A stretch of DNA of 64,000 nt, from contig NZ_PUIC01000003.1 in NCBI RefSeq assembly GCF_022750545.1, positions 1 to 64,000 of the forward strand, in the 5' to 3' direction. Every line of letters begins with the position of its first letter. Position 1 is the stretch's first letter. Of the stretch, positions 1-64,000 are shown piece after piece. The DNA comes from Caulobacter sp. CCUG 60055 (GTDB taxonomy: Bacteria; Pseudomonadota; Alphaproteobacteria; Caulobacterales; Caulobacteraceae). The notes beneath the pieces were generated by a model that was not told where the DNA came from, did no database searches, and saw only the letters and a program-made list of their open reading frames with translations. Position numbers and translations under genes: made by a program.

Positions 1-201
1 GGGGCCGTCCACATCTGCTATTTCGACGAGACCACCCGCAAGCGCGTGCTGGAGCGGCTGGCCGGCCTGCTGGCCGACGACGGCTATCTGGCGCTGGGGG
101 CCGGCGAGACGGCCATGGACGTCACCGAGGCCCTGCAGCCCGCGCCCGGCGCCCCCGGCGTCTATCGCCGCAATCCGCGGTTCCGCGCCGCGGCGGCCTG
201 A
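1..201 (+). CDS. cheR: CheR-type chemotaxis protein methyltransferase, C-terminal end (partial)
   Basis: Only the last 66 codons are present; the gene runs off the left edge and ends at TGA 199-201. The visible part has the pattern of the C-terminal end of CheR SAM-dependent glutamate methyltransferases: an ICYFDETTRKRVLERL stretch, then the GYLALGAGET strand-loop and a short YRRNPRF tail. CheR methylates chemoreceptor glutamates. The usual NVLIYFD motif appears here as HICYFD. The SAM-binding core and the N-terminal receptor-binding domain lie outside the window, so the assignment rests on a short segment. A chemoreceptor with a CheR-docking-like tail lies at 43.4 kb, but the two are not clustered. 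Confidence 0.7.
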   Translation, partial: GAVHICYFDETTRKRVLERLAGLLADDGYLALGAGETAMDVTEALQPAPGAPGVYRRNPRFRAAAA

Positions 202-207
202 CGCCGG

Positions 208-597
208 TCAGGGCAGGATCGTCATCTGGGTCTGGGTGACCAGCGCCGCCAGCCTTCCCGAGGCGTCGACGATCCGCGTCTGCCAGACCGAGGACCGCCG
301 CCCGACGTGCACGGGGGTCGCCTCGGCGGTGATCACCGCCCCGACGGCGACGGCGCCGAGAAAGTTGGTCTTGCTCTCGATGGTGGTCGTGCGCGCGCCC
401 TCCGGCAGGTTGAGGAACGCCCCCACCGCGCCGACCGTGTCGGCCAGCGACATGTAGACGCCGCCGTGCAGGATTCCGCCGGCCGTGCACAAGTCCTCGC
501 GCACCGTCAGCCGGCCCAGCACCCGCGTCGGGCCGGCCTCGACGATATCCACCCCCAACAGATCGGCGAACGGCAGGGATGGCGGGGCCTGGGTCAT
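208..597 (-). CDS. PaaI/YbgC-type hotdog-fold acyl-CoA thioesterase
   Basis: A 129-residue protein with the hotdog-fold thioesterase pattern. GGILHGGVYMSLADTVG carries the HGG motif and catalytic Asp region typical of PaaI-like acyl-CoA thioesterases, followed by TTTIESKTNFLGAV and the terminal TQTQMTIL strand. These cytosolic enzymes hydrolyse acyl- or aryl-CoA. The reading frame stays open for another 94 codons upstream, but the ATG at 597 has a good ribosome site (GAGGAG about 8 nt before) and matches family length. It is divergent from the P450 gene, with about 215 bp between. The substrate cannot be inferred. A second, different PaaI-type gene lies at 32040. Confidence 0.85.
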   Translation of the reverse strand: MTQAPPSLPFADLLGVDIVEAGPTRVLGRLTVREDLCTAGGILHGGVYMSLADTVGAVGAFLNLPEGARTTTIESKTNFLGAVAVGAVITAEATPVHVGRRSSVWQTRIVDASGRLAALVTQTQMTILP

Positions 598-811
598 GGC
601 GGTCTCCTCGTGGGCGGCCCCGGCATCGGGCCAGCCCGGCGCCGCTTTCGTCAATGACCTTGCAGGTAAGCCTCTTTGCTTCCCCCGCGTCACGCGCGCA
701 TTGTCGCCGTCGAGCCGCGCCAGACGGCGACACCAGGGAAGATCGAACGGGTTCCGGCGTCGGCCGCCAAAGGTCCGAATCGCCGGGCGCGACACGCCAG
801 GAGAGGATTCG

Positions 812-2125
812 ATGAGCGTCGCCGAACTATCGTCCGAGACAATTCCGCATGAGATCGCCGCGACGGTGATCGACCCCAAGGCCTATGCGCAGGACACGCC
901 CCTGCACGAGGCGATGCGCTGGCTGCGGGCCAACCAGCCGCTGGGCCGGGCCGAGCTGGACGGCGTCCGCCCGTTCTGGGTGGTGACCCGGCACGCCGAC
1001 ATCCTGGAGGTCAGCCGCCAGAACGCCCTGTTCCACAGCGGCGACCTGTCCACCACCTTCACCACCATCGAGGCCGACAGCAAGGTCAGGGCGATAACCG
1101 GCGGCAGCCCGCACCTCGTCCGCTCGCTGGTGCAGATGGACGCCCCCGACCATCCCAAGCACCGGGTGCTGACCCAGGCCTGGTTCCTGCCCCAGAACAT
1201 CCGCAAGCTGGAAGAGCGCATCCGCACCATCGCCCGCGAGCACGTCGACCGCATGGCGGCCTTGGCCGGCCCGGACGGGATCGGCGAGTGCGACTTCGTC
1301 GGCGACGTCGCCCTGACCTACCCGCTGCGGGTGATCATGGAGATCCTCGGCGTGCCCGAGTCCGACATGCCGCGCATGCTCAGGCTGACCCAGGAGCTGT
1401 TCGGCGCCCAGGACCCCGAGCTGAACCGCGCCCGCCAGGAGATGATGGACCACGCCGACGCCGTCCAGCAGATCCAGGCCGTGCTGGCCGACTTCTTCAT
1501 GTATTTCAAAAGCATCACCGACGACCGCAAGGCCTCGCCGCGCGACGACGTCGCCACGGTGATCGCCAACGGGGTCATCGACGGCGAACCGATCAGCGAC
1601 TTCGAGGCGATGAGCTACTACGTCATCGTCGCCACAGCCGGGCACGACACCACCTCGTCCTCGACCGCCGGCGGGGTGTGGGGGCTGTGCCGGCACCCCG
1701 ACCAGTTCGCCCGGGCCAAGGCCGATCCCGGCCTGATTCCCGGCCTGGTCGACGAGGCCATCCGCTGGACGACGCCGGTCAAGCACTTCATGCGCTCGGC
1801 GACCGAGGACTGCGAGCTGGGCGGGCGCAAGATCGCCAAGGGCGACTGGCTGTGGCTGGCCTATCCGTCCGGCAACCGCGACGAGGCGGTGTTCGCCGAC
1901 CCCGACGCCTTCCGCATCGACCGGTCGCCCAACAAGCACCTGGCGTTCGGCTACGGCGCGCACCTGTGCCTGGGCCAGCACCTGGCCAAGATGGAGATGC
2001 GCATCCTGTTCGAGGAGCTGCTGCCGCGCCTGGCCTCGCTGGAGCTGGCCGGCCCCCCGGCCCTGGCCGAGGCGGTGTTCGTGGGCGGCCCCAAGCATCT
2101 GCCCATCCGCTATCGGATCGCCTGA
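812..2125 (+). CDS. Cytochrome P450 monooxygenase
   Basis: A 437-residue soluble class I bacterial P450. The I-helix oxygen-binding motif AGHDTT is at about 276-281, the K-helix ExxR motif (EAIR) at 315-318, and the heme loop FGYGAHLCLG has the proximal ligand Cys386. Length is typical. The ATG at 812 follows GGAGAGGA; the open frame extends further upstream but without family-like sequence. It needs a ferredoxin and a ferredoxin reductase, and no redox partner is encoded nearby, so electrons must come from elsewhere. The product may hydroxylate a lipid, terpenoid or steroid-like substrate, but nothing adjacent narrows this down. Confidence 0.93.
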   Translation: MSVAELSSETIPHEIAATVIDPKAYAQDTPLHEAMRWLRANQPLGRAELDGVRPFWVVTRHADILEVSRQNALFHSGDLSTTFTTIEADSKVRAITGGSPHLVRSLVQMDAPDHPKHRVLTQAWFLPQNIRKLEERIRTIAREHVDRMAALAGPDGIGECDFVGDVALTYPLRVIMEILGVPESDMPRMLRLTQELFGAQDPELNRARQEMMDHADAVQQIQAVLADFFMYFKSITDDRKASPRDDVATVIANGVIDGEPISDFEAMSYYVIVATAGHDTTSSSTAGGVWGLCRHPDQFARAKADPGLIPGLVDEAIRWTTPVKHFMRSATEDCELGGRKIAKGDWLWLAYPSGNRDEAVFADPDAFRIDRSPNKHLAFGYGAHLCLGQHLAKMEMRILFEELLPRLASLELAGPPALAEAVFVGGPKHLPIRYRIA

Positions 2126-2140
2126 GCGTCCGGCCAAATG

Positions 2141-2168
2141 AAAACCCCGCCGCATCGCTGCGGCGGGG
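2141..2168 (-). terminator. Rho-independent terminator of the entericidin-like gene
   Basis: A 10-bp perfect GC-rich stem (2145-2154 with 2159-2168) has a 4-nt loop. On the minus strand it is followed by TTTT, so it terminates the small lipoprotein gene. It lies 19 bp after the P450 stop and could also slow readthrough from that side, though it lacks a U-tract there. Confidence 0.75.
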
Positions 2169-2234
2169 CGTCGGAGGCCCGCCCGTCGGGGGGGAGTGAA
2201 AGACGGGCCGTCCGATTCTCGCGATCGAGGCGCC

Positions 2235-2378
2235 CTACTTGGGCTTGGCGTCCTCGGCGGTTTGGGTCACGGCTTGGCCGGCGGCCTTCACGTCCTTGCC
2301 GGCCCCGGAGACAGTATTGCAGGCCGCCGTGGTCAGACCGGCGGCGACAACCATAAGAAGCATCAGTTTGCGCATCAT
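2235..2378 (-). CDS. ecnA: Entericidin A/B-family small lipoprotein
   Basis: A 47-residue protein: a short basic N-terminus, a hydrophobic stretch, the lipobox LTTAAC with lipidated Cys20, then a small polar tail (NTVSGAGKDVKAAGQAV) like the entericidin family. In enterobacteria entericidins form an antidote/toxin pair of membrane lipoproteins; in alphaproteobacteria a single copy is common and often stress-induced. Two consecutive ATGs exist (2378 and 2375); the upstream one is used here, preceded by AGGGGAAC. A sigma-EcfG-type promoter lies about 28 bp upstream, inside the 3' end of phyK, and a strong terminator follows. This places it in the general stress regulon by inference. Confidence 0.88.
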   Translation of the reverse strand: MMRKLMLLMVVAAGLTTAACNTVSGAGKDVKAAGQAVTQTAEDAKPK

Positions 2379-2405
2379 CAGTTCCCCTGAATTTTGCAGG
2401 ACAGG

Positions 2406-2431
2406 AACGCGCTACGCCGCCGCTTGGTTCC
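2406..2431 (-). promoter_or_regulatory. Predicted sigma-EcfG (SigT) promoter for the entericidin-like gene
   Basis: On the minus strand, GGAAC (2431-2427), a 17-bp spacer and CGTT (2409-2406). This matches the GSR promoter consensus of alphaproteobacteria exactly. Transcription would begin near 2398, about 20 nt before the ATG. The -35 element is inside the last codons of phyK, so the small gene can be transcribed independently of the kinase operon. Confidence 0.75.
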
Positions 2432-4160
2432 GCCGGCCGCGGGCTTCATTTGGCGCATCGGCCTTTTGACTTCGCCCGACATCGCGAATGTCCGGCGTCG
2501 GGAAAACCAGCCGCGCGGTGACGCCCCCCCGCTCGTTGGCGGTCAGCTCGGCCTGGCCGCGCAACTGGCGGGCGAAGGCGGTCATCAGGGTGCGGCCCAC
2601 CCCGCCGGCCTCGAGGTCCGGCGGCGGGCCGCCGCCCGCGTCGGAGATCTCCAGCACGGCCTCGTCGCCGTCGACCTTGAAGCGCACCGACAGCAACCCG
2701 CCGCGCCCGGCCAGGGCGTGCTTCTGGGCGTTGGAGATGGCCTCGACGGCGAACAGGGCCAGGGGCGCCAGCTTGTCGGGGTCGACGATCAGGTCGTCGG
2801 CCTCCAGCTCGGTGCGCACCACCACGCCGCGCGACTGGTCCGAGACCACCAGCTGGGCGATCAGCTCCTCCAGGAAGCGGCGGACGTCCACGCGCTTGAG
2901 GTCGCTGCCCTGGTAGAGCGCGCGGTAGATCAGGGCCAGGGCGGTGATCCGCTGGCAGGTGTCCGACATCGCCGCCCGCGCCGCCGGGTCGGCGAGCGCC
3001 CGCTGCTGCAGGTTGATCAGCGAGCTGATGACCTGGAGGTTGTTCTTCACCCGGTGATGGATCTCGCGCATCAGCGCGTCCTTCTGGGCCAGGGAATCGC
3101 GCAGGGAGTGGTCGCGGGCGACGATGGTCTCGGCCATCACCGCCAGGGTGTCGGCCAGGTCGCGGATCTCCGGCGGGGCGCGGTCGGCCTGGAGCGGGCG
3201 GACGGTGAAGCGTCCCCGCGCATAGATGGCGGCGATGCGCTGGAGGTACTGCAGCCAGCGCAGCACCACCCGGTCGGACACCACCCACACTGCCCCCAGC
3301 GCCACGGTGAAGGACAGCAGCGGGAAGATCACGCTCGACAGCGGATTGAGCTGGGCCCAGGATAGCACGCCCTGGGTCGGGGCCGACAGCACCACGAACA
3401 CCTCGCTGCCGACCAGCGGCGCGACCGTGAACATCCGCGTCTCGCCCTTGGCGTCGCGGCCGGTGTAGGTGAAGGCCCCCTGCTTGGCGGCGCGGCGGCC
3501 GGTGTCGGCCGGAGCGTTGGCGAAGGCCAGCGGGTCGGTGCGGGTGAGCAGCCGGCCGCTGGCGTCGGCCAGGGCGACCTCGGTGTGTTCGGGCAGGGCG
3601 GCGTCGACGGTGTCGGGGCGCAGGCTCGACAGGCGGATCACCGCCACCAGCGCTCCGTCGAAGGCGCCGGTGGCGTCCTCCGCCCGGGCGGCGGCCAGCA
3701 GCGAGGGGTCGGCGCCGAAATCGCCCGGCGGGGCCCGGGTGACGATCAGCCGCTCGCCGGCGCGCAGGCGCGAGAACCATTCCGAACGGCGGCGGTCGGG
3801 ATCGCCCGGCGTCGAGGCGGCGGCGCACGACACCCGGCCGATGGCGTCGAAGCGGATCAGGTTGGCGTAGCCCGGAACGGCGTCGACGACCTGGCCCAGG
3901 CGATGGGCGCATTGCACGCCGACGGCGTCGGGGGTCAGGGTCTGCAGCAGGACGTCGGCGGCCTCGACCCGGGCCCGCGCCGTGGCGGCGCTTCTTTGCG
4001 CGGCGAGGGCCAGGTTGGCCCGGCTTTCCTGGGCGTCCTTGCCGAAGGCGACCACGGACTGGACCGCGCCGAGGATCAGCACCGGCGCGAGCACCAGGGC
4101 CAGGGCCGGCCCGAGGCGAAAACGGATCGTGGTCAGCGGCCCCCACGCCAACCGTTTCAT
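2412..4160 (-). CDS. phyK: General stress response sensor histidine kinase PhyK (HisKA_2 family)
   Basis: A 582-residue membrane kinase. TM1 is at about 14-36, followed by a periplasmic sensor domain (about 40-270), TM2 at about 275-298, a HAMP-like linker (about 300-350), and the HisKA_2 dimerisation helix [20 protein letters not shown] with the phospho-acceptor at His368/369. A HATPase domain (N-box near ISNAQKHA, G-box DAGGG) completes it. In Caulobacter, PhyK phosphorylates PhyR to switch on the general stress response, and it is encoded beside sigT just as here. The start is 4 nt after the sigT stop, so nepR-sigT-phyK is a compact operon. What the periplasmic domain senses cannot be read from sequence. 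Confidence 0.92.
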
Positions 4161-4164
4161 GACG

Positions 4165-4779
4165 TCACCTGACCGTGCTTACCCTCTCCGCATCGGCGAG
4201 AATGGCCCGCATGGCGTCGCCGGCCGGGCGGCCGTCCCGATCATAGTCGCCGCCCTCCAGCACCACCGCCAGCGCCTTGCGGGCGCGGCTGACGCGGCTC
4301 TTCACCGTACCGACCGCGCAGCCGCAGATCTCGGCCGCCTCCTCGTAGGCGAACCCGCCGGCGCCGACCAGCACCAGGGCTTCGCGTTGCTCGGCCGGCA
4401 GCATGGCCAGGCCAAGCCTCAGCTCGTCGAGGGCGATGGGCGCCTGCGGGTCGTCCACCGCCACCAGGGTCCGCTCGGCGGCCTCCTGGTCGAGCTGGGT
4501 CTGGCGCCAGGACCGGCGCTTTTCGGAATAGAACTGATTGCGCAGGATCATGAAGGTCCAGGCCTTCATGTTCGTGCCCATCTGATAGCTGGCCCGTGCG
4601 TCCCAAGCCTTCAGCATGGCGTCCTGCGCCAGGTCGTCGGCCGAGGCCGCGTCGCCCGCCAGGGTGCGGGCGAAGGCGCGCAGGTGCGGGATCAGCTGGA
4701 CGAGTTCGCGTTTGAAGGCGGCTTCCTGGGCCGGATCGGCCTGGGGCTTCGAGGGCGCGGCGTTCTGAGACGTCGTCAT
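4165..4779 (-). CDS. sigT: ECF sigma factor of the general stress response (SigT/EcfG)
   Basis: A 204-residue ECF15-type sigma factor. Region 2 spans about 25-95 ([20 protein letters not shown], then [19 protein letters not shown] for promoter melting). Region 4 spans about 135-180 ([11 protein letters not shown], then [26 protein letters not shown], the -35-binding helix-turn-helix). It directs RNA polymerase to GGAAC-N16/17-CGTT promoters. NepR holds it inactive, and phosphorylated PhyR sequesters NepR. The ATG at 4779 overlaps the nepR stop (TGATG), which implies translational coupling between sigma and anti-sigma factor. The frame extends upstream only through nepR-antisense sequence, so the later start was chosen. 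Confidence 0.96.
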
Positions 4780-4967
4780 CAATCGCGATCCGCCCGCTTT
4801 TCGTCCGCCCGCTTGAGAATATCCAGGAATTCGTCGGGGACGGGCTCGTTGACCACCTGGTCGAACATCTGGCGCAGCTTGACGCCGATAGCCTGCTGCC
4901 GCAACCGCGCCTCGTCTAGAGACGGATCTGGCCTGCGACGCTGTCCCATATAGGTCTGCTCGATCAT
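4779..4967 (-). CDS. nepR: Anti-sigma factor NepR
   Basis: A 62-residue protein with the NepR core: two helices around IGVKLRQMFDQVVNEPVPDEFLDILKRAD, which clamp EcfG and are captured by PhyR. Length is normal for this short family. The first gene of a three-gene operon, it overlaps sigT by one base. The ATG at 4967 is the start; a TTG at 5030 in the same frame lies inside the predicted -10 element and would be at or before the transcript start, so it is excluded. An upstream sigma-EcfG promoter makes the operon self-activating. Confidence 0.93.
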   Translation of the reverse strand: MIEQTYMGQRRRPDPSLDEARLRQQAIGVKLRQMFDQVVNEPVPDEFLDILKRADEKRADRD

Positions 4968-5028
4968 CTTGTCGGCGTCGTGCGGCGAGGAAACGCCGTC
5001 CCCTCGAACTGTTCTGGGTTCGTCGCTC

Positions 5029-5053
5029 AACGCGCGGCCGCCTATCTTGTTCC
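5029..5053 (-). promoter_or_regulatory. Predicted sigma-EcfG promoter for nepR-sigT-phyK
   Basis: On the minus strand, GGAAC (5053-5049), 16 bp, CGTT (5032-5029). Expected start near 5022, giving a leader of about 55 nt before nepR. Autoregulation of nepR-ecfG by its own sigma factor is the family norm. It faces away from the phyR box, with 38 bp between the two -35 elements. Confidence 0.85.
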
Positions 5054-5091
5054 CCGGTCCGATATGTACAATGCAAAATCCGAGCCGCGAG

Positions 5092-5117
5092 GGAACTCCC
5101 TTCGTGCAGCGGGCGTT
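5092..5117 (+). promoter_or_regulatory. Predicted sigma-EcfG promoter for phyR
   Basis: GGAAC (5092-5096), 17 bp, CGTT (5114-5117). Expected transcription start near 5124, about 70 nt before the phyR ATG. An exact consensus match, divergent from the nepR promoter. Confidence 0.85.
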
Positions 5118-5195
5118 CAATATCGTTGCGTCTTGCGCGACGCGGGCGCTCAATGCGCCCTGGTACAGTCGAAGACCTGGAGATCGGGAGGGGTC

Positions 5196-5990
5196 ATGAG
5201 TCTTCTTGCCCGTTTGGCGCCGCACCTGCCCTACGTCCGCCGCTACGCGCGCGCGTTGACCGGCGATCAGGCCACGGGAGATCATTACGTACGGGTGGCC
5301 CTCGAAGCCCTGGCCGCGGGCGAACGCTCGCTGGAAGACCGCTACAGCCCCCGCGTCGCCCTCTACCATGTCTTCCACGCCATCTGGTGCACCAGCGGCG
5401 CGCAGTTGGAGGACGCTCCCGAGGAGGACGTCGCCGGCGACGCCAGCCGCCGGCTGATGCGGATCGCGCCGCGTTCGCGCCAGGCGTTCCTGCTCACCGC
5501 CCTGGAGGGCTTCACCCCCAGCGAGGCGGCCCAGATCCTCGACGTCGACTTCGACGAGGTCGACGCCCTGATCAGCCGCGCCCAGAGCGAGATCGACGCC
5601 GAACTGGCCACCGACGTGCTGATCATCGAGGACGAGCCGGTGATCGCCGCCGACATCGAGGCGCTGGTGCGCGAGCTGGGACACAACGTCCTCGACATCG
5701 CCGCCACCCGCACCGAGGCGGTGGAGGCGGTCAACCGGCGCCTGCCCGGCCTGGTGCTGGCCGACATCCAGCTGGCCGACGGCTCGTCGGGCATCGACGC
5801 GGTGAAGGACATCCTCGGCCGGCTCGACGTGCCGGTGATCTTCATCACCGCCTTCCCCGAGCGGCTGCTCACCGGCGAGCGGCCCGAACCGACCTTCCTG
5901 ATCACCAAGCCGTTCCAGCCGGAGACGGTGAAGGCGGCCATCGGCCAGGCCCTGTTCTTCCATCCGGCCCGCCGCCGGGAAGCCGCCTGA
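5196..5990 (+). CDS. phyR: General stress response regulator PhyR (sigma-like domain plus receiver)
   Basis: A 264-residue protein. The N-terminal sigma-factor-mimic domain (about 1-135) includes an ECF-like region 4 (PRSRQAFLLTALEGFTPSEA). The C-terminal receiver domain (about 140-258) starts VLIIEDEP, with phospho-acceptor Asp190 in VLADIQLADG and the conserved Lys238 in FLITKPF. When phosphorylated by PhyK or related kinases, the receiver releases the sigma-like domain, which binds NepR and frees SigT. The ATG at 5196 follows GGGAGGGG; the open frame continues upstream but crosses the promoter. Divergent from nepR-sigT-phyK, as in Caulobacter. Confidence 0.96.
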   Translation: MSLLARLAPHLPYVRRYARALTGDQATGDHYVRVALEALAAGERSLEDRYSPRVALYHVFHAIWCTSGAQLEDAPEEDVAGDASRRLMRIAPRSRQAFLLTALEGFTPSEAAQILDVDFDEVDALISRAQSEIDAELATDVLIIEDEPVIAADIEALVRELGHNVLDIAATRTEAVEAVNRRLPGLVLADIQLADGSSGIDAVKDILGRLDVPVIFITAFPERLLTGERPEPTFLITKPFQPETVKAAIGQALFFHPARRREAA

Positions 5991-6028
5991 GGGGCCGGGA
6001 AAAGCGAAGCCCAGAGAAATAGCGCCAG

Positions 6029-6054
6029 GGAACCGGCGCGACCGGCGCCGGGTT
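6029..6054 (+). promoter_or_regulatory. Predicted sigma-EcfG-type promoter for the first DUF1328 gene
   Basis: GGAAC (6029-6033), 17 bp, GGTT (6051-6054). The -35 is exact; the -10 has G in place of the first C, the least conserved base. Start expected near 6061, about 45 nt ahead of the ATG. Confidence 0.6.
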
Positions 6055-6107
6055 GTTCCTCGCCAGCGGCCGCGATCGGCGCGGCCGCGTCACGAGGACG
6101 TTACGCC

Positions 6108-6281
6108 ATGCTCGGCTGGGCCTTGATCTTTGCGGTGCTCGCCGTCGCGGCGGGCTTTCTCGGCTTCGTCGGCCTGGCCGGCGTCGCCGCATCGATCGCC
6201 AAGCTGCTGTTCGTGCTGTTCCTGGTGCTGTTGATCGGCGGCTTCGTGATCCGGGCGTTTCGCGGCGACTCGGTCGTCTAG
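6108..6281 (+). CDS. DUF1328 (YtjA-like) small membrane protein
   Basis: A 57-residue protein that is almost entirely two hydrophobic helices: MLGWALIFAVLAVAAGFLGF, a small turn with GLAGVAASIAK, then LLFVLFLVLLIGGFVIRAF. This is the DUF1328/YtjA signature. These inner-membrane proteins have no settled function but are repeatedly found among stress-induced genes. The GSR-type promoter upstream and the phyR neighbour fit that. A paralogue with the same architecture lies at 9709-9879, also behind a GSR-type promoter. It converges with the small membrane gene that ends 5 bp downstream. Confidence 0.9.
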   Translation: MLGWALIFAVLAVAAGFLGFVGLAGVAASIAKLLFVLFLVLLIGGFVIRAFRGDSVV

Positions 6282-6285
6282 GCGC

Positions 6286-6552
6286 TCAGCACCGTTCGAA
6301 GAAGGCCTGGCAATGGCCCGCCAAGCGGCGGTCGCCGCTGGCGGCGGGCGAGCGGCCGGTGACGGCGGCGTCCGGCGTGAGGGTCTGCTCGGCGTCGCGC
6401 AGGGCGCGGTAGTGGAAGGCCCAGCTGCCGAAAAGGGCGCTCATCGCCAGGGCGATGGAGATCAGCATCACCCAGAACATGTGCCGCCCCCACGAAGCCT
6501 GTCGGGTGCGCGTGGCGCTGAGGCCCGACGAACGCCGGAACGCGGTGGTCAT
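6286..6552 (-). CDS. Hypothetical small membrane protein (88 aa)
   Basis: I do not recognise a family. The protein has a basic N-terminus (MTTAFRRSSGLSATRTR), one likely transmembrane helix at about residues 25-45 (MFWVMLISIALAMSALFGSW) and a polar C-terminal half ending in GHCQAFFERC with two cysteines. The ATG at 6552 is supported by a very strong ribosome site (GGAGGAGG). It converges on the DUF1328 gene with 4 bp between stops. A degenerate GSR-like promoter (GAAAC, 17 bp, CGTT) lies about 55 bp upstream on the same strand but has one mismatch in the critical -35. It is probably another small stress-linked envelope protein. Confidence 0.7.
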   Translation of the reverse strand: MTTAFRRSSGLSATRTRQASWGRHMFWVMLISIALAMSALFGSWAFHYRALRDAEQTLTPDAAVTGRSPAASGDRRLAGHCQAFFERC

Positions 6553-6684
6553 GGCCGCCTCCTCCGATTCGCCTTCGATGTTTCGCCGTCGTCCGGCGCT
6601 CGTTGGAAACGCGCGCGCCGCCGCGGCCGTTTCGCACCCCGGCGAGGCCGCGACGCGATCGCGAAGAAATTTTTGAGAATCGGC

Positions 6685-6709
6685 GGAACCGTGCGCGGCC
6701 GGCGACGTT
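6685..6709 (+). promoter_or_regulatory. Predicted sigma-EcfG promoter driving a small RNA
   Basis: GGAAC (6685-6689), 16 bp, CGTT (6706-6709): an exact consensus match. No start codon with a plausible ORF follows. Instead, transcription would begin at about 6716, which is the first base of a strong nested inverted repeat. Confidence 0.75.
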
Positions 6710-6715
6710 GTCTGA

Positions 6716-6834
6716 TTGCGGAGACGGCGACGCCCCCCCGACTTGAGACCGGCGATACGCCGGTCTGCCGTCTCCGCAACCCTTATTCTCGATGATGCAC
6801 GACTGGGCGGACCGGCTTACGGCCCGCCCGTTTT
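6716..6834 (+). ncRNA. gsrN: Candidate GSR-controlled small RNA, GsrN-like
   Basis: About 115 nt directly after an exact sigma-EcfG promoter and ending in an intrinsic terminator. There is a 13-bp perfect inverted repeat (6716-6728 with 6767-6779). Between its arms lie an unpaired stretch with seven consecutive C (6733-6739) and a 9-bp hairpin with a 3-nt loop (6746-6754 with 6758-6766) stacked against the outer arm. Caulobacter GsrN is a SigT-dependent sRNA with an exposed C-rich loop that base-pairs with mRNA leaders such as katG. Position in the GSR locus, promoter, C-rich loop and terminator all agree. Identity as GsrN is inference from memory of that RNA, not from an alignment. Confidence 0.65.
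6805..6834 (+). terminator. Rho-independent terminator of the candidate small RNA
   Basis: A 10-bp stem (6805-6814 with 6820-6829) with one A-C mismatch and a 5-nt loop, followed by GTTTTC. It ends 12 bp before the stop of the convergent OmpA-like gene. Confidence 0.7.
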
Positions 6835-6845
6835 CTTGCGCGGCC

Positions 6846-7304
6846 TCAGCTGGCGAAGTGGACCTGCACCTCGGCCCGGCGGCGCAACGGCCGCTCGGTC
6901 CCGCGCTTGGTGACCGCGCCCTGCTCGCCGACGGCGTCGACGTCCACGGCCGGCGCTGGGAAGCCCTTGTCGGTCAGGGCCTTGGCCACAGCCTCGGCCC
7001 GTCGCTTGGAAAGCTCGAGGTTCTGTTCGGCCGACCCCTTGGCGCCCGACAGCCCGACCACCGTCACCGCGCCGACCCGGCAGGCCTTCGACCGGGCGGC
7101 CGAATCGGAGATCACCTGCAGGGCCGCGTCGGTCAGGTCGGCCGACCATTCCTTGAAATAGACCGGGAAGCTGAAGTCCGCGCACGGCGACGGCGCGGCG
7201 ACCTTGCTCGAATGCATCCAGGCCGGCGTCGTCTCGCAGCCCGAGACCAGCACGCCCAACCCAGCCGCGACCGCCGTCGCTCCAAGGATCTTCCGTCGCC
7301 ACAT
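6846..7304 (-). CDS. OmpA-like lipoprotein
   Basis: A 152-residue outer-membrane lipoprotein candidate. The signal peptide ends in the lipobox LVSGC (Cys23), and the mature part contains an OmpA-like peptidoglycan-binding fold: VTVVGLSGAKGSAEQN, then LSKRRAEAVAKALTDKG, the usual N-x2-LS-x2-RA-x2-V-x3-L core. This class tethers the outer membrane to peptidoglycan. The ATG at 7304 follows GGGAGACGGGG; 40 upstream codons in the same frame look like shadow sequence. It lies downstream of the small-RNA terminator on the opposite strand. I see no GSR-type promoter for it. Confidence 0.85.
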   Translation of the reverse strand: MWRRKILGATAVAAGLGVLVSGCETTPAWMHSSKVAAPSPCADFSFPVYFKEWSADLTDAALQVISDSAARSKACRVGAVTVVGLSGAKGSAEQNLELSKRRAEAVAKALTDKGFPAPAVDVDAVGEQGAVTKRGTERPLRRRAEVQVHFAS

Positions 7305-7396
7305 AGCCCCGTCTCCCGATACGCGCCCGCTAAAAGAATAGGGCGGCCAGCCGACCGGCTCGCCGCCCCGAAACCTCGCGCCTGACGGCGCAAAGC

Positions 7397-7750
7397 TCAA
7401 TAGCGCGGTTGACCGTTCTCCCAATAATAACGTCCGGTTGCCTGATCGAAATAGTAATAACGGCCGGCGCGCTCGTCATAATATTGCTTGCGATTGGTCG
7501 CGCCGCAGCCGCCGTCCTGGCGACAGCCGCGCACGGCCCCGGCCGCCCCGCCGACGGCGGCGCCGATGGCCGCGCCCTTGCCGGCGTCGCCGTTGCCCAC
7601 GTTATTGCCGATCACCGCCCCCGCCAGGGCTCCCAGCGCCGCGCCGCCGGCGGCGTTGCGCTCGACATTGCCGCTCGACGTGCAGGCGGCGACGAGCAGC
7701 CCTGCAGCGACGATCGCCGCCGCCGGTCTCCAGACAATCCTGATGGTCAT
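7397..7750 (-). CDS. Glycine-zipper lipoprotein
   Basis: A 117-residue protein. A signal peptide with lipobox LVAAC (Cys23) precedes a glycine-zipper segment (about 35-70: GGAALGALAGAVIGNNVGNG, then GKGAAIGAAVGGAAGA). The tail is rich in Tyr (KQYYDERAGRYYYFDQATGRYYW), resembling proteins labelled glycine-zipper or YMGG-like in alphaproteobacteria. Glycine zippers pack membrane helices or form surface oligomers. The start at 7750 was chosen because it opens the signal peptide. An exact sigma-EcfG promoter precedes it by about 57 bp. Confidence 0.85.
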   Translation of the reverse strand: MTIRIVWRPAAAIVAAGLLVAACTSSGNVERNAAGGAALGALAGAVIGNNVGNGDAGKGAAIGAAVGGAAGAVRGCRQDGGCGATNRKQYYDERAGRYYYFDQATGRYYWENGQPRY

Positions 7751-7806
7751 CGATGCGGTCCTTCTCGTTACGCTCTGGATTTCACGCCCCGCGCCCTGTC
7801 GCGGAC

Positions 7807-7832
7807 AACGCGTCGATCCGCCGGGCCGTTCC
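7807..7832 (-). promoter_or_regulatory. Predicted sigma-EcfG promoter for the glycine-zipper lipoprotein
   Basis: On the minus strand, GGAAC (7832-7828), 17 bp, CGTT (7810-7807). Start expected near 7800. Its -35 is only 7 bp from the -35 of the divergent promoter for the lipid kinase gene. Confidence 0.75.
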
Positions 7833-7839
7833 ATCGCCG

Positions 7840-7864
7840 GGAACCGCCGGCGCGGCTCGCCGTT
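7840..7864 (+). promoter_or_regulatory. Predicted sigma-EcfG promoter for the lipid kinase operon
   Basis: GGAAC (7840-7844), 16 bp, CGTT (7861-7864). Start expected near 7871, about 53 nt before the ATG at 7924. It is back to back with the promoter of the glycine-zipper gene. Confidence 0.75.
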
Positions 7865-7923
7865 AGGCCAGGACGCGCCCCGACCGGGGCCGCCGTCGGG
7901 GACCGCCAGCCGAAAGCCGCGAG

Positions 7924-8856
7924 ATGACGCTCGAAACGGAAAGCCCGCCGTCGACGGAACGCCCAAAGCTCCGCCGGGTGGCCGCCGTGGTCAACCCGTA
8001 CTCGGGCGGGGTCGGCCCGCACGCCGCCGACCAGCTGGAGGCGCTGTTGGCCGACGCCGGCCTGGACGCCCATGTCGCCGCGCCCGGACACGAGCGGCTG
8101 CAGGCGGCGCTGCAGGCGGCGATCGCCGATCGGCCAGACCTGCTGATCGTGCTGGCCGGCGACGGCACCGCGCGCGCCGCCGCCGCCCTGTGCGGACCCG
8201 CAGGGCCGCTGCTGGCCCCATTGCCCGGCGGCACCATGAACATGTTGCCCAAGGCGCTGTACGGCGAACGGCGCTGGCAGGCGGCGCTGCATGAGATTCT
8301 CGACCATGGCGTCGTGCGGCCGGTAAGCGGCGGCGAGGCGGACGGCCGCGCCTTCTACGTGGCCGCCGTGCTCGGCGCTCCCGCCCTATGGGCCCCCGCG
8401 CGCGAGGCGGCGCGCGACCGCAAGCTGCGGCTGGCCGTGCTGCGGGCGCAGCGGGCGGTGCGCCAGGCCTTTTCCGGCCGCGTCCGCTACGCCCTCGACG
8501 GCGAGGGGCACGAGAAGGCCGAGGCCCTGACCTTCGTCTGCCCGCTGGTGTCCAGGGCCATGCACGCCGAGACCGCGCTGGAGGCGGCGGCCGTCAATCC
8601 GTCGGGACCGCAGGACGTGCTGCGCCTGGGGGTCCGGGCCTTCTTCGGCGACCTGTTCGGCGACTGGCGCGACGACCCCGCCGTCAGCCTGGGCCGGTGC
8701 CGTGCGGCCCACGTCTGGGCGCGGCGCTGGATTCCCGCCACCCTGGACGGCGAGCCGGCGCGGCTGCCGCGCGACGTGCGGGTGCGTTTCGTTCCCCTGG
8801 CCTTCCACGCCCTGGTCCCGCCGCCGGAAGCGGCGCCCGAGACGCCGGAGACATGA
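7924..8856 (+). CDS. Diacylglycerol/sphingosine kinase-family lipid kinase
   Basis: A 310-residue DAGK catalytic-domain protein. VVNPYSGGVG is the nucleotide-binding N-terminal motif, LIVLAGDGTARAAA holds the GDGT core, and APLPGGTMNMLPKAL matches the conserved PGGTxN segment. These cytosolic enzymes phosphorylate diacylglycerol or related lipids with ATP. The stop overlaps the ATG of the phosphoesterase gene (ATGA), so the two are co-translated. An exact sigma-EcfG promoter lies upstream, which suggests stress-induced membrane lipid turnover. The lipid substrate is unknown. Confidence 0.88.
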   Translation: MTLETESPPSTERPKLRRVAAVVNPYSGGVGPHAADQLEALLADAGLDAHVAAPGHERLQAALQAAIADRPDLLIVLAGDGTARAAAALCGPAGPLLAPLPGGTMNMLPKALYGERRWQAALHEILDHGVVRPVSGGEADGRAFYVAAVLGAPALWAPAREAARDRKLRLAVLRAQRAVRQAFSGRVRYALDGEGHEKAEALTFVCPLVSRAMHAETALEAAAVNPSGPQDVLRLGVRAFFGDLFGDWRDDPAVSLGRCRAAHVWARRWIPATLDGEPARLPRDVRVRFVPLAFHALVPPPEAAPETPET

Positions 8857-9644
8857 TCCGGCTGCTGCACGCGTCCGACATCCATTTCGGCTGCGAGAAC
8901 CACGAGGCGGTCGAGGCCGCCGCCGCCTTCGCCCGCTCGGGCGGCTTCGACCTGATCGTCCTCACCGGCGACCTGACCCAGAACGGCCGCCGCCGGGAGT
9001 TCGAGGCCGCCGCCGGGTGGCTGGCCGGCCTGCCCCGCCCGTGGATCGCCACGCCGGGCAACCACGACACGCCCTATCTGAACCTCGCCGCGCGGCTCAT
9101 CGCCCCGTTCGCCGCCTATGGGCGGGCCACGGGCCGGCCCGCCCGCGACCAGACCTTCGCCGCCCCCGGCCTATGCCTGCGCGCCGCCAACACCGCCCGG
9201 GGGGCGCAGGCGCGGCTGAACTGGTCGAAGGGCGCGATCGGCTTCGGCCAGATCGCCGCGGCCGAGGCCGCCTTCGCCGCCGCGCCGGCCGGCGCCCTGA
9301 AGGTGTTCGCCTGTCACCATCCCCTGACCGAGGCCCTGGGCGCGCCGATGACCGGGCGGGTGCGCGGCGGGCGACAGGCGGCCCGGCGGCTGAACCTCGC
9401 CGGCGCCGACCTGATCCTCACCGGCCACGTCCACATCCCGTTCGTCGCGCCCGCGCCGTTCGGCGATGGGCGCACCTACGCCGTCGGCGCGGGGACCCTG
9501 TCGCGGCGCGAGCGGGGGGCGCCGGCCGGGTTCAACGTCGTCGAGGCCGACGCCGCGACCATCGCCGTCACAGCCTACGGCTGGAACGGCCGGGACTTCA
9601 CGCCGTGGCGCGCCTGGGCCTCGCCCCGGCGCGGCGCCGGTTGA
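8853..9644 (+). CDS. Calcineurin-like metallophosphoesterase
   Basis: A 263-residue protein with the full set of calcineurin-type metal-binding motifs in order: DIHFG (near residue 9), GDLTQNG, GNHDT, CHHPLTE and GHVH (near 190). These enzymes use a two-metal centre to hydrolyse phosphomono- or diesters; the substrate cannot be deduced. The start overlaps the lipid kinase stop by 4 nt. Together the pair could phosphorylate and dephosphorylate lipids or lipid head groups, but this is inference from gene order. Transcription is likely from the GSR promoter at 7840. Confidence 0.88.
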   Translation: MIRLLHASDIHFGCENHEAVEAAAAFARSGGFDLIVLTGDLTQNGRRREFEAAAGWLAGLPRPWIATPGNHDTPYLNLAARLIAPFAAYGRATGRPARDQTFAAPGLCLRAANTARGAQARLNWSKGAIGFGQIAAAEAAFAAAPAGALKVFACHHPLTEALGAPMTGRVRGGRQAARRLNLAGADLILTGHVHIPFVAPAPFGDGRTYAVGAGTLSRRERGAPAGFNVVEADAATIAVTAYGWNGRDFTPWRAWASPRRGAG

Positions 9645-9650
9645 ACGCGA

Positions 9651-9677
9651 AAACGCCCCGGCCGTCGACCGGGGCGT
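9651..9677 (-). terminator. Terminator between the phosphoesterase and DUF1328 genes
   Basis: A 9-bp perfect stem (9653-9661 with 9669-9677) and a 7-nt loop. On the minus strand it leads into GTTTTC, so it mainly serves the DUF1328 gene, while its position 8 bp after the phosphoesterase stop may make it work both ways. Confidence 0.65.
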
Positions 9678-9708
9678 CGTATTCGCTCGCCTGGATGGCT
9701 GGTCCGCC

Positions 9709-9879
9709 TCAGGGCGTGCGCCCGCGCACCAGATGCATGACCAGCGAGACCAAGAACAGGATCACGAAGATATAGAATAGAATCTTGGCGACCCCGATAG
9801 CCGCGCCGGCGATCGTCGTAAACCCGAGAACCGCGGCCACCAGGGCCACGACGAGAAAAATAAGCGCCCATCTGAGCAT
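9709..9879 (-). CDS. Second DUF1328 (YtjA-like) small membrane protein
   Basis: A 56-residue paralogue of the gene at 6108: [20 protein letters not shown], a GAAIGVAKI turn, and a second hydrophobic helix [19 protein letters not shown], with a basic RGRTP end. Two membrane helices; function unknown. The ATG at 9879 follows GGGAGAA. A sigma-EcfG-type promoter lies about 71 bp upstream, beyond the intervening leader, and a terminator follows. Having two stress-promoter copies of this family within 4 kb is notable. Confidence 0.88.
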
Positions 9880-9949
9880 TTCAGTTCTCCCAAGAAACCT
9901 GAGGCTCTGGCGGCGCCTATCCTTTCGGCGCCGCCCCGCTCTTCTGATA

Positions 9950-9975
9950 AACGTCCGAACGGGGCGGGGTGTTCC
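9950..9975 (-). promoter_or_regulatory. Predicted sigma-EcfG promoter for the second DUF1328 gene
   Basis: On the minus strand, GGAAC (9975-9971), 17 bp, CGTT (9953-9950). It sits 12 bp after the sodB stop, giving the DUF1328 gene its own promoter and a leader of about 65 nt. Confidence 0.72.
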
Positions 9976-9987
9976 TTCATCTATTGA

Positions 9988-10629
9988 TCAGGCGGCCTTG
10001 GCCTTGGGCTCGGGATAGCGCCAGCCCTCGCCCTGGCCGGCGGCCGAGGCGAACTGGACGGCGGCGAACTCCCAGTTGGCGAGGGTGTCGAACCAGGTCT
10101 CCAGGAAGCCCTTCCGGTTGTTCTGGTGATCCAGGTAGTAGGCGTGCTCCCACAGGTCGCAGACCAGCAGCGGCGTCACGCCGGCCTCGGTGACGGTGTC
10201 GGCGGCGTCATGGGTCGAGATCACCTTGAGGGCTCCGCCCTCGGCGACCAGCCACACCCAGCCCGAGGCGAAGTGGCCGACGCCTTCGGTCACGAAAGCG
10301 GTCTTCAACTGCTCCAGGCCGCCGAAGGCCGTGTCGATGGCGGCGGCCAGGGCGCCCGAGGGCGCCTGCCGGGCCGGGGCCATGCTGTTCCAGAAGAAGG
10401 CGTGGTTCCAGGCCTGGGCCGAGTTGTTGAACAGCTTGGCGTCCTTGCCCGCCGACGCGCGGATGACCTCTTCGAGGCTGGCGTAGCCCTGGCCGGACTT
10501 CTGCACCAGCTCGTTGGTGACGTTGACATAGGCCGCATGGTGCTTGTCGTGGTGGAACTCCATGGTGCGGCGGGAGATCACCGGCTCCAACGCGTCGTGC
10601 GCGTAGGGAAGGTCGGGCAGTTCGAACAT
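9988..10629 (-). CDS. sodB: Iron superoxide dismutase
   Basis: A 213-residue Fe/Mn superoxide dismutase. Metal ligands are visible: His26 in EFHHDKHHAAYV, the His of AQAWNHAFFW, and Asp and His in VCDLWEHAYYLDHQN. The AQAWNHAFFW signature and N-terminus FELPDLPYA favour the iron type. It converts superoxide to peroxide and oxygen in the cytosol. The ATG at 10629 has GGAGG upstream; 16 further codons are open but unlikely. It sits among GSR-type genes yet has no GSR-type promoter itself; a hairpin with a T-tract lies just 24 bp upstream. Confidence 0.96.
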   Translation of the reverse strand: MFELPDLPYAHDALEPVISRRTMEFHHDKHHAAYVNVTNELVQKSGQGYASLEEVIRASAGKDAKLFNNSAQAWNHAFFWNSMAPARQAPSGALAAAIDTAFGGLEQLKTAFVTEGVGHFASGWVWLVAEGGALKVISTHDAADTVTEAGVTPLLVCDLWEHAYYLDHQNNRKGFLETWFDTLANWEFAAVQFASAAGQGEGWRYPEPKAKAA

Positions 10630-10652
10630 GGGGGAGGACTCCGCTCTACATG

Positions 10653-10688
10653 AAAACGCGCCGCCCCCGGCGAGCAACCGGCGGGCGG
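10653..10688 (-). terminator. Probable terminator of the YqjD/YqjE-like pair
   Basis: A GC-rich hairpin (10661-10670 with 10678-10688, one bulge) followed on the minus strand by CGCGTTTTC. It would end the upstream two-gene operon. As it is only about 24 bp before the sodB start, it could instead sit in a sodB leader. Confidence 0.5.
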
Positions 10689-10718
10689 TGGGAAAGGTTG
10701 CGCCGTCGGCGACCCGGC

Positions 10719-11117
10719 TCAGGATTTAGGGGGCGACCTGCCATCCATAAAGGCCCGCAGCACCACGCCGACCAGTTGTGGGTTGCGCAGGGCGATGAGG
10801 CCGGCGGCGATGGCTGCCCCGGCGCTGACCACGGGCTTGTCGCGAACGAGGTTCATGGCCAGGTCGATCAGCCCGGCCGCGTCGGCGTGCTTGGGGGCGT
10901 GGCGGTCGCGGCCTTCGGTCTTGCGCGCGGCGAAGAAGCCGGCGACGGCGACGACCAGGGCGAACACCGCCGCGACCACGGCGGCGGCCCCAGCCGAGCT
11001 CAGCGGCCCCTGCAGCAACGCATAGAGGGCGAAGGCGGCGGCGGCGACACTGATCGCGGCGGCGGCGGCGACTGCCGCGGCCGCCGCCAGGGCCATCAGC
11101 GTACGTTCGACGATCAA
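10719..11117 (-). CDS. YqjE/holin-like small membrane protein
   Basis: A 132-residue, Ala/Val-rich protein with two probable transmembrane helices in the first half (about 8-38 and 43-65), then a basic linker (RKTEGRDRHAPKH) and a third weakly hydrophobic segment. It resembles the phage-holin/YqjE family that follows DUF883/YqjD proteins. The reading frame opens with TTG, overlapping the upstream stop as TTGA, which suggests translational coupling; an ATG seven codons later (11096) is the alternative. In E. coli the yqjD-yqjE genes are stationary-phase induced, and the GSR-type promoter ahead of this pair is a parallel. Confidence 0.7.
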   Translation of the reverse strand: MIVERTLMALAAAAAVAAAAAISVAAAAFALYALLQGPLSSAGAAAVVAAVFALVVAVAGFFAARKTEGRDRHAPKHADAAGLIDLAMNLVRDKPVVSAGAAIAAGLIALRNPQLVGVVLRAFMDGRSPPKS

Positions 11118-11440
11118 CGGTTACGGCTGCCGGCGACGAGCAGGCCGACCAGGAAACCGACGCCGAGCGCGGTGAGGGTGGACGTCCACGGACGCTCCTT
11201 CACCTGGTCGGCGACCACGCGCTGGGCGACGTCGAAGCGTTCGCCGACGTCGCCGGAGCGGCTGCGCAGGGCTTCCAGCCCTTCGTGCACCGCCTTTTCG
11301 ATGCGGCGGGCCGCATCGTTGAACGAACGTTCGGCCTTGTCGGACGCGTGGTGCGCCGCGCTGGAGACGGCGTCGGCGGCCTTTTCGGCGGCGTCGGAGA
11401 TGTTGTCGGCGGCGTGGTTGAGGCGGGACTCGGCGGGCAT
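11114..11440 (-). CDS. DUF883/YqjD-ElaB-like membrane-anchored protein
   Basis: A 108-residue protein: a long amphipathic, Ala/Asp/Glu-rich helical N-terminal region (residues 1-80: AADNISDAAEKAADAVSSAA and on), the VKERPWTSTLTALGVGFLVGLLV C-terminal membrane anchor, and a short basic SRNR end. The ERPW-x-G/L pattern and single C-terminal TM helix are typical of DUF883 (YqjD/ElaB), which anchor ribosomes or stress factors at the inner membrane in E. coli. The ATG at 11440 follows GGAG. An exact sigma-EcfG promoter is 53 bp upstream. Confidence 0.82.
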   Translation of the reverse strand: MPAESRLNHAADNISDAAEKAADAVSSAAHHASDKAERSFNDAARRIEKAVHEGLEALRSRSGDVGERFDVAQRVVADQVKERPWTSTLTALGVGFLVGLLVAGSRNR

Positions 11441-11492
11441 GAAAAATCTCCGGTCGTGCGGCGCGGTCATGCGGCGTGTGGGACGAGCGATC

Positions 11493-11518
11493 AACGCGAC
11501 GCCGGCGCCCAAGGTTCC
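11493..11518 (-). promoter_or_regulatory. Predicted sigma-EcfG promoter for the YqjD/YqjE-like pair
   Basis: On the minus strand, GGAAC (11518-11514), 17 bp, CGTT (11496-11493). Start expected near 11486, about 46 nt before the ATG. An exact consensus match. Confidence 0.75.
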
Positions 11519-11679
11519 AGCGTCGCGGGCCACCATAGCGTGTTTTCACTCGCGCCCAAGCCCGCTCATGACGGTTGGATTTTAAGTTATCGTGACCGCG
11601 AAGCGTCCGCGTGCGCCCCATTTGACGCGAAGCGCTACCTTTGTCCGCGACGCGCGCTATGGTGGATCGAGTGTGAACG

Positions 11680-13573
11680 GTGGACAAGGCTCCGCGCTTG
11701 ACGGACCCAGGCGAAGAAGGCCGACGTATCAAGGCCCTGCGCGAGATGCGCGTGCTCAGCGGCGCGCCCGATCCTCGGCTCGACCGAATCGTCCGGCTGG
11801 CGGCCCTGACGCTGCGGGCGCCGCGGGCGACCATCACCCTGCTCGACGACGAGACCATCTGGGTGCGCTCGGCCTACGGGGTCGAGGATCTGGTCTCCTG
11901 GCCCAAGGCCGGCACCGTCTCGGACCTGACGGTCGCCCTGGGCGAGCCGATCTTCAGCGGCGACATCCGCGCCGATCCCCGCTACGCCGCCCGCCTGGGC
12001 GAGACGACCACCGACGTGCGCTACTGCGCCTTCGCGCCGTTGAAGACGCGCACCGGCGAGGCGATCGGCGTGCTGGGCGTCAGCGACGTCGAGCCCCGCC
12101 CCGCGCCCACCGAGGCCGACCGCCAGGCCCTGCTCGACCTCGCCGCCATCGCCGTCGACGAGCTGCTGCGCGAGGCCGACGCCCGGCGTATCCGTCGCCT
12201 GGTCGACGGCATGAGCGGGCTGGCCACCATGCTGACCCCCGAAGGCCGGGTGATCGAGAGCAACCTGCGGGTCAAGGAGGTGTCCGGCCAGGGCGAACTG
12301 GACAACCGGCTGATCTGGGAGACCGAGCGCTGGGCCTACGACCCGGCGATGGCGGCGGCCATCCGCGAGGCGGTGGCCCAGGCCCGCGCCGGCGAGACCG
12401 TCCGCTTCGACGCCGACCTGCGCAGCTTCAACGGCCGCATCGTGCCGATCGACGTGCAGGTGACGCCGATCCTCGACGACGACGGCGAGGTCGACTTCCT
12501 GGTGATGACCGGCACCCACATCGCCGAACGCAAGGCGGCCGAGACCCAGCGCGAGGTGCTGGTCGCCGAGCTCGACCACCGGGTCAAGAACGTGCTGGCG
12601 GCGGTGCAGTCGCTGGCCGCCCAGTCGGCGCGCAAGGCCGGCTCGATCGAGGGGTTTCTGAAGACCTTCACCGGCCGCCTCAAGGCCATGGCCTCGGCGC
12701 ACGAGCTGCTGGTGGCCACCCGCTGGCGCGGGGCGGCCGTCGGCGACATCGTCGCCGCCGAACTGGGCGGCCTGGTCCCCGGCCAGGCGCGCTGGGACGG
12801 GCCGCCGGTCAGCCTGACGCCGCAGGCGGCCAACGCCCTGTCGCTGGCCCTGCACGAACTGGCCGCCAACGCCATGAAGTACGGGGCCCTGTCCGTCGAC
12901 CACGGCCAGGTCAACGTGCGCTGGCGGCTGGGCGCGCAAGGCGATTTCGAGCTGGTGTGGAGCGAGCACGGCGGCCCGACCGTGACGCCGCCGTCCCGCC
13001 GGGGGTTCGGCTCCACCCTGCTCGACCAGGTCACCCCGCGTGCTGGGCGGCGAGGTGCGGCTGGACTTCACCGCCACCGGCGTGCGGGCCACGCTGCGGG
13101 CCGGGGCCTCGGCCCTGGCCGCGCCGGTCGAGGCCGCGCCCGCCGCGCCGCAGCTGGCCGAGGCCGGCGTCCCGTACGAGCCGGCCCAGGGCGACGCCGC
13201 CGCGCGCGTCGACGGCCTGCGCATCCTCATCGTCGAGGACGCCCTTCTGCTGGCGCTGGAACTGAGCGCCGGGCTCAGCGAGGCCGGCGCGGCGATCGTC
13301 GGCCAGGCGGCCGAGGTCAGTGAGGCGCTCAAGCTGGTCGACCAGCCGATCGACGCGGCGGTGCTGGACGCCAACCTCAACGGCGCCTCGGTGCGGCCGG
13401 TGGCCGAGGCCCTGGCCGCCCGCAAGGTGCCTTTCATCTTCGCCACCGGCTACGGCGACAACCGCGACGGCGCGCCCGGCGTGCCGGAAGGCTTCGACGC
13501 CCCGGTCATCCGCAAGCCCTACGACGTCACCCAGGTGGCCGCCGCCCTGGCCGAGATCACCGGCCGCGCCTGA
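11680..13573 (+). pseudogene. HWE-family hybrid histidine kinase, interrupted by a frameshift
   Basis: GAF domain (about 30-165), PAS domain (about 175-285), HWE-type dimerisation and phospho-acceptor helix with His300 (ELDHRVKNVLAAVQ), and an HATPase domain ending GFGSTLLDQV. At 13034-13037 a run of four C shifts the frame: as written the protein continues as low-complexity sequence to 13323, while the correct C-terminus (VLGGEVRLDFTATG, then a receiver) is in the next frame. Removing one C gives QVTRVLGGEV, a normal HWE end, and one protein of about 630 aa. It starts at GTG 11680, since a stop lies just upstream. Either a sequencing indel or a real mutation. HWE kinases commonly feed PhyR-type signalling, but a link here is inference. 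Confidence 0.75.
13040..13573 (+). CDS. Receiver-domain part of the frameshifted hybrid kinase
   Basis: An open frame of 177 codons. The first 25 residues finish the HATPase domain of the kinase; an Ala/Pro-rich linker follows, then a receiver domain (about 55-170): RILIVEDALLLALEL with the acidic pocket, AAVLDANLNG with the phospho-acceptor Asp, FATGY and the conserved Lys in VIRKPYD. If the frameshift is real, this could only be made by internal initiation at GTG 13040, for which I see no ribosome site. More likely it is the C-terminal domain of a single hybrid kinase. Confidence 0.6.
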   Translation: MLGGEVRLDFTATGVRATLRAGASALAAPVEAAPAAPQLAEAGVPYEPAQGDAAARVDGLRILIVEDALLLALELSAGLSEAGAAIVGQAAEVSEALKLVDQPIDAAVLDANLNGASVRPVAEALAARKVPFIFATGYGDNRDGAPGVPEGFDAPVIRKPYDVTQVAAALAEITGRA

Positions 13574-13588
13574 GCGCCCGGCGAACGA

Positions 13589-14794
13589 TCAGACCACCCC
13601 GCGCGCCTTCAGGCCGGCGATCTCGTCCGGCGAGAGGCCGAGGACGCCGGCCAGCACCGCCTCGGTGTGCTCGCCCAGGGCCGGTCCCGGCCAGCGCACC
13701 CGGCCCGGCGTCGCCGAGAGCTTGGGAAAGGCGTTCTGCATCTTGACGCTGCCGAACACCGGGTGCGGCGTCTCGACGATGGCCTCGCGGGCCTGGAACT
13801 GCGGGTCGTCCAGCATGTCGGGCGCGCGATAGACCCGGCCGGCGGGCACGCCGTGCGTCTCCATCAGCGCCAACACCGCCTCGGTCGATTGGCCGCCGGT
13901 CCAGTCGGCGATCAGGGCGTCGAGTTCGGCCTGGCGCTCGCCCCGCGCGCCGTGGGTGGCGAACCGGGCGTCGTCGGCCAGGCCGGGCTGGCCCATCGCC
14001 TCGGCCAGCCGCCTGAACACGGTGTCCTGGTTGGCGCCGATCACCACCATCTCGCCGCCGGCGGTCGGATAGGCGTTGGAGGGCGCGATGCCGGGCAGCA
14101 CCGCCCCCGACCGCTCGCGCACGTAGCCGGTCAGGCCGTATTCGGTGATCAGGTTCTCCATGACCATCAGCACGCTCTCATAGATGGCCGCGTCGACCAC
14201 CTGGCCCCGGCCGGTCCGTTCGCGCGCGTGCAGGGCCATCATCACCCCCAGCGCCGCATAGGTGGCCGCCAGGCTGTCGCCGATGGAGATCCCCGCCCGC
14301 GCCGGCGGCCGGTCGGGCTCGCCGGTGATGTGGCGCAGGCCCCCCATCGCCTCGCCGATCAGGGCGTAGCCGGCGCGCTGGGCGTAGGGGCCGGTCTGGC
14401 CGAAGCCGGAGACGCGGGCCATGACCAGGCCGGGATTGTCGGCGGCCAGGGCCTCGTAGCCCATGCCCCATTTCTCCAGCGTGCCGGGGCGGAAGTTCTC
14501 GACCACCACGTCGGCCCCGGCGATCAGGCGCTTGGCGATCCGCTGGCCCTCGGGCGCGCGCAGGTCGAGGGTGACGGACTTCTTGTTGCGGCCGATCACC
14601 GGCCACCAGGGCGAGTGCCCCTTGGGCTTGGTGCGGCCCCACTGGCGCATCGGGTCGCCCTTGCCGGGATCTTCGAGCTTGATGACCTCGGCGCCGAAAT
14701 CGCCGAGAATCTGGCCGCAGAACGGGCCGGCGATCAGCGTGCCCATCTCGATCACCCGCAGGCCCGCCAGGGGCCCTTCGGCGGCCTCGCTCAT
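13589..14794 (-). CDS. CaiB/BaiF (family III) CoA-transferase
   Basis: A 401-residue protein of the family III CoA-transferases. It begins GPLAGLRVIEMGTLIAGPFCGQ, continues DFGAEVIKLEDPGKGDPMR and SVTLDLRAPEGQ, and has the catalytic Asp in GISIGDSLAATYAALG. These cytosolic enzymes move CoA between carboxylic acids during degradation of carnitine, oxalate, aromatic or branched acids; the substrate is not evident. The ATG at 14794 was chosen because AGGAGG lies 6 nt upstream; the longer TTG start overlaps the ribosome site. It converges with the frameshifted kinase, 15 bp apart. Confidence 0.88.
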   Translation of the reverse strand: MSEAAEGPLAGLRVIEMGTLIAGPFCGQILGDFGAEVIKLEDPGKGDPMRQWGRTKPKGHSPWWPVIGRNKKSVTLDLRAPEGQRIAKRLIAGADVVVENFRPGTLEKWGMGYEALAADNPGLVMARVSGFGQTGPYAQRAGYALIGEAMGGLRHITGEPDRPPARAGISIGDSLAATYAALGVMMALHARERTGRGQVVDAAIYESVLMVMENLITEYGLTGYVRERSGAVLPGIAPSNAYPTAGGEMVVIGANQDTVFRRLAEAMGQPGLADDARFATHGARGERQAELDALIADWTGGQSTEAVLALMETHGVPAGRVYRAPDMLDDPQFQAREAIVETPHPVFGSVKMQNAFPKLSATPGRVRWPGPALGEHTEAVLAGVLGLSPDEIAGLKARGVV

Positions 14795-14816
14795 CCGCGT
14801 CCTCCTCCGCAAGCCT

Positions 14817-14842
14817 GGAACCGTTCACGTCGGCGTGAGGTT
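14817..14842 (+). promoter_or_regulatory. Predicted sigma-EcfG-type promoter for the DUF4142 gene
   Basis: GGAAC (14817-14821), 17 bp, GGTT (14839-14842). Exact -35 and a -10 with one change at its first base, as at 6029. Start expected near 14849, 60 nt before the ATG. Confidence 0.55.
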
Positions 14843-14908
14843 CTTGCGTCCACAGGCCTCGCTTGGAGCGCAGGTCCAAAGCTGTCAACGCCATTCAGGA
14901 GACGCTTC

Positions 14909-15508
14909 ATGAAACATGCAGTCCTTATCGCCGGTGTCGGCGTCCTCGCCCTTTCCCTCGCCGCCTGCGGCAAGAAGGCGGAGACTTCGAACCCGGCGGA
15001 CGGCGGCGCGCCCCAAGCTGCCCAGCAGCCGGACGCCAATCCCGCCGCCACCATCCCAACACCGTCCAACGAGGCCGCCGCACCCGATTTCGTGGCCAAG
15101 GCCGCCGCCGGCGACCTCTACGAGATCCAGGCGAGCAAGATCGCGCTGACGCGCGCGAACAACGCCGAGGTGAAGAAGTTCGCCCGCATGATGATCGACG
15201 CCCACGTCAAGACCACCGAGGGCCTGAAGAAGGCGATCGCCGCGTCCGGCCAAGCGATCACCCTGCCCGCCGCCCTGCCCGACGACCTTCAGGGCAAGGT
15301 CGACGAGCTGAACAAGGCCGACGCCAAGGCCTTCGACAAGGTCTATGTCGACGGCCAGGTCGATGCGCACCAGGCGGCCCTGAACCTCTTCCAACGCTAC
15401 GCCAACGACGGGACGGTCGCCCAGCTCAAGAGTTTCGCCGCCGAAACCGCGCCGACGATCCAGAACCATCTGAGCCTGGCCAAGGGCCTCAAGGACGGCC
15501 TCAAATAG
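14909..15508 (+). CDS. DUF4142 periplasmic lipoprotein
   Basis: A 199-residue protein with a lipoprotein signal peptide (lipobox LSLAAC, Cys20), a Pro/Ala-rich linker (about 25-60) and a ferritin-like four-helix DUF4142 domain. AAAGDLYEIQASKIAL, NNAEVKKFARMMIDAHVKTTEGLKK and DGQVDAHQAALNLFQRYAND carry the conserved H and E/D positions. Function is unknown, although the family is widespread in alphaproteobacteria and often stress-regulated. The ATG at 14909 follows CAGGAGA. A GSR-type promoter with a slightly weaker -10 lies upstream. Confidence 0.88.
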   Translation: MKHAVLIAGVGVLALSLAACGKKAETSNPADGGAPQAAQQPDANPAATIPTPSNEAAAPDFVAKAAAGDLYEIQASKIALTRANNAEVKKFARMMIDAHVKTTEGLKKAIAASGQAITLPAALPDDLQGKVDELNKADAKAFDKVYVDGQVDAHQAALNLFQRYANDGTVAQLKSFAAETAPTIQNHLSLAKGLKDGLK

Positions 15509-15553
15509 CGCCGAAACGGCCGGCCCGACGCCTCGCGGCCCGGCCGCCGGGCG

Positions 15554-18500
15554 TCAGTCGGTCCTGATGACGTTGTCGTTGGAATTGCGGTCGATCAGCT
15601 TGTTGTAGGGATCGACGCCGGCGAAGCGCGGCGGGTGGTCCACCGTCACCACCATGGTCTGTTCGCCGCTGTGCAGCACCTGCCGCTGGAGGGCCAGGAC
15701 GTTGCGCTTGGAGAAGGCCTTCTTGCCGGGTTCGGCGTCGAACACGCCGATGTCGATCGCCTCGGACAGCGGCGCCTCGACCTCCTTGCCGCGCCCGTCG
15801 GCGTAGAGCTTGCGCGCGACCACGGTGACGGCGACGTCGAAGCGGCCGTCGGGGCGTCGGGCGACCCGCGCCCGCGAGGCCCGCAGGTCGTAGAGGGTGA
15901 TCTTGTCGAACAGGTCGGTGATCAGCTGCTGCTTGTCGGCCGGCGCCTCGGCCCGCAGCAGCGCCACCAGATCGGCCGAGGTCGGATACGGCGCGCCCTT
16001 GAAGGCGTAGGCGTCGAGGAACTTGCGCAAGGCGCGGTTCACCGCCTCCTCGCCGATCTCGTCGGCCAGCCGGTACATCACCAGCGAGCCCTTGCGGTAA
16101 TGGATGTAGGGCTGGTTCTCGACCCGGTCGAGCGGCAGCTCCTCGATCGCCTCGCCCCCCCGCGCGCGCAGATAGCCATCCAGTTCGTACTTGAGGAACT
16201 TGCGGATCATGTCCGGGCCGTAGAGGCGCTTCATGACCATCAGCGCCGAATACTGCGCCAGGGTCTCCGACAGCATGGTCGCGCCCTGTTCGTCGGCGCC
16301 GACCACCTGGTGGGCCCACCACTGGTGGGCGATCTCGTGGGCCCCGACATAAGTGACCATGTCGATCTTCTCGGGGTCCTTGTAGTCGGCGATGAAGCCC
16401 ATCCCCTCGGACCAGGGCACCGTGTTGGCGAAGGACTGGGCGAACTCGCCGGCCGTCACCGGGAACTCGACGAAGCGCAGCTGGCGGAACTGGTAGGGGC
16501 TGAAATTGGCGCTGCAATAGTCCAGCGCCGCCTTGGCCGCGTCGATCATGCGCGACACGTTCCAGGCGTGGGCCGGGTGGTAGTGCACGGCCAGGTCGAC
16601 GCCCTTGTAGGTCTCTCGCCGCACGGCGTAGCGGGCCGACTGCAGCGAGAAGCCGTGCATGATCGGCGCGTCGCTGACGAAGCGCGCCGTGCGGCGGCCG
16701 CCCTTGACCGTCTCCGAGACGCGCGCGCCCGGGGCGATGGGCGTCTGGTCGGCGTCGGTGGTCACGGTGATGTCGGCGTCGACCCAGTCGGAATCGTGGC
16801 GCAGATAGTTGTAGGCGCGCATGGCCGGGTCGCCGAGCGGGGCCATGCGCAGCTCGGCCGGAAGACCGTATTTGCGCCGCTTGGTGCGATCCTGCAGCAG
16901 GCCGTTGCGGTCCATGCCGAGCGCGGGGGCGATCTCGGAATCGTCGATGAACGTGCCGTTGTCCACCACCCGCAGCCACGGGCGGCCGTTGACGAAGCCC
17001 TTCTGGGCGCGCTCGGTCTGGAACGACAGGGTGCGCTTCTCGCCCGGCAGCATCGGCATGTCGAAGGCGAAGATGCGATAGTTGAAGCGGTCGTAGGTCT
17101 TCTTGGGCCAGGCGCCCTGCACGGTCAGGGCGCTGACGTCGAGGCCGCGGTCGAAGCGCAGATGGATCTCGCGCAGCGGCGCGCCGGTGCGGTTCTCGAT
17201 GACATAGACGCCCTTGGTGACGATGCGCGGCTGGCGCGGGCGGATGTCGACGTCCAGCTTGACCGCGGTGACCGTCGGCTGGGGACGGTTCTCGAACGGC
17301 AGCAGCGCCTTCTCCATGTCCGCCTGCCAGCGTTCGTTGTCCTGGACGGTGCGATACTCGTTCCAGATGTTGGTGTTGACGAAGATGAACACCCCGACCG
17401 CCGCCATCGCCGCCAGGGCGGCCCCGCCGACCATGCCGGACGGGCCGGCCAGGCGGCGTGGCAGGACCCGCAGGCGCGGCCTCAGCCGGGTCTCCATGCC
17501 GCGCGGCCACAGGCCGTAGGCCAGCACCGTCAGCACCACGGCGAAGGCGCTCCAATAGACCTGGAACCAGGCCGCTCCGATCCAGAAGCGCCCCTGGCCG
17601 TTCATGTCGGACAGGGGGATCGGCGGCGAGCCGGCGTAGCGGTAAAGGCGATGCTCCAGTCCGAGGCCCGGCAGGACGAACAGCGAGATCACGAACAGGA
17701 TCATCAGACCCCAGCCGAAGAACTTGTGCGGGCTGAGCGCCTGGATGAACACCGCCAGCACGGCGATCAGCAGGAAGTCGACCGCCTGCGGCAGCACGTA
17801 CCAGACGAGGTACTTGCCAAGCTCGAAGTGGAAATAGCCCTTGACGGCCTGAAGGCCGACGGCGGCCACGACGCTCACCCCCAGGGTCGAGACCAGCACC
17901 AGGGCGATCGCCAGGATCTTGGGCAGGACGAAGGCCCAAGTCGGCGTCGCCGTGACGTCGATCAGTTCGCTGGTCCCCTTGTCGCGCTCGCGCCAGACCA
18001 GTTCGCCGGCGTAGAACACGGCGATGATCAAGGCGAAGAAGGTGAACGACGTCCCCAGGGCGGCGATCATCATCCGGGTCACCGGGTGGACCGCCCCGCC
18101 ATAGGCCGCCATGTCCACCGAGACCCAAAGTTCGGTCAGCACGTTGAACAGGCCGAAGGCCAGCATCACGCCATAGGCCGGGCTGAAGAACACCTGGGCC
18201 ATGTCCAGCCGCGCGCGCGCCCAGACCTGGGTCGCCGTCGTCGCCAGGTTGAAACGCGGCCGGGGCAGGCGTCCCAGCGGGACAGCCGCCGGCCGGGGCT
18301 CGGCCAGGGCCGCCAGCTTGGCGGCCTTGCGACGGCGTCCCGACAGGCGCACGTCGTCGAAACGGAAGATGACATAGGCCAGGGCCAGGGCCGCGCCCGA
18401 CACCGTCAGCCACAGGGCCTTGTTCCACAGCGCCGGACCCACAAGCGGCGGCAACAGGTGATTGCGCTCGTTGGCGGTCCAGTACTTGGTGGCGTCCGAG

Positions 18501-19147
18501 AAGGCGCCGACGCCGAACGGCTCCCAGATCGCCGTGATGTGGTCGAGTTCGGGCTTGGCGAACGTCAAGGTGGCGACCAGCCACAGCACCAGGAAGCCGA
18601 TGACCCCGACATAGGTCCACATCATCGAGCGGGTGAGGGTGGCCAGCGCGAAGAACACCGTCGAGGTCAGGAACAGCGGCGGCAGGGCGACGACGAAATA
18701 GGCGTAGAGATAGTGCGCGGCCACGAACGGGCCGATCAGTTCCCGGTCGACCCACGGCATCAGCGAGCCGGCCAGGATGGCTGCGGGAACCGCCACGAAC
18801 GACAGGGCGGCGGCGGCGAAGGCGCCGAGGAAGCGACCGTAGAGATAGTCGAACTTGCGGACCCGCGTGGTGCGGATGATGGCGCTGAAACCGGTGTCGT
18901 CGTCGCGCACCACCACGTTGGCGACGAAGGCCGTGGTCACGAACATGTAGAACACGGCCACGAAGAGCATGGTCTGGATCTGGGCGAACGGGCCGTTGCG
19001 GAAGTCGTTGGGCCCAAGGTCGCCGATACGGATCTGGTCGACCGTCACCGACCCGAAGGTCATCAGGAAGCACACCATCATCACGATCCAGAAGATCGGT
19101 TGACGGATCTGGTAGCGGAACTCGAAGCCCGCGATCTTGCCGAACAT
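15554..19147 (-). CDS. ABC transporter permease fused to an M1-family aminopeptidase
   Basis: A 1197-residue protein. The first ~600 residues hold a dozen or so hydrophobic segments of an ABC-2-type permease, in two halves separated by a basic loop. The C-terminal half is a peptidase: YVGAHEIAHQWWAHQ contains the HExxH zinc site near residue 936, with the third ligand Glu about 23 residues later in LSETLAQYSAL, an M1 (gluzincin) arrangement. The start is 2 bp after the stop of the ATPase gene, so the two form an ABC system. Probably an exporter or membrane-linked peptide processing machine; the substrate is unknown. Confidence 0.88.
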   Translation of the reverse strand: MFGKIAGFEFRYQIRQPIFWIVMMVCFLMTFGSVTVDQIRIGDLGPNDFRNGPFAQIQTMLFVAVFYMFVTTAFVANVVVRDDDTGFSAIIRTTRVRKFDYLYGRFLGAFAAAALSFVAVPAAILAGSLMPWVDRELIGPFVAAHYLYAYFVVALPPLFLTSTVFFALATLTRSMMWTYVGVIGFLVLWLVATLTFAKPELDHITAIWEPFGVGAFSDATKYWTANERNHLLPPLVGPALWNKALWLTVSGAALALAYVIFRFDDVRLSGRRRKAAKLAALAEPRPAAVPLGRLPRPRFNLATTATQVWARARLDMAQVFFSPAYGVMLAFGLFNVLTELWVSVDMAAYGGAVHPVTRMMIAALGTSFTFFALIIAVFYAGELVWRERDKGTSELIDVTATPTWAFVLPKILAIALVLVSTLGVSVVAAVGLQAVKGYFHFELGKYLVWYVLPQAVDFLLIAVLAVFIQALSPHKFFGWGLMILFVISLFVLPGLGLEHRLYRYAGSPPIPLSDMNGQGRFWIGAAWFQVYWSAFAVVLTVLAYGLWPRGMETRLRPRLRVLPRRLAGPSGMVGGAALAAMAAVGVFIFVNTNIWNEYRTVQDNERWQADMEKALLPFENRPQPTVTAVKLDVDIRPRQPRIVTKGVYVIENRTGAPLREIHLRFDRGLDVSALTVQGAWPKKTYDRFNYRIFAFDMPMLPGEKRTLSFQTERAQKGFVNGRPWLRVVDNGTFIDDSEIAPALGMDRNGLLQDRTKRRKYGLPAELRMAPLGDPAMRAYNYLRHDSDWVDADITVTTDADQTPIAPGARVSETVKGGRRTARFVSDAPIMHGFSLQSARYAVRRETYKGVDLAVHYHPAHAWNVSRMIDAAKAALDYCSANFSPYQFRQLRFVEFPVTAGEFAQSFANTVPWSEGMGFIADYKDPEKIDMVTYVGAHEIAHQWWAHQVVGADEQGATMLSETLAQYSALMVMKRLYGPDMIRKFLKYELDGYLRARGGEAIEELPLDRVENQPYIHYRKGSLVMYRLADEIGEEAVNRALRKFLDAYAFKGAPYPTSADLVALLRAEAPADKQQLITDLFDKITLYDLRASRARVARRPDGRFDVAVTVVARKLYADGRGKEVEAPLSEAIDIGVFDAEPGKKAFSKRNVLALQRQVLHSGEQTMVVTVDHPPRFAGVDPYNKLIDRNSNDNVIRTD

Positions 19148-19149
19148 CC

Positions 19150-20058
19150 TCAGGCGGCCCCGACCGCGTCGGCGGGCCGCTCGACACGCCGGCGCGTCGC
19201 CGACAGGGTCGAGAAATAGACGTCCTCCAGGCCGCCCCGCGCGCGGATGAAGCCCTCGCCCGGATCGGAATCGGCCAGGACGTGGATCACCGTGCGGCCC
19301 GAGAACAGCCGGGTGGAGATCACGTCGTAACGGGCCTTGCACGCCTCGAGATCGGCCTTCTCGATGGCCTTCATCCACACGCGGCCGCGCAGGGCCTCCA
19401 TCAGCGCCGCCGGCGCGCCCTGGCGCACGATGCGGCCGTCGCAGATGATCGCCATGCTGGGGCACAGGTCGGCGACGTCCTCGACGATATGGGTCGACAG
19501 GATCACCACCACGTTCTCGCCGATCTCGGCCAGCAGGTTGAGGAAGCGGTTGCGCTCCTCGGGGTCGAGGCCGGCGGTCGGCTCGTCGACGATGATCAGG
19601 CGGGGATCGCCGATCAGGGCCTGGGCGACGCCGAAACGCTGGCGCATGCCGCCGGAGAACCCGGCCAGCGCCTTGCCGCGCACGTCCCACAGGTTGACCT
19701 GATAGAGCAGGGCCTCGACGGTGTCCTTGCGCGCCCGGGGATCGGCGACGCCCTTCAGCACCGCCATGTGGTCGAGCATGTCGTAGGCCGAGATGCGCGG
19801 ATAGACGCCGAAGTCCTGCGGCAGGTAGCCCAGCGTGCGGCGCAGCGCCTCGGGCTGCTTGATCACGTCGATGTCGTCGAAACGCACGAAGCCGGACGTC
19901 GGCCTCTGCAGCGTGGCGACGGTGCGCATCAAGGTCGACTTGCCCGCGCCGTTCGGCCCCAGAAGGCCGAACATGCCGCGTGGAATGGTCAGATCGACAT
20001 CGTCCAGCGCCTTTACGCCGTTTGGATAAACGTGCGTCAGGCTCTCGATGATCAACAT
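19150..20058 (-). CDS. ABC transporter ATP-binding protein
   Basis: A 302-residue ATPase. Walker A GPNGAGKST (near residue 35), Q-loop LGYLPQDFGVYP, signature FSGGMRQR, Walker B LIIVDEPTAGLDP and the H-loop STHIVEDV are intact. It powers the permease-peptidase encoded immediately downstream. The ATG at 20058 opens MLIIESLTHVYPNG and follows GGGGGAAGGA; 24 upstream in-frame codons are not family-like. The C-terminal ~80 residues include a short regulatory extension typical of ABC-2 type systems. Confidence 0.93.
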   Translation of the reverse strand: MLIIESLTHVYPNGVKALDDVDLTIPRGMFGLLGPNGAGKSTLMRTVATLQRPTSGFVRFDDIDVIKQPEALRRTLGYLPQDFGVYPRISAYDMLDHMAVLKGVADPRARKDTVEALLYQVNLWDVRGKALAGFSGGMRQRFGVAQALIGDPRLIIVDEPTAGLDPEERNRFLNLLAEIGENVVVILSTHIVEDVADLCPSMAIICDGRIVRQGAPAALMEALRGRVWMKAIEKADLEACKARYDVISTRLFSGRTVIHVLADSDPGEGFIRARGGLEDVYFSTLSATRRRVERPADAVGAA

Positions 20059-20229
20059 GGCCGCGTCCTTCCCCCCGGAACTCTGCAAACCCCCGTCGCC
20101 TCGAAAGCATGATCGACGCCGCCGGGGCAAGTGAAAGAACGGTTAGATCGATCAAGAAGGGCGCGACCAAGCGTCCGGCGCGGCGCCGGGTGTTCCCCAG
20201 CGCCGGAAACCGCAGTAAGCCTCGCGGCC

Positions 20230-20925
20230 ATGACCCAGTTCGTGCTGCCGCCTCGCCCGCCCGTCGCCGCGCCCGTCGCCGGAACGCCGGCGCGCTTCCC
20301 CGTCCGCCGGGTGCTGTGCGTCGGACGCAACTACGCCGCCCACCGCCGCGAGATGGGCGGCGACGACCGCGAGCCGCCGTTCTTCTTCGCCAAGCCGGCC
20401 GACGCCGTGGTCGCCGCCGACGACGCCGGCGACTGCGGGACGGTGGCCTACCCGTCGGCGACGGCCGACCTGCATCACGAGATCGAGCTGGTCGCCGCCC
20501 TCGGCGCGGGCGGCCAGGACCTCTCGCCCGACGAGGCGCTGAAGCTGGTGTTCGGTTACGCCGTCGGCGTCGACCTGACCCGCCGCGACCTGCAGGCCGG
20601 GTTCAAGGCCAAGGGCCAGCCGTGGGACGCGGCCAAGGGCTTCGACGCCTCCGCGCCCCTCGGCGTCATCCGGCCGGCCGAGGGCGCGCCGCCTTCCGGC
20701 CGGATCTGGCTGTCCGTGAACGGACAGGTGCGCCAGGACGCCGCCGTCGCCGACATGATCTGGTCCGTCGCCGAGACCATCGCCCAGGCCTCGCGCCTGT
20801 GGCGGCTGGAGGCCGGCGACCTGATCTTCACCGGCACGCCGGAAGGCGTCGGCCCCCTGGTCCGCGGCGACAAGGTCGAGGGCGGGATCGACGGCGTCGG
20901 CGCCTTGAAGTTCGTCATCGGCTGA
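20230..20925 (+). CDS. Fumarylacetoacetate hydrolase-family protein (fumarylpyruvate hydrolase-like)
   Basis: A 231-residue single-domain FAH-family hydrolase. [13 protein letters not shown], the metal-binding HHEIELV (acidic ligands), [13 protein letters not shown] and [10 protein letters not shown] are characteristic. It cleaves C-C bonds in beta-diketo acids produced by aromatic ring opening. At this size it is closer to fumarylpyruvate hydrolases than to the ~420-residue fumarylacetoacetase. Start at 20230 ([10 protein letters not shown]); 33 upstream codons are open but unsupported. It is 23 bp ahead of an isomerase gene that would make its substrate. Confidence 0.87.
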
Positions 20926-20948
20926 ACCGCCAACGCCAAGGGCCCGCC

Positions 20949-21590
20949 ATGTCCGTTCCGATCCTCCACGCCTATTGGCGCTCGGGCACCTCCTACCGCA
21001 CGCGCATCGCCCTCAATCTCAAGGGCCTGGCCTATGAGACCGCGCCGGTCGACCTGCGCGCGGGCGAGCAGAAGTCGGACGCCTACCGCGCCCTGAACCC
21101 GCAGGGCCTGGTGCCGGCCCTGGAGATCGACGGGGCGGTGCTGACCCAGAGCCCGGCCATCCTCGAATGGCTGGAGGAGGCGCATCCGACGCCGCCCCTG
21201 CTGCCGGCCGACGCGGTCGGCCGCGCCCATGTCCGCGCCATGGCCGCCCTGGTCGCCTGCGACATCCATCCGCTGAACAACCTGCGCATCCTGCAGACGC
21301 TGAAGAACGACCTCGGCGCGGGCGAGGATCAGGTCAAGGCCTGGACGGCCCGCTGGATCGGCGACGGCTTTTCCGCGCTCGAGGCGTTGATCGGCCGGCA
21401 CGGCCGCGGCTGGGCCTATGGCGATGCGCCGACCCTGGCCGACTGCTGCCTGATCCCGCAGGTCTATTCGGCCGAGCGCTTCGAGGTCGACCTGTCGCCC
21501 TATCCCCGCATCCGCGCCGTCGCCGAGCAGGCGGGGGGGCACCCGGCCTTCGCGGCGGCCCGTCCCGACCGCCAGCCGGACGCCGGCTGA
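20949..21590 (+). CDS. maiA: Maleylacetoacetate/maleylpyruvate isomerase (zeta-class GST)
   Basis: A 213-residue glutathione S-transferase of the zeta class: N-terminal thioredoxin fold with RSGTSYRTRIALNLKGL (the zeta SSC-x-W-x-VRIAL motif, here with SGTSYRT), LNPQGLVPAL and LTQSPAILEWLEE, then the all-helical C-terminal domain with PTLADCCLIPQVYSAERF. It isomerises maleyl- to fumaryl-type ring-cleavage products using glutathione. The FAH gene upstream supplies the next step, so the pair likely acts in gentisate or tyrosine-type catabolism. No dioxygenase is in the window. Confidence 0.9.
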   Translation: MSVPILHAYWRSGTSYRTRIALNLKGLAYETAPVDLRAGEQKSDAYRALNPQGLVPALEIDGAVLTQSPAILEWLEEAHPTPPLLPADAVGRAHVRAMAALVACDIHPLNNLRILQTLKNDLGAGEDQVKAWTARWIGDGFSALEALIGRHGRGWAYGDAPTLADCCLIPQVYSAERFEVDLSPYPRIRAVAEQAGGHPAFAAARPDRQPDAG

Positions 21591-21684
21591 AATCCTCGCG
21601 GCGAAGGCGCGCCGCCACGGACACGGTTGCGGCCGCGCCCGCTTTCCGGTCTAACCCCGCCAGTTGCGGCGTGAGGAGGCTTCG

Positions 21685-22308
21685 ATGCTGAAGGACCTGA
21701 TCGACAACAACCGGGCCTGGTCGCGAGGCAAGACCCAGGTCGACCCCGAATTCTTCCGTCGCCTGGAAAAGCAGCAGAGCCCCGAATACCTGTGGATCGG
21801 CTGCTCCGACAGCCGGGTTCCGGCCAACGAGATCGTCGGCCTCGACCCGGGCGAGCTGTTCGTGCACCGCAACGTCGCCAACCTGGCGCCGCCGCAGGAC
21901 GCCAACTACCTGTCGGTGCTGCAGTTCGCCGTCGAGGTGCTGAAGATCAAGCACATCATGGTCGTCGGCCACTATGGCTGCGGCGGCGTGGCGGCGGCGG
22001 TCGACGGCCAGCGGCGCGGCCTGGTCGACCACTGGCTGCACCCGATCCGGGAAGTCTACGCCGAGCACCGCGACGAACTGGAGGCCCTGGCCGAAGGCAA
22101 GCCGCGCCACGACCGGCTGGTCGAGCTGAACGTCATCCGCCAGGTCAAGAACGTCGCCTCGGACGTCTTCGTCCAGGACGCCTGGGCGCGGGGCCAGGAG
22201 CTGGCGGTCCACGCCTGGGTCTATTCGCTGGCCGACGGGCTGGTCACCGACCAGGGCGTGACCATCGCCGGGGTCGAGGATTTCCGCCGGGTCTGGCCGC
22301 GCGGCTGA
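21685..22308 (+). CDS. can: Beta-class carbonic anhydrase
   Basis: A 207-residue protein with the four beta-carbonic anhydrase metal-site residues: Cys40 and Asp42 in WIGCSDSRVPANE, and His96 and Cys99 in VVGHYGCGGV. It converts CO2 to bicarbonate in the cytosol to feed carboxylases. The ATG at 21685 follows GAGGAGG; an in-frame TTG at 21664 overlaps the ribosome site and was rejected. It sits alone, 94 bp after the isomerase gene and convergent with pbpC. Confidence 0.95.
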   Translation: MLKDLIDNNRAWSRGKTQVDPEFFRRLEKQQSPEYLWIGCSDSRVPANEIVGLDPGELFVHRNVANLAPPQDANYLSVLQFAVEVLKIKHIMVVGHYGCGGVAAAVDGQRRGLVDHWLHPIREVYAEHRDELEALAEGKPRHDRLVELNVIRQVKNVASDVFVQDAWARGQELAVHAWVYSLADGLVTDQGVTIAGVEDFRRVWPRG

Positions 22309-22329
22309 TCCAAAGGCCGGGCGGGCGGC

Positions 22330-24417
22330 TCAGCCGCCCCTGACCCGCACCTTGGCGGCGGCCTTGCGCCCCTGCTCGTCGACCACGACCAAGCGGTAGA
22401 AGCCGGCCGTCGCCGGCCGCCAGACCACGCGCCCGCTCAAGGGGTCGGCCGCCAGGGGCCGGCCGTCGACGTACCAGCGCAGCCCCTCGCCGCTGGCCGC
22501 CAGCACCAGCCCGCGCGAGCGGGGGCCCAGGGCGTCGACCTGCACCGCCGCGCCGTCGGGCGGGAAAATCAGGCGCGGCCCCTCGGAGACCGCCCTCTCG
22601 AGGGTGCGCAGGCCCTCGGGCGCGGCCTTGGGGGCGATGGGGCGCGGCGCCGAGACCGGCGCGTCGATGGCGTCGGCGGCGTCGAACAGCAGCGGCAGGG
22701 CCGCGTCGCGGCCGGTCAGCCCGCCTCGCGCGCCGCCGTCGGCCCGGCCCGTCCAGACCACCACCGCATAGCCGCCGACCACGCCGGCCGCCACGGCGTC
22801 GCGGAAGCCGTATGAGGTGCCGGTCTTGAAGGCCATGCGCGGCCCCCGCTGGGTCAGGGCCGAGGGCGCCCGCCCGCGCGGCGCCGGCGCCTCGCGCAGG
22901 ATGTCGAGGATCTGGGCGGCGGTGTCGGCGCGCATCAGCCGCACGCCGCCCTGTCCCGGCCGGCGCGCCGCCTCGGCCTCGGTCCAGGCCAGGGGCTTGG
23001 CGACGCCGCCGTCGCCGAGGGCGGCGTAGAGCAAGGCGACGTCGCGCAGGGTGATCCCCTCGCCGCCCAGGGCCAGGGCCAGGCCCGCGTCCTGGGCCGG
23101 ACCGGCCGGCCGCACCAGCCGCGCGCCGCCGGCCTCCAGCCGCGCCTGGAAGGCGTCGGCGCCGATCTTCTCCAGCGTGGCCACCGCCGGCACGTTCAGC
23201 GAATAGGTCAGCGCCTCGCGGGCGGTGACCTTGCCGTGGAAGACGTGGTCGAAGTTCTCGGGCTGGTAGTCGCCAAAGCGGCGGGCGGCGTCGTCGATCT
23301 GGGTGTCGGGGGCCGCCACCCCGTCGTCGAAGGCGAAGGCGTAGATGAACGGCTTGAGGGCCGAGCCGGGCGAGCGCAGGGCCCGGGTCATGTCCACCCA
23401 GCCGCCCGGCCGCTGCAGCCCGGCCGAACCGACGGCGGCCCGCACCGCGCGGTTGCGGATCTCGACCACCAGGATCGCGGCCGAGACCTGCTCGCCCTGG
23501 GCCCGGGCCGTCTCGGCGGCCAGAGGCTCGAGCCGCGCCTGCAGGGCGCCGTCGAGGGTCGCCACCACGCTGGCCTGGCCCGCCGGGGCGTTCGCCGCCA
23601 GCTCGCCGGCGACGTGCCAGGCCCGGGCCGGGAAGCCCAGCCGTCGCGGCAGGGCCTCGGACTGGGCCTCGGCCGCCTGGGATTCGGTGAGGACGCGGGC
23701 GCGGACCAGCTTGTCGAGCACCGCCTGGCGGCCCCGGCGCGCGGCCTCCGGCCGACGATCGGGCCGGCGCGCCTCGGGCGACTGCGGCAAGGCGATCAGC
23801 AGCGCCTGCTCGCCGTCGGTCAAGGTCTCGGGCTCGTGGCCGAAATAGGCCAGGCTGGCGGCGCGCACGCCCTCCAGATTGCCGCCGTAGGGCGCCAGGG
23901 TCAGGTACAGGGCCAGGATCTGCCGCTTGGACAGGTGGGCCTCCAGCTGGGCGGCCCGGACCATCTCGATCAGCTTGGCGGCCAGCGTCCTGGGGCGCGG
24001 CTCCAGGAGGCGGGCGGTCTGCATGCTCAGGGTCGAGGCCCCCGAGCGCACGCGGCCGGTGGCCGCCGCCCGGGCGCCGGCGCGTAGCACCGCCAGGGGA
24101 TCGATGCCGGGATGGACCCAGAAGCGGGCGTCCTCCACGGCGACCAGCCGCCTTAGGAATATCGGGTCGGTGCGGTCGAGGTCGGCGCGGATGCGCCAGC
24201 GCCCGGCCTCGACCGGCAGGGCGCGCAGCCAGCCGCCGCGGCGGTCGAGCGCCACCGGCGACGAGCGCCGCGCCTTGCCCATGTCGACCGGGAAGGCCGC
24301 GTCCAGCCCGATCGCCGCGGCCTCGAGCGCCACCAGCCCGATCAGGCCGAAGACCAACAGCCGCATGGCCCCGCGCGGGCCGCCGCCCAGCCTCTTGAAC
24401 GCCCGAAACGCCCTCAC
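22330..24417 (-). CDS. pbpC: Penicillin-binding protein 1C
   Basis: A 695-residue bifunctional class A PBP. A single N-terminal membrane helix (about 18-40) precedes the glycosyltransferase domain (about 65-240: EDARFWVHPGID, GASTLSMQTARL, KRQILALYLTLAPYGGN). The transpeptidase domain carries the active-site SxxK in RSPGSALKPFIYA, SxN in TYSLNVP and KTG in FKTGTSYG, and a BiPBP_C tail closes the protein. It builds cell-wall peptidoglycan. The start is a GTG at 24417, 16 bp after the alpha-2-macroglobulin stop, but ATG 24366 is possible. Pairing with alpha-2-macroglobulin is typical of PBP1C. Confidence 0.92.
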   Translation of the reverse strand: MRAFRAFKRLGGGPRGAMRLLVFGLIGLVALEAAAIGLDAAFPVDMGKARRSSPVALDRRGGWLRALPVEAGRWRIRADLDRTDPIFLRRLVAVEDARFWVHPGIDPLAVLRAGARAAATGRVRSGASTLSMQTARLLEPRPRTLAAKLIEMVRAAQLEAHLSKRQILALYLTLAPYGGNLEGVRAASLAYFGHEPETLTDGEQALLIALPQSPEARRPDRRPEAARRGRQAVLDKLVRARVLTESQAAEAQSEALPRRLGFPARAWHVAGELAANAPAGQASVVATLDGALQARLEPLAAETARAQGEQVSAAILVVEIRNRAVRAAVGSAGLQRPGGWVDMTRALRSPGSALKPFIYAFAFDDGVAAPDTQIDDAARRFGDYQPENFDHVFHGKVTAREALTYSLNVPAVATLEKIGADAFQARLEAGGARLVRPAGPAQDAGLALALGGEGITLRDVALLYAALGDGGVAKPLAWTEAEAARRPGQGGVRLMRADTAAQILDILREAPAPRGRAPSALTQRGPRMAFKTGTSYGFRDAVAAGVVGGYAVVVWTGRADGGARGGLTGRDAALPLLFDAADAIDAPVSAPRPIAPKAAPEGLRTLERAVSEGPRLIFPPDGAAVQVDALGPRSRGLVLAASGEGLRWYVDGRPLAADPLSGRVVWRPATAGFYRLVVVDEQGRKAAAKVRVRGG

Positions 24418-24433
24418 CCTATGCCCGGCCCGC

Positions 24434-27400
24434 TCACGGCCCCGTCGCGATGGCCGCGCGCCCGCCGGCCGAGCGCGCGAAGACCTGGGGCCGGTACATG
24501 TCCTTGGCCTGGGTCCCGGGCAGGAAGAAGTCGCCGGGGGTCACCGCGCGGGCGACATAGGCGAACGAGAACGGCTTGCCGCCGTCCAGGGTCATGGCCG
24601 CGACATAGCGGTCGTCGCGGCTTTCCTGGATGCTGGGGCTGGTCAGCACGCCGAGGAACCTGAACGGGCCGCCGCCGGAGCCGCTGGCCGGCTGGGCGTC
24701 GTCGGGGCCCAGGGTGGTCTCGATCTCGAAGCCGGCCGGCAGGGGGTCGTCGACCACCAGCATCATCGAGCGGCCCTGGCGCGACACGCCGGAGACGCGG
24801 ACGATCACCCGGTCGCCCTGGCGCAGCTTGGCCGGGTCGGCCGGCTGGCCGGTCATGGTCCACAGGCTCTTGGCCACGGTCAGGCCCTGGGCCTCGGCCG
24901 CCGGCGCGGCGAGGGGCACGCCCGCCACCGTCACCGTGCGCCACAGGCCGCCGCCGCCGGCGTTGACGAAGCGGGCCGAGGCCAGCTTGCCCACCGCCCA
25001 GCGCGGCGCGCCGGCGGTGGCCGACAGGCCGATAAGGTCGCCCTGGGCCTGGATCTTGACCGGCCCGGCCGCCTTGAGCATGGCGTGGGCGGCCTGCAGC
25101 AGGCGGGCCTGCTCCTGGGTGTTCAGCTGGTCCGGGTCGCGCACGGCGCCGTCCAGCCGGCTCTGCAGCGGCCGGGCGAGGTCGGGCGCGCCGGCCTCGT
25201 AGGCCAGGGCGATGACGGCGGCGAGGTCGCGCAGCGGGCTCTGGTACCAGTCGACCTCGTCGCGATAGCCCAGGGCCTCGACCGCCTGGCGCAGGCTGTC
25301 GCGGGCGCGGGCCTTGTCGCCCATCAGGGCCAGGCCGGCGCCGATCTGGGCGCGGGCGAGCGGCGAGGACTCGTTCTTCATCTGCACGTCGTGCCACCAG
25401 CGCAGCCGGGCGAGGTCGCCGCGTCCGCCCTTGGCCAGCACGTAGAGCGCATAGGCCGAGGCGCGGCTGCGCAGGCGGGCCGTCGCCTTCTTGGCCTCGT
25501 CGTCGGTGCGCCACCAGCCGCGCGGCGATTCCAGGCGATAGGACACCGAGGCCCAGCCCTCCGGCCGCGAGACCTGGCGCATGGCCGCCAGGGCCCGATC
25601 GACGGCCCCGTCGGGCACCGGCGCGCCCTGGTTGCGGGCCTCGATCAGGAAGTCGGTGGCGAAGGCGCCCAGCCAGGGGTCGGCCTCGCCGTCGCCCACC
25701 CGCCACAGGCCGAAGGCGCCGTCGAGGGTCTGGCGGTCGAGCAGCTTGCCCACCGCCTCGTTGAGGCCGACGGTCGAGCGCCGCACCTTGGCGTCCGACG
25801 CCATCTCGGCGGCGTAGAGCAGCGGATAGGCCGTCGAGACCAGCTGCTCGGTGCAGCCGTAGGGATAGCGGTTGAGCGCCAGGGCCACGGCGCCGGGGTC
25901 GAAGCCCTTGAACGGCGAATAGCTGACCTGCAGCGTGACGCTGCCGGCGGCGAGGCCGCGCATCAGCTCCGGCGAGGGCGTGAACGCCTGTCCCGCCCCC
26001 TGCAGCTCGGTGACGGTGCGGGTGACCGGGCCCCAGCCCAGCCGGGTCTGGATCGGATAGTCCTTGCTGGTCGAGAAGCCCGGCCCGGTGACCTTGAAGG
26101 CCACCTGGCCGATCCCGGCCACGGTGGGCGCGTTCAGGGGCGCGTGCTCGGCCACGCGCTGGCCCAGCAGCAGGTGGAACAGCTTCTTGAACGGCGCCAG
26201 CACCCCGCCGCCGCCGGCGATCTCGGCGACATAGTCGCCGACCTTGCCTTCGAGGTTGTGCAGTTCGAGCGTGGCCACCGCCTTGTCGCCCGGGGCCAGG
26301 AACCGCGGCAGGTTGAGGTCGGCGACCACCGGCTGGCGCACGGTCATCGGCTTGGAGGCCGAGCCGACGGCGGCGTCGGTCCAGGCCACGGCCATCACCC
26401 GCAGCTCGCCGTTGAAGTCGGCCGCCGGCAGCTTCACCGTCGTCTTGCCGTCGAGGCCGGTCTCGACCACCCCCGACCACAGGGCCACCGTCTTGATCGG
26501 CGTGACGGTCAGGCCCTCGCCGCCGATCTCGTCGGCCCCGAAATTGACGTTGGCCGGCGGGCCGAGATTGGGATCGAGCAGGCGGCCGTAGTCGTCGCGG
26601 TAGTCGACGGTCAGCGCCTTCTTGCCGAAGTACCACTTGGCCGGGTCGGGGCTGTCCTGCTTGGTCAGCCGCAGCACGCCCTCGTCGACGGCGGCGATGG
26701 TGACGTGGGCCCGCTGGCCCAGGCCTAGGCCGTGCACCGCCACCGGCACCGACACCGGCGCCTTGGAGTCCAGCTTGACCGGCGTGCCGAGATCGACGGT
26801 CAGCTTGCGGTTCTTGGGGTCGAGCGGAACATAGACCAGGCCCAGCGCCCGTCGGGGCTTGGGCGAGGACGCCGGGTCGCGCGGCTGGATGACGCTGACC
26901 AGCACATAGGCCCCGCCGCCCCAGGCGGCCGAGGTCTTCAGCTTCAGGCTGGCGCCGTCCTTGCCGACGCTCAGGGTCTTGAAGTCGATCAGGCGGTCGG
27001 TGGCGACGGCGACCTGCGCCTCGCCGGCGTAGGGCGCCTTGAGCGTCAGCTCGACGGTGTCGCCCTGGGCGTAGCTCCGCGTGCCGGCGCTGACGCGCAC
27101 GACGTCGGGGCTCTCGCCCTCGCGCGCCGGCGCGCCCCAGCCGGCCGAGAACCGGGTCACGGTCTTGGCGCCGTCCGGCCCCTCGACCACGAGGCGATAG
27201 TCGCCCCAGCCCAGCCGGCGCGCGTAGCGCAACGCCGCGCCCGCCGCGACGTCGCCAGACCCCTTGGCGGCGACGACGTCGCGGCTGGTGCGCCGCCATT
27301 GCCAGCGGCCGTTCTGCTGGAACCAGTCGTAGTCCCAGTTCTCGGTGATCAGGGTCCAGCTCACCCCGGCGGCGGCGACGCGACGGCCGGCGGCGTCGAC

Positions 27401-29533
27401 GGCGATGATGTCGATATTGGTCGGCGACTGGTTGCGCGCGCCGAAGCCGCCGCCGTCGCCGGGATCGACCTTGACCCCCAGATAGAGCGGCTTCGGCCGC
27501 ACCTTCAGCGTCAGGCCCTCGCGCACCGGCCGGCCGCCCGGCTCGAACACCGAGGCGGTGACGGCGGCGACCAGGGGCTGGCTGGCGCCGGCGCCCTGAC
27601 TGGAATCGACGGCCAGGGCGGCGTGGCCGGCCCCGTCGGTGACGGTGGCCGACAGCTCGACCAGCTTTTCCTCGAAGGGGGTCTGCTCGTCGCCGAAACG
27701 ATAATCCTTATACTGAGGAAATGGGTTGGGATCGACGCGCAGGCGGGCCTCGCCCTGGGTCTGCAGCCCCGCGCCCGGCGCCCCGTAGAGGAAACGGGCC
27801 GTGACGTCGACGATGCGCGTCTCGCCGGCGGCCACCGGCCGGTCGGCCTGGCCGACGGCGGTCACCGCCAGCCGCTGCGGCGCGAAGTCCTCGACCGAGA
27901 AGCTCAGCGCGCCGGCGTCCTGCTCGACGCCCTCGAAGCGCAGCTTGGCGGTCCAGCGGCCGCGCGGGGCGCTCTTGGGCAGGGCGACGTCCTGGGCGAC
28001 CGCGCCGGCCGGGGCCTTGTCGAAGGCGAAGCGTTTGAACTCCACGCCCGAAGGGCGCAGCACCACCAGCTCGCCCTTGCGGCCCTCGACGCTGCGCGCC
28101 TCGCGGTCGCGGACCATGGCCACCAGGTGCACGGTCTCGCCCGGACGATAGATGCCCCGGTCGGCGTAGAGATAGCCGTCGATGTCGGTGGCCACCGTGC
28201 GGCCGGCCGTGGTCGCGCCGGAGGCGTTGGGGTCGGCCCGGCCGCCGACGCCCTGCTTGGACAGGTCGACGGGCGAGCGGTCGAGATCGAGCACCGCCAG
28301 GTCGCCCTGCGGTCCATAGGCCATCAGCATCTTGGCCGCGCCCGCCCCCTCGCCTTCCAGCAGCGGATGCAGGAAGCGCACGCGGCCGGCGGCGTCGGTC
28401 CGGCCCTCGGCCAGGTCCTCGCCGTTCTTGGCCACCAGGGCCACGCGCACGCCGGCCAGCGACTTGGCGGTCTTCAGCGAACGCACCGTGACGTCCAGCG
28501 CCTCGGAGCCGGTGTAGGAGACCAGGGCCATGTCGGTGAAGATCACCCAACGCCGCGCCTGGGCCGGCGGATTGGGGTCGTAGCTGTCGTGGTCCTTGTC
28601 CTTCTTCAGGTCGCGGCCGCCCGAGGCGTCGCGCGCCTTGATGACATAGCCGCCCGGCTTCATCTCCTTGAGCACGGCGCCCAGGGGGAAGACGGTGGTC
28701 ACGCGCTGGCCGGCGTCGCCCTTGACCGCGACCTCGCCCTTCCAGACCACGCGGCCCTCGTCGTTGGGACTGTCCTCGCCGTAGTCGTCGGCGTACTGGC
28801 CCTCGCCGGTCGGGTCGGGCGCGGCGATGGACTTGCGCACCAGGTTGCGGTCGGGCACGCGCCAGACCTCGATGGCCAGCTTCTGGACGTTGACGGTCTC
28901 GATGCCGACGCCGTCGGAATCCTCGCGCGGCAGGACGACGCCGTTGCCGGCGAAACCCACATAGGGCGGCTTCTCGCCGAAGGTGAAATCGACGTCGGCG
29001 TTGGCCTCCAGGGTCTCGCCGCCCTTGGCCGGCAGGCCCTTGAGCAGGGTGATGCGGCGGTCGGCGAAACCGATGCCGGCGACGCACAGCTCGTCGTTCC
29101 TGACGCTGACGGCTGGGGTGCGGCCGAGGTCCGGCGAGACCAGCACATAGTCGGCGTAGGACTTGCCGGGGTCGAGGTCGCGGCTCAACTGGATGCAGGC
29201 GGCGGGAGCGGCGCCCGAGGTGTCGAGGCGGCTCTTCCACACCGCGAACCCTTCGGGCTTGGCCGGACCGGCGCGGCGGGCCCCGGCCGCGCGCGGCTTG
29301 CCGAACAGCGGCCAGGAAAAGCCTTTGTCGGCCTGGGCCGAGGCCTCTCCGCCCCGGTGCGGGAACAGCTTGCCGACGGTCTGGGCGGTCAGCACGCCGC
29401 CGCCGAAGCCGACGACGAGCGCGCCCGCCGCGGCGATTCCGACGGCGCGGGTCAGCCAGGAGCCCTTGCGGGCGGCGGGCGGCGGGGACGGCGGCGGGGC
29501 GGATTGCGGCTCGTTCGGCGTCCCGTCGGTCAT
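24434..29533 (-). CDS. yfhM: Bacterial alpha-2-macroglobulin (PBP1C-associated)
   Basis: A 1699-residue envelope protein. A proline-rich cytoplasmic N-terminus and a membrane helix (about 27-52) anchor it, followed by macroglobulin domains (the MG2/bait-like VDLSKQGVGGRADPN, DIDGYLYADRGIYRPGE), an A2M region, and the thioester motif PYGCTEQ near residue 1227 with a helical TED domain after it. Family members trap proteases that break through the outer membrane and are partners of PBP1C in wall repair, as the adjacent pbpC suggests. The ATG at 29533 follows AAGGAGGGG. Thioester Cys and Gln are both present, so covalent trapping should be possible. Confidence 0.93.
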   Translation of the reverse strand: MTDGTPNEPQSAPPPSPPPAARKGSWLTRAVGIAAAGALVVGFGGGVLTAQTVGKLFPHRGGEASAQADKGFSWPLFGKPRAAGARRAGPAKPEGFAVWKSRLDTSGAAPAACIQLSRDLDPGKSYADYVLVSPDLGRTPAVSVRNDELCVAGIGFADRRITLLKGLPAKGGETLEANADVDFTFGEKPPYVGFAGNGVVLPREDSDGVGIETVNVQKLAIEVWRVPDRNLVRKSIAAPDPTGEGQYADDYGEDSPNDEGRVVWKGEVAVKGDAGQRVTTVFPLGAVLKEMKPGGYVIKARDASGGRDLKKDKDHDSYDPNPPAQARRWVIFTDMALVSYTGSEALDVTVRSLKTAKSLAGVRVALVAKNGEDLAEGRTDAAGRVRFLHPLLEGEGAGAAKMLMAYGPQGDLAVLDLDRSPVDLSKQGVGGRADPNASGATTAGRTVATDIDGYLYADRGIYRPGETVHLVAMVRDREARSVEGRKGELVVLRPSGVEFKRFAFDKAPAGAVAQDVALPKSAPRGRWTAKLRFEGVEQDAGALSFSVEDFAPQRLAVTAVGQADRPVAAGETRIVDVTARFLYGAPGAGLQTQGEARLRVDPNPFPQYKDYRFGDEQTPFEEKLVELSATVTDGAGHAALAVDSSQGAGASQPLVAAVTASVFEPGGRPVREGLTLKVRPKPLYLGVKVDPGDGGGFGARNQSPTNIDIIAVDAAGRRVAAAGVSWTLITENWDYDWFQQNGRWQWRRTSRDVVAAKGSGDVAAGAALRYARRLGWGDYRLVVEGPDGAKTVTRFSAGWGAPAREGESPDVVRVSAGTRSYAQGDTVELTLKAPYAGEAQVAVATDRLIDFKTLSVGKDGASLKLKTSAAWGGGAYVLVSVIQPRDPASSPKPRRALGLVYVPLDPKNRKLTVDLGTPVKLDSKAPVSVPVAVHGLGLGQRAHVTIAAVDEGVLRLTKQDSPDPAKWYFGKKALTVDYRDDYGRLLDPNLGPPANVNFGADEIGGEGLTVTPIKTVALWSGVVETGLDGKTTVKLPAADFNGELRVMAVAWTDAAVGSASKPMTVRQPVVADLNLPRFLAPGDKAVATLELHNLEGKVGDYVAEIAGGGGVLAPFKKLFHLLLGQRVAEHAPLNAPTVAGIGQVAFKVTGPGFSTSKDYPIQTRLGWGPVTRTVTELQGAGQAFTPSPELMRGLAAGSVTLQVSYSPFKGFDPGAVALALNRYPYGCTEQLVSTAYPLLYAAEMASDAKVRRSTVGLNEAVGKLLDRQTLDGAFGLWRVGDGEADPWLGAFATDFLIEARNQGAPVPDGAVDRALAAMRQVSRPEGWASVSYRLESPRGWWRTDDEAKKATARLRSRASAYALYVLAKGGRGDLARLRWWHDVQMKNESSPLARAQIGAGLALMGDKARARDSLRQAVEALGYRDEVDWYQSPLRDLAAVIALAYEAGAPDLARPLQSRLDGAVRDPDQLNTQEQARLLQAAHAMLKAAGPVKIQAQGDLIGLSATAGAPRWAVGKLASARFVNAGGGGLWRTVTVAGVPLAAPAAEAQGLTVAKSLWTMTGQPADPAKLRQGDRVIVRVSGVSRQGRSMMLVVDDPLPAGFEIETTLGPDDAQPASGSGGGPFRFLGVLTSPSIQESRDDRYVAAMTLDGGKPFSFAYVARAVTPGDFFLPGTQAKDMYRPQVFARSAGGRAAIATGP

Positions 29534-29671
29534 GCGCCCCTCCTTGTCGCCCCGCGCGCGAACGCCTGCGCGGGGCTCGCTCCTGGATGGAAGCGCAAGC
29601 CCCGTGCGGGGTCAATGCGTCCGCCGCTGTTCCGTTCCGCGCTCCGGCCTCCCGGGGGCTCCCCGGCTCGT

Positions 29672-31135
29672 TCAGCGCAGGGCCAGCGTCACCGACTTGA
29701 CCTGCACATAGTCGTCCAGGCCGTAGACCGAGCCCTCGCGGCCGTAGCCCGACTGCTTGACCCCGCCGAACGGATTGGCGGCGTTGGAGACCAGGCCGGA
29801 ATTGACGCCGAGCACGCCGGCCTCCACCGCCCGGGCCGCCCGCATGGCGCGGTCGAGGTCGCGGGTGAACACGAAGGCGGCCAGGCCGAACTCCGAGGCG
29901 TTGGCGCGGGCGATCGCCTCGTCGTCGCTGTCGAAGGCGAACACCGGCGCCACCGGGCCGAAGGTCTCCTCGTGCAGGAACATCTCGTCGTCGCCGCCGT
30001 CGAGGACGGTGGGCTGGTAGAAGCCGCCGCCGAGCGCGTGTCGGGCGCCGCCGGTCAGGACCCGGCCGCCGGCGGCCACGGTGCGGGCCACATGGTCCTC
30101 GACCTTGGCCAGGCCCTTGTCGTCGATCAGCGGGCCGATCTGCGCGCCGGCCTCGAACGGCTTGCCGACCTTGAGCGCGGCGACGGCGGCGGCCAGCCTG
30201 TCCAGATAGGCCTCGCGCACGCGGGCGTGGACATAGATGCGGTTGGGGCAGACGCAGGTCTGGCCGGCGTTGCGGAACTTGCCCTTGATCGTCCCCTCGA
30301 CCGCGACGTCGAGGTCGGCGTCCTCGAACACGATCAGCGGCGCGGCCCCGCCCAGCTCCATCGACAGCTTCTTCAGGGTCGGCGCGCACTGGGCCGCCAG
30401 CAGCCGGCCGACCGGGGTCGAGCCGGTGAAGGACAGCTTGCGGATCAGCGGCGAGCCGGTCAGCACGCCGCCGATCACCGCCTGGTCGCCGGTGACCACG
30501 CTGAACGCCCCCGGCGGCAGGCCGGCCTCCAGCGCCAGCTCGGCCAGGGCCAGGGCGGTGAACGGCGTGGCCGAGGCCGGCTTGAGCACCACCGTGCAGC
30601 CGGCGCAGAAGGCTGCGGCCGCCTTGCGGGTGATCATGGCGGCGGGGAAGTTCCACGGCGTGATCGCCGCCACCGGCCCGACCGGCTCCTTGAAGGTCAG
30701 CACCGTGTCGCCGGCCGAGGTGGCGATCACCTCGCCGTCCATGCGCTCGGCCTGGCCGGCGAACCAGCGGATGAAGGAATTGGCGTAGCGAACCTCGCCC
30801 AGGGCCTCGGCGTAGGGCTTGCCGTTCTCCAGCGAGATCAGGGCGGCCAGGGCCTGCTCGGCGGCGTCGACGCGGTCGGCCCAGGCCGAGAGGAAGCGCC
30901 CGCGCTCGACCGGCTTGCGCCGCGACCAATCGGCGAACGCGGCGGCAGCCTGGGCGACGGCCTCCTCGACCTGGGCGGCCGACAGCCTGGGGACCGAGCC
31001 CAGCCTCGTCCGCTCGGCGGGGTCGTCGACCTCGACCGCGCCGTCGCCGGCGACCCAATGGCCGGCGACCAGCGCCTTGTCGCGGATCAGCGCCCGGCCG
31101 GCGGCGGCGTGGGCGGCGAGGCTGGCCTCGGTCAT
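29672..31135 (-). CDS. gabD: Succinate-semialdehyde-type aldehyde dehydrogenase (NAD(P)+)
   Basis: A 487-residue aldehyde dehydrogenase. ITPWNFPAAMITRK (coenzyme loop), GSTPVGRLL, the catalytic Glu in LELGGAAPLIVFEDADL and the catalytic Cys in RNAGQTCVCPNRIYVH are intact, and the C-terminal PFGGVKQSGYGREGS is typical of the GabD/SSADH subgroup. It likely oxidises succinic or a related semialdehyde to the acid. Genes on either side give no clear pathway, so the exact substrate is a family-level inference. The ATG at 31135 has AGGAGCTCC nearby. Confidence 0.87.
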   Translation of the reverse strand: MTEASLAAHAAAGRALIRDKALVAGHWVAGDGAVEVDDPAERTRLGSVPRLSAAQVEEAVAQAAAAFADWSRRKPVERGRFLSAWADRVDAAEQALAALISLENGKPYAEALGEVRYANSFIRWFAGQAERMDGEVIATSAGDTVLTFKEPVGPVAAITPWNFPAAMITRKAAAAFCAGCTVVLKPASATPFTALALAELALEAGLPPGAFSVVTGDQAVIGGVLTGSPLIRKLSFTGSTPVGRLLAAQCAPTLKKLSMELGGAAPLIVFEDADLDVAVEGTIKGKFRNAGQTCVCPNRIYVHARVREAYLDRLAAAVAALKVGKPFEAGAQIGPLIDDKGLAKVEDHVARTVAAGGRVLTGGARHALGGGFYQPTVLDGGDDEMFLHEETFGPVAPVFAFDSDDEAIARANASEFGLAAFVFTRDLDRAMRAARAVEAGVLGVNSGLVSNAANPFGGVKQSGYGREGSVYGLDDYVQVKSVTLALR

Positions 31136-31263
31136 GGCGGAGCTCCTAGTCTGGGGGCGGCGTCTAGCAAACGCGCCAGGGCGCGGATGGCGCCGTCTTG
31201 CCGCTTGCTTTCCGTATGGGTCAAACAGGCATAGTCCGTCTGCAAAGAAAACGGTGTTCGACC

Positions 31264-32043
31264 ATGGACCTGATCTCCTACGAACGCGACGGCCCGCTGG
31301 CGGTCGTCACCATCGAGCGGCCCGAGCGGCGCAACGCCGTCGACCTGGCGACCGCCCATGCGCTCTACGCCGCCTTCCAGCGCTTCGAGGCCGAGGAGGA
31401 CGCCGCCGTCGCCATCCTGCAGGGGCGCGGCGGGCATTTCTGCGCCGGCGCCGACCTCAAGGCCGTGGCCGAGGGCGAGGGCGAGACCGGCCGGCGCGTG
31501 GCCGAGGACGGCGAGTTCGGGCCGATGGGTCCGACGCGGATGCGGCTCTCCAAGCCGGTGATCGCCGCCGTCGAAGGCTACGCCGTGGCCGGCGGCCTCG
31601 AGCTGGCCTGCTGGTGCGACCTGCGGGTGGCGGCCGAGGGCGCGACCTTCGGCGTGTTCTGCCGGCGGTTCGGCGTGCCGCTGGTCGACCTGGGCACCGT
31701 GCGCCTGCCGCGCCTGATCGGCCAGTCGCGGGCCATGGACCTGATCCTCACCGGCCGCCCGGTCGACGCGCGCGAGGCGCTCGACATCGGCCTGGCCAAC
31801 CGCATGGTCGCCGACGGCCAGGCGCTGGAGGCGGCCAGGGCGCTGGGCCGCCAGATCGCCGCCTTCCCCCAAGGCTGCCTGCGCAACGACCGCGCCTCGG
31901 CCCTCGACCAGTGGAGCCTCGACTGGGAGGCCGCCACGCGCCGCGAGGCCCGCCTGGGCCTTGCGACCATGCGCTCGGGCGAGACCGTCCTCGGCGCCAA
32001 GCGTTTCTTTTCCGGCCAAGGCCGGCACGGGAGTTTCCAATGA
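31264..32043 (+). CDS. Enoyl-CoA hydratase/isomerase (crotonase family)
   Basis: A 259-residue crotonase-fold protein. ERPERRNAVDLATAHAL, the first oxyanion-hole loop GRGGHFCAGADLKAVAEG and the second GYAVAGGLELACWCDLRVA are present, followed by GVPLVDLGTVRLPRLIG. Such enzymes hydrate or isomerise acyl-CoAs. The start ATG 31264 opens MDLISYERDGPLAV; 22 upstream in-frame codons look like leader. The stop overlaps the ATG of the thioesterase gene, so the two are translationally coupled and probably act on one acyl-CoA series. Divergent from gabD. Confidence 0.92.
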   Translation: MDLISYERDGPLAVVTIERPERRNAVDLATAHALYAAFQRFEAEEDAAVAILQGRGGHFCAGADLKAVAEGEGETGRRVAEDGEFGPMGPTRMRLSKPVIAAVEGYAVAGGLELACWCDLRVAAEGATFGVFCRRFGVPLVDLGTVRLPRLIGQSRAMDLILTGRPVDAREALDIGLANRMVADGQALEAARALGRQIAAFPQGCLRNDRASALDQWSLDWEAATRREARLGLATMRSGETVLGAKRFFSGQGRHGSFQ

Positions 32044-32456
32044 GCGAGAATCTGGCCCCCCTGTTCACCGAGCGGCAGCAGGGAACCTTGCCCGACCTGC
32101 TGAACCTGCGATGGGAGCTTGTGCAGTCCGGGCTGGTGCGCGGCAGTTTCACGGTCGAGGGCAAGCACATGGCCCCCAACGGCTTCCTGCACGCGGCCAC
32201 CGTCATCGCCCTGGTCGATTCGGCCTGCGGCTACGGCTGCATGGCCTCGGTCCCCGCCGGCGCCGCCGGCTTCACCACCGTCGAGCTGAAGTCCAACTTC
32301 CTCGGCACCGCCCGCGAGGGCGTGGTCTCCTGCGAGGCCCGCCTGGTCCACGGCGGCCGCATGACCCAGGTCTGGGACGCCGAGGCCAAGCACGACGACA
32401 CCGGCAAGACCATCGCCCTGTTCCGCTGCACCCAGATGGTATTGTGGCCGAGATGA
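32040..32456 (+). CDS. PaaI-type acyl-CoA thioesterase
   Basis: A 138-residue hotdog-fold protein: LRWELVQSGLVRGSFTVEGKHMAPNGFLHAATVIALVDSACGYG carries the HG-x-x-x-A-x-D catalytic pattern, and FTTVELKSNFLG follows. The start overlaps the crotonase stop (ATGA). It presumably hydrolyses the CoA ester formed by that enzyme. A bidirectional terminator follows 4 bp after its stop and separates it from the convergent metK. It is distinct in sequence from the thioesterase at 208-597. Confidence 0.87.
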   Translation: MSENLAPLFTERQQGTLPDLLNLRWELVQSGLVRGSFTVEGKHMAPNGFLHAATVIALVDSACGYGCMASVPAGAAGFTTVELKSNFLGTAREGVVSCEARLVHGGRMTQVWDAEAKHDDTGKTIALFRCTQMVLWPR

Positions 32457-32459
32457 AAG

Positions 32460-32490
32460 AAGGCCTCCCATCGCCGGGAGGCCTTCAATT
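32460..32490. terminator. Bidirectional Rho-independent terminator
   Basis: A 10-bp perfect stem (32460-32469 with 32476-32485), loop of 6 nt, followed by CAATTTC on the plus strand and TCTTTCATC on the minus strand. It serves the convergent thioesterase and metK genes. Confidence 0.8.
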
Positions 32491-32511
32491 TCACCGAAGC
32501 TGGGACGATGG

Positions 32512-33708
<1,197 letters not shown>

Positions 33709-33794
33709 CCGGGATCACTCCAATGGCGCAGGCCGCAGGCGGCGCGGGACATGAGCAGTCGTCGCGCCGTCGGCGGCCGTCAGGGACGGCCACC

Positions 33795-33814
33795 ATATAA
33801 AGACATGTTTATAT
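33795..33814. promoter_or_regulatory. AT-rich palindromic operator upstream of metK
   Basis: ATATAAA and TTTATAT are perfect 7-bp arms around a 6-bp centre (GACATG), in a region that is otherwise above 65% GC. It lies 87 bp upstream of the metK start, in the expected place for a repressor or activator site. Such AT-rich palindromes are seen for methionine-cycle regulators of the SahR class; identity of the binding protein is not known here. Confidence 0.45.
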
Positions 33815-33872
33815 CTGCAAGCGACCCTTTGCGCGGGGACGCTGTTAGAAAAGCTGAGGCAGGGCGCGACGA

Positions 33873-34313
33873 TCAGTCGCTGCCTTCGCCCGCTTCTTCT
33901 TCCTCGACCAGGGCCCTGACGAGATCGAGCACGCGCTTGCGGACGCGGGGGCGTTTGATCTTGGGGAACAGTTCGGCCAGGGCCATGCCCTCCGGCGTCA
34001 TCAGGAGTTCGTTGACGAACTGGGCGCCGCCCGGTTCAGACAGTCCTCCGGCCCGTCCGGCGATGGGATCGGGCAGTCCGTCGAAGAAATCGATGATAGG
34101 ACGCCGCAAGGAACAGGCGATTTCATAAAGCTTGGACGCGCTGATACGGTTGGCGCCGCGCTCGTATTTTTGGACCTGCTGAAAGGTCAGCCCAAGATCT
34201 TCAGCGAGCTTTTCCTGGCTTACACTGAGTTGTTTTCGGAAGGTCCGCACTCTGGCGCCGACGTGGATGTCGACGGGATTAGGGGACCGTTCAAGATCAG
34301 TTTTATCTACCAT
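33873..34313 (-). CDS. XRE-family helix-turn-helix regulator
   Basis: A 146-residue protein. An HTH-XRE domain (about 18-72: GARVRTFRKQLSVSQEKLAEDLGLTFQQVQKYERGANRISASKL) precedes a C-terminal helical tail rich in Arg/Lys (KIKRPRVRKRVLDLVRALVEEEE), probably for dimerisation. DNA-binding regulators of this form sit between lnt and metK in many alphaproteobacteria. No strong ribosome site precedes the ATG at 34313. It is 42 bp after lnt on the same strand. Whether it controls metK is unknown; the palindrome above metK is a candidate target. Confidence 0.85.
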   Translation of the reverse strand: MVDKTDLERSPNPVDIHVGARVRTFRKQLSVSQEKLAEDLGLTFQQVQKYERGANRISASKLYEIACSLRRPIIDFFDGLPDPIAGRAGGLSEPGGAQFVNELLMTPEGMALAELFPKIKRPRVRKRVLDLVRALVEEEEAGEGSD

Positions 34314-34355
34314 AGCTGGCGCCGCGCTTTCTCTATCGGCCCCGTAATAGTCACC

Positions 34356-35984
34356 TCAATTGGGCGGAACCGGGGCGAAATAATTCTGATCTGTACGCTG
34401 ATGTGACCGACGCGACACAACCGCGCCGACCGCGGAGAATCCGATCAACACCCAGAATAGTAGATCGCCCGCGCGGGAAAAAAAGGTCGGTTTTAGTTTT
34501 TCCGGCAACTGCGCGTCGATGAAGCCTTTTTTCCCTAAACCCAGGCTGGCGTCCGGCAGGGGGCGGCCGAACGGGTCGATCACGGCCGACACCCCGGTCG
34601 GCGTCGCCCGCACGATGGGCAGCCCCTCCTCGATGGCCCGGTAGCTGGCCAGGTTGAGGTGCTGGATCGGCCCCGACGTGGCCCCGAACCAGGCGTCGTT
34701 CGAGACGTTGACGATCCAGTCCGCCCGCGCGCCGGAGGCGGCGGCGCCTTCGCGGGTGAAGCCTGGAAACAGGCTCTCGTAGCAGATCAACGGCTGGACG
34801 GAGGGCAGTCCGGGCACGACCAGCGGGCGCGGGCGCGGGCCGGGCATGAAGCCGTCGCCGACATGCACCAGCTTCTTGAACCCGATCCGCGACATCACCC
34901 CGTCCATCGGCATGTATTCGCCGAACGGCACCAGGCGGAACTTGTCGTAGAGGCCGACGACGCGCAGGTCCCCGGCCTCGCCGGCGCGCACCGCCGCCAG
35001 GCTGTTGTAGTAGGTCGGACGCTCAGGCGGGCCGGCGACGCGATAGGCGCCGACCAGCAGGGTCTGGCCGGGCCGCAGCGCCCCGGCGATCGCCGCGCGC
35101 GTCCAGGTCCCGGGGGCCAGGTAGTCGTTGACGGCGGCCGGCACCGCGCCCTCGGACCAGACCACGACGTCCGGAACCCGGGCGCCCGGCCGGGCGGTCA
35201 GGCCGACATAGCGGTCGACGATCGCGGCGAAGCTCTCGGCGTCGTACTTGCTTTCCTGGCGCACGTCGGCCTGCACCACCCGGATCAGGGGCGCGTCGGG
35301 CCGGCTCGGCGCGGGGCGGGAAAGACGGACGAGGCCGAAGCCGTAGAGGCCGGCCACCACCACGCCGGCGGCGGCCAGGGCGCCCAGCGTCGCGCGGCCG
35401 GGCCGGCGGCCCTCGATCAGGCCGGGCGCGGCGGCGGCGGCCACGGTGACCCAGCTCAGCCCGTAGGCGCCCAGGACGCTGGCCGCCTGCGAGGGCGCCG
35501 AACCGGCCCGCCACGCCTCGCCCGGCAGATTCCAGGGAAAGCCGGTGAGGACATGGCCGCGCAGCCATTCGAACAGGCAGAGCACGCCGGCGAAGACGAC
35601 CAGCCGCAGCACGCCGACGGGCCGCAGCAGGCGATAGACCAGCCCCGCCGCGCCCCAGAACAGGCCGAGCCCCCCCGCCAGCAGGGCCAGGGCGATGGGG
35701 GCCATCCAGCCCTGGTTGGCGGCGTCGACCAGGAAGGCCTCGGTCACCCACCACGTCCCGACCGCGAAATAGGCCGTCCCCGCCAGCCAGCCGCGCCAGA
35801 AGGCGCTGCGCAGCGGCTTGGCGGGCTCGGCGCGGTCCAGCAGCCAGAGCATCAGGCCGAAGCCGGCCAGGCCGACGACGAGGCCGAACGGCGGGAAGGC
35901 CAGGGCCGGCGCCAGCCCGGCGACAGGCGCCAGGACCCAGGCCGGCGGCCGGCGCGGCGGACCGGAAGCCGTCGCCGCCGTCAC
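34356..35984 (-). CDS. lnt: Apolipoprotein N-acyltransferase
   Basis: A 542-residue inner-membrane enzyme. Seven or so hydrophobic segments in the first 220 residues are followed by a nitrilase-like periplasmic domain with catalytic Glu in VVWSEGAVPAA, Lys in YDKFRLVPFGEY and Cys in PLICYESLFPG. It adds the third acyl chain to lipoproteins in the final step of lipoprotein maturation. The start is GTG at 35984, overlapping the corC stop (GTGA). Lipoproteins made in this window (entericidin-like, glycine-zipper, OmpA-like, DUF4142) would be its substrates. Confidence 0.94.
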   Translation of the reverse strand: MTAATASGPPRRPPAWVLAPVAGLAPALAFPPFGLVVGLAGFGLMLWLLDRAEPAKPLRSAFWRGWLAGTAYFAVGTWWVTEAFLVDAANQGWMAPIALALLAGGLGLFWGAAGLVYRLLRPVGVLRLVVFAGVLCLFEWLRGHVLTGFPWNLPGEAWRAGSAPSQAASVLGAYGLSWVTVAAAAAPGLIEGRRPGRATLGALAAAGVVVAGLYGFGLVRLSRPAPSRPDAPLIRVVQADVRQESKYDAESFAAIVDRYVGLTARPGARVPDVVVWSEGAVPAAVNDYLAPGTWTRAAIAGALRPGQTLLVGAYRVAGPPERPTYYNSLAAVRAGEAGDLRVVGLYDKFRLVPFGEYMPMDGVMSRIGFKKLVHVGDGFMPGPRPRPLVVPGLPSVQPLICYESLFPGFTREGAAASGARADWIVNVSNDAWFGATSGPIQHLNLASYRAIEEGLPIVRATPTGVSAVIDPFGRPLPDASLGLGKKGFIDAQLPEKLKPTFFSRAGDLLFWVLIGFSAVGAVVSRRSHQRTDQNYFAPVPPN

Positions 35985-36871
35985 GCCGGGGCCGGGCTTT
36001 CCGCCGGACGGGCGTCCAGGGCCGCCGCGCGCCGCACCCGCAGGCGCTTGACGCGGCGCGGATCGGCGTCGGTGATCTCGAAATCGAAGCCGGCGGGATG
36101 GGCGATGACCTCGCCGCGCTGGGGCACGCGCCCCGCCAGGGTCGAGACCAGGCCGCCGACGGTGTCGATCTCCTCCTCCTGGTCCTCGGGCGTCAGGCTC
36201 ACGCCCAGGGCGGCCTCCAGGTCCTCCAGCGGCGCGCGGGCGTCGGCCTCGAACACGCCGCCGGGACGGGCGATCACCTGGGCGGCGGCGGCCTCGTCGT
36301 GCTCGTCGGCGATGTCGCCGACCACCGCCTCGACCAGATCCTCCATGGTCACCAGCCCGTCGGTGCCGCCGAACTCGTCGATGACCAGGGCCATGTGGAT
36401 GCGGCTGGCCTGCATGCGCAGCAGCAGGTCGGCGGCCCGCATCGAGGCCGGCACGTACAGCACCTCGCGGCGCAGGCGGTGCAGCACCGGCTCGGTCCCG
36501 GCCGGACGGCGGGCCTCGTCGGCCAGCAGCTTGAACACGTCCTTGACGTGGACCACGCCGACCGGGTCGTCGAGGGTGTCGCGATAGATCGGCATGCGCG
36601 AGTGCTCGATCTCGACGAACTCGCCGACCACCTCGTCGAACGGCGTGGAGATCTCGATCGCCGCTATGTCGGCGCGCGGCGTCATCACGTCCTCGATCCG
36701 CAGGCTCTTGAACGCCTCGGCCTGGTCGACGATGTCGACGGCGCGATCCGCCGCCGAGCCGGAGGGCTGGGGAACGGCGGCCGGACGGCGGCGCAACCGT
36801 TTGAGGAACGCCCGGACGCCGCGGCTCTTCGGCGGCGTCTCGGGCCTGGGACTCTGATCGTCGCTCGGCAT
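35981..36871 (-). CDS. corC: CorC/HlyC-type CBS-domain transporter-associated protein
   Basis: A 296-residue soluble protein: a basic N-terminus, then two CBS domains (about 60-185: SLRIEDVMTPRADIAAIEIS, then PASMRAADLLLRMQASRIHMALVIDEFGGTDGLVTMEDLVEAVVGDI) and a CorC_HlyC C-terminal domain. It is thought to assist magnesium/cobalt efflux. The ATG at 36871 has only a weak ribosome site; upstream in-frame codons overlap the ybeY side. It lies between ybeY and lnt, the usual order of the phoH-ybeY-corC-lnt cluster. Confidence 0.93.
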   Translation of the reverse strand: MPSDDQSPRPETPPKSRGVRAFLKRLRRRPAAVPQPSGSAADRAVDIVDQAEAFKSLRIEDVMTPRADIAAIEISTPFDEVVGEFVEIEHSRMPIYRDTLDDPVGVVHVKDVFKLLADEARRPAGTEPVLHRLRREVLYVPASMRAADLLLRMQASRIHMALVIDEFGGTDGLVTMEDLVEAVVGDIADEHDEAAAAQVIARPGGVFEADARAPLEDLEAALGVSLTPEDQEEEIDTVGGLVSTLAGRVPQRGEVIAHPAGFDFEITDADPRRVKRLRVRRAAALDARPAESPAPA

Positions 36872-36989
36872 GTGCGCCGGTCTGGCTCCGTTGTGGGGGA
36901 AGGGCCTGCGCCGCTTCCGGACTTGCGAGGCTAAAGCCTTTTTCGCTTCCGTTGAACTGGGAAACGCGCCGGCGCGCCGGGACGCGGCC

Positions 36990-37439
36990 TCAGTCGCGCT
37001 CGGCGTAGGGGTCGGCGACGCCCAGGCTGTCGAGGATGCGCCGCTCCAGGGCCTCCATCGCCTCGGCCTCGACCTCGTCCTGGTGGTCGTAGCCGACGAG
37101 GTGGAGGACGCCGTGCGCAACCAGATGCTGCAGATGGTCGGCCAGCGGCTTGCCCTGGGCCTTCGCCTCGGCCGCGCAGACCCCAAAGGCCAGGGCGACG
37201 TCGCCCAGCAGGCCCTCTGGATTCGGCGGCGCGGGGAAGGACAGCACGTTGGTCGGCGAGTCCTTGCGGCGGAACTGGCCGTTCAGCTCGCGCACGGCGT
37301 CGTCGTCGGCCAGCAGCACCACCGCCGAACCCGAGCGGCCGGCGAAGGCCAGGGCCGCGTCGGCGGCGGCGCGCACGCGGTCGGCCGCTTCGGGCAAGGC
37401 CGCCAGCCAGGCGTCGTCCTCGATCTCGATGTCGATCAT
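36990..37439 (-). CDS. ybeY: Endoribonuclease YbeY (16S rRNA maturation)
   Basis: A 149-residue protein with the UPF0054 zinc motif HGVLHLVGYDHQ and N-terminal INx-RRKD-type sequence (ELNGQFRRKDSPTNVLSF). YbeY is a single-strand-specific endoribonuclease used in 16S rRNA 3' processing and ribosome quality control. The ATG at 37439 overlaps the phoH stop by 4 nt (ATGA). Length is normal. Confidence 0.95.
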   Translation of the reverse strand: MIDIEIEDDAWLAALPEAADRVRAAADAALAFAGRSGSAVVLLADDDAVRELNGQFRRKDSPTNVLSFPAPPNPEGLLGDVALAFGVCAAEAKAQGKPLADHLQHLVAHGVLHLVGYDHQDEVEAEAMEALERRILDSLGVADPYAERD

Positions 37440-38394
37440 CGACGCCCGCCGCCATCGCGCGCCGCGTCGGCGTCGTAGGCCTTGACGATGCGCTCGACCA
37501 GGGGATGACGCACCACGTCCTCGGCGGCGAAGCGGGCCACGGCGACGCCCTTGACCCCTTCGAGCAGGCCGACGGCGTGCGACAGGCCCGAATCGGCGCG
37601 ATTGAGCAGGTCGACCTGGGTCGGGTCGCCGGTCACCGCCATCTTGGCCCCCTCGCCCAGGCGGGTGAGCACCATCTTCAGTTGCAGGCGCGAGGCGTTC
37701 TGCGCCTCGTCGACGATGACGAAGGCGTGGTTCAGGGTGCGGCCGCGCATGAAGGCGATCGGAGCCACCTCGATCTCGCCCTTGTCGCGGCGGCGGCGCA
37801 GCTGGTCGGCCCCGAGGATGTCGGACAGCGCCTCCCACACCGGCGCCATGTAGGGGTCGACCTTCTCGTTCATGTCGCCGGGCAGGAAGCCGAGCCGCTC
37901 GCCGGCCTCCACCGCCGGACGGGTGACGATCAGGCGGTCCACCTCGCCGCGCAGCAGCAGGCCCGCGCCATGGGCCACCGCCAGGAAGGTCTTGCCGGTG
38001 CCCGCGGGGCCGACGCCGAACACCAGGTCGTGCCTGGCCAGCAGGTCGAGATAGCGGGCCTGGGCGGCGGTCTTGGCCGCCACGCCGCCGCGGCGGCCGA
38101 CCGGCAGGGCCGCGCCGCCGGGGCCGGCCTCGCCCGTCCGCGCCGAGGCGATGGCCACGCGAACGTCGGCCTCGGTGACCTCGGTCCCGGCGTCGGCGCG
38201 CCGGGCCAGGGCCTGGACGGCGCGCTTGGCCGCCACCCGGTCCTTGGCCTGGCCCGACAGCGACACCCCGCCGCCGGGGGTCTCGACCAGCACGTGAAAG
38301 CCGTCCTCGATCAGGGCGGCGTGGCGGCTGTTGGGGCCGGAGACCGCCCACAGCGCCGCTTCGGACAGCGGCACGAACTCCTGACCGGCCGAAC

Positions 38395-38398
<4 letters not shown>
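37436..38398 (-). CDS. phoH: PhoH-like ATPase
   Basis: A 320-residue PhoH-family protein: Walker [14 protein letters not shown] near residue 135, Walker [13 protein letters not shown] and GDPTQVDL, preceded by an N-terminal KH-like region. It is an ATPase found with YbeY, probably in RNA handling. The start is TTG at 38398, overlapping the miaB stop as TTGA; the first Met inside the frame is far downstream in the ATPase core, so TTG is the credible start. Confidence 0.93.
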
Positions 38399-39753
<1,355 letters not shown>

Positions 39754-39816
39754 GGACGGCGTTATGGGGTCGCGGGGGGCGCGACGCAAGTTTCGCCCGG
39801 TCGCGGACGGGGCGGG

Positions 39817-40224
39817 TTATTCCTCGATCGGCACGCCGTAGAGTTCGAGCCGGTGGTCGACCAGCTTGTAGCCCAGCTTGCGGGCGATGGCCGCCTGCAG
39901 GGCCTCGATCTCCTCGTCGACGAACTCGACGACCTTGCCGGTCTTCATGTCGATCAGGTGGTCGTGGTGGACCTCGGTCGCCTCTTCGTAGCGCGAGCGG
40001 CCGTCGCGGAAGTCGTGGCGGGCGATGATGCCGGCCTCCTCGAACAGGCGCACGGTGCGATAGACCGTGGCGATCGAGATGTGCGGATCGACTTCGTGGG
40101 CGCGACGGTACAGCTCTTCCACGTCCGGATGGTCGGAGGCCATGGACAGCACGCGCGCGACCACGCGGCGCTGGTCCGTCATGCGCATGCCTTTTTCGAT
40201 GCAGAGTTTCTCGATGCGGTCCAC
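39817..40224 (-). CDS. fur: Fur-family metal uptake regulator
   Basis: A 135-residue Fur protein. The N-terminal winged helix (MRMTDQRRVVARVLSMASDHPDVEELYRRAHEVDP, then ISIATVYRTVRLFEEAGII) is followed by the dimerisation domain with VHHDHLIDMKTGKVVEFVDEEIE, where the HHDH histidines form the metal site. It represses iron-uptake genes with Fe2+ as corepressor. The start is GTG at 40224. Gene position between miaB and rimI is conserved in Caulobacter. Confidence 0.94.
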   Translation of the reverse strand: MDRIEKLCIEKGMRMTDQRRVVARVLSMASDHPDVEELYRRAHEVDPHISIATVYRTVRLFEEAGIIARHDFRDGRSRYEEATEVHHDHLIDMKTGKVVEFVDEEIEALQAAIARKLGYKLVDHRLELYGVPIEE

Positions 40225-40311
40225 GCGGCGAATCCCAGACTGAATGCGGCCACAACATAGGCCGAGAGGCCGTCGAGCAAAAGCCCGGCCCCTCGTGGAA
40301 ACAGGTCCGGC

Positions 40312-40764
40312 TCAGGCCGGCGGCAGCGCCCGCGCCAGGACCAGGGCGTCGGCCGCCGGTCCCCCCGGCCGGGGATAGTAGCCGCGCCGCAGCCCCACCC
40401 GCGCGAAGCCGGCGGCTTCATAGAGCCCCAGGGCGGCCGGGTTGTCGGCGGCGACCTCCAGGAACAGCGACAGCGCCCCGCGCGTCTGGGCGCCGGCCGC
40501 GCCGACCTCGACCAGGGCCCTGCCGCAGCCGCGCCGTCGCACGGCGGGATCGACCGCGAGGGTCAGCACCTCGGCCTCGCCGGCCGCGGCGCGGCACAGG
40601 ATGAAGCCGAGGGCGCGGTCGCCGTCCTCGGCGACGACGCCGAAACCGCCCTCGGCCTCCAGCAGGCCGCGCAGGTCGGCCTCGCTCCACGCCGCGTCGA
40701 AAGCGGCCGCGTGCAGGCGGACCAGGGCCTGAACGTCGGAGGCCTGGGCGGGCCGCAGGATCAC
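40312..40764 (-). CDS. rimI: Ribosomal-protein-alanine N-acetyltransferase RimI
   Basis: A 150-residue GNAT protein: FILCRAAAGEAEVLTLAVDPAVRRRGCGRALV has the acetyl-CoA-binding Q/R-x-x-G-x-G/A motif, followed by LFLEVAADNPAALGLYEAAGFARVGLRRGYY. In this context it acetylates the N-terminus of ribosomal protein S18. The start is GTG at 40764, whose GTGA overlaps the tsaB stop. No Met codon precedes the domain, so the GTG is needed to include the first strand (VILRPAQ). Confidence 0.9.
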   Translation of the reverse strand: MILRPAQASDVQALVRLHAAAFDAAWSEADLRGLLEAEGGFGVVAEDGDRALGFILCRAAAGEAEVLTLAVDPAVRRRGCGRALVEVGAAGAQTRGALSLFLEVAADNPAALGLYEAAGFARVGLRRGYYPRPGGPAADALVLARALPPA

Positions 40765-41408
40765 GGCGGCGAGATCCCGCCGGGAAGCTTGGCGTCCGGC
40801 GCGCGCAGATAGAGCGGCCGGGGCGGCGTCAGGCTGGCGCGCCGCGCGGCGATGCGGGCCAGGGCGACGGGATCGGGGGCCTCGCGCGCCGTCAGCGCCG
40901 CGCCGGGGATGACCCCGTCGAGCAAGGCCGCGCCGGAACCGATCAGCCGGGCCGGGCCGCCGCGCCACAGCTCGGCCAGCCGCGCGGCGGCGACGCCGAC
41001 GTCCAGGGCGTCCGGCGCCATCAGGGCGCGCCCGTCCTCGAACACCTGCAGGTAGACCTGACCGCGCTTGGCGTCGATCACGGCGGCGTTGAAGCCGGGC
41101 TCGTCCGCGGCCAGCGCCTCCAGAGAGCCGATCCCGACGCAGGGCCGATCCAGCGCCAGGGCCAGGGTCTTGGCGAAGGCCAGGCCGACCCGCAGGCCGG
41201 TGAACGAGCCCGGCCCGACGCCGACGCCGATCCGGTCGAGGGCGTCGAAGGCCGCGCCCGCCTCGGCCATGGTCTCGGCGATCAGGCCGGCCAGCCGCTC
41301 CTGATGGCCGCGCGCCATGGGCTCGACATGCGCGGCCAGGGTCTTCCCGTCGCGCAGGACGGCGACGGAGCAGGCGGGCGAGGCGGTGTCGAGGGCGAGG
41401 ATCAGCAC
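40761..41408 (-). CDS. tsaB: tRNA threonylcarbamoyladenosine biosynthesis protein TsaB
   Basis: A 215-residue ASKHA-fold protein: LILALDTASPACSVAVL at the N-terminus, GVGVGPGSFTGLRVGLAFAKTLALAL in the centre. TsaB helps TsaD transfer the threonylcarbamoyl group to tRNA A37. The start is GTG at 41408. It overlaps rimI by 4 nt, the standard arrangement of these genes. Confidence 0.94.
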   Translation of the reverse strand: MLILALDTASPACSVAVLRDGKTLAAHVEPMARGHQERLAGLIAETMAEAGAAFDALDRIGVGVGPGSFTGLRVGLAFAKTLALALDRPCVGIGSLEALAADEPGFNAAVIDAKRGQVYLQVFEDGRALMAPDALDVGVAAARLAELWRGGPARLIGSGAALLDGVIPGAALTAREAPDPVALARIAARRASLTPPRPLYLRAPDAKLPGGISPP

Positions 41409-41417
41409 GCCCGCTGA

Positions 41418-42014
41418 CTAGACGATCTTGCAGGCTTCCTCAAACGCCAGCCGCGGGCTGCGCGCGAACAGGTTCTTGTCGGTGCCGTAGCCGATCGAGC
41501 AGATGAAGTTCGACTTGACCGCCGTGCCGGCGAAGAAGGCCGCGTCGACCCCGGCGTTGTCGAAGCCCGACATCGGCCCGCAGTCCAGGCCCAGCGAGCG
41601 GGCCGCCAGCATCAGATAGGCGCCTTGCAGCGAGCCGTTGCGGAACGCCGCCTGCTCGGTGGAGGCCGCGCCCTTGGGGAACCAGTCCTTGGCGCCGGGA
41701 TTGTGCGGGAAGAGCTTGGGCACGTGGTCGGCGAAGTCGAGGTCGTAGCCGACGATCACCGTGCAGGGCGCCTCGACGATCTTGGGGGCGTTGCCCTCGG
41801 AGGCCAGACCGGCCAGCCGCGCGCGGCCCTCGTCGCTGGTCACGAACACGAAGCGGGCCGGGCTGATGTTGGCCGAGGTCGGCCCCATCCGGGCGAGGTC
41901 GTAGACCTGGCGCAGCAGCGCCTCGGGCAGGGGCTCGGTCCGCCAGCCGTTGCGGGTGCGGGCCTCGCGGAAAAGCTGGTCCAGCGCGCGGTCGTCGAGG
42001 GGGGTGGCGGACAT
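41418..42014 (-). CDS. rutE: Malonic semialdehyde reductase RutE/HadB-type nitroreductase
   Basis: A 198-residue flavin-dependent oxidoreductase of the nitroreductase fold: [69 protein letters not shown] and FICSIGYG. The motif set is like E. coli RutE/YdfG-associated reductases. FMN is the expected cofactor. It is 9 bp upstream of tsaB. The physiological substrate is not known; other nitroreductase roles remain possible. Confidence 0.85.
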
Positions 42015-42107
42015 CGGCCGGCTCCTATTCGCAACAAGACGGGTTGCTATATAGCCGCGGGCGCCGATTGGCCAGCCCGGCCGGCGCCGGGGCTGGTCGA
42101 GACGCCG

Positions 42108-42689
42108 TCAGAGGGTCTGCTCGACCCCGGTCACTTCCGGCACATAGTGCTTGAGCATGTTCTCGACCCCGGCCTTCAGCGTCGCCGAGGACGAGGGGCA
42201 GCCCGAACAGGCGCCGCGCATGTGCAGCCACACCACCCCGGTCGCGGCGTCGAAGCGGTTGAACAGGATGTCGCCGCCGTCCTGCGCCACCGCCGGGCGG
42301 ATGCGGGTGTCCAGCAGATCCTTGATCTCGGCGACGATCTGGGCGGTCTCGCCCTCGTAGACGTCGGCGTCGTGGTCCTCGGCGCCGGCCGCGCCGTCCT
42401 CGGCCAGGAACAGCGGCGCGCCGGAGGTGTAGTGCTCCATGATCGCCGCCAGCACCGGGGCCTTGAGCTGCGGCCATTCCAGGTCGTGCGGGCGCTTGCT
42501 GACGGTGACGAAGTCGGGGCCGAAGAACACCCGGGCCACGCCGTCCACCGCGAAGATGGCCGCGGCCAGCGGCGAGGCGCGGGCCTCGTCCAGGTCGCGG
42601 AACTCGCGCGCGCCTTCGCCTAGCACGTCGCGGCCGGGCAGGAACTTGAGCACGTCGGGATTGGGGGTGGCTTCGGTCTGAATGAACAT
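42108..42689 (-). CDS. nifU: NifU-family Fe-S scaffold protein
   Basis: A 193-residue protein with an N-terminal Nfu_N domain (MFIQTEATPNPDVLKFLPGRDV) and a C-terminal NifU domain with the cluster-binding CxxC (GACSGCPSSSATLK). NFU proteins hold and deliver Fe-S clusters; Nfu partners with enzymes such as MiaB and lipoate synthase in other bacteria. The ATG at 42689 is preceded by GGAG. Heads the long minus-strand block. Confidence 0.93.
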   Translation of the reverse strand: MFIQTEATPNPDVLKFLPGRDVLGEGAREFRDLDEARASPLAAAIFAVDGVARVFFGPDFVTVSKRPHDLEWPQLKAPVLAAIMEHYTSGAPLFLAEDGAAGAEDHDADVYEGETAQIVAEIKDLLDTRIRPAVAQDGGDILFNRFDAATGVVWLHMRGACSGCPSSSATLKAGVENMLKHYVPEVTGVEQTL

Positions 42690-42845
42690 CGCAAGGAACT
42701 CCGTCGCACGCTAGATGGCCCGCCGAGGCCGCCGGCGCAACGTCCGCCGCGGTTCGTAGAGAGAACGGCGTACTCTGAAAGGCGTCCTTAACACCTTGGC
42801 CCTACACGCTCCTTCTCGTCACCTGCTCAAAAGGAGCTGTTCAGG

Positions 42846-43151
42846 ATGAAATATCCCACCCTCATCGCCGCCGGCTTCGCCGGGGCCCTCGCCTTCGCCG
42901 GCTCGGCCAGCGCCGCCGGCCTGCAAGCCCAGATCGACTCGTGCCTGACCAAGCACGCCAACACCCAGCAGGCCGCCAACGTCATGCTGGAATGCACCGC
43001 CGCCGACGGCAAGCTGTCGGCCTGCAAGGTCGTCGAGAGCAACGCCCCGTCCAAGGGCTTCGAGACCGCCGCCATGTGCGTCGCCCAGGCCCTGCCGATG
43101 GGCGGCAAGACCGGCACCATCCGCGTTCCCGTGCGCTTCCCCGGCGCCTGA
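42846..43151 (+). CDS. Small secreted hypothetical protein (101 aa)
   Basis: A signal peptide (MKYPTLIAAGFAGALAFAGSASA, likely cleavage after ASA at 23) precedes a compact periplasmic domain with four cysteines (DSCLTKHAN, LECTAADG, LSACKVV and AAMCVAQALPMGG) and an end GTIRVPVRFPGA. The last segment recalls the C-terminal TonB_C strand-helix-strand pattern, with 'gKLSaCKVV..Ap..GF..AA' as in TonB-like domains, but it lacks a TonB N-terminus. I do not assign a function. The ATG at 42846 follows AAAGGAGC. A strong terminator lies 124 bp downstream. Confidence 0.8.
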   Translation: MKYPTLIAAGFAGALAFAGSASAAGLQAQIDSCLTKHANTQQAANVMLECTAADGKLSACKVVESNAPSKGFETAAMCVAQALPMGGKTGTIRVPVRFPGA

Positions 43152-43274
43152 CGCGGCGGGACGCCGGGCCCGTCCCGTCGCGGACGGCGCGCCTCGTTCG
43201 GAGCGCGCGCCCCCGTTGGCGGACGGGCCGGCCGACAGATGGGAAGGCTTCTCGGAGTCTTCTCGATCCAAGAC

Positions 43275-43301
43275 GGGGCGGGAGCGATCCCGCCCCTTTT
43301 T
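43275..43301 (+). terminator. Rho-independent terminator after the small secreted protein gene
   Basis: A 9-bp perfect stem (43275-43283 with 43288-43296), 4-nt loop and TTTTT. It implies an untranslated 3' tail of about 120 nt on the 42846 transcript, or a separate short RNA. Confidence 0.85.
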
Positions 43302-43434
43302 CACGTCTGGAGTCTGACTTCGCCGCCGGCCGGAAGATTTTCCAGGCATTCCCGTATCGGCGTTTACTCAACGGTCATTGTCTCGATGCGAGACAGAATG
43401 TCACAGACCTTGCACGGCCATGATGGAGCCACGC

Positions 43435-45390
43435 ATGCGCGCCCTGCGCCTCGATGATATGCCGCTGATCGTCAAGATCGCCTTCGCCCCGGTGTTCGCC
43501 CTGGTCATGCTGGCGCTGATCGCCGGCGGCTCGATCATGGTGTTGCGCGGGCAGACCGCGACGCTCAACCGCGTCGTCAGCCAGGACATGCCCGACAGCC
43601 TGCGCCTGGCCGACATCTCGCAGCGGATCACCGCCGCCCACGGCGAGCTCTACGTGCTGCTGACGCACCAGTCGGCCTCGATCGACACGGGCAAGATCGA
43701 CGGCCAGATCAAGGAGCTGGACGCGCAGGTCAAGACCATCCGCAAGGACGTCGACAACGCCCTCGCCGGCGCGCCGGCCAGCCAGAAGGCGCCCCTGGCC
43801 GCGCTCAAGAAGGAGCTGGCGGCCTATGACGACGCCATCGGCGTGGTGACCACCATGCTGACCGCCGACGCGGCCACCGCGGCCCAGTTCACCGTGCCGT
43901 TCGAAACCCAGTACGCCCACATGAACGGCACCCTGAAGAAGGCCGTCGACGCCGCCGCCGAAGACACCAACGCCCGCGCCCAGGCCTCGGCCAAGAACGC
44001 CCAGGCCCTCAGCGGCCTCAGCATGGCCATCGTCGCCGCCACCCTTCTGGCCGTCGGCCTGGTGGCCGTGGTGCTGGTCATGAACATCCGCCGCGCCGTC
44101 GGCCGCATCGCCTCGGCCACCGAGCGCCTGGCCGCCGGCGACAACCGCGTCGACGTCGACGCCCTGAAGCGCAAGGACGAGTTGGGCGCGATCGTCAGCT
44201 CACTGACGGTGTTCCGCGACAACCAGGTCCGCCTGGCCGCCATGCACCAGGAGCAGGAGGCCCAGCAGGCCCGCGACGCCGCCAGCCGCGAGCAGCAGGA
44301 GGCCGCCCGCGCCAAGTCCGAGCGCGAGCAGACCGAAGCCGTGCACGGCGTGGCCCTCGGCCTCGACCACCTGACCAAGGGCGACCTGACCTTCCGCCTG
44401 CACGACCCGTTCGCGCCGGAATACGAGAAGCTCCGCACCGATTTCAACGGCGCGATCGAGGCTCTGGAAGAAACCCTCAGCGCCATCGTCTCGGCTTCGT
44501 CGGGCATGCGTTCGGGAGCCGGCGAGATCAGCCAGGCCGCCGACGACCTGTCGCGGCGCACCGAGCAGCAGGCCGCCCGCCTGGAAGAGACCGCCGCCGC
44601 CCTCGACGAGATCACCGCCACGGTCCGCAAGACCGCCGACGGCGCCAACCAGGCCCGCGAGACGGTGGCCGCCGCCCGCGGCGACGCCGAGCAGTCGGGC
44701 GACATCGTCCGCCGCGCGGTCGAGGCGATGAGCCAGATCGAGAAGTCCTCGCAGCAGATCCATCAGATCATCGGCGTCATCGACGAGATCGCCTTCCAGA
44801 CCAACCTGCTGGCCCTGAACGCGGGCGTCGAAGCGGCGCGGGCCGGCGACGCCGGCAAGGGCTTCGCGGTGGTCGCCTCCGAGGTGCGGGCCCTGGCCCA
44901 GCGCTCGGCCGACGCCGCCAAGGAGATCAAGTCGCTGATCTCGACCTCCAGCCAGCAAGTCGCCTCGGGCGCCAACCTGGTGGGCGAGACCGGCCAGGCC
45001 CTGAACCGCATCGTCGGCAAGGTCAGCGAGATCAACACCCTGGTGGTCGAGATCGCCGCCTCGGCCCAGGAGCAGGCCACCGGCCTCAACGAGGTCAACA
45101 CCGCCGTCAACCAGATGGACCAGATCACCCAGCAGAACGCGGCCATGGTCGAGCAGTCGACCGCCGCCAGCCACTCGCTGGCCCAGGAAGCCATCGACCT
45201 CAACCAGCGCGTCGGCCGCTTCCGCGTCAGCGGCGGCATGGTCCAGGCCGCCGCTCCGGCCCACCGGCAGGCCCCGCGCCCGCCGGCCCGGCCCGAGCCC
45301 CGCCGCGCCGCCCAGGCGCCGGCCTATCACGGCTCGGCCGCGCGCAAGATCGCGGCGGCCGAGGACGAGGACGGCTGGGAAAGCTTCTGA
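43435..45390 (+). CDS. mcp: Methyl-accepting chemotaxis protein with C-terminal docking peptide
   Basis: A 651-residue transmembrane chemoreceptor. TM1 is near residues 16-37, a periplasmic four-helix sensor domain follows (about 40-185), TM2 is about 190-220, then HAMP (MNIRRAVGRIASATERLAAGD), and the long cytoplasmic coiled coil with the tip hairpin VIDEIAFQTNLLALNAGVEAARAGDAGKGFAVVASEVRALAQRS. The last residues DGWESF end in WxxF, like the NWETF docking peptide for CheR/CheB. Of three in-frame ATGs, 43435 was chosen because GGAG lies 7 nt ahead. The ligand cannot be inferred. Confidence 0.92.
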   Translation: MRALRLDDMPLIVKIAFAPVFALVMLALIAGGSIMVLRGQTATLNRVVSQDMPDSLRLADISQRITAAHGELYVLLTHQSASIDTGKIDGQIKELDAQVKTIRKDVDNALAGAPASQKAPLAALKKELAAYDDAIGVVTTMLTADAATAAQFTVPFETQYAHMNGTLKKAVDAAAEDTNARAQASAKNAQALSGLSMAIVAATLLAVGLVAVVLVMNIRRAVGRIASATERLAAGDNRVDVDALKRKDELGAIVSSLTVFRDNQVRLAAMHQEQEAQQARDAASREQQEAARAKSEREQTEAVHGVALGLDHLTKGDLTFRLHDPFAPEYEKLRTDFNGAIEALEETLSAIVSASSGMRSGAGEISQAADDLSRRTEQQAARLEETAAALDEITATVRKTADGANQARETVAAARGDAEQSGDIVRRAVEAMSQIEKSSQQIHQIIGVIDEIAFQTNLLALNAGVEAARAGDAGKGFAVVASEVRALAQRSADAAKEIKSLISTSSQQVASGANLVGETGQALNRIVGKVSEINTLVVEIAASAQEQATGLNEVNTAVNQMDQITQQNAAMVEQSTAASHSLAQEAIDLNQRVGRFRVSGGMVQAAAPAHRQAPRPPARPEPRRAAQAPAYHGSAARKIAAAEDEDGWESF

Positions 45391-45427
45391 CCGGCCGGCC
45401 GCGGCCGCTGCGATCCGAGACCTGAAA

Positions 45428-45454
45428 GGCCGTCCGCCCCGCGGGCGGCCTTTT
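45428..45454 (+). terminator. Rho-independent terminator after the chemoreceptor gene
   Basis: A 10-bp stem (45428-45437 with 45441-45450, one G-T wobble) followed by TTTTC. 37 bp after the chemoreceptor stop. Confidence 0.8.
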
Positions 45455-45551
45455 CGCCATGCGCGCCTCGCCCGGGGCGTCGACAACCGCCGCCCCGCTC
45501 CTGTAGGTCCGAACGAGGCCCTCGCGGCCGCATCGGAACGGGGAGAACGGG

Positions 45552-46493
45552 ATGGCGTCGGGTTTGGTGGCTCTGCTGGACGATGTCGCCGCCATCGCCA
45601 AGGTCGCGGCGGCCTCGCTCGACGACGTGGCCGGGGCCGCCGGCAAGGCCGGCTCCAAGGCGGTCGGGGTGGTGGTCGACGACGCCGCCGTCACCCCCGG
45701 CTACGCCATGGGCTTCGCCCCCGAACGCGAGCTGCCCATCGTCGCCAAGATCGCCGTCGGCTCGCTGCGCAACAAGTTCCTGTTCCTGCTGCCCGGCGCC
45801 CTGCTGCTGAGCGCCTTCGCCCCCTGGGCGGTGACGCCGCTGCTCATGGTCGGCGGCGCCTATCTGTGCTTCGAAGCCGCCGAGAAGATCATCGAGGCGT
45901 TCGGCGCCCACGGCGCCGAGCACGAGGCCGCGCCCGCCGCGGCCGATCCCAAGGCGCTGGAGGCCGAGAAGGTCAAGGGCGCGATCCGCACCGACCTGAT
46001 CCTGTCGGCCGAGATCATGGCCATCGCCCTGGCCTCGGTCGAGGGCCGCCCCCTGGCGATCCAGGCCGCCGCCCTGGCCCTGGTCGGGCTGCTCATCACC
46101 GTCGGCGTCTACGGCGTGGTCGGGCTGATCGTGAAGATGGACGACATCGGCCTGAACCTGGCCCGCCGCCAGGGCCGCCTGGCCCGCGCCTTCGGCCGCG
46201 CCCTGGTGCGCGGCATGCCGGTGGCGATGCGGGTCCTGGCCACGGTCGGGGTCGCGGCCATGCTGTGGGTCGGCGGCGGCATCATAGTCCACGGCCTCGA
46301 CCATTTCGGCCTCGCCGCCCTGCCCCACGCCGTGGAAGCCGCCGCGGCGACGGCCGGCCGCGTCCCCTGGGTCGGCGGCGTCCTCGGCTGGGCGACGACG
46401 GCGGCGATCTCGGCCCTGATCGGCGCCGGCCTGGGCGCGGCCCTGGCCTCGGCGCTGCACCTGGCCGGCCGCCTGCGCGGGCGGGCGGGCTGA
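45552..46493 (+). CDS. yedI: DUF808 family integral membrane protein
   Basis: A 313-residue protein. The conserved N-terminal MASGLVALLDDVAAIAKVAAASLDDV is diagnostic of DUF808 (YedI-type); VVDDAAVTPGYAMGFAPERELPIVAKIA follows, then four or more hydrophobic helices. The function is unknown. The ATG at 45552 follows GGGGAGAA. It stands alone between the chemoreceptor terminator and the convergent ArsR-rhodanese gene 16 bp downstream. Confidence 0.9.
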   Translation: MASGLVALLDDVAAIAKVAAASLDDVAGAAGKAGSKAVGVVVDDAAVTPGYAMGFAPERELPIVAKIAVGSLRNKFLFLLPGALLLSAFAPWAVTPLLMVGGAYLCFEAAEKIIEAFGAHGAEHEAAPAAADPKALEAEKVKGAIRTDLILSAEIMAIALASVEGRPLAIQAAALALVGLLITVGVYGVVGLIVKMDDIGLNLARRQGRLARAFGRALVRGMPVAMRVLATVGVAAMLWVGGGIIVHGLDHFGLAALPHAVEAAAATAGRVPWVGGVLGWATTAAISALIGAGLGAALASALHLAGRLRGRAG

Positions 46494-46509
46494 AGCGACG
46501 GTCCGGCGC

Positions 46510-47169
46510 TCAGGCCGCCTCGACGGGCAGCCCGGCCGCCTTCCAGTCCGGAAAGCCGTCCTCCAGGCGGCGCGCGCGCAACCCGCGGGCGCGCAAGGCC
46601 GCGACGGCGTCGACGGAAAGGACGCAGTAGGGCCCCCGGCAATAGGCGACGATCTCCTGGTCGCGGGGCAGCTCGGCCAGCCGGCGCTCCAGCTCCTCGA
46701 CCGGGATGTTCAGGGCGCCGGGCAGGTGGCCCTGGGCGAACTCGTCCTCGGGGCGGACGTCGAGCAGGGTGACGCCCTCGGCCTGCATCAGGGCGAGCAA
46801 GGTCTCTCGCGACACCGCCTCCAGCCGCTCGCGCCGGTCCAGGCTGTCGGCGACCAGCCGCTGGACCTCGCCGCGGGCGTGCTCGACCTGCCGGCGCAGG
46901 GCCGCCAGCAGGGCTTCGACCGGCCCCTCGGCCAGACGGTACAGCACCCGCTTGCCGTCGCGGCGGGTCTGGACCAGGCCGGCGCGGCGCAGGTGCTGCA
47001 GGTGCTGGGAGGCGTTGGCCATCGACAGGCCCGTCAGTTCGGCCAGCCGCTCGACGGCGCGCTCGCCCTGCGAAACGTGCTCCAGCAGCGCCAGCCGATG
47101 CGGGTGCGCCAGGCTGCGCGCCAGCTCGGCGAGTTCGAGGAAGATCGGCGGGGACGGCGGATCGCGCAT
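46510..47169 (-). CDS. ArsR-type regulator fused to a rhodanese domain
   Basis: A 219-residue fusion. The N-terminal winged helix (about 8-95: LARSLAHPHRLALLEHVSQGERAVERLAELTGLSMANASQHLQHLRRAGLVQTRRDGKRVLYRL) is ArsR-like. The C-terminal rhodanese domain (about 115-215: LLDVRPEDEFAQGHLPGALNIPVEELE, IVAYCRGPYCVLS) has the active-site loop CRGPYC. Such fusions sense or relay reactive sulfur/sulfane in other bacteria. ATG 47169 was chosen over GTG 47175, as AGGG lies 8 nt upstream. A perfect palindrome in front of it is the probable self-operator. Confidence 0.88.
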   Translation of the reverse strand: MRDPPSPPIFLELAELARSLAHPHRLALLEHVSQGERAVERLAELTGLSMANASQHLQHLRRAGLVQTRRDGKRVLYRLAEGPVEALLAALRRQVEHARGEVQRLVADSLDRRERLEAVSRETLLALMQAEGVTLLDVRPEDEFAQGHLPGALNIPVEELERRLAELPRDQEIVAYCRGPYCVLSVDAVAALRARGLRARRLEDGFPDWKAAGLPVEAA

Positions 47170-47197
47170 TGACACGACCCTAGCCCTTCCCCATCAT

Positions 47198-47217
47198 TCA
47201 ATCAATCTATTGATTGA
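47198..47217. promoter_or_regulatory. Palindromic operator between the ArsR-rhodanese and DUF2938 genes
   Basis: TCAATCAAT and ATTGATTGA, perfect 9-bp arms around CT, in an otherwise GC-rich spacer. It lies 29 bp from the regulator start and 56 bp from the DUF2938 start, in the shape of an ArsR-family operator controlling both divergent genes. Confidence 0.7.
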
Positions 47218-47272
47218 TGTATCGATCCGGCGCGTCCGACGACGGCCGGACGTCGACAGGAGCATCCGCGTC

Positions 47273-47794
47273 ATGACCGAAGGATTGGAGTTCGCGATCC
47301 GCGCCGCGGCGATGGGCGTCGGGGCGACCGCGACGTCCGACCTGTGGGGCCAGGCCCTGTGGCGCGCCACCGGCGCCCCGCCGCCCAACTGGGGGCTGGT
47401 CGGGCGCTGGATCGGGCACTTCCCCAGGGGCCGTTTCGTCCACGACAGCATCGCCAAGGCCGCCCCGGTCGCCGGGGAGCGCGTCATCGGCTGGGCGGCG
47501 CACTACGCCATCGGCCTGATCTTCGCGGCGACGCTGCTGGCCATCGCCGGCCCCGGCTGGGCGCAGCGGCCGACGCCGCTGGCTCCCGTCCTCTTCGGCC
47601 TCGCCACCGTCGCCGCGCCGTTCCTGACCATGCAGCCCGGCATGGGCATGGGGATCGCCGCCTCCAGGACCCCCTCGCCAGGCAAGGCCAGGCTGCGCAG
47701 CCTGGCCAACCATCTGGTGTTCGGCCTCGGCCTCTATGGCGCGGCCCTGCTCGCGGCGGCCGTCCTTCCGGCCGGAGGCGGACCCGCCGCCTAG
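47273..47794 (+). CDS. DUF2938 membrane protein
   Basis: A 173-residue protein with four hydrophobic segments: the N-terminal LEFAIRAAAMGVGATATSDLWGQALWR, IGHFPRGRFVHDSIAKAAPV, AAHYAIGLIFAATLLAIAG, PFLTMQPGMGMGIAASRTP and a last helix. The sequence MQPGMGMGIAASRTP is the family core. Function is unknown. Its divergent partner is an ArsR-rhodanese regulator with a shared operator, so it is probably induced by a sulfur or electrophile signal. The stop shares CTAG with the convergent usp stop. Confidence 0.82.
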   Translation: MTEGLEFAIRAAAMGVGATATSDLWGQALWRATGAPPPNWGLVGRWIGHFPRGRFVHDSIAKAAPVAGERVIGWAAHYAIGLIFAATLLAIAGPGWAQRPTPLAPVLFGLATVAAPFLTMQPGMGMGIAASRTPSPGKARLRSLANHLVFGLGLYGAALLAAAVLPAGGGPAA

Positions 47795-48264
47795 GCGAGG
47801 TCGGCGATCTCGTCGTCGGTCAGGTCGCCGGGCACCACCGTCACCGGCACCTTGCGCGCGCCCCAGCTGACGCCGTCCTTGGCGATCGACGAGACCAGCG
47901 GCCCCGGCCCCCGGCCGCCGCCGGCGGCGGCCAGCACCACGATCTTGATGTCGGGGTCCTCGGCCAAGGCCGCGCGCACCGCCGCCTTGGTGTTCTCGGC
48001 GTCGCGGATCAGGAACTCCGGCGGATGGCCGGTGGCGGCGACCACCTGCTCGGCCAGGCGCTGCAACAGCCCCTCGGCCTCGGCCCGGCTCTGGCGTTCG
48101 ATCTCCTCGCGCACGCCCGACCAGTGCTCGAACATCGCCGGCTCAACCACCCGCAGCAGGGCGACCCGGCCGCCGGTGGAGCGCGCCCGCGTGCAGGCGT
48201 AGCGCAGCGCCGCCTGGAACTCGGGGCTGTCGTCGGCGATGACCAGGAACTTGCGCACGCTCAT
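47791..48264 (-). CDS. Universal stress protein family (UspA-like)
   Basis: A 157-residue single-domain UspA-type protein: KFLVIADDSPEFQAALRYACTRAR at the N-terminus, the central LLRVVEPAM, IVVLAAAGGGRGPGPLVSSIAKDG (the G-2x-G-9x-G-S/T-type nucleotide loop is partly changed: GGGRGPGPLVSSI) and KVPVTVVPG at the end. It binds nucleotide in related proteins; role unknown. Convergent with the DUF2938 gene through a shared CTAG stop overlap. It precedes trpS in reverse order, as in Caulobacter. Confidence 0.85.
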   Translation of the reverse strand: MSVRKFLVIADDSPEFQAALRYACTRARSTGGRVALLRVVEPAMFEHWSGVREEIERQSRAEAEGLLQRLAEQVVAATGHPPEFLIRDAENTKAAVRAALAEDPDIKIVVLAAAGGGRGPGPLVSSIAKDGVSWGARKVPVTVVPGDLTDDEIADLA

Positions 48265-48319
48265 GGCGCGAGGGTGGCGCTTGCCGCCCCCGCGCGCAAG
48301 CGGGCTGTCTCGGGCCGCC

Positions 48320-49351
48320 TCAGAGCTGGAGCAGGCCGACCAGCTTGCGGGTCTCGGCCACCACCGGAGCGGCGATGTCGCGGGCCTTTTCGGCCCCCGC
48401 CTTCAGCACCCCGTCGATCTCGGCCGGATCGGCCATCAGCCGCCGCATCTCGGCGGTGATCGGCGCGAGCCTCTGCACGGCCAGGTCGGCCAGCGCCGGC
48501 TTGAAGACGCCGAAGCCCTTGCCGCCGAACTGGGCGATCACCTCGGCCTTGGTCAGGTCGGCCAGGGCCGCGTAGACGCCGACGAGGTTGCCCGCCTCCG
48601 GCCGCTCGGCCAGTCCGTCCAGCGTCTCGGGCAGCGGCTCGGGGTCGGTGCGGGCCTTGCGGATCTTGGAGGCGATGGCGTCGGCGTCGTCGAGCAGGTT
48701 GATGCGCGACTGGTCCGACGGGTCGGACTTGGACATCTTGGCCGCGCCGTCGCGCAGCGACATCACCCGCGTCGCCGGCCCCTCGATCACCGGTTCGGTG
48801 ATCGGGAAGAAGCCTGGAACGTTGAAGTCGTTGTTGAACTTCTGGGCGATGTCGCGGGTCAGCTCCAGGTGCTGCTTCTGGTCCTCGCCCACCGGAACGT
48901 GGGTGGCCTTGTAGAGCAGGATGTCGGCCGCCTGCAGCACCGGATAGGTGTAGAGGCCGACGCTGGAGCGCTCCTTGTGCTTGCCCGACTTCTCCTTGAA
49001 CTGGGTCATGCGGTCGAGCCAGCCGAGGCGGGCGACGCAGTTGAAGATCCAGGCCAGTTCGGTGTGCTGGGGCACCGCCGACTGCGGGAAGATGGTGGCG
49101 AGCTTGGGGTCGAGGCCCGAGGCCAGATAGGCGGCGGCGATCTCGCGGGTCTGGGCGGCCAGCTGGGCCGGGTCCTGCCAGACGGTGATGGCGTGCAGGT
49201 CGGCGACGAACACGAAGGTGTCGGCGTTCTGGACGGCGACGAACCGCTTCAGGGCGCCGAGATAGTTGCCGAGATGCAGCGAGCCCGAGGCCTGGATGCC
49301 GGACAGGATGCGTTTGGGGCCGGCGTAGGCGGCCGGAGCTTGGTCGGTCAT
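48320..49351 (-). CDS. trpS: Tryptophanyl-tRNA synthetase
   Basis: A 343-residue class Ic synthetase. The HIGH-type motif is [12 protein letters not shown], and the KMSKS motif is present as [27 protein letters not shown] is the tryptophan-binding region. It charges tRNA-Trp in the cytosol. The ATG at 49351 opens [16 protein letters not shown]. It lies 162 bp after murJ on the same strand. Confidence 0.97.
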
Positions 49352-49513
49352 GGGAGCGCTCTTCGGATCGGGAACGGGTGACGGGCGCGCGGAGACCTCC
49401 GCCGCCGGGGACGTTTTGGGGGGCGTGTCAGCGACGCCATCGCCCCTGGGCGTGCAAGCGCGTCAAATCCATGGCCTCGGCGTAGCCGGAACCCGGCCCC
49501 AGGGCAAGTCGCC

Positions 49514-51250
49514 TCAAAGCAGGTCCGGCGGCGATGAAGCGTCCGCGCCCGCCGCCTTGGGCTGGCGGCGCAGGGCGGCGCGCAGCTCGGCGCGGGTGAC
49601 CCCGCCGAGGCCGAACAGGATCAGCGGATAGAGCGCGCCGCCGACCAGGGTGGTCAGGACGATGGCGAACTCCTTGGCGCCCAGGGCGCGGCCGACGTGC
49701 AAGCCCCCGAACAGCGCCTCGACATGGCCGCGATAGTGCGATGCCAGGGCCAGCAGGCCGGCCAGGACGGCGGTGGCCAGGGCGATGCGGGCCAGGCGCG
49801 ACCAGGCCTGCAGGCTGGGCGTATAGGTCCGCCGCCGGGCCAGCGTTCCCAGCATCAGCATCACGTTGACCCAGGCCGCGACGCTGGTCGCCGCCGCCAC
49901 GCCCGGCACGCCGACCAGCCGGAACAGCGCGATCCCCAGCGTGATGTTGATCGCCACCGAGATCAGGGCGAAGCGCATCGGCGCCCTGGTGTCCTGGCGC
50001 GCGAAGAAGGCCGGGGCCAGGATGCGGGTCAGCACGAAGGCCGGCACGCCCCAGCCGTAGTGGAACAGGGCGGCGGCCGTGGCGTGGGCGTCGATCGCGG
50101 TGAACTGGCCGCGGGTGTAGAGCCCGTCGATCAGGAAGAACGGCATGGCGGTCAGGGCCGCCGCGGCCGGCAGGGTGAGGGCCAGCGAGAAGGTGATCGC
50201 CTGGTCCATGGCCGTCTGGGCGTCGGCCCTGTCGTCGGCCTGCACCGCCCGCGACAGGCGCGGCAGCAGGGCTACGCCCACCGCCACCCCGACCAGGCCC
50301 ATCGGCAGCTGGTACAGCCGGTCTGCCGTGGCCAGCCACGAGCGGCCGCCGTTGACGTGGCTGACCAGGAAGTTGGAGATGAAGATGTTGATCTGGGTGG
50401 CGCTGGCGGCGATGGCCCCCGGGATCGACAGGGCGATCAGCCCGCGAATCTCCGGCGTCAGGCGCGGCAGGCGCCAGTGCACCTTGGCCCCGGACTTGTT
50501 GACGCCCCACCACAGCAGGCCGGCCTGGACGACGCCGGCGGCCAGCGCCCCCCACGAGGCGGCCCAGGCGGCCGAGACCGCGCCGTCCTGCGGCAGCACC
50601 GCGACCAGCGTGCACAGGTTGAGGAAGATCGGCGCCGCCGCCGACAGCACGAACTTGCCGCGGGCGTTCAGCACCCCCGACAGGTGGGCGACGATGGCCA
50701 TGCACGGCAGGTAGGGCATGGTGATCTGGGTCAGCACCACCGCCAGCTTGAACTTCACCGGATCGGAGGCGAAGCCGGGGCTGATCAGGTACATCAGCCA
50801 CGGCATGCTCAGCTGGGCGGCCACGGCGATGATGATCGTCGCCGCCGCCAGGGTGGCCATGGCGTCGGCGGCCAGGATGTCGGCCTTCTCCTCGCCGTCG
50901 CGCTCCAGCGCCTTGGCGTAGGCCGGCACGAAGGCGGCCGCGAAGGCGCCCTCGGCGAAGATGCGGCGGAACAGGTTCGGAAAGGCCAGGGCGGTGTTGT
51001 AGGCGTCGGCGGCCGGCGTCAGGCTGGCGCCCATGCGGTAGGTCACCGCCAGGTCGCGGACGAAACCCATCACCCGGCTGACCAGGGTCAGGGCCGAATA
51101 GACCATCGACGAACGGATCAGGCTCTGCCCCTTGGGCCGGGGCGTGCGCACCGTCTGAGGTTCGACCAGCGCCTCCGACAGGGCGTCGTCCGCCGCGGGC
51201 GCGTCCGTGGCTGGGGCGTCTGTGTTCAGGGGTACGTCGGGGCGGCTCAC
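49514..51250 (-). CDS. murJ: Lipid II flippase MurJ
   Basis: A 578-residue polytopic protein of the MOP superfamily: SLIRSSMVYSALTLVSRVMGFVRDLAV, AFPNLFRRIFAEGAFAAAFVPAYAK, and about 14 hydrophobic helices. It flips lipid II for peptidoglycan synthesis. A ~45-residue acidic, proline-rich extension precedes the first helix. The start is GTG at 51250 (GTG AGC CGC). It follows glnD by 60 bp in a trpS-murJ-glnD series that Caulobacter has near its origin. Confidence 0.95.
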   Translation of the reverse strand: MSRPDVPLNTDAPATDAPAADDALSEALVEPQTVRTPRPKGQSLIRSSMVYSALTLVSRVMGFVRDLAVTYRMGASLTPAADAYNTALAFPNLFRRIFAEGAFAAAFVPAYAKALERDGEEKADILAADAMATLAAATIIIAVAAQLSMPWLMYLISPGFASDPVKFKLAVVLTQITMPYLPCMAIVAHLSGVLNARGKFVLSAAAPIFLNLCTLVAVLPQDGAVSAAWAASWGALAAGVVQAGLLWWGVNKSGAKVHWRLPRLTPEIRGLIALSIPGAIAASATQINIFISNFLVSHVNGGRSWLATADRLYQLPMGLVGVAVGVALLPRLSRAVQADDRADAQTAMDQAITFSLALTLPAAAALTAMPFFLIDGLYTRGQFTAIDAHATAAALFHYGWGVPAFVLTRILAPAFFARQDTRAPMRFALISVAINITLGIALFRLVGVPGVAAATSVAAWVNVMLMLGTLARRRTYTPSLQAWSRLARIALATAVLAGLLALASHYRGHVEALFGGLHVGRALGAKEFAIVLTTLVGGALYPLILFGLGGVTRAELRAALRRQPKAAGADASSPPDLL

Positions 51251-51310
51251 CCTGCGGCCGTACCGGCCGCGACCGGAGCGGTCAAGCGATGTTGCGTTAA
51301 CGGCCCGGCC

Positions 51311-54139
51311 CTAGCGGGCGACGCTCGCCCGGGCGCGCTCCAGCCTGGGCCGCCCGCCGGGCGGTCCGCGCTCGGCCTCCTCCAGCACGGCCAGCAGGTG
51401 GGTCTTCAGGCTGTTGATCCGGCGGGCGTCGGCCAGCTTCCGGCCGTCGGCCTGGTGGACGTAGAAGACGTCGACCGCCCGCTCGCCATAGCCGTCGATA
51501 TGGGCCGACTGGATCGACAGGCTGGCCTCGGTCAGGCGGCGCGACAGGGCCTCCAGCAGGCCGGGACGGTCGCGGCCGGAGACCTCGATCACTGTGGCGT
51601 CCTCCGAAGCCTCGTTGTCGACGGCGACGGTGGGGGCGATGGCGAAGGCCGCCGTCCGCCCCAGCTCGGCCAGGCGGCGCGGCTCGAAGCGGGCCGCCTC
51701 CCCGCGCCCGGCGGCCTCCAGCGCGTCGGCCAGCCGGCGCAGCGCGCGGGGGTTGTCGCAGCCGTAGGGACCGCCGACCGCGTCCTGCACATAGAAGACG
51801 TCGAGCGCCTGGCCGCCCCTGGCGGTGTAGACCCGGGCCCCGACGACGTTGGCTCCCAGGGCGGCGATCACCCCGGCCAGGTCGGCGAACAGGCCCCGGC
51901 GGTCGTGGGCGGCGATGGTCACCTCGGCGGCGTTGAGGTCGTCGCGCACCCGCGCGTCGGCCGCCGCCCCGCCCTGGCCGTCGGCCCGCCGCCCCAGCGC
52001 GGCGTGGGTCAGCTGCTCGTCGGGGGTGAAGCTGAGGAAGTAGGCGTTCTCCATCGCCCGCGCCCACGGCCCAGCCTGGGGATCGGCGGCCAGCAGCCGT
52101 TCGCGCGCCTCGGCGGCGGCGCCTTCCTGGTGGCGTTGCAGGCCGGCGGCGGGATCGGCCGCCCGCCCGCCCCGGAACAGCGATTCCGTCGCGGCGTAGA
52201 GCTCGCGCATCAGCTGGCCCTTCCAGCCGTTCCACACCCCCGGCCCGACGGCGCGGATGTCGGCCACGGTCAGCACCAGCAGCAGGCGCAGGCGCTCGGG
52301 GTTCTCCACCACCCGGGCGAAGGCGGCGACGGTCTTGGGGTCGGCGACGTCGCGCTTCTGGGCGAAGTCGCTCATCATCAGGTGGTGCTCGACCAGCCAG
52401 GCGACCAGCTCGATGCGCTCGCGCTCCAGGCCCAGCCGCTCGCAGGCCGAGCGGGCGGCGCGGGCCCCGGCCTTCTCCTGACCGCCGACGCCGCCCTTGC
52501 CGACGTCATGCAGCAGCATGGCCAGGAACAGCGCCTCGTGGTCGTCGATCAGCGGCCAGATCGACACCGACAGCGGATGGTCCTCGCCCAGCTGGCCGCG
52601 GGCGATGTCGGCGATGACCCCGACCGCGCGCAGGGTGTGCTCGTCCACCGTGTACGAATGGTACATGTTGAACTGCATCTGGGCGACGACGCGGCCGAAC
52701 TCGGGGATGAACCGGCCGAGCACGCCGGCCTCGTTCATCAGGGTCAGGGTGCGATAGGCGTGCTTGCCGCGCGCCAGCACGTCGAGGAAGGCCTTGGCCG
52801 CCGCCGGGTCGCGCCGCAGCTTGGGCGTGATCAGGTTCAGGCAGCGGGTGGCGGTGGTGAAGGCGTCCGGGTGCAGGTCGAGATTGCGCCGGTCGGCGAT
52901 GACGAACATCCGCAGAAGGTTGACCGGGTCGCGCTCGAAGGTCTGAGGCCCGTCGATGTTCAGCCGGCCGCCGTCCTCGTGGAAGCCGGGGGCGTCCAGC
53001 GCCTTGCGCGCGGTCTTCCGCCCGGGCAGGAAGCGTGACAGGCCCTGCGGCTTCTTCATGTGCTCGGCTTCGAGCTTGGCGGTGAAGGCCCGCGTCAGGG
53101 CGCCGACCTCCTTGGCGGTCATGAAATAGCGGCGCATGAACCGCTCCACCGCCGGGGCGTCGCCGCGGTCGCCGTAGCCCATGCGCCGGGCGATCTCGGG
53201 CTGCAGGTCGAAGGTCAGCCGCTCCTCCGGCCGGCCGGTGGCGAAGTGCAGCTGGCAGCGCACCGACCACAGGAAGTCCGAGGCGCGGATGAAGGTGGCG
53301 ACCTCGCGCCGCTCGAACATGTCGAGCTTGAGCACGCCCTCCAGGCTGTCGGTCGGGTGCAGGTACTGGGCGATCCAGAACAGGGTGTTGAGGTCGCGCA
53401 GCGCGCCCTTGCCCTCCTTGACGTTGGGCTCGACCAGATAGCGGCTGGCCCCGGCCCGGGCGTGGCGCTCGTCGCGCTCCTTGAGCTTGGCGGCGACGAA
53501 CTCGGCCCCGGTGCCCTTGACCACCTCGTCGCGGAAGCGGCGCTGCATGTCGGCGGCCAGGACCTCGTCGCCGGTCAGGCGCCGCGCCTCCAGCAGCGCC
53601 GTGCGGATGGTGAAGTCCTCGCGGCTGAGCTTGACGCACTCCTCGATGGTGCGCGAGGCGTGGCCGACCTTGAAGCCCAGGTCCCACAACGCATAGAGCA
53701 TGTACTCGATCACGCTCTCGGTGTGGGCGGTCTGCTTGTAGGGCCGCAGAAACAGCAGGTCGATGTCGGAGAACGGCGCCAGGGTGCCGCGGCCGTAGCC
53801 GCCCACCGCCATCAGCGCCAGCCGCTCGCCCTCGGTGGGGTTGCGGGCGCGGAACACGTGCACCGTGGTGAAGTCGTAGAGGGCCGAGACCACCTCGTCG
53901 GTGACCCCGGACAGCAACCGCGCGGTCTCGATGCCGCCGCCGCCGTTCTCCAGCCGTTCCTTGGCGATCATCCGCCCCCGGAACAGGGCGCCCTTGAGGA
54001 TGTCGATGGCCCGGCGGCGCTGTTCGGCCTCGTCGCCGATGGCGTCCAGCGCGGCGGCCGACAACTGGGCGCGCAGGCGGTGGCCGTCGACGACGTATTC
54101 CAGGCGGGTCGGGCGAAGGCGGGAGGGCATGACCTTCAT
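51311..54139 (-). CDS. glnD: Bifunctional PII uridylyltransferase/uridylyl-removing enzyme GlnD
   Basis: A 942-residue protein. The nucleotidyltransferase core GGYGRGTLAPFSDIDLLFL lies near residue 110, the HD domain has HSYTVDEHTL and LLHDVGKG (metal-binding), and two C-terminal ACT domains (TIAAHDRRGLFADLAGVIAAL and VSGRDRPGLLEALSRRLTEA) bind glutamine. It uridylylates PII proteins under nitrogen limitation and removes the group when glutamine is high. ATGs at 54139 and 54130 are both possible; the former was used. Neither has a clear ribosome site. Confidence 0.95.
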   Translation of the reverse strand: MKVMPSRLRPTRLEYVVDGHRLRAQLSAAALDAIGDEAEQRRRAIDILKGALFRGRMIAKERLENGGGGIETARLLSGVTDEVVSALYDFTTVHVFRARNPTEGERLALMAVGGYGRGTLAPFSDIDLLFLRPYKQTAHTESVIEYMLYALWDLGFKVGHASRTIEECVKLSREDFTIRTALLEARRLTGDEVLAADMQRRFRDEVVKGTGAEFVAAKLKERDERHARAGASRYLVEPNVKEGKGALRDLNTLFWIAQYLHPTDSLEGVLKLDMFERREVATFIRASDFLWSVRCQLHFATGRPEERLTFDLQPEIARRMGYGDRGDAPAVERFMRRYFMTAKEVGALTRAFTAKLEAEHMKKPQGLSRFLPGRKTARKALDAPGFHEDGGRLNIDGPQTFERDPVNLLRMFVIADRRNLDLHPDAFTTATRCLNLITPKLRRDPAAAKAFLDVLARGKHAYRTLTLMNEAGVLGRFIPEFGRVVAQMQFNMYHSYTVDEHTLRAVGVIADIARGQLGEDHPLSVSIWPLIDDHEALFLAMLLHDVGKGGVGGQEKAGARAARSACERLGLERERIELVAWLVEHHLMMSDFAQKRDVADPKTVAAFARVVENPERLRLLLVLTVADIRAVGPGVWNGWKGQLMRELYAATESLFRGGRAADPAAGLQRHQEGAAAEARERLLAADPQAGPWARAMENAYFLSFTPDEQLTHAALGRRADGQGGAAADARVRDDLNAAEVTIAAHDRRGLFADLAGVIAALGANVVGARVYTARGGQALDVFYVQDAVGGPYGCDNPRALRRLADALEAAGRGEAARFEPRRLAELGRTAAFAIAPTVAVDNEASEDATVIEVSGRDRPGLLEALSRRLTEASLSIQSAHIDGYGERAVDVFYVHQADGRKLADARRINSLKTHLLAVLEEAERGPPGGRPRLERARASVAR

Positions 54140-54228
54140 TAGGTAAGCGGTCGCGGCCGCGCCGTCACCCTCCGAACCGCCGCGTCGCGCGAAAGCCGCC
54201 GTCCGCCGCCTTTCCGGGCGCCGACGGC

Positions 54229-54951
54229 TCAGCGCAGGGCGTAACCGCCGTCGGCGTAGAGGGTCGAGCCGGTCATGAAGCCGTTGCCCATCAGGAACAG
54301 CGCCGCGTCCGCCACCTCGTCGACCGCGCCGACGCGGCCCAGGGCGGCGAGGCCCGCATAGCCGGCGAACGCCGCCTCGCGCTGGGCGGCCGGCCGACGA
54401 CGCCAAAGATCGCTGTCGACCGTGCCGGGCGAGACCACATTGACCCGGATCGGGGCCAGCTCCAGGGCCAGGGCCCGGCCCAGCCCCTCGACTGCGGCGT
54501 TGCAGGCGGCGTAGGCCGCCGCCCCGGCCAGCGGCCGCACGCTGGCCGCCCCCGACATCAGCACGATCGAGCCGTCCCGCGCCAGTTTGGGCAAGGCGTG
54601 CTTCACCGCCCAGTACTGGCCCCAGAACTTGCTGCGGAACGGGCTCTCGGCGACCGCGTCGGAAATCTCGTCGATACGGCCGTAGGCGTAGGCCGAGCCC
54701 GGGGTGAACAGGTGGTCGAGATGGGCGATCCCCGCGAAGAAGCCGGCCACCGAGCCCTGGTCCTCGGCGTCGACCACGCGGGCCGTCGCCGCCTCGCCGA
54801 GCCGGGCGACCGCGGCGTCCAGCGGCTCGGCCGTGCGCCCGCCGAGCACGACCCGGCCGCCGAGCGCGACCACCTGCTCGGCCAGGCGAAGGCCGATACC
54901 CGACCCGCCGCCGATCACCGCCACCACCTTGCCGTCCATCCGTCCGTTCAC
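54229..54951 (-). CDS. SDR-family oxidoreductase
   Basis: A 240-residue short-chain dehydrogenase/reductase: the Rossmann GGGSGIGLRLAEQV motif, LMSGAASVRPLAGAAAYAACNAAVEGLGRALALELAPIRVNVVSPGTVDSDL with the catalytic Tyr of the YxxxK/N region as YAACN (the usual Lys is replaced by Asn, so catalysis may be altered or the alignment is not as simple). The start is GTG at 54951, with GAGGAG 8 nt ahead; ATG 54939 lacks a ribosome site. Divergent from a LysR gene, its likely regulator. Confidence 0.88.
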   Translation of the reverse strand: MNGRMDGKVVAVIGGGSGIGLRLAEQVVALGGRVVLGGRTAEPLDAAVARLGEAATARVVDAEDQGSVAGFFAGIAHLDHLFTPGSAYAYGRIDEISDAVAESPFRSKFWGQYWAVKHALPKLARDGSIVLMSGAASVRPLAGAAAYAACNAAVEGLGRALALELAPIRVNVVSPGTVDSDLWRRRPAAQREAAFAGYAGLAALGRVGAVDEVADAALFLMGNGFMTGSTLYADGGYALR

Positions 54952-55019
54952 GCCGCCAGCTCCTCGCTCGGGAAGGGCCGACGATAGTCGAGCTTCATGG
55001 TCCCGATCTGGGCTATGAT

Positions 55020-55036
55020 TTCCCTATATTCGGGAA
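55020..55036. promoter_or_regulatory. LysR-type box between SDR and LysR genes
   Basis: TTCCC and GGGAA arms around a 7-bp A/T-rich centre (T-N11-A shape), 14 bp before the LysR ATG. This is the usual position of an autoregulatory binding site of LysR-type regulators, controlling both divergent genes. Confidence 0.5.
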
Positions 55037-55049
55037 TGAAAGGCGCGGC

Positions 55050-55963
55050 ATGATCCCCAACGACCACCTCGCCGGGGTGCAGGCCTTCGTCCAGGCCGTC
55101 GAGGCCGGCAGCTTCACCCTGGCGGGCGAGCGCCTCGGCCTCACCCGCTCGGCGGTCGGCAAGGCGGTGGCCAGGCTGGAGCGCCGGCTCGGCGCGCGGC
55201 TGCTGCACCGGACCACCCGCAGCCTGGCCGCCACCGAGGAGGGCCGCCTGCTCTACGACGCCGCCGTCGCGGCCCTGGCCGGGCTGGAAGCCGCCGAGGC
55301 CGCCCTGGCCGCCGCCGGCGGCGAGCCGCACGGCCGGGTCCGCCTGGACCTGCCCGAACTGTTCGGCCGGCGCTGGGTGCTGCCGGCGCTGTTCGACCTC
55401 GCCGCCCGCCGCCCGGGCCTGGCCCTCGACATCTCGTTCAGCAACCGCGTCATCGACCTCGCCGAGGACAGGGTCGACCTGGTGGTGCGCATCGGCGAGC
55501 CGGGCGACAGCGCCAGCCTCGCCGCCCGGCCGCTGGGCCGGCAGGAGACCGTGCTGTGCGCCGCCCCGGCCTATCTCGACCGCCGGGGGCGACCGCAAGA
55601 CTTGGAGGCGCTGGCCGGGCACGACGCGATCCTGGACCTGCGCGACGGCGGCTGGCGGCTGATCGGAGAGGACGGGCGCCTGCGCCGGATCGACCCGCCG
55701 GCCCGGCTGCGCCTGGGCGGCGTCGACGCCGCCATGCAGGCCGCCGTCGCCGGATGCGGCGTCGCCCTGGTTCCGCGATGGCTGGCGGCGGAAGCGATCG
55801 CCGCCGGTCGGCTGGAGGCCGTGCTGCCGGGACGCACGCCGCCGGGACCGCCGATCCATGCGCTGTGGCCGCGCGCGCCGCATCTGCCGCGTCGCCTGCG
55901 GGCGGTGATCGACGCCCTGGTCGAGGCCTTCACCCCCGCCCCGCCCTGGGAGCGGCCGCCCGC

Positions 55964-55967
<4 letters not shown>
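55050..55967 (+). CDS. LysR-type transcriptional regulator
   Basis: A 305-residue protein with an N-terminal winged HTH (HLAGVQAFVQAVEAGSFTLAGERLGLTRSAVGKAVARLERRLGARLLHRTTRSLAATEEGRLLYDAA) and a substrate-binding domain (about 90-295). The HTH pattern with AVGKAVARLE is typical of the CrgA-type LysR subgroup. It faces the SDR gene across 98 bp and probably regulates it. The stop shares CTAG with mutS. The SDR/LysR unit breaks the glnD-mutS neighbourhood. Confidence 0.93.
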
Positions 55968-58645
<2,678 letters not shown>

Positions 58646-58771
58646 CGCGGCGCAAGCTACAGAGCCCGCGCCCGCGCGTCAGCCCCGTCTTGGCGGGTTA
58701 ATCGACGGCGCGCCCCGCAAAGACCGGCTCCGCAAGCCCCTTGAACCCGACCGGTCCCGCCCCACGTCCAT

Positions 58772-59320
58772 ATGACGATGCAGAGCGAACTGACCTACGC
58801 CATCGTCCCCGCCGGGCCCGGCGACGCCGCCGAGTTGGCCCTCGTCCATGTCCAGGCCTGGCGCGAGACCTATCCGGGCGTCCTGCCGGCGGCCTATCTA
58901 GCGCGGATGTCGGTCGCCGCCCACGCCCGCCGCTGGCGCTGGCGGCTGCTGCATGTCGGCGAAGTCACCCTGGCGGCCGAAGGAGAGGCCGGCCTGGTCG
59001 GCTATTGCTCGGGCGAGGCGTCGCGGGCGGGCGTCCCGGGCGAGGCCGAGATCACCACGCTCTACCTGCTCAAGACCGCGCAGGGCTCGGGCCTGGGCCG
59101 CGCCCTCCTGACGGCGACGGCCCGCGCCCTGGCCGCGCGCGGCGCGACCTCGCTGGTGATCTGGGTGCTGGCCGACAACCTCCGCGCCCGCGCCTTCTAC
59201 GAGCGCCTGGGCGGCGGCCGGGCCGAGGCCCGCCGCGAGCCCATCGCCGGCGGCTCGGTGGCGGCGGTCGCCTATCGGTGGGACGACCTGCCGGGGTGGT
59301 TGTCCGCCGGCGCAGGATAG
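58772..59320 (+). CDS. GNAT-family N-acetyltransferase
   Basis: A 182-residue acetyltransferase: YAIVPAGPGDAAELALVHVQAWRETYPGVLPAAYLARM, then ITTLYLLKTAQGSGLGRALLTA (acetyl-CoA motif Q-x-x-G-x-G-x-x-L) and IWVLADNLRARAFYERLGG. The RETYPGVLP pattern is common in GNATs of unknown substrate near mutS in alphaproteobacteria. Start ATG 58772; the next ATG is two codons further. It has no ribosome site of note. Divergent from mutS. Confidence 0.85.
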   Translation: MTMQSELTYAIVPAGPGDAAELALVHVQAWRETYPGVLPAAYLARMSVAAHARRWRWRLLHVGEVTLAAEGEAGLVGYCSGEASRAGVPGEAEITTLYLLKTAQGSGLGRALLTATARALAARGATSLVIWVLADNLRARAFYERLGGGRAEARREPIAGGSVAAVAYRWDDLPGWLSAGAG

Positions 59321-59403
59321 CGCGCCCGGCCGCGTCGCGATCGCCATTTCAATCTGAAAGGGCATGACCACGGCAAAATATCCCAGATTGTCAGGCGGCG
59401 TCG

Positions 59404-59428
59404 GCTGGTGTTAGCTGGTGTTAGCTGG
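59404..59428. repeat. Short tandem repeat
   Basis: A 10-bp unit (GCTGGTGTTA) in two and a half exact tandem copies, upstream of the RNase T2 gene. The surrounding 186-bp intergenic stretch shows no other obvious feature. Confidence 0.85.
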
Positions 59429-59506
59429 CGAGGTGAAGCTTCGCCGTGCCGGTCGCGCCGAGGGCCGCCGGGAAACCGTCTCGACGCCAACCGCCGGAAC
59501 CCCCGC

Positions 59507-60118
59507 ATGCGATCGTCCCGATCCCCGTCGCGCGCCGCCGCCCTGCTCTGCCTGACCCTGGCGCTGGCCGTGGCCGGCGCCGATCCGGCCCTGGCGCGGC
59601 ACAAGCGGTCCAAGCCCACCCCGAAGAACTTCAACTACTACGTCCTGGCCCTGACCTGGACGCCGGGGTTCTGCGCCACCCACAGCGATCCGGTGGAATG
59701 CGGCCATGGCCTGGGCTTCGGCCTGCACGGGCTCTGGCCGCAGTACGACGCCCGCACCTTCCCGGCGAGCTGCAGCCGCGCGGCCCTGCCGGCCGACGTG
59801 CGCGAGCGGTACAAGTCGCTCTATCCCAGCCCCACGATGATCGACCACGAGTGGGCCAAGCACGGCACCTGCTCCGGACTGGACCCCGCCGGCTATTTCG
59901 CGCTGTCCGACAAGCTGCGCGGCTCGGTGACCATCCCGAGCGCCTATGCGACGGCGCGGACCGTCGGCGAGCAGGAGACCTCGGCGCTGAAACAGGCCTT
60001 CCGGCAGGCGAACCCGGACATCCCGGCCGACGGCGTCGTGACCGTGACGGCCGGCCACGTGCTCACCGAGGTGCAGGTCTGCTTCAGCAAGACCGGCGAG
60101 TTCCGCTCCTGCAGCTGA
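59507..60118 (+). CDS. Secreted ribonuclease T2-family protein
   Basis: A 203-residue protein. A signal peptide (MRSSRSPSRAAALLCLTLAL to about residue 32, ALA cleavage) precedes a RNase T2 domain with both catalytic motifs: CAS I GFGLHGLWPQ (His) and CAS II IDHEWAKHGTCSG (Glu, Lys, His). It cuts single-stranded RNA via 2',3'-cyclic phosphate, here most likely in the periplasm. Six cysteines support disulfides. The start at 59507 was chosen to open the signal peptide; the frame is open 33 codons further up. Confidence 0.92.
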   Translation: MRSSRSPSRAAALLCLTLALAVAGADPALARHKRSKPTPKNFNYYVLALTWTPGFCATHSDPVECGHGLGFGLHGLWPQYDARTFPASCSRAALPADVRERYKSLYPSPTMIDHEWAKHGTCSGLDPAGYFALSDKLRGSVTIPSAYATARTVGEQETSALKQAFRQANPDIPADGVVTVTAGHVLTEVQVCFSKTGEFRSCS

Positions 60119-60167
60119 GCGCCGGCGCCGACGCCGACGACCCGCGCATCGCGCCGAAGGGTCGGGC

Positions 60168-61352
60168 CTAGAGGTCGCCCAGCTCCACCACGACGGGCGC
60201 GGTCCTGCCGGCGACCTCGAGGGCGATCTTCGCGCCGACGGCGCCTTTCAGCCGGGTCCGCATCGCCGACAGGTCGAGCCCGGCGGCCGGCGCGCCCTCG
60301 ACCGCGCGAATGATGTCGCCCGCCCGCAGCCCCGCCCGCATGCCCGGACTGTCCACGGCGACGAAGGTCACCTTGAAGCCTTCGGGGGCCGTTTCGAGCC
60401 TCAGGCCCGAGCGGTCGGCCAGATCGGGTTCGCCCAACGCCGCGTTGGGCTCGAAGAAGGCCTGGCCCTTGGCGTAGTCGAGCGTGACGGTGAACCGCCG
60501 CAGCACGCCGAACCCGAAGCTTCCGGCCGTCCTGGCGTCGGCCGCCGCCCCGGACTTGGCGCGCGACAGGAAGGTGACGGGGCCGTCGACCGAGACTCCC
60601 GCCACGTCGAGGCGCTTGGCCCGCGTGATGAGCGAGAAGACCGGCCCGCCCACGCCGACGGCGGACATGATCTCGGTCTTCGGCCGATACCGCGCGATGA
60701 GATCGTTCTTGTCGACGAACGCGGGATAAAGGATCAGCGACCCGCTGCTGCCGGTGTCGAGCGTGAAACGGCCGGAGACGCCGTCGACGGCGGCGTCGAC
60801 CTGCGGCAGCGCCCCTTTGAAATGGAGCGGCGTCGCCGGGGCGGCTCCCCCATAGCGCCAGCCCTGGGACGGATAGAAGGTCAGCTTCGACGCGGCGTAG
60901 TCGATCCTGGTCGGCGTCCGGCTCAGCCAGCCATGCCCGATGAGGCCGTCGACGGGCCGGCTCGCCACCACCGCGGGAGGCAGGTCGATCACATAGAAAG
61001 GTTGATCGCGCAGCGTCGCGCCGCCGATGCGGACGGTTTGGACCTTGGTCTCACGGGCGCTCTGGGTTCCGCCCGTGCCGACCGCCTCGACCTTGCGCTC
61101 GAGCGCGAGGTTCAGGCGGCTCGCGGTCTCCGGCGTCAGGACGTTGACCGCGCCGGTGTCCAGGATGAAGTGGAAGGGTCCCTGGCCGTTGATCTCGACA
61201 TCGACATAGATGTGCTCCGCCGCCAGGGTGAAGGGCGCCTCGACCGCTTCGGCGCGCGTGGCCGGCGCGGGGTCGGCCCAGACGGGCGGCGCGAACCCCA
61301 GGCCCGCCGCGGCAAGGATGGCCGTAGACCGCCAACGGATCGTCGCGTTCAC
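60168..61352 (-). CDS. Retropepsin-like aspartyl protease with PDZ domain, secreted
   Basis: A 394-residue protein. A signal peptide (about 1-26, VWA cleavage) precedes two half-domains each with a DTG motif: FILDTGAVNVLTPE and FTLDTGSSGSLILY, so the two aspartates may lie in one chain instead of a dimer. A PDZ domain follows at about 310-394 (DSPGMRAGLRAGDIIRAVEG). It is probably a periplasmic protease; the target is unknown. The start is GTG at 61352 with GGGGGAT upstream. Convergent with the RNase T2 gene. Confidence 0.85.
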   Translation of the reverse strand: MNATIRWRSTAILAAAGLGFAPPVWADPAPATRAEAVEAPFTLAAEHIYVDVEINGQGPFHFILDTGAVNVLTPETASRLNLALERKVEAVGTGGTQSARETKVQTVRIGGATLRDQPFYVIDLPPAVVASRPVDGLIGHGWLSRTPTRIDYAASKLTFYPSQGWRYGGAAPATPLHFKGALPQVDAAVDGVSGRFTLDTGSSGSLILYPAFVDKNDLIARYRPKTEIMSAVGVGGPVFSLITRAKRLDVAGVSVDGPVTFLSRAKSGAAADARTAGSFGFGVLRRFTVTLDYAKGQAFFEPNAALGEPDLADRSGLRLETAPEGFKVTFVAVDSPGMRAGLRAGDIIRAVEGAPAAGLDLSAMRTRLKGAVGAKIALEVAGRTAPVVVELGDL

Positions 61353-61473
61353 TGGATCATCCCCCGCATGCAGGCCCGCGCCGCGACGGCGACGCGGCCG
61401 CCACCATGGGCGCACTCGCCGACGCAACACAACCCCTGGGATAGCGGATTCGGAAACGTCCCGAACCCGCGGC

Positions 61474-61929
61474 CTAGGCCTTGCCCAACCGCCACCGCGC
61501 GCAGCCGGCGACGATCAGCCCGAACACCAGCATGGCCGCCATGTTCATGGCGAAGCCGGCCATGACGAACTTGGGCGCGTGGCCGACGGCCGACAGCGGC
61601 ATGACCACGTAGCTCATCACGAAATAGATTCCGACGCCGTAGGCCAGGCCCCAGACCGGCCAGTTGCGGCGCAGAACCGGCAGGCGCAGGCTGGCCAGAA
61701 CGAAGACGGCGGCGATGACCAGCGACATCGCCCATTGCAGCACGAGGCCGAGCACGGCGATGTCGGCGCCGCCGCCGCGCGCGCCCTTGCCGAGCAGGCC
61801 GCTGGCGATGAACTTCAGGATGACCGGGACCGGCGCCCCGTTGATCAGCGCCGCCGCGCCGACGTCGATGGTTCCCGCGACAAGGCCGCCGAGCAGAATG
61901 GCGGCGAGGATGGAGCCTGACTTGTTCAT
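61474..61929 (-). CDS. Hypothetical four-helix membrane protein (151 aa)
   Basis: I do not recognise a family with certainty; it has some resemblance to YagU/DUF1440-like proteins. Four probable transmembrane helices are visible: ILAAILLGGLVAGTIDVGAA, VLGLVLQWAMSLVIAAVFVL, VWGLAYGVGIYFVMSYVVMP and FAMNMAAMLVFGLIVAGCAR. A short basic end (RWRLGKA) follows. The ATG at 61929 follows GGGGGAAC. It lies between the protease and a pseudouridine synthase on the other strand. Confidence 0.75.
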   Translation of the reverse strand: MNKSGSILAAILLGGLVAGTIDVGAAALINGAPVPVILKFIASGLLGKGARGGGADIAVLGLVLQWAMSLVIAAVFVLASLRLPVLRRNWPVWGLAYGVGIYFVMSYVVMPLSAVGHAPKFVMAGFAMNMAAMLVFGLIVAGCARWRLGKA

Positions 61930-62030
61930 TGGACGTTCCCCCGTAACGGCGTTCAGCGGAGGCCGCCGCCCGCCGATTGTCAAGCCGCGCCGCAAACCCT
62001 ACTAAGGCCGACACATTTTCGAGACCGTTC

Positions 62031-63074
62031 ATGCCCTGGACCCGACGTTACGAAGAAGCCGAGCCCCAGCGGATCAACCGTTGGCTGGCCCAGGCCGGCG
62101 TGTGCTCGCGCCGCGAGGCCGAGGGCCTGATCGGCCGCGGCCTGGTCAGCGTCGATGGCGAGACGGTGACCGACCCCGGCCGCAAGATCGCCTCCGGCCA
62201 GACCCTGACCCTCGCCGACGACGCCACCCAGACGCTGGACGCCAGCCTGAGCATCGTCTTCCACAAGCCGGTCGGGGTGGTGTCGAGCCAGCCCGAGCAC
62301 GGCCAGGTCCCGGCCGTGCGCCTGCTCACCCGCGCGGCGCTGTGGGGCGACCCGGGCGCGACCGTTCCGACCCTGGAGAGCAAGCTGGCCCCGGTGGGGC
62401 GGCTGGACATGGATTCGCGCGGCCTGCTGCTGCTGTCCGAGGACGGGGTGGTGGCCAAGGCGGTGATCGGGCCGGACGCGGCGCTGGAGAAGGAATATCT
62501 GGTGCGGGTGGCGGGCGAGATCACGCCCAGGAAGCTGGCCCTGCTGCGCCTGGGGCTGGAGCTGGACGGCCGCCAGCTCAAGCCGGCGCGGGTGACCGAC
62601 ACCGGCAGCGGCGTGCTGCGCTTCGTGCTCAAGGAAGGCCGCAACCGCCAGATCCGCCGCATGTGCGAGCTGGTCGAGCTGACGGTCGTCGACCTTCACC
62701 GCATCCGCATCGGGCCGATCGAGATCGGCGCCCTGCCCGAAGGCAAGTGGCGCCCGCTGACGACGGCCGAGCGCGAGGCGCTGCTGGCGCCGCCGGCGGC
62801 CGGACCCGACGACGCCCGTCAGGCGCGGCTGGCGCGCGCGGCGGCGCGGCCCCGGCCCACAGCGGCGGCGGGCGACAAGCCCAAGAAGCGCCGGGCGCCC
62901 AAGCCGGCCGTTCCGGGCGAGAAGAGCTTTTTCGCTGGCGGTCCCTCGGCGGCGCGCGGGGCGAAACCGGCGCGGGGCGAAGGCCGCGGAAGCGCGGGCG
63001 GCAAGCGGCCGGGCCCTCGCCCGGACGGCCCAGCCAAGCCCGGCGGACCGCGCCGGGGACCACGCAAGCCCTGA
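62031..63074 (+). CDS. RluB/RluF-type rRNA pseudouridine synthase
   Basis: A 347-residue protein. The N-terminal S4 RNA-binding domain is QRINRWLAQAGVCSRREAEGLIGRGLVSVDG. The RsuA/RluB-type catalytic core is VGRLDMDSRGLLLLSEDG with catalytic Asp, followed by KEYLVRV and EGRNRQIRRMCE. A ~90-residue basic, Gly/Pro/Lys-rich tail ends the protein. It isomerises a uridine in 23S or 16S rRNA; the exact position is unclear. Start ATG 62031 opens MPWTRRYEEAEPQRI. Confidence 0.9.
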   Translation: MPWTRRYEEAEPQRINRWLAQAGVCSRREAEGLIGRGLVSVDGETVTDPGRKIASGQTLTLADDATQTLDASLSIVFHKPVGVVSSQPEHGQVPAVRLLTRAALWGDPGATVPTLESKLAPVGRLDMDSRGLLLLSEDGVVAKAVIGPDAALEKEYLVRVAGEITPRKLALLRLGLELDGRQLKPARVTDTGSGVLRFVLKEGRNRQIRRMCELVELTVVDLHRIRIGPIEIGALPEGKWRPLTTAEREALLAPPAAGPDDARQARLARAAARPRPTAAAGDKPKKRRAPKPAVPGEKSFFAGGPSAARGAKPARGEGRGSAGGKRPGPRPDGPAKPGGPRRGPRKP

Positions 63075-63086
63075 GCGCGCCGGGGC

Positions 63087-63470
63087 TCAGCCCAGGTCGT
63101 ATTCGAAATCGTAAAAGTGCTGGCCGTCCTCGATGCGGATGCTCAGCCGTCCCGTCAGGCCGACCAGCTCGCCGGTCCCCGAATCGGGCGCGACCTCGAT
63201 GGTCAGCGAGGGCGCGCCCCGCTCCATGCGGCCGACATGATGCAGGGCGAAGGCGCCGGTCCGGCCGTCTAGGGTTCCGGAGACCCGCTCCAGCGCCACA
63301 TAGGCGGCCGAGCCGGGGGTGTCCGAGCCGACGGCCAGCATCTCGCCGACGCTGGTCGCCTCCAGCCCGCCGCGGAACACCTTGTCCAGCGAGAACCGCC
63401 CCACCGGCGCGTCGGCGGCGGTCTGGGGCGTGCGCTTGACGTCGAAGGCGCCGGTCGCGTGATGGGTCAT
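63087..63470 (-). CDS. DUF3224 family protein
   Basis: A 127-residue protein of the DUF3224 fold: FDVKRTPQTAADAPVGRFSLDKVFRGGLEATSVGEMLAVG, VALERVSGTLDGRTGAFALHHVG and the terminal IEDGQHFYDFEYDLG. It is a small beta-barrel family of unknown role. The ATG at 63470 opens MTHHATGAFDV. It follows dnaJ by 31 bp on the same strand. Confidence 0.88.
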   Translation of the reverse strand: MTHHATGAFDVKRTPQTAADAPVGRFSLDKVFRGGLEATSVGEMLAVGSDTPGSAAYVALERVSGTLDGRTGAFALHHVGRMERGAPSLTIEVAPDSGTGELVGLTGRLSIRIEDGQHFYDFEYDLG

Positions 63471-63501
63471 GGCGTTCCTCGCATTCCTGGCCGCCCGGGC
63501 C

Positions 63502-64000
63502 TCAGGCCTCGGCGCTGGTGATGTCTTCCCAGAAGGTCTTGGCCTTCTTGAAGAAGCCGGAGGACTTCGGATGCTGCTGGTCGCCGCACAGGCCGGCCAG
63601 TTCGCGCATCAGCTCCTTCTGGCGGGCGGTCAGCCGGGTCGGGGTCTCGATATAGAGCTCGACCACCAGATCGCCGCGCTCGCGGGTGCGCAAGGAGGGC
63701 ATGCCGCGCCCCTTCAGGCGGACGGTCTTGCCGGTCTGGGCCCCCTCGGGGACCTTGACCACGATCTTGCATTCGCCGTCGCAGTCGGCCCCGCCGAGCA
63801 GGCAGGGAGCCTCGATGTCGCCGCCCAGGGCGGCGACGCACATCGGCACCGGCACGGTGCACAACAGGTCCAGGCCGTCGCGCTCGAACAGCTCGTGCGG
63901 CCGCACCGACAGGAAGATGTAGAGGTCGCCGCGCGGGCCGCCATGGGCCCCGGCGTCGCCCTCGCCGGCCAGGCGGATGCGGGCGCCGTCGTCGACGCCG
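63502..64000 (-). CDS. dnaJ: Chaperone DnaJ, C-terminal part (partial)
   Basis: The last 165 codons of dnaJ run off the right edge. Visible are the [41 protein letters not shown] and [20 protein letters not shown] segments of the C-terminal substrate-binding domains I and II, and a tail [15 protein letters not shown]. The J-domain and zinc finger lie outside the window. DnaJ stimulates DnaK. In Caulobacter dnaK-dnaJ are beside dnaA, so the origin is probably not far beyond this edge. Confidence 0.93.

Follow-up and report, generated by a model that had tools for sequence, protein, structure and literature searches.

A gsrN small RNA gene behind phyR in a Caulobacteraceae genome in which katG was not found

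The 64,000-nucleotide stretch of DNA analysed here (the window) carries, 0.7 kb behind phyR and on the same strand, what we take with a probability of about 0.9 to be a Caulobacteraceae gsrN gene, driven by EcfG under stress and acting through pairing of its C-rich loop with mRNAs. The kind of RNA is itself already known, and Caulobacteraceae homologues of GsrN, typically near the GSR locus, have been reported (PMC5869019, cited throughout for the accessible part of its text). The window gene is a newly added member of this central stress-response RNA family, of the sort that protein-only annotation misses, in a species where the only proven target was not found. Its interest lies in this missing katG together with the variable seed half of the family: what GsrN is conserved for can be asked cleanly in a katG-less species, and relatives in which the 5' half has changed provide natural variants with which to pursue it. 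The features discussed below are as follows.

4165..4779, minus strand: ecfG-type sigma factor gene, expected reader of the gsrN promoter (Pfam Sigma70_r2, Sigma70_r4_2)
4779..4949, minus strand: nepR, anti-sigma (Pfam NepR)
5196..5990, plus strand: phyR, GSR anti-anti-sigma, upstream neighbour (Pfam, synteny)
6685..6689, plus strand: -35 element GGAAC of the EcfG (SigT) promoter (exact in 124/124 readable relatives)
6706..6709, plus strand: -10 element CGTT, spacer 16 (three or more of the four bases in 123/124 relatives)
6718..6834, plus strand: gsrN RNA, putative start and end (RF01529 match 6720-6829)
6718..6728, plus strand: outer stem, 5' arm (predicted fold, pair counts; the DNA repeat reaches 6716)
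6729..6745, plus strand: one-sided loop GACG-C7-GACTTG, predicted seed, with C7 at 6733-6739 (fold, family census)
6746..6766, plus strand: 9-bp inner hairpin 6746-6754 / 6758-6766 with an ATA loop, directly next to the outer 3' arm (fold, covariation)
6767..6777, plus strand: outer stem, 3' arm (fold, pair counts; the DNA repeat reaches 6779)
6786..6798, plus strand: exposed 3' segment TTCTCGATGATGC (sequence, motif search)
6804..6834, plus strand: predicted intrinsic terminator, hairpin 6804-6830 and T4 6831-6834 (predicted fold)

Identification of the Locus as gsrN

A covariance model search assigns the locus to Rfam family RF01529 ('CC3552') at 77.1 bits, clearly above the cut-off of 50, and thereby bears out an earlier note on this DNA that had proposed a GsrN-like small RNA here and alignment with a covariance model as a check; by sequence, fold, promoter and position, the locus is a GsrN orthologue. 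The host genome holds one RF01529 copy. The window matches the model over its full length (positions 1-106 of 106) with the same stacked architecture, spanning 110 nt for the 106 model positions, with a longer inner hairpin loop and a longer terminator loop. A second model, R1, built from 103 sequences with the window included among them, scores 107.4 bits on 6718-6836.

That RF01529 is GsrN is very probable, and the identification rests on published landmarks because the name CC3552 does not occur in the accessible part of PMC5869019. This source describes an RNA of about 100 nt, a deletion spanning 59-106, ends at C53, T54 and T64, a tolerated aptamer insertion at nt 37, and a loop of six C with which the first seven bases of katG mRNA pair. 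In the two best-scoring Caulobacter-type members of RF01529 (L003 and L004), taken as the GsrN type, the three ends fit jointly at one of 13 starts tested, the same in both: the G of GCGAAGG, 8 nt past the -10. In this frame the loop of the inner hairpin contains nt 37, and the terminator stem ends at nt 106. When the GsrN numbering was applied to a different set of loci, L111 alone fitted, at another start. The 7-nt loop complement GTCGGGG is found in the katG leaders of the L003 and L004 genomes (L188, L189), in agreement with PMC5869019.

Compared on this basis with GsrN of C. crescentus (ccna_R0081), the window RNA shares the GSR promoter, a +1 eight nt past the -10 (judged from L003 and L004), a closed 5' stem with a C-rich one-sided loop (C6 there, C7 here), an inner hairpin stacked on the outer arm, an exposed 3' segment (TTCTCGATGATGC in the window versus GTTGATGC in L003 and L004) and a terminator. 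It differs in position, as the C. crescentus gene lies distal to the GSR locus (PMC5869019), and in host, as katG, the proven target in C. crescentus, was not found in the window's genome. Putative GsrN-like RNAs have also been proposed in Rhizobiaceae, with a GSR promoter, a place near the GSR locus and an exposed 5'-proximal loop according to PMC5869019; no sequence relation to them was found in our samples of 398 order and 385 class genomes.

Genomic Neighbourhood

The gene order in the window is ecfG (minus), nepR (minus), phyR (plus), a DUF1328 gene (plus), an 88-codon ORF without Pfam match (minus) and gsrN (plus), followed on the 3' side by an OmpA-family gene (6846-7304, minus), a glycine-zipper gene (minus) and a DAG kinase gene (plus). 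Adjacency to nepR and phyR suggests the role of the sigma factor as EcfG. The distance of 1.5 kb from phyR that had been claimed holds when measured from the phyR start (5196) and shrinks to 0.7 kb from its stop (5990).

Proximity to phyR, nepR and ecfG, as seen here, is typical but not universal in the GsrN family. The neighbours were scored in at least 119 loci. Where 2.5 kb or more of upstream sequence is available (74 loci), a phyR on the same strand precedes gsrN in 72, the exceptions being L055 and L115; where 2.5 kb or more is available downstream (86 loci), OmpA follows in 55. Of 31 other loci, five have no phyR match within 1.5 kb upstream; L003 and L004 belong to these, and the trait is not unique to them because L015, L025 and L031 share it, yet it is in line with the reported distal position of C. 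crescentus gsrN. In L003 and L004, which show no phyR nearby, gsrN is likewise adjoined by the glycine-zipper/DAG kinase pair.

Promoter and Transcription Start

A sequence pattern scan confirms the exact sigma-EcfG promoter that the earlier note had read from 6685, GGAAC-N16-CGTT, directly upstream of gsrN and at the spacing of the family. Our census of promoters and C tracts covers all 125 RF01529 matches in genomes of the taxonomic family, 124 of them readable upstream: GGAAC is exact in every readable stretch, the -10 element keeps at least three of its four bases in 123, and both elements are exact in 66. Among these 123 relatives, the spacer is 16 in 106 and the distance from the -10 to the stem is 8 or 9 nt in 121. 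At least 8 of the 9 bases are reached by 40 of 2480 positions drawn at random from the same upstream DNA, some of them overlapping the promoters.

The start had been predicted at 6716, the first base of the inverted repeat. Homology with the mapped GsrN start moves the probable +1 to 6718, 8 nt past the -10, a distance found in 95 of the 123 relatives; the RNA end is likewise a prediction. With this start the outer stem of the RNA would have 11 bp and the RNA a length of about 112-117 nt, close to the 115 nt first estimated.

GGAAC-N16-18-CGTT occurs at eight sites in the window where 0.93 are expected, a number that 0 of 100 shuffles reach, with a cluster at 4165-11518. Six of the eight precede recognised genes: nepR-ecfG (5029, minus), phyR (5092, plus), gsrN (6685, plus), the glycine-zipper gene (7807, minus), the DAG kinase gene (7840, plus) and a DUF1328 gene (9950, minus). 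The match at 11493 (minus) falls inside the start of ORF 11114-11536, for which a later start would be needed, and the one at 2406 (minus) sits at the 3' end of a histidine kinase gene. Between the glycine-zipper and DAG kinase genes, two divergent matches stand 7 nt apart (7807-7864). Read by eye, a near-match, GGAAC-N16-GGTT at 6030-6054, lies ahead of the DUF1328 gene at 6108-6281; the GGTT variant of the -10 also precedes several gsrN relatives.

RNA Architecture and Covariation

The structural elements named in the earlier note are present in the window: a perfect 13-bp inverted repeat (6716-6728 / 6767-6779), the only one with a gap of 3-60 nt in the 64 kb; seven consecutive C between the two stems, here placed in a one-sided loop; the 9-bp hairpin; and the terminator. 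Direct stacking of the inner hairpin on the outer arm, which had been thought unusual, is the arrangement of the RF01529 consensus itself. The stretch 6716-6834 has a predicted folding energy of -60.8 kcal/mol against -39.5 (sd 3.9) for shuffled sequences, of which 0 of 200 fold as well. In this fold, in line with the pair counts, the outer stem encloses the loop and the inner hairpin, and C7GACTTG (6733-6745) puts an unpaired C-rich loop, followed by GAC, near the 5' end; the first six C are unpaired with predicted probabilities of 0.95-0.98 and the seventh with 0.46.

For the relatives we used an alignment (A1) in which each distinct sequence of the first 60 nt is represented once, giving 103 of 150 loci; the invariance of its loop is partly by construction, at least 119 of the source loci having been picked by the loop pattern. 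With the window's own fold as the structure for the pair counts, 95.1% of stem cells are paired, compared with 31-58% when the structure is slid along the sequences, and 119 cells are changed on both sides, compared with 38 (sd 8.9) after shuffling. Changes on both sides occur at 10 of the 20 pairs of the two stems and at 7 of the 9 of the inner hairpin; five outer pairs are invariant, and 78 of the 103 sequences leave the last inner-hairpin pair open. The number of further pair types, 23 against 20.9 in shuffles, is not exceptional (52 of 500 shuffles reach 23). As judged from these sequence comparisons, both stems covary across relatives, which speaks for an RNA. The earlier statement that no ORF fits was loose in its wording, as open frames at 6313-6795 (plus), 6549-6779 (minus) and 6716-6913 (plus) cross the locus.

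These data bear on two readings that would remove the RNA or its action in trans. A promoter match arisen by chance beside a functionless inverted repeat could be imagined, given that 0.93 matches to GGAAC-N16-18-CGTT are expected per window, and we regard it as practically negligible in view of the fold (z = -5.5), the match to a curated family, and the conservation of promoter and position across that family. Scarcely more probable is a cis-acting element, whether leader, riboswitch or attenuator: an attenuator can indeed take the form of a strong 5' structure with a terminator behind it, but the next recognised gene downstream, that of the OmpA family, is on the opposite strand, and the one Rfam family that reaches its gathering score anywhere in the window, RF01529, is a family of sRNAs.

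Distribution Across Relatives

Of the 199 genomes in our sample of the taxonomic family, 125 have an RF01529 match, 119 of them above the cut-off. At the order level 72 of 398 genomes match, all in Caulobacteraceae among the matches listed, and at the class level R1 matches 3 of 385 genomes, again all Caulobacteraceae and one of them the window's own. Of the 74 family genomes that lack an Rfam match, 43 were searched with R1, which matches 4 of these. The C tract is directly followed by GAC in 123 of the 125 family members and by GACTTGA in 100, and its length is 7 in 62 members, 8 in 35, 6 in 20, 9 in 5, and 4, 5 and 14 in one each. The loop with 14 consecutive C (L279, genome G107), set against 6-9 in 122 of the 125, is either a slippage-prone tract or an assembly error. 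The 3' motif CTCGATGATG is present in 69 of the 125.

Second, weak RF01529 matches (35-37 bits) in four Brevundimonas-type genomes (G150, G154, G158 and G483) lack both the GSR promoter and the loop and were set aside; by eye we read them as coding and pyrB-like. Genome G077 likewise has a second weak match. Genus labels here and below are inferred (g22, Caulobacter-type; g3, Brevundimonas-type; g6, Phenylobacterium-type).

Proposed Mechanism and the Question of Targets

In the mechanism that we propose, PhyR would free EcfG from NepR under stress, and the freed EcfG would start transcription at 6718 and yield an RNA of about 115 nt, whose 5' half would fold into a closed stem holding the one-sided loop with C7-GACTTG. 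What follows is modelled on C. crescentus, for which endonucleolytic cleavage yielding a stable 5' form, and an effect of Hfq, are described (PMC5869019), and from which we infer stress induction, processing, the part of Hfq and regulation by base-pairing in the window's species: the C loop would pair with G-rich sites in mRNAs and alter their translation or stability, cleavage within the outer 3' arm of the 5' domain would leave a stable 5' form, and Hfq would protect the full-length one.

A GSR-induced RNA of the GsrN family might instead act mainly by binding a protein such as Hfq through its C-rich loop or 3' segment. Conservation of the loop past the C tract, into the GACTTGA that follows it in 100 of the 125 members, would suit such a role, as would the missing katG and the retention of the 3' segment where the 5' half is not kept. 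In C. crescentus, however, compensatory mutations in loop and katG restore function, and a silver-stained pull-down gave no significant protein difference (both in the accessible part of PMC5869019), so that we consider protein binding as the main activity unlikely, if distinctly less so than the two readings dismissed above, and retain pairing of the loop with mRNAs as the preferred one.

The target suggested by the earlier note, katG, does not carry over. A TIGR00198 search finds no katG in the window's genome (99.99% complete), the same search finding it in the C. vibrioides control, and hence no complementary katG leader and no GsrN-katG circuit of the C. crescentus kind was found in this genome. 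It follows that katG cannot be the reason why the C loop is kept here and that the targets must be others. Since katG was also not found in 31 of the 125 genomes with gsrN, a katG-independent role of GsrN in the window's species is likely. The 199 family genomes divide into 94 with both genes, 31 with gsrN only, 27 with katG only and 47 with neither, giving an odds ratio of 5.3 that is confounded by kinship and assembly gaps; this co-occurrence runs against a katG-free reading, although kinship may explain it.

The katG leaders of 43 distinct genomes (146 nt leading up to and including the aligned start, with starts approximate) contain TCGGGG in 3 of 22 in g22, 0 of 10 in g3, 0 of 5 in g6, 1 of 5 in g21 and 0 of 1 in g19. 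The shorter GGGG occurs in 14 of the 22 Caulobacter-type leaders (g22) versus 7 of 21 others, and katG pairing thus looks lineage-specific; it occurs in 17 of 34 leaders from genomes with gsrN and in 4 of 9 from genomes without, and so the G4 tract of katG leaders does not follow gsrN.

Candidate targets in the window's genome were sought in two places, and none was identified among the CAAGTCGGGG sites read or in the leader of the PF00199 catalase. The genome has one such catalase, with no G4 tract within 140 nt of its likely start; in the 300 nt examined, G4 tracts lie only at least 142 nt before it. The predicted duplex with the loop reaches -20.7 kcal/mol when it uses the stretch back to 150 nt and -14.7 kcal/mol nearer the start; we found nothing convincing in this leader and set it aside. 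Besides gsrN itself, CAAGTCGGGG occurs at six sites, five of which look coding by eye and none like a leader (L156 left out), and a control pattern is more frequent in the same genome (20 versus 7 sites).

On balance, with even odds by our estimate, activation of katG may be a use of GsrN confined to certain lineages, while across the family the RNA would regulate another set of mRNAs, for which alone the window's katG-less species would keep it; the gene would then be a stress-wired chassis of promoter, place behind phyR and 3' half, carrying an exchangeable 5' seed half of the kind seen in some Brevundimonas-type genomes.

Relatives with a Changed 5' Half

Neither katG-less hosts nor exchanged 5' halves were found reported in the accessible part of PMC5869019, within a narrow literature search. 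Two Brevundimonas-type genomes without an RF01529 match, G106 (L346) and G179 (L342), have an exact GSR promoter behind phyR and the usual 3' half (TTTCTCGATGATGCGACTT and terminator), joined to a 5' half that is unrelated and has no C4 tract. In G126 (L343) and G197 (L369), the GSR promoter is exact and the 3' part is of the GsrN type, and a C4-C5 tract is set in different sequence, as it is in several further genomes. An upstream phyR was confirmed for all four of these loci. L423 (genome G486) has an apparently replaced 5' half between an exact GSR promoter and a 3' part of the GsrN type.

The motif TTCTCGATGATGC was found at 33 sites in 18 of 20 genomes. Among the 30 sites read, one each in G000, G106, G126, G179 and G197, and in these genomes only, has a GSR promoter; most of the remaining sites look coding by eye, often in a glmS-like context, and the motif was rejected as a family-wide signal. 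We also built a model of the 3' part from 35 sequences, four of which are the variants of G106, G179, G126 and G197; alignment A2 was selected via its 3' motif. In 44 regions, comprising 40 of the lower-scoring matches of this model and the four variants, the C tract is directly followed by GAC or GAT in 27, C4 or longer stands between other flanks in 13 (L423 among them), 2 have no C4 and 2 are unreadable. Across the Brevundimonas-type genus, the 3' model matches 120 of 131 genomes.
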